This document shows positions 1 through 37,542 of a stretch of 37,542 nucleotides of DNA, piece by piece; position 1 is the first letter of the stretch; every line of letters starts with the position of its first letter. The DNA is from Thermodesulfovibrio sp. N1 (GTDB lineage Bacteria; Nitrospirota; Thermodesulfovibrionia; Thermodesulfovibrionales; Thermodesulfovibrionaceae): the NCBI RefSeq assembly GCF_001707915.1, contig NZ_MAVV01000015.1, positions 1 to 37,542 on the forward strand. Reading direction: 5' to 3'. Both the position numbers and the translations under genes were made by a program. Under the pieces are notes generated by a model, which saw only the letters and a program-made list of their open reading frames with translations, searched no databases and was not told the DNA's origin.

Positions 1-30
1 TTTAATATTTATTAATTTAAAAAGTCAAAC

Positions 31-378
31 TTATTTCTTTTGTTGTAATTCAAAGGCTTTTTTTGCAGTTTCTGCTGCTGCCTGTGCCTTCTGAGCCGCG
101 TTATCAGCACGAAGTGAAGCTGCCTTTGACTCTTTTACTGCATCTTCTGACTTTTTTAATGCTTCCTTTGCTGTCAAATTAACAGAATCTACCTTTGAAT
201 CAACATTTTTTATATCTGTTCGAAGAGAGGAGATATCATTATTCATTTTTTCAAGTTGTTTTTCAATTCTTTCAAGTCTTTGATTGATAGGATCGGTCTG
301 CTCTTTAACATATTCCTTTGTTGCACATCCAGTTAATAAAATCAAACAGGAACTAATTAGGATAAATAATTTCTTCAT
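31..378 (-). CDS. small alanine-rich coiled-coil outer-membrane lipoprotein (Lpp-like)
   Basis: A 115-residue protein with a lipoprotein signal: Lys-Lys, a hydrophobic stretch, then the lipobox LTGC, so Cys18 would be lipidated. The rest lacks membrane segments and looks like one long helix: a charged heptad-like region (residues 28-70) followed by an Ala/Lys-rich tail resembling the alanine-zipper Lpp or murein-lipoprotein type. It ends in QQKK; a terminal Lys is what Lpp uses for peptidoglycan linkage, though that attachment is inference here. A GGAGGTG ribosome site lies just upstream of the ATG. It is transcribed divergently from the DUF4390-ntrYX genes. The fold class is fairly secure; the exact role is not. 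Confidence 0.75.
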   Translation of the reverse strand: MKKLFILISSCLILLTGCATKEYVKEQTDPINQRLERIEKQLEKMNNDISSLRTDIKNVDSKVDSVNLTAKEALKKSEDAVKESKAASLRADNAAQKAQAAAETAKKAFELQQKK

Positions 379-444
379 TTTTACACCTCCAAATTTTTAA
401 TTAGTTTTATCACAGACATCAAGAAAAAGTAAAGTAAAAAGTAA

Positions 445-450
445 TATAAT
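445..450 (+). promoter_or_regulatory. -10 box (TATAAT) of the DUF4390-ntrYX operon
   Basis: TATAAT lies 9 bases before the ATG at 460. No Shine-Dalgarno sequence is visible and no good -35 was found. The spacing predicts a leaderless or nearly leaderless transcript. Confidence 0.4.
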
Positions 451-459
451 AAATTCATT

Positions 460-1011
460 ATGAGATTTCCAGTTAAAATATTTTTACCTCTGCTACTAAT
501 TTTTATAAACTTCAGCAATGCCTTTGCAATTGAAGATATGGAAATAAGCATTAACAGAATGCAAAACTCAATCGAAGTAACAACGCATATTATTCCTTCA
601 AAAGAATTTATTGATGATTTTAAGGAAGGTCTCAGCAAAAATCTTTTCATCTTAATTGAATTTTACAGAAAATGGTCTATTATACCCGATGAATTTATAT
701 CTGGCGTTCAAATTCAGAGAATTTTTATATCTGATCCAATTAAAGAGGAGTTTATTGTAAAGAGTATAGAAGGACAAATTTTAAGAGAGAAAAAATTTAA
801 AAATTGGCAGGATGCTTTAGAATGGGGTTTGAAAATTAATCCTGTAAAAGTTGTAGAAATAAGCAATTTACAAAAAGGTAAATATTATGTAAAGGTTACT
901 GTGGAGTCAAACATAAAACAACTTCCATCAGTTCTTGAACATATTTTATTTTTTATACCAAAGTATGAGAAAAAAATAATTAAAGAATCAGAAAGTTTTA
1001 GACTGCCATGA
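460..1011 (+). CDS. DUF4390 family secreted protein
   Basis: A 183-residue protein with an N-terminal signal peptide (hydrophobic run at residues 5-22 ending NAFA) followed by a soluble beta-rich domain with no cysteines or recognisable catalytic motif. It matches the DUF4390 pattern (charged central part, a conserved 'W' region, and a C-terminal 'FF.P' element, here FFIPKYEKK). Its end overlaps the start of the following NtrY-like kinase by 4 bases, and DUF4390 proteins are typically found directly upstream of ntrY homologues, which supports the call. It probably acts in the cell envelope together with the kinase; no biochemical function is known to me. Confidence 0.7.
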   Translation: MRFPVKIFLPLLLIFINFSNAFAIEDMEISINRMQNSIEVTTHIIPSKEFIDDFKEGLSKNLFILIEFYRKWSIIPDEFISGVQIQRIFISDPIKEEFIVKSIEGQILREKKFKNWQDALEWGLKINPVKVVEISNLQKGKYYVKVTVESNIKQLPSVLEHILFFIPKYEKKIIKESESFRLP

Positions 1012-3005
1012 ATAATAAAGTAAAAAAATATTTTTTCCCTGTTTTCCTCACATTTTTACTTCTCGTTGTTTTAGGTTTTGAGGTATACCTTTTAAGACTT
1101 TCACCTGAACAGATTCCCACACGATTCATTATTGTATCTCTTTTTGTAATAAATATAATTGCCATAGTAACGCTTGCTTTTTTTGTAATAAGAAGTGTTG
1201 TTAGACTTTATATTGAAAAACACAGAGAAGTACCAGGTTATAGATTTAGAATAAAGATAGTTACTATTTTTGTTGGTTTAGTAATGATTCCTTCTATTCT
1301 ATTATTTGTCGCCTTCAGCGGAGTTCTTGAAAGTTCTATTGAAAAAATATTTTCTAAGTATAATAGAAAAGTAATTTCCAATGCTGTGGATGCTGTAAAG
1401 TTCTTTTATGATTTTGAAAAAGAAAAACTTTTGAGTATCCTTGAAGATTACGCAGAGGGAAGAATAAAAAATCTTCCAACAGGCATAACAATTCAAAGAT
1501 TAAATAGTCCATTAAATAATATGCCTGAAGTTTTTAAAGAAGCCTTTGAAGGGAAAAAATCAACTCAAATTTTATCTTCCTCTGAAGGAGATCAGGTTTT
1601 AGCAGCAATTCCATATAAAGGTGCCATCATGGTTGCAAAAATGAATATTCCTTTGCACATTACGAAAAAAGTAGAGGAACTTAAATCATATAATGAGGAA
1701 TATTTGAAAGTTGGCTCACTAAGAAAGCCTGTAAAATCCAATTATTTAATGTTTCTTAGTTTTTTAAGCCTGATAATAATATTTCTGGCATTATGGGCAT
1801 CTTTAAAGATTTCTCAAGAAATTACAAACCCTCTAAAAGAGCTTGTTCAAGCCACTCAAAGGGTCTCGCAGGGAGACCTTAAAGTAAAGATTCAAACTAA
1901 AAGTTCAGATGAAATAGGTATTCTCGTTAATTCTTTTAATGATATGATAGAAAAACTTGATAGAGCTTATGTTGATTTATCAGAAAGAAATCTATTACTT
2001 GAAAGAATTCTTTCAAACATTACATCGGGTGTAATATTTGTTAATCCAGAAGGTTATATATTAACTATTAACAAAGCAGGTGAGGAAATTCTTCAGATTT
2101 CTAAGGAGCAAGCTAAAAATATGCATTATTCAAAACTTTTGGGACATATTGAATCTGAAGATTTAAAAAGTTTTATTAAAGAACTTTCTGGAGAAAGAAT
2201 AACAGAAATAATAAAGGATATTGAGATAACAATAAAGGGTGTGAAAAAGAAAATCAAGGCAAGAATTATATCTTTACGGGAAGATGAATTTGACAGGGCT
2301 ACTGGAATTCTTGTAGTTTTTGATGATATTACAGAAATAGTAAAGGCTCAACAGGCAATTGCATGGGAAGAGGTTGCAAGAAGGCTTGCCCATGAGATAA
2401 AAAATCCTCTTACTCCAATAAAACTTGCCACAGAAAGACTGATAAAAAAATGGAAAAATAGAGATGAAGATTTCGGTAAAGTTTTTGAAAAATCAACTCA
2501 GACAATAATCTCAGAGGTAAATTCTCTTAAAAATTTAATTGATACTTTTCAGAAATTTGGAAAGCTTCCTGAAATAAAAAAGGAACCAGTAAATCCTCTG
2601 AATCTTATAGAAGAAGTTACAGAACTTTATAGGGGATACAAAGATGTTAAGATAAATATCATATCCAATGAACCAGTTAAACCTGTTCCGCTTGATTACC
2701 AAGAGTTTAAAAGAGTTTTAATCAACATAATTGATAATGCCATAAAAGCAATGAATGCTAAGGGTGAAATAACAATATCTGTTAAACTAAATAATAAACT
2801 TATTATCGAAATTGCTGATACAGGAGAAGGAATTGATGATGAAACAAAGGAAAAGTTATTCTTACCATATTTTTCAAGGAATAAAGAAGGTACAGGACTT
2901 GGACTTGCAATTGCAAGAAAAATTGTAACTGAACATGGAGGAAAGATCACTGTTGAAGATAATTATCCAAAGGGATCTATATTTAGAATAGAGGTGCCTA
3001 CTTGA
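1008..3005 (+). CDS. ntrY: NtrY-like membrane sensor histidine kinase
   Basis: A 665-residue kinase. The N-terminus holds several membrane helices (about residues 8-30, 40-65, 85-110) with a following extracytoplasmic region and a further helix near 247-267. Next come a HAMP linker (about 268-325), a PAS domain (about 330-440), a HisKA domain with the phospho-acceptor motif RRLAHEIKNPLTPIK (His near 463), and a HATPase domain with NIIDNAIKA (N box), DTGEG (G1) and GTGLGLAIA (G2). The layout is that of NtrY. It overlaps the response regulator gene by 4 bases, so the two surely form a pair. The signal sensed is not evident; in other bacteria NtrYX responds to nitrogen or redox state. Confidence 0.85.
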   Translation: MNNKVKKYFFPVFLTFLLLVVLGFEVYLLRLSPEQIPTRFIIVSLFVINIIAIVTLAFFVIRSVVRLYIEKHREVPGYRFRIKIVTIFVGLVMIPSILLFVAFSGVLESSIEKIFSKYNRKVISNAVDAVKFFYDFEKEKLLSILEDYAEGRIKNLPTGITIQRLNSPLNNMPEVFKEAFEGKKSTQILSSSEGDQVLAAIPYKGAIMVAKMNIPLHITKKVEELKSYNEEYLKVGSLRKPVKSNYLMFLSFLSLIIIFLALWASLKISQEITNPLKELVQATQRVSQGDLKVKIQTKSSDEIGILVNSFNDMIEKLDRAYVDLSERNLLLERILSNITSGVIFVNPEGYILTINKAGEEILQISKEQAKNMHYSKLLGHIESEDLKSFIKELSGERITEIIKDIEITIKGVKKKIKARIISLREDEFDRATGILVVFDDITEIVKAQQAIAWEEVARRLAHEIKNPLTPIKLATERLIKKWKNRDEDFGKVFEKSTQTIISEVNSLKNLIDTFQKFGKLPEIKKEPVNPLNLIEEVTELYRGYKDVKINIISNEPVKPVPLDYQEFKRVLINIIDNAIKAMNAKGEITISVKLNNKLIIEIADTGEGIDDETKEKLFLPYFSRNKEGTGLGLAIARKIVTEHGGKITVEDNYPKGSIFRIEVPT

Positions 3006-4375
3006 AGGGAAAAATTTTAATAGTTGATGATGAAAAAGGAATTCTTGATACCCTTGCGGATATTCTTGAAGATGAGGGATACGATGTTTTTTTAACAGAT
3101 GATGCAGAGACTGCTTTAGAGATACTCGAAAAAGAGGAAATAGATTTAATTTTTCTCGATGTATGGCTTCCAAAAATGAGCGGAATTGAGGCAATAAAGA
3201 AGATAAAAGAAAAAGATTCAGATATTCCTATTATTATGATTTCAGGACATGGCAATGTAGAGATAGCTGTGGAGGCTATAAAACTTGGTGCCTATGATTT
3301 TCTTGAAAAACCTCTATCAATGGAAAGAGTTATATTAACTACTGAAAGGGCATTACAATTTAAAAATCTTGAAAGAGAAAACATAAAGCTTCGTAGCAGT
3401 GTAGATAAAAAATATGAACTTGTAGGTACTTCATCGGCAATGAAAAAAATAAAAAGTCAGATTGAACTTATTGCTAAAGGAGATTCAAGAGTTTTAATAA
3501 TAGGTGAAAGCGGAACAGGTAAAGAACTTGTTGCAAGAGCAATTCATTCACTAAGTAATCGCTCAAGGGCTCCCTTTGTAGAGGTAAATTGTGCTGCAAT
3601 CCCTCAGGAATTAATTGAAAGTGAACTATTCGGACATGAAAAGGGAGCCTTTACAGGTGCTATAGAAAGAAAAATCGGTAAATTTGAGCTTGCCAACGGA
3701 GGAACTCTTTTTCTTGATGAAATTGGTGATATGTCATTACTTACACAGGCAAAATTACTAAGAGTAATTGAAACGCAAAAGTTTCAAAGAGTTGGAGGCA
3801 CCAGAGATATAACTGTTAATGTAAGAATTATCTCTGCAACCAATAAAGATCTTTTAGAAGAGATTAAAAAGGGGAATTTCCGAGAGGACCTTTATTACAG
3901 GCTCAATGTAGTTCCTATTTATATTCCTCCTTTAAGGGAAAGAAAGGAAGATATCCCCGAGCTTATTAGATATTTTATTGATGAATTTAGCAAAGAAAAG
4001 GGATGGAAAGTAAAAACCATAGATGATCAAGCAATTAAGATACTTCAGAATTATGACTGGCCTGGTAATATTCGTGAATTAAGAAATGCTGTAGAAAGAC
4101 TTATGATTATGACTGTTAATGAAGTAATAACTTTGTCTGATATTGAGAGTACTGGAATTATAGGACAAAGTACAAAGGATGAGAGTTATTTTAAATATAA
4201 AACTTTAAAAGAAGCAAAAGATGCCTTTGAAAGGGATTTTTTAATACGAAAACTTAAAGAAAATAACTGGAACATGACAAAGACAGCTGAAATTATCGGA
4301 ATTGAAAGAAGTAATCTATACAAAAAAATAAAATCCCTTGGCATATCTTTACCTAAAGAATTTTCAGAAACTTAA
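3002..4375 (+). CDS. ntrX: NtrX-like sigma-54-dependent response regulator
   Basis: A 457-residue regulator starting at a TTG codon that overlaps the kinase stop; the TTG start is supported because the receiver domain begins at once (KILIVDDE). Domains: receiver at 1-120 with phospho-acceptor Asp53 (LIFLDVWLP) and the Lys of EKP; AAA+ sigma-54 activator domain at about 140-370 with Walker A GESGTGKE, the sigma-54 loop EKGAFTGA, Walker [11 protein letters not shown] and an arginine-finger region; Fis-type helix-turn-helix at about 410-450 ([19 protein letters not shown]). It should activate sigma-54 promoters when phosphorylated by the adjacent kinase. No sigma-54 (-24/-12) promoter was recognised inside this window. 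Confidence 0.88.
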
Positions 4376-4389
4376 AAAGGAGAAAAAAA

Positions 4390-5736
4390 ATGTTTACAGT
4401 AGTTATTGTTGGTAGACCCAATGTGGGTAAATCAACGCTTTTTAATAGATTAATTAAATCTAATCAAAAAATTAAAGCTATTACAGATAAACTCCCAGGT
4501 GTAACAAGAGATATAAATTATGGATTAGCAAAATGGGATGATAGAGAATTTAGCGTTGTTGATACAGGCGGATTTTTCCCTGATGAAAAGGCAGAGGATA
4601 TTATTCAAAAACAGATGCTTGAACAGGTTAATATGGCAATATCAGATGCAGACCTTATCATTCATCTTCTTGATGGAAAGGAGGGATTACTTCCCTTTGA
4701 CATAGAGATAGCAAGAAGACTTAGAAATACTGGAAAGGATATTATATGGGTAATTAATAAAATAGATAACCCTTCAAAGCTTAACATAATATTCGATTTT
4801 TACCCCATAGGAACAGATGAATTTGTACCTGTCTCTGCAATTACAGGATATGGAATAGAAGAACTAATTGATAAAATTTTAGAAAAAATTCCAAAACACT
4901 ATGAAGTCAAACTTGAAACAGAAAAATTGCCTAAAATTGCCATTGTTGGCAGACCTAATGTGGGTAAATCAACAATTATCAATGCTTTACTTGGTAAAAA
5001 AAGAATGATTGTAAGCCCTATTCCCGGAACAACAAGAGATGCTGTTGATGCTATATGTACTTACTATGGAAAAAAATATTTATTCATCGATACAGCAGGA
5101 ATAAAAAGGCTTTCTTACTATAAAAATGAAAGAACACAAATAGCCTATGTTGAAAAACTTTCATATTTTAAGGCTTTAAGAAGCATAGAAAGAGCAGATA
5201 TTGCAATCCTTGTAATTGATGCAACAGAGGGTATTGTTAATCAGGATCAAAAAATTGCAGGAATAGTGGCAGAACAAAAAAAGGGATTGATTTTATTAAT
5301 AAATAAGTGGGATTTAATACCTAATGAAGAGAAAGACAATAGGGTAAAATTTTTTAAGAATGAAATAAAGCGTAAGTTATGGTTTGTAGATTATGTTCCC
5401 TATTTAACTGTTTCTGGAGAGGATAAGACAAGACTTACAAAAATATTTCCTCTTATTGATCAAATATTAGAAGAATATCACAAAAGAGTATCCACCTCAG
5501 AGTTAAATAAGCTTTTTAGCCAGAAATTAAAGGATGCAGTTCTTTCTTCTCATGGAAAAGAATTAAGATTTTATTATATTACACAGGTCGGTATCAAACC
5601 TCCTACTTTTGTGACCTTTGTAAATGATGAATCCGCAGTTAAACAACATCATATAAAATTTCTCGAGAATTTATTAAGAGAAACTTTTGATTTTAAATAC
5701 ACTCCCTTGGAAATAAAAATAAAACAAAGAAAGTAA
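4390..5736 (+). CDS. der: ribosome biogenesis GTPase Der (EngA)
   Basis: A 448-residue tandem GTPase. Domain 1 begins VGRPNVGKSTLFN and has DTGG and NKID; domain 2 (from about residue 180) repeats GRPNVGKST, DTAG and NKWD. The last 80 or so residues form the KH-like domain typical of Der, ending in a basic tail (KIKQRK). Two G domains plus a KH domain is unique to Der, which helps 50S subunit maturation. A good AAAAGGAG ribosome site precedes the ATG, 14 bases after the ntrX stop, so it is probably read with ntrYX. Confidence 0.95.
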   Translation: MFTVVIVGRPNVGKSTLFNRLIKSNQKIKAITDKLPGVTRDINYGLAKWDDREFSVVDTGGFFPDEKAEDIIQKQMLEQVNMAISDADLIIHLLDGKEGLLPFDIEIARRLRNTGKDIIWVINKIDNPSKLNIIFDFYPIGTDEFVPVSAITGYGIEELIDKILEKIPKHYEVKLETEKLPKIAIVGRPNVGKSTIINALLGKKRMIVSPIPGTTRDAVDAICTYYGKKYLFIDTAGIKRLSYYKNERTQIAYVEKLSYFKALRSIERADIAILVIDATEGIVNQDQKIAGIVAEQKKGLILLINKWDLIPNEEKDNRVKFFKNEIKRKLWFVDYVPYLTVSGEDKTRLTKIFPLIDQILEEYHKRVSTSELNKLFSQKLKDAVLSSHGKELRFYYITQVGIKPPTFVTFVNDESAVKQHHIKFLENLLRETFDFKYTPLEIKIKQRK

Positions 5737-5760
5737 ATTTTTATGTTAAAATATAAAACT

Positions 5761-6732
5761 ATGCAGACTATATTAGTTACAGGAAGTGCTGGTTTTATAG
5801 GATGGGCAACATGTGATTTACTTTTAAAAAAAGATTTTATAGTTATTGGAATTGATAATATCAACGATTACTATGACCCAAAAATAAAAGAATTAAGATT
5901 GAACTCTTTAAAAAAATATGAAAATTTTATTTTTTACAAGGGAGACATTGAAGACCTGGATACTTTAAGGAAAATCTTTAAATCCCATAAAATAGAGGGA
6001 ATCATAAATCTTGCTGCAAGAGCTGGAGTAAGAGCATCTGTAGAAAATCCATGGGGATATCTTGACACAAATGTAAAGGGAACAATCAATCTTCTGGAAT
6101 GTGTTAAGGATTTTAATGTAAAAGTTTTTGTTTTAGCATCAACTTCAAGTGTCTACGGAGATACAGATAAGATTCCCTTTAAAGTCTCTGATTTTACTGA
6201 TAAACCCCTTGCACCTTATCCAGCATCAAAAAAATCTGCTGAATTATTCTGCTATAGTTATCACTATCTATATGGAATAAATACAATAATTCCAAGATAT
6301 TTTACAGTATATGGTCCCTTTGGTAGACCTGATATGAGTATTTTTAGATTTATAAAAAAAATAGACTCTGGTGAACCAATTACTGTATATGGCGATGGTA
6401 GACAAAAAAGAGATTTCACCTTTATTGAAGACATTGCAGAAGCAACAGTATCATGTCTTAATCTTGAAGGTTTCAAAATTTTAAATCTTGGTAATGACAA
6501 TCCAGTAGAACTTATTTATGTTATCAATCTAATTGAAAAACTTCTCGGTAAAGAAGCAGAAATTCAATGGCAACCAAGACATCCAGCAGATATCTTTGCT
6601 ACATGGGCAGATATAACAGAAGCAAAACAATACATTGGTTGGATTCCAAAAGTATCTATTGAAGAAGGAATAAGTAAAACAGTTCAGTGGTATAAAGAAT
6701 ATAGAGATTTGTTAAAAGACATAAAGATATAA
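5761..6732 (+). CDS. NAD-dependent sugar epimerase, UDP-glucuronate 4-epimerase type
   Basis: Short-chain dehydrogenase/extended-SDR enzyme of 323 residues from this start. The Rossmann glycine motif GSAGFIG comes directly after MQTILVT, as is usual. Catalytic residues are visible: STSSVYG (Ser/Thr) and YPASK (Tyr-x3-Lys). The DNINDYYD signature after the second strand is typical of UDP-glucuronate 4-epimerases, so it probably makes UDP-galacturonate for surface polysaccharide; related 4-epimerases cannot be excluded. An in-frame ATG exists at 5743, but it would add six residues not expected in the family. A TAAAAT box at 5747-5752 lies 8 bases before the 5761 ATG, so I prefer 5761. The gene follows der closely. 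Confidence 0.82.
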   Translation: MQTILVTGSAGFIGWATCDLLLKKDFIVIGIDNINDYYDPKIKELRLNSLKKYENFIFYKGDIEDLDTLRKIFKSHKIEGIINLAARAGVRASVENPWGYLDTNVKGTINLLECVKDFNVKVFVLASTSSVYGDTDKIPFKVSDFTDKPLAPYPASKKSAELFCYSYHYLYGINTIIPRYFTVYGPFGRPDMSIFRFIKKIDSGEPITVYGDGRQKRDFTFIEDIAEATVSCLNLEGFKILNLGNDNPVELIYVINLIEKLLGKEAEIQWQPRHPADIFATWADITEAKQYIGWIPKVSIEEGISKTVQWYKEYRDLLKDIKI

Positions 6733-6745
6733 GGAGGAATTAAAA

Positions 6746-7165
6746 ATGCAGAGAATTTTAGTAGCCCATGATGGCTCAAAAGCTTCAGACAAGGCATTAA
6801 GAAAGGCACTGGAGATCGCTTTAAGTATGAATTCATCTCTTACTGTACTTGCTGTTGTCCCAGAGCTCTATCTTACAGAACTTTCCGATGCTGACAGACA
6901 AAGAATAACTGAAGTTTTAACCAGAGAAACAGAAGATACAATGGAAAGAATTAGAAAATCTCTATCTGGTAAACCAATAGAGATTAAATTTCTTGTAAGA
7001 CAGGGCGATCCAGCTGAAAAAATACTTGAAACAGCTCATAAAATGAAAGTTGATTTAATTGTTACAGGTTCTCACGGAAAACACGGAACAAAAAAATTTC
7101 TTATTGGAAGCGTTTCTTCAAAAGTTGTTGAATACTCTAAATGCCCTGTTTTGGTTGTTAAGTAA
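6746..7165 (+). CDS. universal stress protein, UspA family (ATP-binding type)
   Basis: A 139-residue single Usp domain. It opens ILVAHDGS, and the C-terminal nucleotide motif G-x2-G-x9-G-S is intact (GSHG...GS at about residues 110-124), followed by SKVVEYSKCPVLVV. That places it in the ATP-binding class of Usp proteins, which form dimers in the cytoplasm. An AAGGAGG ribosome site sits before the ATG. Its last 8 bases overlap the end of the converging kinase gene. Confidence 0.9.
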   Translation: MQRILVAHDGSKASDKALRKALEIALSMNSSLTVLAVVPELYLTELSDADRQRITEVLTRETEDTMERIRKSLSGKPIEIKFLVRQGDPAEKILETAHKMKVDLIVTGSHGKHGTKKFLIGSVSSKVVEYSKCPVLVVK

Positions 7166-8207
7166 CAGAGGGAAAGTAAATATTAACTGTAGTGCCAGAA
7201 TCTTTTTTGCTTTTTATTTCTATATAACCGTTATGAGCTTCTACAATACCCTTTACAATTGTTAAACCTAAACCAAATTTTTTGGGATCTGTTGAAAAAA
7301 GAGGATCAAAACAGTGTTTGAGTGTTTCTTCATCCATTCCCTGTCCAGAATCTTGAATTTTAAGTAATACTTTGGAATTAACTTTTTCCGTAGATATTGA
7401 TACAACACCTTTCCCTTGAATGAAATTTTTGGCATTTTTTATTAATTCAATAATCAACTCTCTTATTTGTAAAGGATCCCCTTTTATTAATTGAGGTATT
7501 TCAGAAAGAGATGTCTCTAATATAATATCGTCTCCTAAAATTTCTTTAATCGTATTTTTTAATGATATTAAGAGATAATTTAAATTGAAGATAGCTTCGT
7601 TTGAAATAGAGGATTTTAGTTTTTTTAAAGCATTTACAAATTTTAATCCTTTTTCAGAGGCAATTATTAAATTATATAAATATTTCTGCATTTTCTCCTC
7701 TTTAATATTTTTTTCAAGTAATTGAGCAAAACCATATATTCCAGTTAAGATATTTGTGAGTTGATGAGTAAAGTTGGTTAAAATAGAATTTATTGCTTGA
7801 GATTCAATGGCTTCCCTATATTTTTCTTTTGCTATCTTAGTTTCTGTTATTTCTTTCCCTATTTCAAAGATCAGTTTCTTATTTTTACTGTATTTCAGTG
7901 GTATTGCAGTTAGTAAATAATATCTTCCCTCTGCAGATATCCTTTCATTGGTTTCTACCCTGTTAGTTTTTAATGCCTCATCGCATGGACAATTTTCGCA
8001 TACTTTATCTCTATGATGCCAAAGGGAGTAACATTTTTTACCAATTACTTTATCATATGTTTTGCCGAGTCTTTCTATATATGCTTTATTTGCCCAAAGA
8101 ACATTAAATTCTTCATCCAATAAAGAGAGATTATGTTCTATATTATTGAAAATTTCTGTTAAGTCTTCAGCGTTAATATCAAAATTGAAAATATTATTGG
8201 TTTCCAT
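7158..8207 (-). CDS. PAS-domain sensor histidine kinase (soluble)
   Basis: A 349-residue kinase without membrane segments. Residues 20-125 form a PAS domain with a cysteine cluster (CYSLWHHRDKVCENCPC), a pattern common in PAS domains of anaerobes and possibly able to bind metal or sense redox; that is inference. A HisKA-like helical region holds the likely phospho-acceptor FTHQLTNIL (about residue 148), and a HATPase domain follows with ELIKNAKNF, DSGQGMD and FGLGLTI. It overlaps the upstream diguanylate cyclase gene by 14 bases, so the two are co-expressed. No cognate receiver is adjacent. Confidence 0.82.
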   Translation of the reverse strand: METNNIFNFDINAEDLTEIFNNIEHNLSLLDEEFNVLWANKAYIERLGKTYDKVIGKKCYSLWHHRDKVCENCPCDEALKTNRVETNERISAEGRYYLLTAIPLKYSKNKKLIFEIGKEITETKIAKEKYREAIESQAINSILTNFTHQLTNILTGIYGFAQLLEKNIKEEKMQKYLYNLIIASEKGLKFVNALKKLKSSISNEAIFNLNYLLISLKNTIKEILGDDIILETSLSEIPQLIKGDPLQIRELIIELIKNAKNFIQGKGVVSISTEKVNSKVLLKIQDSGQGMDEETLKHCFDPLFSTDPKKFGLGLTIVKGIVEAHNGYIEIKSKKDSGTTVNIYFPSVT

Positions 8208-9063
8208 ATATAGAAACTCTGTCTTTGCCAGCTTTTTTTGCCTGATACATTGCTATGTCTGCTTTTTTTATTGCTTCATCTATATCCTCTCCTGGTTCAT
8301 AACTGTATGCGCCGATACTTACGGTTGTATTAATTGATTCATATTTTGGTATTTTTATTTGTTTTACTTTCTTTCTTAATCTTTCTGCAATATTATAAAT
8401 GTGATTTATTTCACATCTGTATAAAATAACTAAAAATTCTTCACCACCGTATCTTATTACTTCGTCAAATCCTTTTATATTAGATTTTAAAGTTTTAGCA
8501 ACATTTTTTAAGACAATGTCACCTACTGAGTGTCCATACTCATCATTTATTCTTTTAAAATTATCTATATCAATCATAAAAATGCATATTTTCATTTTAC
8601 TTTTTTCTATCTTTAATTTCAGAATATCTAAATAAATTCTATTGTTAAGCCCAGTTAAAGGGTCTATAAATACCACACCTGGAAAATGTTTTAAAAGATC
8701 TCTCATGCTAATTATTCCAACTAATTGATTATTTTTATCAATGACTGGTAAATGACTGATATTGTATTGATTCATTAGATTCATCGCAGTTATTAAATGT
8801 TGCGATGCTCTTATAGTTATCAATTTTGAATTATTTTTATTAAGTTTAATAAGTAGATCACTTATTTTATTAGTTGACAATGATAAATTAAAAATTTTAG
8901 GGATGTCTCTAAGCGTAAGTATTTGTACTGGAAATTTTTTATCATTGGTTATGATAACACTACCTATTCCTCTTTGGGACATCAATTCTAAAAGCTCCAA
9001 AATTGTATTTTCTGTTGAAAGGGTATAAACATTACTTACCATTACACTTTTTACAAGAATCAT
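8194..9063 (-). CDS. CBS-pair diguanylate cyclase (GGDEF)
   Basis: A 289-residue protein: two CBS domains (about 1-65 and 66-125, the latter with HLPVIDKNNQLVGIISMRDL), then a GGDEF domain (about 132-287). The active-site motif is YGGEEF, and the metal/substrate residues DIDNFKRIND are present, so it should make cyclic di-GMP. Five residues ahead of the active site the inhibitory RxxD site reads KGFD (Lys for Arg), so product inhibition may be weak. CBS pairs usually bind adenosine nucleotides, suggesting energy-dependent control (inference). The first gene of a two-gene unit with the PAS kinase. Confidence 0.87.
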   Translation of the reverse strand: MILVKSVMVSNVYTLSTENTILELLELMSQRGIGSVIITNDKKFPVQILTLRDIPKIFNLSLSTNKISDLLIKLNKNNSKLITIRASQHLITAMNLMNQYNISHLPVIDKNNQLVGIISMRDLLKHFPGVVFIDPLTGLNNRIYLDILKLKIEKSKMKICIFMIDIDNFKRINDEYGHSVGDIVLKNVAKTLKSNIKGFDEVIRYGGEEFLVILYRCEINHIYNIAERLRKKVKQIKIPKYESINTTVSIGAYSYEPGEDIDEAIKKADIAMYQAKKAGKDRVSIYGNQ

Positions 9064-9076
9064 TTTTGTTCCCTTA

Positions 9077-9105
9077 ATTGTATAAAGATTTTAAAATTAT
9101 ATCAA
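9077..9105 (-). promoter_or_regulatory. promoter of the CBS-GGDEF gene
   Basis: Reading the minus strand, TTGATA (9105-9100), a 17-base spacer and TACAAT (9082-9077). The expected start point is about 7 bases before the ATG at 9063, so the mRNA would be nearly leaderless. It sits back to back with the tRNA-Arg promoter. Confidence 0.6.
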
Positions 9106-9106
9106 T

Positions 9107-9136
9107 TTGTTTAAGTTACGGTCAATTTGGTATAAT
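9107..9136 (+). promoter_or_regulatory. promoter of tRNA-Arg
   Basis: TTGTTT at 9107-9112, an 18-base spacer and a perfect TATAAT at 9131-9136, ending 8 bases before the mature tRNA. The downstream selenoprotein gene may be read from the same promoter. Confidence 0.6.
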
Positions 9137-9144
9137 TTTTTCAA

Positions 9145-9218
9145 GCCCCCTTAGCTCAGTAGGATAGAGCACAGGTTTCCTAAACCTGGTGTCGCAGGTT
9201 CGACTCCTGCAGGGGGCA
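9145..9218 (+). tRNA. tRNA-Arg (anticodon CCU)
   Basis: A complete cloverleaf. The acceptor stem is GCCCCCT/AGGGGGC with discriminator A. The D arm is GCTC...GAGC, and the anticodon stem CAGGT/ACCTG holds the loop TTCCTAA, giving CCU, which reads AGG. The T arm is GCAGG-TTCGACT-CCTGC. CCA is not encoded. It lies 18 bases before the ATG of the DsbA-like gene. Confidence 0.95.
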
Positions 9219-9236
9219 TTTTAAAAGGAGGATTCT

Positions 9237-10904
9237 ATGAGAAGATTAAGTTTTATCTTTTTTTTATTATTTCTTTTTTGCTCTTCTGTTTTGGCAAGTG
9301 AAAAGAGATATTTCATATCTATTGAGAATTCACCATACATTGGTTCTGAAAACGCTCCTGTTACAATTATTGAGTTTATTGATTATCAATGACCCCATTG
9401 TGTAGAGGTCGGTCCGACCATTGATGGATTGGTTAGGGAGTTTGAGGGTAAAATAAAACTTGTTATTAAATTTTTCCCCTATCGATATAGAGATTATGCA
9501 AGAATTGCAGCAGAGGCAGCAGTGGAGGCATGGAAACAGGGTAAATTTGCTCAAATGCATGAGTTATTAATTAAAGGCTCACCAAGACTTGACAGAGAAT
9601 CTTTAATTGGCTATGCAAAGGAGCTTAATCTCGATCTGGAAAAATTTATAAAGGCAATAGACAATCAAGAAGGTGCTTCAATAATTGAAAGAGATTTAAA
9701 ACTTGCAAAAGATTTAGATCTTTATGTTACTCCTGCTTTCTATATCAATGGAATAAAGGTTTTAGGAGTAAGAGATTATGATTATTTTAAGGAGATAATT
9801 TTAAAGGAGCTTCAAAATGTTAAAAAAAGTAACATTATTTTTATTGTAAGTGTTTTTCTAATCATTTTCGCTCTTGTAAATATTGAGGGCTTTGCATCTG
9901 ATAAAGAGAAAAAAAAACTTGAACCACTACCTTTACCACCTATTCCAAAAGACAATCCAATGACACAAGAAAAAGTTGAGCTTGGTAAAAAACTTTTTTT
10001 TGACAGAAGACTCTCAGGAGATGGAACTACAAGCTGTGCAAGCTGTCACGATCCTGAAAAAGCTTTTACAGATGCCTCTGAAATCTCTTTAAGTTATCCA
10101 ACAACAAGAAACTTAAGGAATGCACCAACTTTATTGAATGTGGCTTATGCCAAATATCTTTTTTGGGATGGAAGAGCTAAGACTCTTGAAGAACAGGCAG
10201 AATTTCCAATTATGTCAGCCTTTGAGATGAATCAGAATCTTGAATTTTTAGAAGAAGAAATTAGAGTTGTCCCTGAATATAGAGAAGCCTTTAAAAAAGT
10301 TTTCGGTCAGGAAGTAAATATTAAATTAATAGCAAAGGCAATTGCTGCCTTTGAAAGAACTCTCATTTCTAAGAATGCACCAATTGATAGATTTCTAAGA
10401 GGAGATAAAAATGCATTAAGTGAAGAGGCTAAAAAGGGTCTTGAGATTTTTAAAGGTAAGGGGAAATGCATTGAATGCCATTATGGAGCTTACTTAAGTG
10501 ATCATGAGTTTCATGCTTTGATGGTTCCAGAAAATCCGAAATATGTTAATGAAGATAAATTTATAACTACAAGGCGCTATGTAGCCAAAATTAATAAATA
10601 TCCTGATTACATGAATGTAAAGGAAGACCTTGGCAGATATTTTAAAACGAAGAAAAAACAGGATTATAAAGCCTTTAAAACACCTACCTTGAGAGAAGTT
10701 GCAAAAACTGCTCCATATATGCATAATGGTATATTTAAGAGCCTTGATGAAGTTATTGAATTCTTCAACAAAGGTGGAGGAGAAGGAAACAGAGTGTTGA
10801 AACCTCTTAATTTGACAGAAGATGAAAAGAAAGCATTGAAAACCTTTCTTGTAGAGGCACTTACTGGAGAAGATTTACAAATTAAACCACCAGAAATTCC
10901 TTAA
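9237..10904 (+). CDS. DsbA-like thioredoxin-fold selenoprotein (Sec52), frame continuing into a di-haem peroxidase
   Basis: The ATG at 9237 follows AAAAGGAGG. Codons 1-22 encode a signal peptide (RRLSFIFF...VLA). Codon 52 is TGA (9390-9392) in the context EFIDYQ-TGA-PHC, exactly where DsbA/thioredoxin-fold proteins have the first Cys of CPHC or CPFC, so U-P-H-C is read. Downstream are the expected helical insert and the cis-Pro element VTPAFYING. The frame stays open in phase past the TGA through the DsbA domain (to about codon 195) and, as sequenced, on into a hydrophobic segment and a di-haem peroxidase, 555 residues in all. I think the DsbA protein natively ends near codon 198 (see the A7 run). 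It should be a periplasmic thiol-disulfide or thiol-peroxidase-like enzyme. A true stop at TGA is the alternative, but conservation of the domain after it argues against that. Confidence 0.85.
9390..9427 (+). promoter_or_regulatory. bacterial SECIS-like hairpin after the in-frame UGA
   Basis: The UGA is at 9390-9392. Eighteen bases later comes the apical loop GGTCC (9411-9415), closed by GGTC (9407-9410) with GACC (9416-9419). A lower stem pairs CCATT (9395-9399) with GATGG (9423-9427), with an asymmetric internal loop between them. From memory, E. coli fdhF also has 18 bases between UGA and its GGUCU apical loop, the part bound by SelB. I could not fold it computationally. Confidence 0.75.
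9817..10904 (+). CDS. di-haem cytochrome c peroxidase (CcpA/MauG family)
   Basis: The peroxidase module has two c-type haem motifs, CASCH (encoded near 10033) and CIECH (near 10467), plus family elements such as FFDRRLSGDGTTSCASCH, FWDGRAKTLEEQA and PYMHNG. It would reduce H2O2 in the periplasm using cytochrome c electrons. Its natural start looks like the ATG at 9817, 7 bases after AAAGGAG (9803-9809). However, that frame reads MLKKVTLFLL and stops at 9847-9849. Adding one A to the A7 run at 9822-9828 gives MLKKSNIIFIVSVFLII..., a normal signal peptide, and a 362-residue protein of usual size. As given, the module is in phase with the upstream DsbA domain instead. Confidence 0.85.
9822..9828 (+). 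other. A7 run at the DsbA/peroxidase junction: possible slippage site or homopolymer miscall
   Basis: With seven A's the DsbA frame passes into the peroxidase. With eight, the DsbA frame ends LQNVKKK-stop and the peroxidase ATG at 9817 opens a complete signal peptide. Both corrections come from the same single base, so the position is very likely where the two reading frames are decided. Confidence 0.7.
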
Positions 10905-10920
10905 TTTTATTGGAGGAACT

Positions 10921-11658
10921 ATGAAAATTGAAGATATAATAAAAGAAAAGCCTCATTTGCAAAGTCCTCTTGAGCTTTATGAAAAAATTAAAACTTTAAC
11001 TGACCAATGCAAAAAAGAAAAAGAAAGAGTAAAACTTGACAGTTATACCGAATTAATTGATATAGTCCTTAAAAATTTTTCCTCTGTTTTTCAAATCCCC
11101 TATGAATCAATTTCATTTTTGAAGGATGAAATTTTAAAAAGTGGTAAAAATCCTGTTAAAGATCCAGCAAGTCTATGGTCACTTCCGATTCAGAGTGAAG
11201 AACTTTCAAGGGAAGAAATTGACAGAATGCTTTTCATTTTGAGCAAACCCTTTTTTGTTTTCTTAAGAAAAGAAGGACAGAAGGCATCTTTTATGGATAC
11301 TGGAAAATGTCCAATCTGTGGAACAGACTCATCCCTTTCAATGATTGTTGAAAACAATGAAAGGGTAATGATTTGTCCTCTCTGTGAACATGGCGGAAGC
11401 TTTTTTAGAATAGGATGTCCCTATTGTTTTAATAAAAATTCAACAAGAATTGAGATACTTCTTGATGAAGAAGAAATAAGAGCAGAGCTCTGTCTTGAAT
11501 GTAATACCTATATAAAAAGCTTTAAAGAAGAACAGTATATAAAATATAAAGACCCTTTTTTAATTGATATAATCAGTCTTCCTCTTGATATAGTTGTACA
11601 GAAGCGTGGATATATAAGGCGATCATCGAATATAATCGGATTGAGAATAATTGAGTAA
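10921..11658 (+). CDS. fdhE: formate dehydrogenase accessory protein FdhE
   Basis: A 245-residue protein with an all-helical N-terminal half and a C-terminal half carrying rubredoxin-like cysteine pairs: CPIC (about residue 124), CPLC (158), CPYC (171) and CLEC (196). This is the FdhE layout. FdhE binds iron through the CxxC motifs and is needed for maturation or activation of formate dehydrogenases. GGAGG precedes the ATG. The gene ends in TAATG, sharing one base with the MoeA-type gene, so it lies in an operon with molybdenum cofactor synthesis. No formate dehydrogenase structural gene is in the window. Confidence 0.88.
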   Translation: MKIEDIIKEKPHLQSPLELYEKIKTLTDQCKKEKERVKLDSYTELIDIVLKNFSSVFQIPYESISFLKDEILKSGKNPVKDPASLWSLPIQSEELSREEIDRMLFILSKPFFVFLRKEGQKASFMDTGKCPICGTDSSLSMIVENNERVMICPLCEHGGSFFRIGCPYCFNKNSTRIEILLDEEEIRAELCLECNTYIKSFKEEQYIKYKDPFLIDIISLPLDIVVQKRGYIRRSSNIIGLRIIE

Positions 11659-13589
11659 TGAGCAAGAAAGTTTTTCATGAACTTTTATCTCTTGATGAAG
11701 CAAAGGAAAAACTTTTATCTTCTTTTAAAGAAAGGGTTTCTACCCCAATTGCCTTTGAATTAGTTCCAGTTAAAGAGTCTTTAGGAAGGATTACAGCTCA
11801 GGCAGTTACTGCTCAATTTTCCTCTCCCTATTTCCACTCCGCTGCAATGGATGGATATACTGTTAGAGCCCGTGATACCTTTCAGGCTACTGAAAGAGAA
11901 CCTGTAAGACTTAAAATCGGCGTTGATACACATTGGATTGAAACAGGAGACCCATTACCTCATGACTTTGATGCAGTAATACCAGTAGAGGATGTAAATA
12001 TAAAAGAAGGATTTATAGAGATTTACGCATCTGTGCCTCCTTACAATGATGTAAGACCAATTGGAGAAGATATTGTTGCAACAGAGCTGATTATCCCTGA
12101 AAGTCATGTTGTACGACCTGCAGATATTGGAGCAATGCTTGCAAGTGGTATAACAGAAATAAAGGTACGAAAGAAACCTATAATTGGAATTATTCCGACA
12201 GGTTCAGAACTAATTGATGTTGAAACAATTAAAGAGAGGATGCCGAACCCACCGGAACTCATAGAATATAATTCAGCTGTTTTAGGCAGTTTAGTTACTG
12301 AAGTAGGAGCAGAGCCAAAAATTTATCAAATTGTTCCCGATGAAGAAAAGGCAATAAAGAATGCCATATTAAATGCTCTAAAAGAATGTGATGTTGTCTT
12401 ACTTAATGCTGGGTCTGGATATGGAAAAGAAGATTTTACATATAAAGTTATAAATGAACTCGGAGAAATTATTATAAATGGCGTTGCAATAAAGCCAGGT
12501 AAACCCTTTATTGCAGGATTTATAGATAATAAGCCTGTTTTAGGAATTCCTGGTTATCCTGTATCAGCCTTTTTATGCTTTAACCTTTTTGTTAAGCCTA
12601 TTATAGAACTTTATCTTGGTGTATCAACAAAGAAAGAAGAACAACTCAAAGCAATACTTTCAAGACAGATTTCATCAAACATAGGTGTTGATGAATTTGT
12701 AAGAGTAAAAGTTGGAAGGGTAGGTAGTAAATACATAGTAACACCAATGGGAAGAGGAGCAGGACTGCTTATGTCTGTGGTAAGAGCAGATGGGTATATT
12801 GTTATTCCAAGAGGTTCTGAAGGCTTTTCACAGGGTACTGAGGTGGTGGTAAATTTATGGCGTAGTAAAGAGGAGATTGACAGCACTGTTGTATGTATTG
12901 GAAGTCATGACAACACCCTCGATGTTTTGTATAACTTTTTAAGAAAAAATTATCCCCATGTAACCCTTTCCTCTGCACATGTTGGTTCAATGGGTGGACT
13001 TATTGCAGTCAAAAAGGGAGAAGCTCACATGGCAGGAACTCATCTCCTTGATGAGGAAACTGGGCAGTATAATGTTCCTTTTATAAAAAAGCTTTTACTA
13101 GATAAAAAAGTTGTACTTATAAATCTTGTTTACCGAATTCAGGGGTTTATTGTGAAAAAAGGTAATCCAAAAAATATTAAAGGATTTGAAGACCTTATAA
13201 GGGAAGATGTTGTTTTCATAAACAGACAAGCTGGTTCAGGAACAAGACTTCTTCTTGATAAACATTTAAAAGAGCTTGGGATATCTTCTGAGTCTATAAA
13301 AGGTTATGAAAGGGATGAATACACCCATATGGCAGTAGCTTCAGCAGTGCTTACAGGAAGAGCTGATGTTGGATTAGGAATTTTATCTGCTGCACAGGCA
13401 TTGGGGCTTGATTTTATTCCTGTTACAGAAGAAAGATATGATATACTTATTCCTCAAGAATTCCTTGAACTTCCAATACTTCAAGCAGTTTTAAAAGTAA
13501 TAAGAGAAGATGAAGAATTTAAAAAATCAGTTCAGTCTCTTGGTGGATATGACACCCGTGATATGGGTAAAATTATTTATTCAAATTAA
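11658..13589 (+). CDS. moeA: MoeA molybdopterin molybdenumtransferase fused to a periplasmic-binding-protein-like domain
   Basis: 643 residues. Residues 1 to about 405 are MoeA: an N-terminal segment with SAAMDGYTVR and a double-psi region, the MoCF_biosynth domain with IPTGSEL and NAGSGYGKEDF, then the GIPGYPVSAF motif. Residues from about 412 to 640 are a type 2 periplasmic-binding-like domain (COG1910) with INRQAGSGTRLLLD and HMAVASAVLTGRADVGLGI, lacking a signal peptide, so it is cytoplasmic and probably binds molybdate, tungstate or a cofactor intermediate (inference). MoeA inserts molybdenum into molybdopterin-AMP. The fusion is known in archaea and various anaerobes. Its 3' end overlaps the converging NlpC/P60 gene by 4 bases. 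Confidence 0.9.
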   Translation: MSKKVFHELLSLDEAKEKLLSSFKERVSTPIAFELVPVKESLGRITAQAVTAQFSSPYFHSAAMDGYTVRARDTFQATEREPVRLKIGVDTHWIETGDPLPHDFDAVIPVEDVNIKEGFIEIYASVPPYNDVRPIGEDIVATELIIPESHVVRPADIGAMLASGITEIKVRKKPIIGIIPTGSELIDVETIKERMPNPPELIEYNSAVLGSLVTEVGAEPKIYQIVPDEEKAIKNAILNALKECDVVLLNAGSGYGKEDFTYKVINELGEIIINGVAIKPGKPFIAGFIDNKPVLGIPGYPVSAFLCFNLFVKPIIELYLGVSTKKEEQLKAILSRQISSNIGVDEFVRVKVGRVGSKYIVTPMGRGAGLLMSVVRADGYIVIPRGSEGFSQGTEVVVNLWRSKEEIDSTVVCIGSHDNTLDVLYNFLRKNYPHVTLSSAHVGSMGGLIAVKKGEAHMAGTHLLDEETGQYNVPFIKKLLLDKKVVLINLVYRIQGFIVKKGNPKNIKGFEDLIREDVVFINRQAGSGTRLLLDKHLKELGISSESIKGYERDEYTHMAVASAVLTGRADVGLGILSAAQALGLDFIPVTEERYDILIPQEFLELPILQAVLKVIREDEEFKKSVQSLGGYDTRDMGKIIYSN

Positions 13590-14536
13590 CCTTCCTGATT
13601 TTTAATTTCTTCTATAGCCTTTTCGATTGATTCTCTGTTAATTCCAAGAATGCGTTTTGCACCAATGTATCTACTTAGGTAGTAGGGTGCTTCAAGGCTG
13701 TCAATTGTTACTTTTTTTGACCTTGTTGATGCATGAATGAAGAGATTGTCTCCAAGATAAATTCCTACATGAGAAGGGAATTTTGCATAGGTTCTGAAAA
13801 ATACAAGGTCACCAGGTTGAAGTTCCTCTTTTTTAACTGGTACTCCCACTGTAAACTGTTCTCTTGCACTTCTTGGCAAATCAATTCCAACCATTGAGTA
13901 AACTTTTTTCACAAAAAAGGAGCAATCAAGTCCACTAAAGCTATTTCCACCAAATCTGTATGGCAGATGAAGCATCTTTTTTGCAAAAAGAAGTAATCTC
14001 TCTGTTATGCTCATTTGGGAAAGATCTTCTGATGCTTTAATTTCCTCTATTTCCTCCTTTTTTTCTTCTATGTCTAATTTAGCATTAGATAAAGCAGGAA
14101 CTTTTTCATTCTCTCTTATTGATAAATTTTCCTTTGGCTTAACTGGAGCTTTTACAAGTAGTTTCTGCCCTATATTTAATTTGTTACTGTTTAAATCATT
14201 TAGCCTTTTAAGTTCATCGACTGATATATTGTATTTTTTGGCAATTCTATATAAATTTTCGCCTTTTTTTACAATGTGATATTGAGGTTCTGTTGAATTT
14301 TTAAGTTCCTTTGATTTTTTTGTAATTTTACTGTTTTTTTCAGGAATTTCAAGTTTCATTCCTATTTGCAATTTATCAGTTGTTAAATTATTTGCTTCTT
14401 TAATATCTTCAACTGTAACATTGAATTTTTTTGAAATCCTGTAGATATTGTCGCCTTTTTTTACTGTGTATGTTTGAGCAAAAACAAGACAGGGGAAAAT
14501 TATTGAAGCTATTATAAAAATAAATATTTTACTCAT
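13586..14536 (-). CDS. secreted LysM-NlpC/P60 peptidoglycan endopeptidase
   Basis: 316 residues with a signal peptide (ending VFAQ), then two LysM repeats (about residues 22-66 and 85-130, each with the V-KKG-(D/E)N(I/L)YRI(S/A)KK pattern and an 'IG.KL' end), an acidic Lys/Glu linker, and a C-terminal NlpC/P60 domain (about 180-300). The catalytic Cys is in GLDCSFFVK, with His in PSHVGIYLG and a further His in FIHAS. It should cut peptide stems in peptidoglycan in the periplasm. A GGAGGTG site lies before the ATG, within the 3' end region of scpB, so the two genes are co-transcribed. Confidence 0.9.
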   Translation of the reverse strand: MSKIFIFIIASIIFPCLVFAQTYTVKKGDNIYRISKKFNVTVEDIKEANNLTTDKLQIGMKLEIPEKNSKITKKSKELKNSTEPQYHIVKKGENLYRIAKKYNISVDELKRLNDLNSNKLNIGQKLLVKAPVKPKENLSIRENEKVPALSNAKLDIEEKKEEIEEIKASEDLSQMSITERLLLFAKKMLHLPYRFGGNSFSGLDCSFFVKKVYSMVGIDLPRSAREQFTVGVPVKKEELQPGDLVFFRTYAKFPSHVGIYLGDNLFIHASTRSKKVTIDSLEAPYYLSRYIGAKRILGINRESIEKAIEEIKNQEG

Positions 14537-14547
14537 AAATCACCTCC

Positions 14548-15087
14548 TCATGCAGCATTAATTTTTTGAAGATCTATTGCTGGCAATTCATTTAAACTTG
14601 AAATACCAAAAACTTTTAAAAATTCCTTTGTTGTCCCATAAAGAAAGGGTCTGCCAGGCACTTCTTTTTTCCCTATGATTTTTATCAGTTTTTTTTCCAT
14701 TAGAGTTTTTATTGCATAATCAGAATTTACACCTCTTATTTTTTCTATTTCTGCTTTGGTAATGGGTTGTTTATAAGCTATTATTGCAAGGGTTTCAAGG
14801 GCTTGTTCAGAAAGTTTATTATTAAGAGTTAAATTTTTAAATAAAGTTATCCAATCAGCATAAGCGGGATTAGTTACCATTTGATAACTTTCTTCCATCT
14901 GAACTATTAAAATTCCTGATTCTCTTGATTTATATTCATTAATAAGTTCATCCATTATGTCTTTAATTTCTTTATCTTGAATATTAAAAAGAGAGCTTAA
15001 TATTTTTATGGAAAGGGGCTTATCGGAGATAAAAAGGAGTGATTCAAGAATTCTTTTTATTTGTTCTTTTTTTTGGAACAAATGCAT
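14548..15087 (-). CDS. scpB: segregation and condensation protein B
   Basis: 179 residues made of two winged-helix domains, the ScpB fold: KRILESLLFISDKPLSIKIL at the start, LSEQALETLAIIAYKQPITKAEIEKIRG in the centre and GRPFLYGTTKEFLKVFG near the end, all diagnostic. With ScpA and Smc it forms the bacterial condensin; scpA is not in this window. The promoter upstream predicts a nearly leaderless start at this ATG. Confidence 0.93.
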   Translation of the reverse strand: MHLFQKKEQIKRILESLLFISDKPLSIKILSSLFNIQDKEIKDIMDELINEYKSRESGILIVQMEESYQMVTNPAYADWITLFKNLTLNNKLSEQALETLAIIAYKQPITKAEIEKIRGVNSDYAIKTLMEKKLIKIIGKKEVPGRPFLYGTTKEFLKVFGISSLNELPAIDLQKINAA

Positions 15088-15095
15088 GCTTAGCC

Positions 15096-15125
15096 ATTAT
15101 ACACAAAAACAAGATGAAAAATCAA
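15096..15125 (-). promoter_or_regulatory. scpB promoter, leaderless type
   Basis: On the minus strand TTGATT (15125-15120), 18 bases, TATAAT (15101-15096). The ATG at 15087 is only 8 bases past the -10 box and has no ribosome site. Confidence 0.65.
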
Positions 15126-15152
15126 CTATTAATTTATATAAAGTTCATATGT

Positions 15153-15158
15153 CATAAT
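15153..15158 (+). promoter_or_regulatory. possible -10 box (CATAAT) of the VKOR-Trx gene
   Basis: CATAAT lies 7 bases before the ATG at 15166, in the same short divergent interval as the scpB promoter. No convincing -35 was seen. Confidence 0.3.
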
Positions 15159-15165
15159 TAAAATT

Positions 15166-15927
15166 ATGACTTTCAAATTTTTTAAGACAAGAACCATCAG
15201 CTTAATATATTTTGCTGGTTTGATTCTTACCACTGTGGAATTTATTTTTCAACTTATAGGGAAAAGTCTTTGTCAGACTGAAGGATGTAGAATTGTAGAA
15301 AGCTTTGTAAAAGGTGGAGATATTGTTTTGCTTATTTTTGGTATTTTTTTATTTACTATTCTGTTTTTCCTTTCTTTTAAAAAGGGACAAAAAGCTGATT
15401 ATTCCCATTCTTTAATTTTAATAATTGCTCTAACTGTTGAGGGTTACTTATTGGGATTTCAAAGTTTTATCTTGAAGGAATTTTGTGTCTTCTGTCTTAC
15501 AATTTTTGGATTCCTTTTTATAGCAACTATTTACAGATTTATGCAAGGAAGGAGGGAACTTATATATGCCTTTGTTTGTTTTTTGGCAGTATTTTTTATA
15601 ATTTACATAGTAAACCCTCAAATCAATGAATTCCCATCTTCAAGATATGTTTTAGTTTATTCTAAGGATTGTCCTTATTGTAATGAAATCATTAAATTTT
15701 GTGAACAATTTTCTATTCCAGTGAAAACCATAGAGGCTAACGAAATTGGAGGAATTTTGAAAAGTTTAAAAATAAATTCTGTTCCTGTATTATTCTACAA
15801 TGATGATTTAGAAAAGAAATTTATTATAGGAAATGACAATATAAAGACATATCTTTTAACTAAGGTAACTCCTCAGCAGAATTCATCTGAAGTATGTCCT
15901 ATTTTTGCTCCATCGGAATGTAAATAG
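15166..15927 (+). CDS. vitamin K epoxide reductase (VKOR) family protein with C-terminal thioredoxin-like domain
   Basis: 253 residues. Four or five membrane helices fill residues 10-150. VKOR cysteines are visible as a loop pair, LCQTEGC (about 36-42), and the quinone-side pair EFCVFC (about 105-110). After the last helix (about 130-148) comes a thioredoxin/glutaredoxin-like domain with the active site YSKDCPYC and a cis-Pro type element SVPVLFY. The fusion acts as an all-in-one DsbB replacement: it takes electrons from periplasmic thiol proteins and hands them to quinone. Two extra Cys sit near the C-terminus (EVCPIFAPSECK). It is a plausible partner of the DsbA-like selenoprotein 6 kb upstream. 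Confidence 0.88.
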   Translation: MTFKFFKTRTISLIYFAGLILTTVEFIFQLIGKSLCQTEGCRIVESFVKGGDIVLLIFGIFLFTILFFLSFKKGQKADYSHSLILIIALTVEGYLLGFQSFILKEFCVFCLTIFGFLFIATIYRFMQGRRELIYAFVCFLAVFFIIYIVNPQINEFPSSRYVLVYSKDCPYCNEIIKFCEQFSIPVKTIEANEIGGILKSLKINSVPVLFYNDDLEKKFIIGNDNIKTYLLTKVTPQQNSSEVCPIFAPSECK

Positions 15928-15944
15928 TGTTATTAAAAAATAAA

Positions 15945-15973
15945 TTGATAAATTAAAATTTTTAAGATAAAAT
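15945..15973 (+). promoter_or_regulatory. promoter of the amidohydrolase gene, leaderless type
   Basis: TTGATA (15945-15950), exactly 17 bases, TAAAAT (15968-15973), then 7 bases to the ATG at 15981. No Shine-Dalgarno sequence, so translation probably starts at the 5' end of the mRNA. Confidence 0.7.
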
Positions 15974-15980
15974 ATCCTTT

Positions 15981-16775
15981 ATGAAAATAATTGATTTTCA
16001 TACACATGCTTTTCCCGATGAAATTGCCGAAAGAGCAATGCAAAAACTTCAGGAAAATTGTATAGTTAAACCATTTCTGAACGGGACAATTTCAGAACTT
16101 TTAAGATCTATGGATAAAAACGGTATTTCCACATCTGTTTTATGTAATATTGCTACAAGACCAGAACAGTTTGAATCAATATTAAAATGGAGTAAAAGAA
16201 TTCGGTCTGAAAGAATTATTCCTCTTTTATCAGTTCATCCTGATGATAAAGAGTTAAAAGAACATTTAAAAATAGTAAAAAATGAAGGTTTCCCTGGAAT
16301 AAAAATGCATCCCTATTATCAAAATTTCTCTATAGATGATGAAAGAGCATTTTATATTTATGAATCCCTAATAGAAAACGATTTATTTATAGTAATGCAT
16401 TGCGGATATGATATTAGCTTTCCTGAATGGGATATTGCCTCTCCTGAACGAATATTGAATGTTTTAAATAAGTTTCCAGAACTTAAATTCATTACAACTC
16501 ATCTTGGTGGATGGAAACAGTGGGATGAGGTGGAAAAGCTAATTATTGGAAAGCCAATATACATGGAAATATCTTTTTCATTTGGATGGTTAGCAGAGGA
16601 TAAAATAAAAGACTTTATTATTAGACATCCTTCAGATTATATACTTTTTGGAACAGATTCTCCTTGGGCTGATCAAGGCAGGGAGATAGAAAATCTTAAA
16701 AAACTAAGCCTATCTGAATCTTTAATGGATAAAATTTTATATCATAACGGTATAAAGCTATTGAATATAAGATGA
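15981..16775 (+). CDS. metal-dependent amidohydrolase (amidohydrolase 2 family)
   Basis: 264-residue TIM-barrel hydrolase. Metal-binding elements appear in order: DFHTHAFPDE (residues 4-13), GIKMHPYYQNF (about 107), MHCGYD (about 138), THLGG (about 173) and GTDSPW (about 224). This is the pattern of the COG2159 group, which includes decarboxylases and lactonase-like hydrolases; the substrate cannot be told. It overlaps the YihY gene by 4 bases and heads a run that continues to thiD and purC. Confidence 0.83.
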   Translation: MKIIDFHTHAFPDEIAERAMQKLQENCIVKPFLNGTISELLRSMDKNGISTSVLCNIATRPEQFESILKWSKRIRSERIIPLLSVHPDDKELKEHLKIVKNEGFPGIKMHPYYQNFSIDDERAFYIYESLIENDLFIVMHCGYDISFPEWDIASPERILNVLNKFPELKFITTHLGGWKQWDEVEKLIIGKPIYMEISFSFGWLAEDKIKDFIIRHPSDYILFGTDSPWADQGREIENLKKLSLSESLMDKILYHNGIKLLNIR

Positions 16776-17572
16776 TTCTTAGACTTCCTAAATCGATAAT
16801 TGTAAGTTTTAAAGATTTTTACAAAGATGAGGGTATTTATCTAAGTGCTGCTCTTGCTTTTTTCTCGATTCTTTCAATTATTCCTTTAAGCATGTTCATT
16901 GTAAATATATTAATTACATTTACAAAAGAAGAGACTATTGTGAGATTTGTTTACAATAAATTAGTTTATTTATTCCCTTCAATAGAAATTCAGATGATGA
17001 CTGAAATCAAAAAGTTACTTATGTTAAAAGGAGTCAGTGAAATTTCAATACTTTTGTATGGATTTTTCTCATTACAGCTTTTTACAGCAATTGAGTTTTC
17101 TTTAAATAAAATCTTTAAAATATCAAAACAAAGAAATATTCTTGTGTCTTTTTTAATGTCCTTTTTCATAATTTTAATAATAATTGTAGCAGTTGCTGCT
17201 TCTTTCGGGATATCTTATATAATTAAGCTGATCCGACCTCCCATGATTGAAGAATTGAGCACAATAATGAGATTTTTCGTAAAATACGTTATTACCTTTC
17301 TTCTTGTTTTTGTAATAATAGGATGTCTATATAAGTTTCTTCCAAAAAAGAAGATTAAAACAGTTCCCATTCTTATTGGAACTTTAATCACTACTATATT
17401 GATTGAGTTTGCAAAATATATTTTTGCCTTTTATGTATCTAATATAATAAAAATAAGTACTCTTTATGGCTCTGTATCAACTTTTCTTGCCCTTCTTATG
17501 TGGCTTTTTTATGCCTGGGCAGTTTTTTTATATGGTGCCGAATTAATAAATAATCTTGATAGAAAAAAATGA
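16772..17572 (+). CDS. YihY/BrkB family inner-membrane protein
   Basis: 266 residues with about six membrane helices and the family's N-terminal signature SAALAFFSILSIIPL (residues 24-38), plus the C-terminal LYGSVSTFLALLMWLFYAWAVFLYGAEL region. The family was once called ribonuclease BN by mistake; its true function is uncertain, with transport suggested. Overlaps of 4 bases with both neighbours show it is part of the operon. Confidence 0.9.
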   Translation: MILRLPKSIIVSFKDFYKDEGIYLSAALAFFSILSIIPLSMFIVNILITFTKEETIVRFVYNKLVYLFPSIEIQMMTEIKKLLMLKGVSEISILLYGFFSLQLFTAIEFSLNKIFKISKQRNILVSFLMSFFIILIIIVAVAASFGISYIIKLIRPPMIEELSTIMRFFVKYVITFLLVFVIIGCLYKFLPKKKIKTVPILIGTLITTILIEFAKYIFAFYVSNIIKISTLYGSVSTFLALLMWLFYAWAVFLYGAELINNLDRKK

Positions 17573-18333
17573 AGGTGGCTCTAACAATAGGTGGCTCAGA
17601 CCCTACCTCTGGAGCAGGTATTCAGATGGATTTAAAAGTTTTTCAGGTTCTTGGTGTTTATGGTGTAAGCGTATTGACAGCCTTAACTTCGCAAAATACT
17701 ACTGAAGTAGAAAATATTTATCCCTTATCATATGATTTAATTGATATTCAATTTAAAACTCTTCTTAAAGATATTAAACCCTATGGAGCTAAAACAGGAA
17801 TGATTTATACTGAAGATGCTGTTGAGTGTATACATGAAAATATATTAAAATTTAAAGTTACGAATTTGATAATTGATCCCGTCATAATTTCAACGACAGG
17901 AACAAAATTAATTGAAGATTCTGCTCTTTTAAAACTGAAGGATAAATTAATTCCACTATCAAAAGCCGTAACTGCTAATATTTTAGAGGCTGAGATTCTT
18001 TCAGGAATTAAGATAAATTCTATTGATGAAGTAATAGATGCTTCAAAAATTATCCATAAAATGGGCACAGAAATAGTAATTATTAAGGGTGGACATTTTA
18101 ATCATAAAGTTCCTGATTTTTTATATGATGGAAGAGATTTCTTAATGATAGAAGGTGAAAAACTTAAAGGACAATTTCATGGGACAGGATGTGCTTTTTC
18201 CTCAGCTTTTTTATCTTTTATTTGTAATGGCTATAATCCAAAGGAAGCCTTGAAAGCATCAAAAAATTTTGTTAAAAATGCGATTAGAAATGCTTTAAAA
18301 TTAGGACAAGGCATGAATTTACTAAAAATATAG
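17569..18333 (+). CDS. thiD: hydroxymethylpyrimidine/phosphomethylpyrimidine kinase
   Basis: 254-residue ribokinase-fold enzyme. The N-terminus MKVALTIGGSDPTSGAGIQMDLK is the ThiD substrate-binding signature, TALTSQNT follows, and the C-terminal anion-hole/catalytic motif GTGCAFSSA contains the usual residues except that the catalytic Asp position of GxGD is replaced by Cys, as is normal in ThiD. It phosphorylates HMP and HMP-P in thiamine synthesis. No thiE or other thiamine gene is adjacent and no TPP riboswitch was recognised. Confidence 0.9.
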   Translation: MKVALTIGGSDPTSGAGIQMDLKVFQVLGVYGVSVLTALTSQNTTEVENIYPLSYDLIDIQFKTLLKDIKPYGAKTGMIYTEDAVECIHENILKFKVTNLIIDPVIISTTGTKLIEDSALLKLKDKLIPLSKAVTANILEAEILSGIKINSIDEVIDASKIIHKMGTEIVIIKGGHFNHKVPDFLYDGRDFLMIEGEKLKGQFHGTGCAFSSAFLSFICNGYNPKEALKASKNFVKNAIRNALKLGQGMNLLKI

Positions 18334-18342
18334 GATGAGGAT

Positions 18343-19221
18343 ATGCAAAAAATTGTGCTTGAAACAAATCTTGAAGGTGTAAAATTCCTTCGTAGAGGAA
18401 AAGTAAGAGATATTTATGAAGTGAATGATTATTTACTTATTGTTGCTACAGATAGAGTTTCTGCCTTTGATGTTGTACTTCCAAATGGAATTCCAGGGAA
18501 GGGTAGGGTATTAACGCAGATTTCTTTGTTTTGGTTTAATCAGGTAAAAGATATTATAGAAAATCATGTTGTTTCAGCAAATGTGGAAGAATTCCCAGAG
18601 TCTTTAAGAAAATATAAAGACATTCTTGAAGGAAGAAGCATGCTTGTAAGAAAGGCAACACCACTTCCTGTGGAATGTATAGTTCGTGGATATATAACTG
18701 GCTCTGGATGGAAGGATTATCAAAAAACAGGAATGGTCTGTGGAATTAAACTTCCTCCTGAACTTTTGGAATCTCAAAGACTTCCAGAACCAATTTATAC
18801 TCCAAGTACAAAGGCAGAGCAGGGTCACGATATAAATATCAGTTTTGAAGAAACCGTAAAAATTCTTGGTAAGGAAACAGCTGAAAAAATAAGGAATTTT
18901 GCCATTACTATTTATAAAAAGGCATCAGAGATTGCAGAGAAAAAAGGAATTATAATTGCTGATACAAAAATGGAATTTGGTTTTTATAATGATAAAATCA
19001 TTCTAATTGATGAGCTTTTAACGCCTGATTCTTCCCGATTCTGGTCAATGAAGGATTATTCTCCTGGAAAATCTCAAGACAGTTACGATAAGCAAATTGT
19101 AAGGGATTATTTGCTTTCAATAAAATGGGATAAAAAACCCCCTGCACCTGAGTTACCAGAAGAAATAGTAAAGAAAACTGCGGAAAGATATGAAGAAATA
19201 TTTAAGATTCTAACTTTTTAA
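18343..19221 (+). CDS. purC: phosphoribosylaminoimidazole-succinocarboxamide synthase
   Basis: 292 residues of SAICAR synthetase, the longer variant seen in many bacteria and yeast. Recognisable elements: [57 protein letters not shown] and LTPDSSRFW. It joins aspartate to CAIR in purine synthesis. Start chosen at the ATG after GGATGAGGAT. The last 20 bases overlap the converging endonuclease IV gene. Confidence 0.95.
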
Positions 19222-20041
19222 GGATCTCTCTCACAGTAGAAAGATTTTTTAAATCATCCTGGAGAGATTTTTTTGGTGTTTCAAGGATTAAGGGAACATT
19301 AGATAATTCTTTTATGTTTAAAAAGTTTTCAAACCCTTTGATTCCAATGTGTCCTTTGCCAATGTGCTCATGTCTGTCAATTTCAGAGCCTGCTGATGTT
19401 TTGGAGTCATTTAGATGAATTAGTTTAATTAGATCAAAACCATATTTATTTGATTCTTCAATGAATTTTGATATACCATCATCACTGGAAATGTCATAGC
19501 CAGCAGCAAAAAGATGGCAGGTATCAATACAAATCCCGCCAAGATTTTCATTATTAATATTGTTAAATGTTTCAATCAAATCTGGGATTTTAGATGTTAT
19601 CTTACTTTTTGCGGTGTTTTCTATTAAAATTTTACATTTTTCAAGTTTTCCAATTTTACTGAATCCTTCACGGGTTTTGGCAAAAATTTCATTTTTATCC
19701 ATGTCTTTGTTATCCTTTAAATGGATTACATAATAATCTGCACCGAGTAAATCTGCCATTAAGACTTCTCTTTTCAATAAATATCTGGAAGAAGCAATAG
19801 TTTTTGGATTTGATGAAATAAGATTTATCAAATAGGAGGCATGAACTATTAGAGGATTCAGTGCATGAAGCTCTCTTAAACTTTTAAATTCATCAATAAT
19901 TTCTTGTTCAAATTCTGGAATCTGCCAAACTTGAGGACTGTGAAGAAAAATCTGGAAAGTGTTACATTTAAGTTCTACTGCTTCATTTATAGAGTTAATG
20001 AGACTATTTTTTATAGAAGTATGAACACCAATAGGTCTCAA
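19202..20041 (-). CDS. nfo: deoxyribonuclease IV (endonuclease IV)
   Basis: 279-residue TIM-barrel AP endonuclease. Typical metal-binding elements: GVHTSI at the start, [45 protein letters not shown] and LETP near the end. It cuts abasic sites in base excision repair. It is the last gene of a minus-strand series whose members overlap by 4 bases (mntA-hepT-nfo). Confidence 0.94.
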
Positions 20042-20442
20042 TTTTGTAAAATTTCTTCTACTTTTTTATACAAAACTTTAATTTCTGGAATTTTATTTTT
20101 TACTGTTATGATATTCTGCCAATTAATTTTTAAATATTGATGAATTGTTTCATTTATGTGTTTTGTAAGGGGTGCAATTTTATAAACAATGTCCCCTAAG
20201 AATTCATAACAGGCAAGCACTGTTTCTTTGTAGGTGTCAGGAATTTCTCTGTTGTATTTTTTTAAAACTTCTTCACAGAGGTCAACTATGCAAAGAATGA
20301 TATCATTGATACATTTGTCAAGGATATATCTTATATCTCTATTCGCAAAATATTTATCTCTGTCAACTCCATAAATTTTATTCTGAAAATACTCAATAGT
20401 TTCTTTAAGAAAAGAAAGCAATTTTTCAGATTTTTTTTTCAT
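20038..20442 (-). CDS. hepT: HepT-like HEPN protein with degenerate active site
   Basis: 134-residue all-helical protein of the HepT/DUF86 type, immediately after a MntA-like nucleotidyltransferase. The family's C-terminal motif is R-x4-H-x-Y; here the matching segment reads I-N-E-T-I-H-Q-Y, so His and Tyr are kept but the Arg is Ile. The RNase centre of HEPN toxins needs Arg and His, so this copy may be inactive or act differently, while the Tyr that MntA AMPylates in the Shewanella system remains. Overlaps: 4 bases with mntA and 4 with nfo. Confidence 0.75.
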   Translation of the reverse strand: MKKKSEKLLSFLKETIEYFQNKIYGVDRDKYFANRDIRYILDKCINDIILCIVDLCEEVLKKYNREIPDTYKETVLACYEFLGDIVYKIAPLTKHINETIHQYLKINWQNIITVKNKIPEIKVLYKKVEEILQN

Positions 20443-20816
20443 ATTTTATGCTCTCTTCTAAATCTTATACTTTCTGCTTCATGGAGTGCTTTGTGTGCAA
20501 CATTGTAAAGAGTATCTAAATGAGGCTCTACAAGTGGAATACCCTTAAGAGCCTGCTGAATTATAAATGGGGATTCTTCTTCATCATCAAGCCTAAGAAT
20601 TTCAATCTCTCTATCTGTGCTCATTAATATTTCATCAGTTATTTCAATAGCTTCTTTTTCAGAGGCATTTATGTATATGGCAAGGTCTATGTCTGAACGA
20701 GTATGTGGTTTCCCACTGGCAAAGGAACCGAAAAGATAAGCCAGAAGAATTTTATTTTCTTCCCTGAGTTTTTTTAGGACTTTTTCAAGATTTTCTAACT
20801 CTTTTTCAATGTGCAT
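20439..20816 (-). CDS. mntA: MntA-like minimal nucleotidyltransferase (antitoxin)
   Basis: 125-residue nucleotidyltransferase of the Pol-beta superfamily. The motif G-S-x10-D-x-D is intact: GSFASG...SDIDLAIYI (about residues 30-47), with a third acidic position expected near EIEILRLDDEE. In MntA-HepT modules this enzyme adds AMP to the HEPN toxin and silences it. Its ATG lies only 17 bases beyond the mature 3' end of tRNA-Cys with no ribosome site, so its mRNA may be released by tRNA processing. Confidence 0.82.
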   Translation of the reverse strand: MHIEKELENLEKVLKKLREENKILLAYLFGSFASGKPHTRSDIDLAIYINASEKEAIEITDEILMSTDREIEILRLDDEEESPFIIQQALKGIPLVEPHLDTLYNVAHKALHEAESIRFRREHKI

Positions 20817-20833
20817 ATTTCATATAAATAAAA

Positions 20834-20906
20834 AGGCGACGGCCGGATTCGAACCGGCGAATGGCGGTTTTGCAGACCGCTCCCTTAGCCACTTGGGTAC
20901 GTCGCC
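20834..20906 (-). tRNA. tRNA-Cys (anticodon GCA)
   Basis: Minus strand. The acceptor stem GGCGACG/CGTCGCC carries discriminator U, as tRNA-Cys should. The anticodon stem GCGGT/ACCGC has the loop CTGCAAA, anticodon GCA. The T arm is GCCGG-TTCGAAT-CCGGC. CCA is not encoded. Confidence 0.95.
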
Positions 20907-20914
20907 AATAAAAA

Positions 20915-20987
20915 AGCGGGCGACGGGATTTGAACCCGCGACCCCAACCTTGGCAAGGTTGTGCTCTACCAGCTGAGCTACACCCGC
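20915..20987 (-). tRNA. tRNA-Gly (anticodon GCC)
   Basis: Minus strand. The acceptor stem is GCGGGTG/CGCCCGC with one U-G pair and discriminator U. The anticodon stem CAACC/GGTTG carries the loop TTGCCAA, anticodon GCC. The T arm is GCGGG-TTCAAAT-CCCGT. It lies 8 bases upstream of tRNA-Cys and directly after a small coiled-coil gene. Confidence 0.95.
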
Positions 20988-20988
20988 A

Positions 20989-21221
20989 TCAATTAACTCT
21001 CTTTTTAGGATCAAGAGAATCTATGATTTTCTCAAAGACCTCAAACTGTTCTTCGATTCTGCTTAATTTTAATTCTAACTCTTTTATCCTTTTATTTGCA
21101 AATAGTTCTATTAACTCTGCTTTTTTTGTTAAATTATCAAGTTCAGCAATTAATTTAATTATTCTTTCTTTTTCTCTTTTTCTTCTTTTTTAGCAATGAG
21201 TTTTTTAAAAAAGGAAATCAT
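20989..21221 (-). pseudogene. small coiled-coil protein gene with interrupted frame
   Basis: From the ATG at 21221 the minus strand reads MISFFKKLIAKKEEKEKKKE and stops. Another frame of the same strand then reads on without a start codon as a clean coiled coil (KERIIKLIAELDN..., then KELELKLSRIEEQFEVFEKI...DSLDPKKRVN) to a stop at 20989, one base before tRNA-Gly. One additional A in the A-rich stretch near 21186-21191 would join the two parts into a protein of about 77 residues. A promoter-like TTGACT-N18-TATTTT lies just upstream. Either a real frameshift, a homopolymer miscall or slippage; family not recognised. Confidence 0.45.
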
Positions 21222-21228
21222 TTATAAA

Positions 21229-21258
21229 AAAATAGCACAAGGAATCATTTAAAGTCAA
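21229..21258 (-). promoter_or_regulatory. promoter of the coiled-coil/tRNA-Gly/tRNA-Cys/mntA-hepT-nfo unit
   Basis: On the minus strand TTGACT (21258-21253), 18 bases, TATTTT (21234-21229), 7 bases before the ATG at 21221. It is the only promoter-like sequence I see ahead of the two tRNAs, so it may serve them and the genes behind. Confidence 0.45.
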
Positions 21259-21261
21259 CAA

Positions 21262-21290
21262 TTGAGGATAATTTTCTAAAATTATATAAT
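21262..21290 (+). promoter_or_regulatory. trmO promoter
   Basis: TTGAGG (21262-21267), 17 bases, TATAAT (21285-21290). Followed by a leader of about 25 bases containing AAAGGA before the ATG at 21322. Confidence 0.55.
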
Positions 21291-21321
21291 TTATTTATAT
21301 AAACGAGGCTTTATAAAGGAA

Positions 21322-21723
21322 ATGGAAGAGTTCATCTTTAAGCCAATAGGTTATGTTAAGACAAGGGCAGAAACAATCCCACGGCATTGGAGTGTTTCAG
21401 ATGTGGAGGGTGAGATTATTGTAGATTCTGAATACAAAGTAGGTCTTAGGGATATAAAGTCAGGAGAAAAAATTGTTGTTATATTCTGTTTCCATAAATC
21501 TCCTCCTTTTACTGCTGAAAAACTTATTCAAAAGCCACCGCATTTAAATGAGACAAGAGGTGTATTTAGCACCTGCTCACCACACAGACCAAATCCAATT
21601 GGACTTTCAATACTTGAGGTAATTGATGTGGTGGATAACATAATAAAAGTAAGAAGGATTGATATGTATGACGGCACTCCGGTTCTTGACATAAAGCCTT
21701 ATGTTGAATATACATCAAAATAG
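21322..21723 (+). CDS. trmO: tRNA (N6-threonylcarbamoyladenosine-37-N6)-methyltransferase TrmO
   Basis: 133 residues of the TsaA/TrmO beta-barrel family. The opening FIFKPIGYVKT and the hallmark RGVFSTCSPHRPNPIGLS (about residues 76-93; usual form RGVFATRSPHRPNPIGLS) are clear. The family methylates t6A37 of certain tRNAs using SAM. Compared with the E. coli enzyme it lacks the C-terminal extra domain, as many bacterial and archaeal members do. It is separated by 44 bases from the THEP1 gene. Confidence 0.88.
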   Translation: MEEFIFKPIGYVKTRAETIPRHWSVSDVEGEIIVDSEYKVGLRDIKSGEKIVVIFCFHKSPPFTAEKLIQKPPHLNETRGVFSTCSPHRPNPIGLSILEVIDVVDNIIKVRRIDMYDGTPVLDIKPYVEYTSK

Positions 21724-21767
21724 TTTTTATAAGAATTCAATTAACAATGTCTAAATATTAGTTAGAG

Positions 21768-22304
21768 ATGAAGATAAAAAATATTCTAATTACAGGTAAG
21801 CCCAGATGTGGAAAAACTACATTAATTAAACAACTTGTAAAAGAACTAAATATTCCCGCCTCTGGATTTTTTACAGAAGAAATAAGAGAAAAAGGAGAGA
21901 GAACAGGTTTTAAAATTGTTACCTTAAGTGGCAAAGAGGGCTTACTTGCGAAGAAAGACATCAATAGTAAATTTAAAGTATCAAAGTATGGAGTTCTATT
22001 AAATGCTCTTGAAGAGATTGGAGTAAAAGAGTTGGAAAAGGGTTTGCAAAGTCACGCATTAATTGTTATAGATGAAATTGGTTCAATGGAACTTTTTTCA
22101 GAGAAATTTAAAAAGATTGTGCTGAAAGCTTTAGACGGGGATTGTTTTGTTTTAGGCACAATTACAATTAAATCAGACCCCTTTTGCGACATGATAAAAC
22201 AAAGAAAGGATACAAAAATCTTTTTTCTTCAAAGAGAAAAATTTGATGAACTCAAAAAAGAAGTAAAGAAATTTTTAAACCAGCTATATTTAAAGCATAT
22301 TTGA
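21768..22304 (+). CDS. THEP1-type nucleoside-triphosphatase
   Basis: 178-residue P-loop NTPase: Walker A GKPRCGKTT at residues 8-16, then GFFTEEIREKGERTGFKI, a strong THEP1 signature, and Walker B LIVIDEIGSMELFS. Members hydrolyse NTPs and dNTPs in vitro; the cellular job is unsettled. No ribosome site is obvious before the ATG. Confidence 0.87.
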   Translation: MKIKNILITGKPRCGKTTLIKQLVKELNIPASGFFTEEIREKGERTGFKIVTLSGKEGLLAKKDINSKFKVSKYGVLLNALEEIGVKELEKGLQSHALIVIDEIGSMELFSEKFKKIVLKALDGDCFVLGTITIKSDPFCDMIKQRKDTKIFFLQREKFDELKKEVKKFLNQLYLKHI

Positions 22305-22513
22305 CAAATAAATGTAAATCATAATTAATCCAAAATTACTGAGAATTAAAAATCTGTCTTTCGATTTTGCTGTCATTTAGAACTGGCAAATACCCTATGA
22401 ATCTCTTATAATAAGCCATGAGATTTTTCGTATTTGGTTCAGAATTATAAAAAAGGATTTGTTTTTCTGATTAATGGAAAAAGTTTCAGTTTTAATTAGT
22501 GTTATAATATTTT

Positions 22514-22906
22514 ATGAAAATAAGTCTAGATGGAGAAAAACTTCAATCTTTAGGAGTATCTGCTATATTAATTTTTGGTTCAACTGTTGAAGGAACAATG
22601 CATCCTAACAGTGATATAGATTTTGCAGTTTTGTTTAAAGACAAATCCCATTTAAAATCATCGCCTGTACAAGTATATGGTGAAATTTATGAAGAATTAA
22701 CAAAAAATTTTAAAGGTAACATTGATATAGTTTATTTACATGAAACACCTCTTAGCCTTCAATTTAATGCAGTAAATGACGGTGAATTGATATTCTGTGC
22801 AGATGAAGAATTCTTTTATGAATATAAAGACAGAGTGATAATGCTATATCTTGATTTTAAGTACTTTGAAGGAATATTTGATAGGGCATTAATAAAAAAT
22901 GATTAA
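22514..22906 (+). CDS. mntA: MntA-like minimal nucleotidyltransferase (second pair)
   Basis: 130-residue nucleotidyltransferase with intact G-S-x10-D-x-D (GSTVEG...SDIDFAVLF, about residues 22-40) and IDIVYLHE as the third acidic strand. TATAAT sits only 5 bases before the ATG, so the mRNA should be leaderless. The gene overlaps the HEPN gene by 8 bases. Sequence differs clearly from the copy at 20.4 kb, so the two pairs are not a recent duplication. Confidence 0.82.
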   Translation: MKISLDGEKLQSLGVSAILIFGSTVEGTMHPNSDIDFAVLFKDKSHLKSSPVQVYGEIYEELTKNFKGNIDIVYLHETPLSLQFNAVNDGELIFCADEEFFYEYKDRVIMLYLDFKYFEGIFDRALIKND

Positions 22907-23354
22907 AAAAGCACCAGTAAATACTGTAAAGGTGAGAAATATTCTTGCTCAGATTGAAGAAGGAATAAAAGAACTTGACACATTAAGTAGATTAACTCTA
23001 AATGATTTTTTATCTGATAAGAGGAACTATATTGTTGCAGAACATTATTTAAGAAGATGTCTTGAGAGAATATTAACAATAGGAAGTCATTTTCTCTCAC
23101 GTATTAATGCCAAGACAAAGGATTATCAACAGATTATATTAAGTCTTGGTGATCATGGTTTAATTCCAAAGGACTTTGCTGAGAGAAATAAAAATCTTGC
23201 AGGATACAGAAACAGATTAGTTCATATATACTGGGAGATAACGCCTGAAGAACTTTACAATGTCATAAATCAGCATTTAAATGATTTAATTGAATTTTGT
23301 AAATATTACCAAGACATTTTATCAAATCTTAAAAAATATGGCTTAGAAAGTTAA
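22899..23354 (+). CDS. hepT: HepT-like HEPN toxin with intact active site
   Basis: 151-residue helical protein of the HepT/DUF86 family. The catalytic motif R-x4-H-x-Y is complete: YRNRLVHIYWEI (about residues 109-120). In known modules this is an RNase neutralised when MntA AMPylates the motif's Tyr. Overlap with the preceding nucleotidyltransferase fixes them as one toxin-antitoxin module. It is followed by 550 bases with no convincing gene. Confidence 0.85.
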   Translation: MIKKAPVNTVKVRNILAQIEEGIKELDTLSRLTLNDFLSDKRNYIVAEHYLRRCLERILTIGSHFLSRINAKTKDYQQIILSLGDHGLIPKDFAERNKNLAGYRNRLVHIYWEITPEELYNVINQHLNDLIEFCKYYQDILSNLKKYGLES

Positions 23355-23904
23355 ATCTAAAGTTGGTGCCAGATGTTTTATGCTTTTCTACCCATTCTGG
23401 TAATTCTTTTTTCATTAAATAAAAAAATTTGTTAATATGGAAAGAAAATATAAGATTTATCAATGTGATGAAGAAATTTGCTTAATTGCCTATTACTTAA
23501 TTTAGGCGGTGTTAAGGTTTAATCTTTTCTTTTTTGTTTAGAAATGTGCAAAGAAATATTTCTGCTTGGCGTAGCTCATTCAAAAAGGTTCAGCTTTATT
23601 TCCACACTTCTGATAAACTATCTCAAGCACCTGCCAGAAGAAATCTATGGCTCTACCAATACCGTTTGTCCTGCCTATAATAACCACTTAACGGCATCTT
23701 CCCAATCTCTAAGTAAAAGAAGATTTATGATGTATTAGGATTCAAAGAGCGACCTTATAGAAGGAGAAATTTGTGTTACCCAAAACACAAAAACTACTCC
23801 TCTGAAGCTTTGTGCAGTAATGGTTTTTTCAAAAAACTTAACAAGTTGGGTAAAGTTGGAAAAAATCAGAAGTTTAAAAATACCATTTGCTACTATAGAT
23901 ATTT
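23355..23904 (+). other. 550-bp stretch without a convincing gene
   Basis: Between the toxin-antitoxin pair and the signalling block. One 64-codon frame (23544-23738) and a start-less minus-strand frame of about 57 codons at roughly 23715-23885 are open, but neither resembles a family, has a ribosome site, or has a credible start. The mixture of short open stretches interrupted by stops suggests decayed coding sequence, possibly from a lost mobile element. I see no tRNA, terminator or inverted repeat ends. Confidence 0.4.
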
Positions 23905-25401
23905 TTACTTCAATCTTTCATAAGTTTCTTCAAATAGATGTGCTGTTTTTTTGAATGCTGAAAGAATGTTAGGGTCAAAATGGTATGGCATAGTTCTTCC
24001 ATCACCTTCTACAATAATTTTATAAGCTGTTTCATGGTTAAAGGCTGGTTTGTAAACTCGTGCATTTCTTAAAGCATCATACTGGTCTGCCAGATTTACT
24101 AATCGACCTTCAAGAGGAATTTCTTCACCTTTAAGTCCCTTTGGGTACCCAGTGCCGTCAAATCTTTCATGGTGTGTTAATGCAATAGTAGCACCAATGC
24201 TTAGCCGTGGGTGTTCTCCAATTATTTTATAGCCGAATACGGTGTGCATTTTCATCAATTCCCACTCTTCGGGGGTAAGTTTTCCTGGTTTTCTTAAAAG
24301 GTCTGGATGAATATGGAGTTTCCCAACATCGTGGAGAGTTGCTTGTATTCTTATTTTATCTATAATTTTTTCTGGTAGATTCAATTCTTTACATAGTATG
24401 GCACAGTATTCACCTACTCTTAATATGTGATTTCCGGTATCTTCATCATTTGCCTCTGCACCTCTTGCCAAGGCATATACGGTATAATTAAAAGCATCTT
24501 CTGTTTCTTTTGCCTGATTGGATAGGGAACGAAGAAACATTATCTGTGTTACGAGACTTCTTAAAACTGAAACATCATATTCTGTAAGTTTTTTCCCATA
24601 ATTTAATGCAAAGACACTCAGATTTTCACTAAAAAAACATGCAAAATTATAAACTCTTATTCCAAATTCCCGAAAGAAAAAGTGAAATGAAGATCTTTCG
24701 TTTTGTTCTTCATTTGAAAAGAATACATCAAAGTCCCCTTTTTTAAAAAAGCCATAGTTATCTCTTAATATGACCTTATTTTTTAATAGTTTGGTATTTT
24801 TGTATTCGTACATATACCAATCAATGTTTTGTTCGTCTTTTAAACCGAGTATAATGATTTGGGGGTTGCCTGATTGTTCATGCTCTTTTTTGAGTAAACC
24901 TTGTATAGTTATCTCAAAGCTTGTTAGGAAGTCAAAAGAGGCAGGATCAAAAAGTTTAATCAGTTTTTCGCTTGTTTCAGTCAGAGCGATAATATTTTTA
25001 TAAGAACTTATCACCCTGTCATTTAAGTCTTTTACCTTGAGTAAAACTTTAATTCTCGCAAGGACTTCCAATCTGTCAAAGGGCTTTGTGAGAAACTCTT
25101 CTGCGCCTGCTTCAATACCTTTTATTCTTTCTTCTTTACTTGCGAGGGCGGTTATAATAATAACTGGTATATGTCGCCACTTCTCAGAACTTTTTATTCT
25201 TTTTGTAACATCAAAGCCATTCATCTCTGGCATCATTACATCAAGTAGTATGAGGTCTATATTTTTTTCTTCAAGAATTGCCAAAGCTTCTTTGCCATTT
25301 TTAGCCTTAATCACATCGTAACCTACAGGTTCTAAAATGGCAGAAAGAAGTTCAAGGTTGTAGGGTTCGTCATCAACGCAAAGTATAACTGGTCTTTCCA
25401 T
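23905..25401 (-). CDS. response regulator with HD-GYP cyclic di-GMP phosphodiesterase domain
   Basis: 498 residues: receiver (1-125, [13 protein letters not shown] holding the phospho-Asp near 54, FLTKPF with the Lys), a middle region of about 170 residues without clear motifs, and an HD-GYP domain from about 300. HD-GYP marks: [46 protein letters not shown] and ADQYDAL. It should hydrolyse c-di-GMP when activated by phosphorylation. It is the last gene of the block, 3 bases after a single-domain receiver. Confidence 0.9.
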
Positions 25402-25404
25402 TTT

Positions 25405-25773
25405 TTACTCTTTTTTTAGATGTTTCTTAATAATTTCAGGTATTTTTCTTGTTTCATAGGGTTTTGTAATATAGTCTTCAGCGCCTAATGAAAGAGCCTT
25501 TTCTATTTTATCACTAAAAGCTACTGATGATATAATCAAAACCTTTATTTCTTTTATTTCAGGATCATCTTTTATTATTTTAAGTGCTGTCAGCCCATCC
25601 ATTACGGGCATTTGCACATCCATTAAGATTAAGTCAGGCTTGTTCTCTTTAGCTATTTTTATTGCTTCTGCTCCGTTGCTTGCTGAAATAACATTGTAGC
25701 CGTGGTATTCTAACAATTCAATAAGCAATTTTCTGTTTATTTCGTTGTCATCTACTACAAGTATTACTGCCAC
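25405..25773 (-). CDS. single-domain CheY-like response regulator
   Basis: 122 residues, one receiver only: acidic pair VVDDNE, phospho-Asp in LILMDVQMPVMDG (about 52), Ser in ISSVAF and Lys in YITKPYE. With no output domain it probably relays phosphate or controls its neighbours by contact. It lies between the dCache/GAF kinase (30 bases) and the REC-HD-GYP protein (3 bases), so it is a likely phosphorelay partner of both. Confidence 0.9.
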   Translation of the reverse strand: MAVILVVDDNEINRKLLIELLEYHGYNVISASNGAEAIKIAKENKPDLILMDVQMPVMDGLTALKIIKDDPEIKEIKVLIISSVAFSDKIEKALSLGAEDYITKPYETRKIPEIIKKHLKKE

Positions 25774-25803
25774 TGCTAATTCCTTAAGGATTTTACTAAA
25801 TTC

Positions 25804-28038
25804 TCATTTTTTTGTATCTTCTTTAGTTAAATTAACGGGAATAGTAAAGAAAAATGTGCTTCCTTTGCCAAACTCACTTGTAAAGCCAATCTCCCCTTGA
25901 TGTAATTCAACTAATTTTTTTGTAAGGGCTAAGCCTAACCCTGTGCCTTCATACTGCTTTGTGTAAGGCGACTCTAACTGACTGAATGGCTTAAACAACC
26001 TTTCAAAATCTTCTTTTTTGATCCCAATCCCTGTGTCAGTCACAGAAAATTGGATAAAATTATCTTTTTTCTCTGTTTTTATAGTAACGCTGCCACCGTC
26101 TTCTGTAAATTTAACGGCATTGCTTAGAAGGTTATAGAGCATTTGCTTGAGTTTTCTTTCATCAGCCTTAATGATTATATCTGTTTCAGGGGATATTTCC
26201 ATTTTTAAGGATATGTTGTTTTTCATTGCCTTTTCTTTAATCATCATAACAGAGGAGTTTATGACCTCTTTTATGTAAACTTCACTAAGTTCTAATGTCA
26301 TCATACCTGCTTCAACCTTAGAAAGGTCAAGTATTTCATTAATTAGAGAAAGCAGGTGCTTTCCGCTGTTATAGATGATAGTCAAGTATTCCCTCTGTTT
26401 TTCATTTATTTTTCCATAATGTTCATCAAGAAGGACTTCAGTATAACCATTAATTGAGTTTAAAGGCGTTCTAAGTTCGTGACTCATGTTTGAGAGAAAC
26501 TCACTTTTAGCTCGAGAGGCTTCTATAATCTGGTTATTTAGAGATTCCAGTTCTATTTTTCGACTTTGTAGTTTATCAATTGATTCTTGCAAATTCTCTT
26601 TGAGAATTATTATTTCATTCATACGCTTTATATTACTAATACCTATAGAAAGCTGGATGGCACAGTTTTTTAGTAGTTCTATATTATTCTCATCAAAGCC
26701 ATGAATACAAATAGTTTCCAATACACCTAAGTTTTCATCACCATATATTAATGGAAGGGCTACAATATCCTTTGGAATTATCGTTCCAAAGGCAGTATCT
26801 AACTTTACTGTATCCTTTGGAATATTTTTTATTGCCACTATATCCTTGTCTAAAAAGGCTTTTTTGGAAATCTCATCAGCTTCCGATGGAAGAGTAACAA
26901 GATAAGTAGCAGTTGGGTTTAGTCTCCCCCATTCATTAATGTATAAAATAGAGCCTTCTGCACAGGTGATTTTTGCCAGCTTATTTAATATTGTGTTTGA
27001 AAAATTATGTAAATCAGCAAATGACTGGTTAAGTATTGTTAGAAATTCAGCATATCTTTTATCTATATCTTCTTTCTCAATAAGCTTTTTATTCAAATCA
27101 TTAAGTTGATAAATTAAGCGGGCAAACTTGATACTAATTATTCCAGTGGCAAAAGAAGAAAACAATAAAATTCCTATCAAAATTTTTAATAATGACGATA
27201 TCGGTGCCATAACTGTTGTTTTATCATGTGTAACTATTATAGTCCATGCAGGATTGGGCAGTCTTTTGTAAGACAGAAACACATCATTTTTAAGAATCGG
27301 GTCTGTGGCTGATAGAACTTTATTTTCTATAAAATCGTCTTTGATAAAGGTTTCAAATTCTGGAATTTTTACAAGATTATCGCTCAATTTTAGACTGCTG
27401 TAAATTATATGATTGTTTTTATCAACTATATAAATATGCTTATCTTCTGAAGCAAGTATGTCTAAATAAGCCTTAAAATAGTCCCTTTCAGGAGATGCAA
27501 AGATGACACCAATAAAATTGTTGCCATCTAAAATAGGCATGGATATTGTGAATGTATATCTAATCGGCATACCTTTTCTTAGGTAAAGTTCAGATATATG
27601 AGGTTGTAAGGTCTCTTTTGCACCTTTAAACCAATCTCTAAAAGAAAAATCCTTTCCAATTATATTTGGATCATGGGGAGCTCTTGATATCAATATACCA
27701 TCTTTTGTTGCGATGCCTGCTGTCTCTAATTGTGGATTATTGGCAATTAAATCATCTAAATGCCTCTGAAGATCTCTAAAATCCCCCTTTTTTAGAGCAT
27801 TAATAAGAGACCTTCTTATAGCAAAAGCCTTAATATATTTTATATCGCTATTTAGTCGGGCATCAATCCTGCTTTCTGTTATTTGAATGGACTGAATAAT
27901 ATCATTTTCGATATGGTTTTTTAATATCTTATACGGCACAAGATAAAAATAAATGCCTATTGCAGTAGCTGGTATAATAGTTAAAAGCAAGCCACTAAGG
28001 AAAATGCGCCATTTTTTTTCGATCAGCCAGTTAATCAT
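25804..28038 (-). CDS. membrane sensor histidine kinase with dCache and GAF domains
   Basis: 744 residues. A first membrane helix (about 10-32), an extracytoplasmic dCache-like domain (about 40-285; includes SFRDWFKGAKET and IGVIFASPERDYF, as in dCache ligand domains), a second helix (about 298-322), a GAF domain (about 335-480), a coiled coil, HisKA with EFLSNMSHELRTPLNSI (His near 526) and HATPase with LYNLLSNAVKFT, DTGIGI and GTGLGLAL. No receiver is attached, so it likely phosphorylates the adjacent CheY-like and REC-HD-GYP proteins. The dCache domain suggests sensing of a small periplasmic molecule. Confidence 0.88.
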   Translation of the reverse strand: MINWLIEKKWRIFLSGLLLTIIPATAIGIYFYLVPYKILKNHIENDIIQSIQITESRIDARLNSDIKYIKAFAIRRSLINALKKGDFRDLQRHLDDLIANNPQLETAGIATKDGILISRAPHDPNIIGKDFSFRDWFKGAKETLQPHISELYLRKGMPIRYTFTISMPILDGNNFIGVIFASPERDYFKAYLDILASEDKHIYIVDKNNHIIYSSLKLSDNLVKIPEFETFIKDDFIENKVLSATDPILKNDVFLSYKRLPNPAWTIIVTHDKTTVMAPISSLLKILIGILLFSSFATGIISIKFARLIYQLNDLNKKLIEKEDIDKRYAEFLTILNQSFADLHNFSNTILNKLAKITCAEGSILYINEWGRLNPTATYLVTLPSEADEISKKAFLDKDIVAIKNIPKDTVKLDTAFGTIIPKDIVALPLIYGDENLGVLETICIHGFDENNIELLKNCAIQLSIGISNIKRMNEIIILKENLQESIDKLQSRKIELESLNNQIIEASRAKSEFLSNMSHELRTPLNSINGYTEVLLDEHYGKINEKQREYLTIIYNSGKHLLSLINEILDLSKVEAGMMTLELSEVYIKEVINSSVMMIKEKAMKNNISLKMEISPETDIIIKADERKLKQMLYNLLSNAVKFTEDGGSVTIKTEKKDNFIQFSVTDTGIGIKKEDFERLFKPFSQLESPYTKQYEGTGLGLALTKKLVELHQGEIGFTSEFGKGSTFFFTIPVNLTKEDTKK

Positions 28039-28074
28039 AATTAACCTTCACATATGTCTAAAATAAATTTAGAG

Positions 28075-28128
28075 AGGAAGCCTCAATAAGGTAAAATTAT
28101 TTGACAAAACCCTAAAAGAAGGCTTCCT
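28075..28128. repeat. inverted-repeat element A, before the dCache kinase gene
   Basis: AGGAAGCCT (28075-28083) and its exact complement AGGCTTCCT (28120-28128) enclose 36 bases. The minus strand shares AGCCTTCTTTT and a following GGTTTT with the plus strand of element B at 31.9 kb, so the two look like diverged inverted copies around the hybrid-kinase gene. Confidence 0.5.
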
Positions 28129-28224
28129 TATACTAAGTATATCAGTATTTTTGTAAAAATTCTATAAAAAATAGTCCACCCTCTTAGCCCTACCGATTTT
28201 GAATTGAAATTAATATTATTTTCT

Positions 28225-31200
28225 CTATTTTTCAGTGCCTAATACCTGTTTAATTTTTAAGGAGAGGTCTTTTATGGTAAAAGGCTTTTGGATAAAGGGA
28301 GTGCTTTCATCAAGCACTCCATAATGAGCGATAGCGTTATCCGTGTATCCTGACATATAAAGCGCCTTGATGTTAGGGTGATTCTTTCTAAGCCTTTCCA
28401 CCAAAACCTTCCCATCCATAATCGGCATAATGACATCGGTAATGACAAGGTCAGGCTTTATCCCTTTTTCTTCCACCAATAGCAAAGCCTCTCCACCATT
28501 TGCTGCAACAGTGACTTGATAACCTAATAAAGTAAGCATTTCTTTAAACAAATCCTGTAATGATGGTTCATCTTCGACAATAAGGATATGTTCTCCTCCA
28601 ACTTTGAGTTCGGCATCTATCTCTTCTTTTTTTACCTCTGTTTTTGTCTCATACACAGCAGGAAGATATATCTTAAAGGTTGAGCCTTTCCCAAGTTCAG
28701 AATAAACATGGATATGTCCGCCTGATTGCTTCACTATTCCATATACAGTGGAAAGTCCTAATCCTGTGCCTTTCCCTTTTTCTTTGGTAGTAAAGAATGG
28801 TTCAAACAGCCGTGATAAGATCTCTTTGTCCATACCAATACCTGTGTCAGTAATAGCAATCATTACATAATCTCCAGGTTCAACTGATACATGATTTTGG
28901 ATATACAATTCATCTAAAACAACATTAGCAGTCTCGATTATGAGCTTCCCGCCATAAGGCATAGCATCACGGGCATTAACTACAAGATTCATGATGACCT
29001 GCTCAATCTGTCCTGGGTCTGCCTTAACATTGGATATATCTTCTGCTAATACCATAGTAAGCTCAATGTTTTCACCTATTAAACGTCGTAGCATTTCCTC
29101 TATTGCCTTAAGTGATTCATTGATGTTTAAAATCTTAGGTTGGAGTATCTGTTTTCTGCTAAAGGCTAATAGTTGCTGGGTAAGTGACATAGAACGGCGA
29201 CCTGCTTCAATGATTTGGAGTATATCTTTTCTTATAGGGTCTTGGGGATGTAACTTATTAAGTATCATCTCACCATAACCTAAGATAACATTAAGCATGT
29301 TGTTGAAGTCATGGGCTATGCCACCAGCAAGTTGTCCTATGGACTCCAGTTTTTGCGCTTGATAGAGTTGAGCCTCCAATTCTTTTTCTCTTGTAATATC
29401 GTGAATGATTGAATGAAGATACTCTTTTCCCTTTATCTCAACCTTACTACTGAATACCCTTACATCTCTGATAGAACTGTCTGCAAGACGATGGCGAAAC
29501 TCAAAATAGGTCTTCTTTAATGTCCTTGCCTTTTCCATCTCTTTTTTGATTTCTTCAGGCGGAAGGGTGTTAATCTGCTGGATCTTCATCCGTTTAAGCT
29601 CTTCACGACTCCAGCCATAGAAATTAACAGCAGCCTTATTGGCATCAACGATCTGTCCTGTATCAGGGTCAATCAGAAGTTTTACGGCAGCATGGTCTTC
29701 AAATAATCTGCGATAACTCTCCTCGTTCTCTATTAGAGCCTTTTCCATTCTCTTGCGTTCGGTGATGTCAGTTATAATGTGGACAAAACCGTCTATATTG
29801 CCGTCTATATCTATGATAGGGTCCGATACAATCTCAAACCAATTACCGTTAATTCTTAATTCAACGCTTTCCCTACGAAGGCTTTTTCTTACTTTAAAAA
29901 CAGGGCATTCTGGTATCGGCTCAGCTGTGTTATGCACATATTCCCAACAGTGACGACCGACTATTTCATTACATGATAGATGAAAATATTGTTCTACAGC
30001 CTTATTTGACTGCAGTATCCGCATGTCCTTATCCATAATCCAGATTACACTATTGACAGCATCAAATGTTCGCTGCCAGGCTTTAGCTCTCTCTGCTACC
30101 AAATCTTCAGCATTTTTGCGGTCTGTGATATCCTGAATATATCCTTCAAGAAAGAGTAGTTCACCATTTTCGTCGAATACTCCTCTACCCTTTTCCCAAA
30201 CCCATTTTATCTCTCCCGAGGCAGTGCGTATCTGATACTCATCTTCAAATGGGAAATTCTTCTCTTGTATTAGTTTTTGCCATTTTTCCCAAAGGTATGT
30301 TTGATATTCCTCTAAAATTAAATCATTAAAAGAGATTTTTTTATTATTAATCAAATCCTCAGGTAAGTAACCAGTTAATTCATAGCATCCATCGCTGACA
30401 AAAAGCATAGTCCAGTTCTTGTCGTTTAATCGGCGATAAGCCATACCAGGCAGATTACTAAGCAGTGTTGAAACCTCTCGTTCCTTTTCTCTTAGGGCAT
30501 CTGCTGATTGTTTGGCTAATCTTTGGTTGTGATGAGCCTCAAGAAGTTGCCCGATAGTATTAAGCAACGGTTGGAGGAAATTTACAATGTTATAGTCATA
30601 GCCATCTGGACGGTTGGCTATCCCAACCATTGCAACTAATTTATCTGCAAACTTAATGGGCAGACCAAGATAGGCATTCATGGGCGGATGTCCCTTTGGC
30701 AAACCACCTCTGCGGGGGTCATTGAGGGGGTCATTACTTATTACAACATCGCCAGACGTGAGAGTTGCGCCAAAGAGGGTCTTAAGATTATAGAATTCGA
30801 ACCCCTCTGACGCTTTCTCCTCATATAATCTCCGCGTCTCATCGTCCCAAGAGATATTCGTAATGGCATGAGTTTTTAGGTAAGGCTGTCCGTTAGGTGT
30901 TAACAAAACCTCGCCGATGAAGCCATACTCGCTATCCGTGATTGCTAATATATCAGTAAGCATATTTTTGAAAGTGCTTGATATATCCATGTTTGCAATG
31001 AAGTTTTGCTGCGCTCGGGTTATAGCCATGAGCAATTTTTGCTGCCTTATCATCATCTCTTCTGCCCGTTTTTGTTCTGTGATATCGAGCATGGACACAA
31101 CGCTTCGTTTCGTTTCTGGTATCATTTTCACTTGTAGCAAGGCGATGCGCTCTTCACCTGATTTGTTGATCAACTTCACTTCGTATTGAAAGGGCGCTTT

Positions 31201-31788
31201 TTCTGGATCTTCACGCCTTAGCTTGTGATATCTAAGCATCATCTCTAAACTCTCAGGAGCAACATATTTAGTCCAACTTGTTCCAATAAGCTCTTCTGGG
31301 CTATAACCTGTAACCTGAGAACATGTTTTATTTGCCATAATAATAGTAGTATCTTCGTCAACAATCAAGGTTGCAGTGCCTGTGGCTTCAAATATTGCTT
31401 GATAAATAGATTCACCTTTTTGAGTAAGTTTTTTTGATTTTTCTCTTAACCGAAGTAGAAGTCCCACTTTAGCCTTGAGTTCAACATCTGAAATGGGCAA
31501 AAGAAGGCAGTCGTCAAATCCCTCAGACAGCCAAAAATCTAAGTCATCATCCTTATCAAGGATAATTAAGACTGGCAAAAGGGTATCAACTTTTTGCTTT
31601 AAATCGAGGATTTGCTTTCCAATTTCAGATGCAGATTTGGTATCCAAAATAAAGAGATCCGCCTGAGTCCAGCCTTCTTCATGATAATGAAGGATTTCAT
31701 AGCCAAAAGAGGCAAGATGTCTGACAATGAGATTCTGCTCCTCAGGGTTACTTATAGAAGTTACAATTTTTTTATTGTTTTTGCTCAT
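28225..31788 (-). CDS. large multi-PAS/GAF hybrid sensor histidine kinase with C-terminal receiver
   Basis: 1187 residues, no membrane helix. Residues 1-115 form a receiver-like domain lacking the N-terminal acidic pair, so probably a pseudo-receiver. Then PAS (about 128-245), GAF (about 260-420; EKASEGFEFYNLKTLFGATL and GLPIKFADKLVAMVGIANRP), three more PAS domains with PAC ends (about 440-560, 570-685, 690-805), HisKA with GQLAGGIAHDFNNML (His near 828), HATPase (VMNLVVNARDAM, DTGIGMD, GTGLGLST) and a true receiver (about 1062-1180; VEDEP, LVITDVIMPIMDG). Base composition is richer in G+C than its neighbours (about 43-58% in the lines I counted against roughly 32%), a hint of transfer. Likely acts with the downstream kinase and regulators. 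Confidence 0.92.
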   Translation of the reverse strand: MSKNNKKIVTSISNPEEQNLIVRHLASFGYEILHYHEEGWTQADLFILDTKSASEIGKQILDLKQKVDTLLPVLIILDKDDDLDFWLSEGFDDCLLLPISDVELKAKVGLLLRLREKSKKLTQKGESIYQAIFEATGTATLIVDEDTTIIMANKTCSQVTGYSPEELIGTSWTKYVAPESLEMMLRYHKLRREDPEKAPFQYEVKLINKSGEERIALLQVKMIPETKRSVVSMLDITEQKRAEEMMIRQQKLLMAITRAQQNFIANMDISSTFKNMLTDILAITDSEYGFIGEVLLTPNGQPYLKTHAITNISWDDETRRLYEEKASEGFEFYNLKTLFGATLTSGDVVISNDPLNDPRRGGLPKGHPPMNAYLGLPIKFADKLVAMVGIANRPDGYDYNIVNFLQPLLNTIGQLLEAHHNQRLAKQSADALREKEREVSTLLSNLPGMAYRRLNDKNWTMLFVSDGCYELTGYLPEDLINNKKISFNDLILEEYQTYLWEKWQKLIQEKNFPFEDEYQIRTASGEIKWVWEKGRGVFDENGELLFLEGYIQDITDRKNAEDLVAERAKAWQRTFDAVNSVIWIMDKDMRILQSNKAVEQYFHLSCNEIVGRHCWEYVHNTAEPIPECPVFKVRKSLRRESVELRINGNWFEIVSDPIIDIDGNIDGFVHIITDITERKRMEKALIENEESYRRLFEDHAAVKLLIDPDTGQIVDANKAAVNFYGWSREELKRMKIQQINTLPPEEIKKEMEKARTLKKTYFEFRHRLADSSIRDVRVFSSKVEIKGKEYLHSIIHDITREKELEAQLYQAQKLESIGQLAGGIAHDFNNMLNVILGYGEMILNKLHPQDPIRKDILQIIEAGRRSMSLTQQLLAFSRKQILQPKILNINESLKAIEEMLRRLIGENIELTMVLAEDISNVKADPGQIEQVIMNLVVNARDAMPYGGKLIIETANVVLDELYIQNHVSVEPGDYVMIAITDTGIGMDKEILSRLFEPFFTTKEKGKGTGLGLSTVYGIVKQSGGHIHVYSELGKGSTFKIYLPAVYETKTEVKKEEIDAELKVGGEHILIVEDEPSLQDLFKEMLTLLGYQVTVAANGGEALLLVEEKGIKPDLVITDVIMPIMDGKVLVERLRKNHPNIKALYMSGYTDNAIAHYGVLDESTPFIQKPFTIKDLSLKIKQVLGTEK

Positions 31789-31893
31789 GCAATACTATCA
31801 CCTTCTGTTGAATTCTAACAAAAAATTGTGATTTTGTAAATATCAAAAATTGTCGATAGAAAATGCAAATATTTTTTGTTTTATCACATTTAT

Positions 31894-31976
31894 GAGCCTT
31901 CTTTTTGAGGTTTTATTTCACCAATTTGGTGATATTTTATATAACCCTTAAAACTAAAATCCATAAAAGGAGGCTC
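31894..31976. repeat. inverted-repeat element B, terminator-like
   Basis: Arms GAGCCTTCTTTT (31894-31905) and AAAAGGAGGCTC (31965-31976) pair over 12 bases with one G-U. They enclose a 15-base palindrome, TCACCAATTTGGTGA (31918-31932). GTTTTTTTA follows on the plus strand, so it could end transcription, or be a short mobile-type repeat related to element A. Confidence 0.5.
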
Positions 31977-32010
31977 GTTTTTTTATATCCCTATCGGCAA
32001 TTTTAGGTGC

Positions 32011-32040
32011 TTGACATAAATTTTAAATTTTTGTTTTAAT
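32011..32040 (+). promoter_or_regulatory. promoter of the TonB-receptor operon leader
   Basis: Perfect -35 TTGACA (32011-32016), an 18-base spacer and TTTAAT (32035-32040). The start point would be near 32047, giving a leader of about 147 bases before the receptor ATG. Confidence 0.6.
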
Positions 32041-32046
32041 ATTTTA

Positions 32047-32193
32047 ACCTAAGAAGGGTTTAAAAAAGGTCATGAAGGCCGTGTAAGGGAACAGTTTCCC
32101 TACACGGCTTTTTTATTGAATAAGACTCATGAAGGGTCTATGCCTCTCAGAAGGGAGCTGACATTAAAAAAATAATCAAGGAGAGGTGTAGAA
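32047..32193 (+). ncRNA. structured 5' leader with tandem hairpins, terminator and RBS sequestration (candidate riboswitch or attenuator)
   Basis: Hairpin 1: GGTC-ATGAA-GGCC (32068-32080). Hairpin 2: AGACTC-ATGAA-GGGTCT (32123-32139). Both share the loop ATGAA closed by C-G above a U-G pair. The first overlaps the 5' arm of a strong intrinsic terminator, so they exclude each other. Further on, TGCCTCTC (32141-32148) can pair over 8 bases with GAGAGGTG of the ribosome site (32181-32188), or instead fold locally as CTCTC-AGAA-GGGAG (32144-32157), freeing the site. It fits no riboswitch class I can recall; cobalamin-type conserved blocks are absent. Confidence 0.6.
32078..32114 (+). terminator. 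intrinsic terminator inside the leader
   Basis: GCCGTGTA and TACACGGC pair perfectly, then GGGAA with TTCCC beyond one bulged A, with loop CAGT (hairpin 32078-32108). Six T's follow (32109-32114). Its place between promoter and start codon implies attenuation. Confidence 0.85.
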
Positions 32194-34143
32194 ATGGTTA
32201 AGATTATTTTATTAAGTATTGCTTTGTTATTATGTTTTGTTTTTTATGTTTTCGCAGGGGAAAAAGAGAAAATACTTGATGAAATTGTTGTAACCGCTAC
32301 AAAAACTGAAAGAGAAGTCAAAGAGATACCAACAAATGTTACTGTAATAACGGAAGAAGATATTAAAAAATATGAAGCAAGAGATGTATCTGAACTTTTA
32401 AAACAAATTCCAGGTTTTAATATTTCCTATTTTGGTGGAGTCCATGCTGATATTTATGTAAGTAGTAGAGGACAGGTACCACTTACAAGAGGAGCTCAGA
32501 TTTTAGTTGACGGAATTGAATATAATAATCCTTCTGGTTATTTTAATGCTCTTGCCATACCTATAGAAAATATTGATAAAATTGAAATAATAAAAAGTCC
32601 AGCTACCTCTCTTTATGGTAATTTTGCAACAGGTGGAGTGATTAACATAATCACCAAAAAATCCAAAAAACCCTTTGAGGGTAAATTAAGTTTTTCAGGT
32701 GGCAGTTTTGACACACAAAAATACTCTGTTTTACTTACTGGAGTTTTAAAAAACTTAGAATATAACTTAGAAATGAGATATTTCAAAACGCACGGATGGC
32801 AAGAAAATAGCTGGGAAGATAATAAACTTTTGAACTTAAAATTGAAATATAATTTAAATCCTCAAACTAACATAGGATTGCATTTTAACTATGCACCAAT
32901 CGAAAATGGATATCCTGGAACACTTACAAAAAAAGAATTTCAAGAAAATCCTAGACAAACAACTCAACCATGGGGAAAGGCAGATTCATATACCTTTATT
33001 ATCGCTCCATATTTTGAAAAAATATTTTCTGATTCGAGAATATTATTTAAAATTAAGTATGGCTATCAAGATGGATGGGTAATTGATCCTGATTATTTTG
33101 AATTTGCAAACTATAATATTGTACCTGAGTTTAATTATACAATAAGTCATAAAATCGGGGATATAAAAGGAATTTTACTAATAGGTGCAGAATATCGTTA
33201 TTTAAATAATGAAAAAATAAAAGCATATTCATTTGATGGAAGTACAGGAATTATAGGACCTCTCTATCAAGATCGAACATGGAAAGATAAAACTTTCGCT
33301 TTATTTTTTCAAGAAGATCTTGAAATAATGAAAAATTTGTTTGTCTCTTTTGGGGCAAGATACGACCGTGTTGATACAGATTTTAGGGATAAAATAAAGC
33401 CTTCTCTAAATTTTAGTAAAACTCATTCTGCATTTAGTCCTAAAATAGGTATTTCTTATTTGCTATCTGATTCTTTTAACATTTTTGCCAATTATAGTCG
33501 TGGTTTCAGAAACCCTACTACTGCAATTACTGGATTCGCTAATAATCCAGATCTAAAGCCAGAAAAAATAAACAGCTATGAATTAGGACTGAGAGGACAA
33601 CCCTCAAAATGGTTTTACTATAGTGGAGCACTTTTTATTATAGATACTAAAGATAAAATAGTTAGAGTTGGAGGGCCTAGAAGAGTTGAAAATGCTGGTG
33701 AGACAATATCTAAAGGAATTGAATTTAATTTTACAATAGACTTACAAAATGGATTTTACAGTTCAATAAATTATACATATCAGGATTCGAAATATAAGGA
33801 ATATACGACCTTAGCAGGCATATCTTATAAGGATAAAAGAATTCCTCTTATACCTTCTAATATTTTAGGTATAAGTATAGGATATGAATCATCTAGTTTT
33901 GGAAAAATTGATCTAATATCAAATTACACAGATAAGAAATATATTGATTCAGCTAATACGGAATCCTTAGGTGATCATTTAATAATTGATGCTAAATACA
34001 CAAAACAAATTGGTAAAAATATGGAGATATTCCTGTCTGGTAAAAATTTGACAAATAAAAAATATGCTGAAGTGGGATTCGTAGATGCAATTTATCCTAT
34101 GCCAGGCAGAAGTATTATGGCAGGAATAAATTTAAATTTTTAA
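32194..34143 (+). CDS. TonB-dependent outer-membrane receptor
   Basis: 649 residues: signal peptide (1-22, ending VFAGE), TonB box-like DEIVVTATK, plug domain (about 40-150; VSELLKQIPGFNIS, RGAQILVDGIEYNN, IEIIKSPATSLYGNFATGGVINIITKK), then a 22-strand barrel ending in a terminal Phe (GRSIMAGINLNF) as outer-membrane proteins do. It is of the BtuB/FepA type. The DUF4198 protein and FecCD-type ABC genes behind it suggest uptake of a metal, metallophore, corrinoid or oxyanion; the substrate is not readable. Expression is probably set by the leader RNA before it. AAGGAGAGG is the ribosome site. Confidence 0.92.
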   Translation: MVKIILLSIALLLCFVFYVFAGEKEKILDEIVVTATKTEREVKEIPTNVTVITEEDIKKYEARDVSELLKQIPGFNISYFGGVHADIYVSSRGQVPLTRGAQILVDGIEYNNPSGYFNALAIPIENIDKIEIIKSPATSLYGNFATGGVINIITKKSKKPFEGKLSFSGGSFDTQKYSVLLTGVLKNLEYNLEMRYFKTHGWQENSWEDNKLLNLKLKYNLNPQTNIGLHFNYAPIENGYPGTLTKKEFQENPRQTTQPWGKADSYTFIIAPYFEKIFSDSRILFKIKYGYQDGWVIDPDYFEFANYNIVPEFNYTISHKIGDIKGILLIGAEYRYLNNEKIKAYSFDGSTGIIGPLYQDRTWKDKTFALFFQEDLEIMKNLFVSFGARYDRVDTDFRDKIKPSLNFSKTHSAFSPKIGISYLLSDSFNIFANYSRGFRNPTTAITGFANNPDLKPEKINSYELGLRGQPSKWFYYSGALFIIDTKDKIVRVGGPRRVENAGETISKGIEFNFTIDLQNGFYSSINYTYQDSKYKEYTTLAGISYKDKRIPLIPSNILGISIGYESSSFGKIDLISNYTDKKYIDSANTESLGDHLIIDAKYTKQIGKNMEIFLSGKNLTNKKYAEVGFVDAIYPMPGRSIMAGINLNF

Positions 34144-34184
34144 TTTAAATATAACTTAAAAAAGAAGAAGGAGGATACAGAAAT

Positions 34185-35042
34185 ATGAAAAAAATCAATA
34201 AATTATTAATAACAATGATAATTTTTACTTTTTTATCCCCTAATTTTAGCAATTTAGCAAATGCTCATGACAGATGGTTGATTTCTTCAAAACCTTTTGC
34301 CAAAATCAACGATTTAGTTCCAGTTGAATTTTGTGTTGGACATGGATTTGAATCTGAGGCAGCTCCCAGTGAATGGTGGCTTACAGACTTTTATTTACTT
34401 GATCCTGATGGAATTGTAAGTAAATTAGAATTTAATTTTGACAGAGATAAACAAAAATCTGCCTTATCTAAATTTAAAGCAAATAAGGAAGGAATTTATA
34501 TAATTTATTCTGTGGCAGAAAACATATACTGGGTTAGAACGCATGACAATAAATATATTCAATTCAAAGACAAAATAGAGATAGATAAATCACAGATTAA
34601 GAGAACTTTTATTGGTTGGCAATATAGTAAAACTTTTATAAGGGTGGGGAAAACAAAAAGAGGTGATTATGATAAAAGTGTGGGTGGACTTATAGAAATA
34701 ATTCCTCTTAAAGATCCTACAAATCTTAAAGTTGGAGAATACTTACCAATTAAAGTTTTATCTAATGGCAAAAATACTAATTGGAATGTTGGAGTAGTTG
34801 CCCTATACAAAGGATTTAAAGGTGAAAAATGGGCTTATAGTTATTTTTCTGAATATCCTGGAGTGATATATATTAAAGAAGGAATAGGGAAAGACCCTTA
34901 TTTTAAAATTCCTATTGATAAAAAAGGTTTCTGGTTTATAAAGGCTTTTCGAATGATGGATAGAGAAGTATTATCTGAAAAGAAATATGGTGAACATGAT
35001 GAATACTTTTTTGAGGCAACAATTACATTTTATGTGAAATAA
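34185..35042 (+). CDS. DUF4198 family periplasmic protein
   Basis: 285 residues with a signal peptide ending ANAHD; the mature N-terminus HDRWL (metal-ligand-like His at the start) is typical of DUF4198. Two beta-sandwich-like parts follow, with FVGHGFESE replaced here by FCVGHGFESE and a late LKVGEYLPIKVL segment that recalls the Ig-like half of the family. DUF4198 proteins often sit beside nickel or cobalt uptake genes and are thought to bind metal in the periplasm. AAGGAGG precedes the ATG, 41 bases after the receptor, so they form an operon. Confidence 0.82.
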   Translation: MKKINKLLITMIIFTFLSPNFSNLANAHDRWLISSKPFAKINDLVPVEFCVGHGFESEAAPSEWWLTDFYLLDPDGIVSKLEFNFDRDKQKSALSKFKANKEGIYIIYSVAENIYWVRTHDNKYIQFKDKIEIDKSQIKRTFIGWQYSKTFIRVGKTKRGDYDKSVGGLIEIIPLKDPTNLKVGEYLPIKVLSNGKNTNWNVGVVALYKGFKGEKWAYSYFSEYPGVIYIKEGIGKDPYFKIPIDKKGFWFIKAFRMMDREVLSEKKYGEHDEYFFEATITFYVK

Positions 35043-35190
35043 TTTTTTTAATCTATATTATCAGCAACAAAAATTTTTTAAGATTTAAACTAAATAGTAA
35101 TTATAAGTTTATAAATGAAACCATATTATGAATATTTTTAAAGAGGCGAAATTAGCAAAGTAGCATACAATTTTTTTAAAATAAGAGTTT

Positions 35191-36192
35191 ATGAAAACTA
35201 TTAAAGCGATTTTGATTCTTCTTTCTCCAATTTTCGTTGGATGGTTTGCGCTTTTTCTTGGCGCTTATGAAGTTACACCTTTGATGGTTTTAAAAATTTT
35301 ATTAAACGAGACTTTGCATATATTTGAAATTGGTGATATTCCAGAAAAAGCAATAGTCATAGATATAAGACTTCCGAGAGTTATACTTGCTGGAATTGTT
35401 GGAGCTTGCCTTTCTGGTGCAGGTGTTACACTTCAGGGAATATTCCGAAACCCTCTTGTTGACCCTTTTATTTTAGGTATCTCAGCTGGTGCAGCCTTTG
35501 GATGTGCAATAACAATTGGTTTTTTAAGTAATATTCCTATTCAATTTATGGCATTTGTTTTTGCTGTCTCTGCGGTAGTTATTGCCTATACAGTTGCAAG
35601 AACTCAGGGTGAGGTGAGCCGTCTTCCACTTATTCTTTCAGGAGTTATTGTCTCAGCCTTTTTTACAGCATTGGTTTCAATTGTTAAGTTTCTGGTTGAC
35701 CCCCATAAACTTCAAAGTATTGTTTATTGGCTTATAGGAAGTTTTTCCCTTGCTGACTGGAAGGCAGTAAAAGTCTCCTTTGTTGGTGTTATACTCGGGA
35801 TTTTACCTATTTTTCTTATGCGTTGGAGATTAAATGTAATGAGCATGGGAGAAGAGGAAGCTAAAGCGTTGGGAGTTAATGTATTAAGAGAGAGAGTTCT
35901 TTTCATTGGATTTTCCACACTGGCTGTGGCAGTAGCGACCTCTCTTTGCGGAATTATTGGATGGGTAGGCCTCATGGTGCCTCATCTTGTAAGAATGCTT
36001 ACAGGTCCTGACCATAAAACTCTTGTGCCCCTTAGTTTTGCTGCTGGGGCATCCTTTATGATTGCAGCAGATACAATATCGCGCACCCTTACAAGTTTTG
36101 ATATCCCTGTTGGAATTATTACAGCTCTTACAGGTGCACCATTTTTTATTTATTTAATGAAACGTAGTGGTAAAGAGGCATGGGGTAAATAA
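35191..36192 (+). CDS. FecCD/BtuC-family ABC transporter permease
   Basis: 333 residues with about ten membrane helices and the family signatures RLPRVILAGIVGACLSGAG, LQGIFRNPLVDPFILGISAGAAFG and IIGWVGLMVPHLVRM, the last being the ATPase-contact (EAA-like) region. It carries iron-siderophore, haem, cobalamin or molybdate-type substrates. It shares one base (TAATG) with the ATPase gene. No ribosome site is visible upstream. The 148 bases between it and the DUF4198 gene hold no gene, only a very short frame. Confidence 0.92.
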   Translation: MKTIKAILILLSPIFVGWFALFLGAYEVTPLMVLKILLNETLHIFEIGDIPEKAIVIDIRLPRVILAGIVGACLSGAGVTLQGIFRNPLVDPFILGISAGAAFGCAITIGFLSNIPIQFMAFVFAVSAVVIAYTVARTQGEVSRLPLILSGVIVSAFFTALVSIVKFLVDPHKLQSIVYWLIGSFSLADWKAVKVSFVGVILGILPIFLMRWRLNVMSMGEEEAKALGVNVLRERVLFIGFSTLAVAVATSLCGIIGWVGLMVPHLVRMLTGPDHKTLVPLSFAAGASFMIAADTISRTLTSFDIPVGIITALTGAPFFIYLMKRSGKEAWGK

Positions 36193-36962
36193 TGCTTAAT
36201 CTTAAAGAAGTTTATTTTAGACATAAAAACCAGACTACGGATGTTTTAAAAGGAATAAGTTTTAATGCAGAAAAGGGTTCTATTACTACAATTCTTGGAC
36301 CAAATGGTTCTGGCAAAACAACTCTCTTTAAATGTATTACAGGACTCTGGAAGTATTATAAAGGAGAGATTAAAGTTGATAGAGTTTCAATTGATAAACT
36401 CTCCTTTAAAAAAAGAGCAAGGCTTTTTTCAGTTGTCCCGCAGGAGCATGAGCCACCTTTTCCCTACTCTGTTTTTGATGTTGTGCTTATGGGAAGGGCA
36501 AGCTATATAGGAGTTTTCTCATCTCCGAGTAAAAAGGACTATGAAAAAGCAGAAACTGCATTAAAAACAGTTGGAATTGAACATTTAAAAAATATCCCTT
36601 ACACTAAAATAAGTGGTGGTGAACGACAGCTTACTTTAATTGCAAGGGCAATAGTCCAAGAATCTCCTGTTATGCTTCTTGATGAGCCTATAAGTCATCT
36701 TGATTTTAGAAATCAGATAAATATTCTCAAAAAAATTAAAGAAATTGCATTAATTCGCGGAATTACAGTTGTAATGACCCTTCATGACCCTAATCTTGCA
36801 AGCCTTTTTTCAGATAAGGTAGTAGTTATTAATTCAGGAAGTAAAGTAGCAGAAGGACTGCCTAAGGAGATAATCACTGAAGATTTGATTAAAAGGGTTT
36901 ATGATATTGAGGTAAAGAAAGCAGATATTGACGGACAAAGCATAATTTGTCCTGTATTGTAA
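36192..36962 (+). CDS. FecE/BtuD-family ABC transporter ATPase
   Basis: 256 residues with Walker A GPNGSGKTT (about 36-44), Q-loop VVPQEHE, signature SGGERQL, Walker B VMLLDEPISHLD and switch His in MTLHDP. It pairs with the permease just upstream. The cluster lacks a substrate-binding protein of the FecB/BtuF type within this window. Confidence 0.93.
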   Translation: MLNLKEVYFRHKNQTTDVLKGISFNAEKGSITTILGPNGSGKTTLFKCITGLWKYYKGEIKVDRVSIDKLSFKKRARLFSVVPQEHEPPFPYSVFDVVLMGRASYIGVFSSPSKKDYEKAETALKTVGIEHLKNIPYTKISGGERQLTLIARAIVQESPVMLLDEPISHLDFRNQINILKKIKEIALIRGITVVMTLHDPNLASLFSDKVVVINSGSKVAEGLPKEIITEDLIKRVYDIEVKKADIDGQSIICPVL

Positions 36963-37059
36963 ATTTTTATTGAGGAGGATTGTCTTTTTGATTTGAATTT
37001 ATTATATATTTCTAAAAATTCAGTTAAAAGAGATTCCCAAATCTTCACTTATTATTTTT

Positions 37060-37242
37060 TTATATTGCGAATTCTTCCTTGACTGTTATATGGGCTGGTT
37101 CGGATACTTTCAATGTTTTAAATAGGGCTTTTCCTATTTTATCAATCCTGTTCTTTAAATAGTATTCTTTGCCATCTATGCTAAATTCTGTCAGGGTTAT
37201 ATTTCTTAAAGTTTCAACATAGGGAGTATAATCCCTGCGAGT
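37060..37242 (-). pseudogene. C-terminal gene remnant of unknown family
   Basis: A minus-strand frame of 60 codons opens after a TGA with no start codon and reads like real protein (DYTPYVETLRNITLTEFSID, then GKEYYLKNRIDKIGKALFKT, ending VKEEFAI-stop). The residue mix is well balanced and hydrophilic, unlike chance frames here. It looks like the tail of a truncated gene. I do not recognise the family. Confidence 0.4.
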
Positions 37243-37327
37243 TCATGAAGTTTGACATTACATCTAAAATTGCAGAATGCTTGATGCAAAATATTTTCTA
37301 TTAGATGAAATTAAAAGCGAGTAAATA

Positions 37328-37343
37328 TTGTGACATCTTACAA
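37328..37343. promoter_or_regulatory. possible CRP/FNR-family operator
   Basis: TTGTGACATCTTACAA is an imperfect palindrome (TTGTGA, N4, TTACAA) centred about 80 bases before the predicted start point of the last gene. A tentative call from symmetry alone. Confidence 0.25.
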
Positions 37344-37380
37344 AATATTAACAAAAATTTAAAGATACACTTATCTACAG

Positions 37381-37409
37381 TTGATTCACATTAAGATATT
37401 TGATATAAT
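37381..37409 (+). promoter_or_regulatory. promoter of the last gene, leaderless type
   Basis: TTGATT (37381-37386), exactly 17 bases, TATAAT (37404-37409), then 8 bases to the ATG at 37418. No ribosome site is present. Confidence 0.7.
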
Positions 37410-37417
37410 TTGGCAAA

Positions 37418-37542
37418 ATGGATTTAAAAGATCTAATTCCATACACTGAAAGTCTTCCAGCACCGCCACAAATTTTAATTTTACTTGAGCAATTATTTTT
37501 TCTAATTCATATTGTGCTTATAAATTCTATTTTGGGATTAAG
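37418..37542 (+). CDS. membrane protein, N-terminal part only
   Basis: The window ends after 41 codons. A short polar start (MDLKDLIPYTESLPAPPQ) leads into a membrane helix with an internal His (LLEQLFFLIHIVLINSILG). This recalls the first helix of quinol-interacting or cytochrome-associated membrane subunits of anaerobes, but too little is visible for a call. The preceding promoter supports the start. Confidence 0.6.
   Translation, partial: MDLKDLIPYTESLPAPPQILILLEQLFFLIHIVLINSILGL

Follow-up and report, generated by a model that had tools for sequence, protein, structure and literature searches.

A conserved leader of paired hairpins that may control nickel-uptake genes at the RNA level in Thermodesulfovibrionales

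In bacteria, the known repressors of nickel uptake, NikR among them, are regulators that bind DNA. The stretch of Thermodesulfovibrio sp. N1 DNA analyzed here (the window; contig NZ_MAVV01000015.1, 37,542 nucleotides) contains a TonB-dependent receptor operon whose leader had drawn attention in an earlier note made from the letters alone, and the question raised by this locus is how such a leader acts and what it responds to. The leader and the genes that it would control comprise the following features.

32011–32016, + strand: -35 box TTGACA (sequence)
32046–32060, + strand: hairpin H1, AACC[UAAGAA]GGGUU, first member of pair 1 (sequence and fold)
32068–32080, + strand: hairpin H2, GGUC[AUGAA]GGCC, second member of pair 1 (sequence, fold, and covariation)
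32078–32114, + strand: intrinsic terminator, stem 32078–32108 plus U-tract 32109–32114 (fold)
32123–32139, + strand: hairpin H3, AGACUC[AUGAA]GGGUCU, first member of pair 2 (sequence and fold)
32138–32148, + strand: anti-RBS strand CUAUGCCUCUC, partner of 32181–32191, which excludes H4 (fold)
32144–32157, + strand: hairpin H4, CUCUC[AGAA]GGGAG, second member of pair 2 (sequence and fold)
32181–32191, + strand: ribosome-site strand GAGAGGUGUAG, paired with 32138–32148 (fold, 11-bp helix)
32194–34143, + strand: TonB-dependent receptor, the first controlled gene
34185–35042, + strand: DUF4198 protein
35191–36192, + strand: FecCD-type ABC permease
36192–36962, + strand: ABC transporter ATPase

Elsewhere in the window, positions 11658–13589 encode a MoeA-type molybdopterin biosynthesis fusion protein (NF011068).

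The whole leader (32046–32193) holds four hairpins arranged as two pairs, one on each side of the terminator, and in all four the loop ends in GAA and is closed by a C-G pair (consensus C[(A)NGAA]G). The earlier note had described two hairpins with the same AUGAA pentaloop flanking a strong terminator, and these were read at 32068–32080 and 32123–32139; its view that the hairpin is a repeated unit was right about the repetition, but the unit is a tandem pair rather than a single hairpin, H1 and H4 having been missed. The RNA is predicted to start near 32046, 30 nt past the TTGACA, which places H1 at the RNA 5' end. A weak -10 box (TTTTAA) lies 17 nt from TTGACA, and a generic promoter scan of the window did not return the TTGACA promoter at 32011–32016. 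The TTGACA itself was nonetheless read there, and the arrangement TTGACA-17-TTTAAT followed by H1 is repeated in the leaders of relatives.

Each pair is mutually exclusive with another fold. Pair 1 (32046–32080) excludes the intrinsic terminator; positions 32078–32080 are common to the H2 3' arm and the terminator, which can extend into the H2 loop, and the previously claimed overlap of this arm (32077–32080) with the terminator 5' arm is real in the sequence. Pair 2 (32123–32157) excludes the 11-bp ribosome-site helix, the 5' arm of H4 being part of the anti-RBS strand. The earlier note had seen part of this ribosome-site pairing, as a helix of 8 bases instead of 11 bp. H1 and H2 together amounted to -7.4 kcal/mol (z -1.3) vs -20.9 kcal/mol (z -5.6) for the terminator, and the energetically favored folds in the window leader are the OFF folds.

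Comparison with relatives showed that this arrangement is conserved. A scan for two such hairpins no more than 22 nt apart yielded 49 pairs in 1.32 Mb of relatives' loci and none in five local shuffles, and a loop-only pattern (CCACGAAGG...GAAGG...TTTTT) applied to 198 Nitrospirota genomes revealed such leaders in about 15 Thermodesulfovibrionales genomes, with few matches to the reversed pattern. Stems covary in homologous leaders, the point on which the earlier note had staked its proposal: for 39 aligned pairs, 98.4% of cells were paired and 67 two-sided changes were counted vs 23.6 after shuffling, a figure that is inflated when taken alone because the pairs were preselected for stems (loops of 4 nt were padded with N). 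A set of 21 methyltransferase leaders, chosen by protein profile and therefore free of stem-selection bias, contained a mean of 2.7 hairpins, compared to 0.02 in shuffled sequences and none on the opposite strand; the count for four Thermodesulfovibrio leaders includes one hairpin formed by the tip of the terminator itself. Of the 21 loci, 12 were newly seen, and 10 of the 12 hold at least two hairpins.

The loops and linkers varied among relatives. ACGAA is the loop of most H1 hairpins, and AGAA or UGAA that of many H2 hairpins, with AUGAA and AAGAA also occurring, and the linkers within pairs are mostly 0–9 nt but about 30–50 nt in some. The 5' arm plus loop of H1 (or H2) has its reverse complement in the terminator 3' arm in most relatives, for example AGCCACGAAGGC with GCUUUCGUGGCU, and loop position 2 covaries with the terminator arm (AU with CAUGG, n = 16; AC with GUGG, n = 21; two exceptions). 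The terminator overlaps H2 in Thermodesulfovibrio leaders, as in the window, and H1 in many other relatives. The second layer behaved similarly in that the anti-RBS arm paired with its own RBS in 15 leaders at -17.4 vs -14.7 kcal/mol when permuted, and 0 of 5000 permutations was as strong; these leaders are related, and kinship inflates all of the permutation tests. In some leaders H4 and the RBS are separated by a long insert, and the anti-RBS complementarity is nevertheless retained. The earlier suggestion of an undescribed regulatory RNA with repeated hairpins and two control layers on a metal-uptake operon is thereby supported.

Several further structures were observed. Several Thermodesulfovibrio leaders (L033 1950–2090, L135, L160 7440–7560, and L053 4730–4840) have acquired an interspersed repeat (GTCATCCTGAAGGAC...CCGAAGGATCTTCTCC) downstream of H4 and ahead of the RBS, and they too keep the anti-RBS complementarity. 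An extra hairpin with the loop C[NNGAA]G, such as CCUGAAC[UCGAA]GUUCAGG, precedes pair 1 by ∼45–50 nt in many leaders, including the methyltransferase leaders L243, L244, L245, L248, and L249. Two full modules of pair plus terminator stand in series before one operon at other loci (L206 560–714, L207, L208, L212, and L216), resembling tandem riboswitches.

We searched for the element with a covariance model, R1, which matched the window at 32046–32081 with 30.2 bits (the window row is among the R1 training sequences). Matches were obtained in 39 of 149 Thermodesulfovibrionales genomes, of which about 34 are credible and five were discarded as lying inside coding sequence; absences are uncertain because the genome search scored a limited number of first-look candidates. 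Model matches in G369, G345, G522, G061, G066, G250, G258, G284, and G449 were discarded as coding sequence or coding repeats. In the Desulfobacterota (247 genomes), two matches look real (L217 and L218), with L073 as one more, and the copies in L217 precede CbiM and an outer-membrane protein gene. A covariance search for paired hairpins upstream of uptake genes had been suggested beforehand, and the element indeed recurs before TonB and Ni/Co-uptake genes. Its first genes include TonB receptors, TonB with ExbB/ExbD, CbiM with a PDGLE protein, and a NicO-like transporter, as well as DUF4198, DUF3842, a MetA-type outer-membrane protein, a methyltransferase, an ABC-3 permease operon, and an epimerase. 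Genes for CooC-like ATPases lie near element loci, as do CobN and ChlI-like genes at many loci.

The window leader is the single R1 match in its own genome. A second, divergent element in that genome precedes a class I methyltransferase gene (contig C11, ∼18969–19079; L263 1469–1570) and has the hairpins GAUC[UGAA]GAUC and GUGGUC[AUGAA]GGCCAC plus a terminator. The methyltransferase family (alignment A5; e.g., L183:829–1572, L060:2284–2991, and L230:12563–13255) is found nearly always directly behind the element, and R1 matched 22 of the 36 genomes that carry it (p 2e-7). Its invariant residues are W21, Y22, W25, H28, Y31, H32, H123, H180, and H215; the predicted model shows an ordinary class I methyltransferase fold with no telling structural match, and the role of the family is perhaps metal-related. 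Another family, a 66-residue protein with the motif HW-EHN-EH (L217:9345–9926, alignment A6), adjoins Ni/Co transport genes, occurs in 110 of the 149 genomes, and had no match in a Pfam search. Close homologues of the transporter are present in Thermodesulfobacterium (L032, L037, L040, and L042; permease 74–86% identical), and an R1 search of these operon homologues gave no match; transfer of the operon between phyla thus seems to leave the leader behind.

The element could not be assigned to a described class. Rfam 15 contained no family above the gathering threshold for it, in agreement with the earlier note, which had been unable to match it to a known class; matches below threshold in relaxed cmscan runs (E up to 10 and 5) were unrelated and inconsistent, and guanidine-II (RF01068) was absent from them. 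No published description was found in the open literature, preprints and most subscription journals being outside the search. RNA control of Ni/Co transport is familiar from the NiCo (czcD) riboswitch, a larger four-way junction that activates efflux on excess metal; it gave no Rfam match in the leader. The closest resemblance is to leaders targeted by ANTAR proteins (EutV, NasR, and AmiR), in which, too, two small hairpins have loops that are conserved and stems that vary, one of the hairpins is incompatible with an intrinsic terminator, and the genes are switched ON upon protein binding (PMC3369931). In ANTAR targets, however, both loops are hexaloops with A1 and G4, and the short linker may span about 5–12 nt, limits that were measured for one leader (PMC3369931). 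The C[(A)NGAA]G loop of 4–5 nt departs from the hexaloop rule, the linkers of 0 to about 50 nt may range more widely than ANTAR proteins tolerate, and the element often has a second pair controlling the ribosome site and is directed at Ni/Co-uptake targets. It appears to be a dual-hairpin antitermination type of leader outside the known families tested.

How such a leader would operate follows from the exclusive folds. A hairpin of one type relieves both layers, terminator and ribosome site, and because the hairpins and the OFF folds exclude one another at both, whatever stabilizes the hairpins is predicted to turn the genes ON. In uptake genes the ON state is expected under metal scarcity; a metal that bound the hairpins would have the wrong sign and an apo-protein the right one, which suits a protein factor. 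We propose, at about even confidence, that the leader is a cis-regulatory RNA of a nickel-uptake regulon that works in two layers, by antitermination and by ribosome-site release, through a trans-acting factor. Without the factor the stable folds would form, the terminator invading hairpin 2 (hairpin 1 in many relatives) and the 5' arm of hairpin 4 covering the ribosome site, such that the uptake genes would be OFF. When nickel is scarce the factor, most likely a dimeric, nickel-free RNA-binding protein, would bind the C[(A)NGAA]G loops of a pair and hold its hairpins, so that pair 1 would block the terminator and pair 2 would free the ribosome site, turning the genes ON. Repeated small hairpins, variable linkers, and a narrow taxonomic range would also fit a protein factor.

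The candidate factors that we examined were rejected. ANTAR proteins (PF03861) gave 0 matches in all of the element-bearing genomes tested, and positive-control genomes scored. The methyltransferase is strongly linked to the element, yet it is absent from a single-contig genome (G002) that has the element. The small HW-EHN-EH (HN-motif) protein occurs also in NikR genomes and is absent from Thermodesulfovibrio. CsrA recognizes GGA loops, a consensus that the loops of the element do not match.

This failure of the protein candidates lends some weight to a small-molecule riboswitch, in which each pair would be a minimal guanidine-II-like aptamer whose ligand reports the need for metal and turns the genes ON. 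The guanidine-II riboswitch provides the precedent, with two stem loops having ACGR loops closed by G-C (PMC5486947), and this RNA (mini-ykkC) is also an ON switch, built from two small hairpins that resemble each other and precede a terminator or RBS. The element is similar in its two small hairpins, whose conserved loops are nearly identical while stems and linkers vary, in acting through either a terminator or the RBS, and in its ON polarity, but its loops are (A)NGAA closed by C-G rather than ACGR closed by G-C, and it precedes Ni/Co-uptake genes and not guanidine carriers. Most of its loops are not self-complementary, so loop-loop kissing in the guanidine-II style would be unexpected; the conserved core is limited to the loops and the distribution is narrow, mostly one order. 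Direct nickel sensing would again have the wrong sign, binding switching uptake ON. A riboswitch of this kind is a possibility that we consider unlikely but take seriously. The earlier note had left the choice between riboswitch and protein-binding site undecided, and given the ON polarity, a protein antiterminator of the sort that acts on ANTAR targets is no less likely than a riboswitch.

A search for the NikR_C domain found NikR in 35 of the 149 Thermodesulfovibrionales genomes, with a match in 0 of 41 genomes carrying a credible element vs 35 of 108 without one (Fisher p 2e-6, uncorrected for kinship); the split runs largely by family and thus represents few independent events, and many genomes have neither. 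At the two NikR loci inspected, nikR stands directly before genes that carry the element elsewhere, an outer-membrane gene at L283 and CbiM plus PDGLE genes at L284. NikR regulates nikMQO and nikK in deltaproteobacteria (PMC545781), and its regulon likewise covers CbiM-like nikM, nikK-like periplasmic proteins, and outer-membrane proteins (PMC545781). NikR is a DNA-binding repressor, whereas the element would act within the transcript and belongs to genomes that gave no NikR match. As for a nickel regulon, the targets of the element are Ni-transport gene families and its distribution is complementary to that of NikR. Cobalamin riboswitches are separate from the element within the same genomes; in the genome of the window they are located at C32:6243–6419 and C56:8768–8944 (both on the - strand), the former adjoining a different TonB receptor. 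Nickel is favored over cobalt as the signal because of the gene set, the mutual exclusion with NikR, and these separate riboswitches. Of the metals and corrinoids that the earlier note had in view, the evidence points to a metal, nickel, and not to corrinoids.

The same RNA mechanism could instead serve a cobalt, general divalent-metal, or corrinoid regulon. Members of the CbiM family transport either Ni or Co, many element loci have CobN and ChlI-like genes nearby, and the element is found on an ABC-3 operon (and on an epimerase). Against this stand the complementarity to NikR, the separate location of the cobalamin riboswitches, and the NicO-like transporter and CooC-like ATPase nearby, and we judge a signal other than nickel to be rather improbable.

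Attenuation by a translated leader peptide would read AUGAAGG as start codons; H2 of the window does read ATG AAG GCC GTG TAA, and some relatives have His-rich readings such as MKAHHHEGG. An AUG is, however, lacking from the ACGAA loop of most H1 hairpins and from the AGAA or UGAA loop of many H2 hairpins, and there is no conserved reading frame or ribosome site, which makes this explanation very improbable. The low stability of H1 and H2 by themselves (-7.4 kcal/mol, z -1.3) would fit chance hairpins without regulation beside an ordinary terminator, but the pair scan, the covariation, the anti-RBS coevolution, the methyltransferase leaders, the loop/terminator covariation, and the recurrence found all argue otherwise and leave this account a negligible probability.

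With nickel as the favored signal and a protein as the probable factor, RNA-level regulation may have replaced NikR in part of the order, by means of a new family of sensor proteins or a new class of riboswitch, a proposition whose chances we regard as evenly balanced. If true, part of an order of anaerobes would control nickel uptake at the RNA level and not by NikR-like DNA-binding regulators, and an ANTAR-like hairpin-pair mechanism would operate without ANTAR proteins, implying that an RNA-binding metal sensor or a riboswitch is yet to be found. The element would also mark the methyltransferase family, DUF4198, and DUF3842 as members of a nickel/cobalt regulon.
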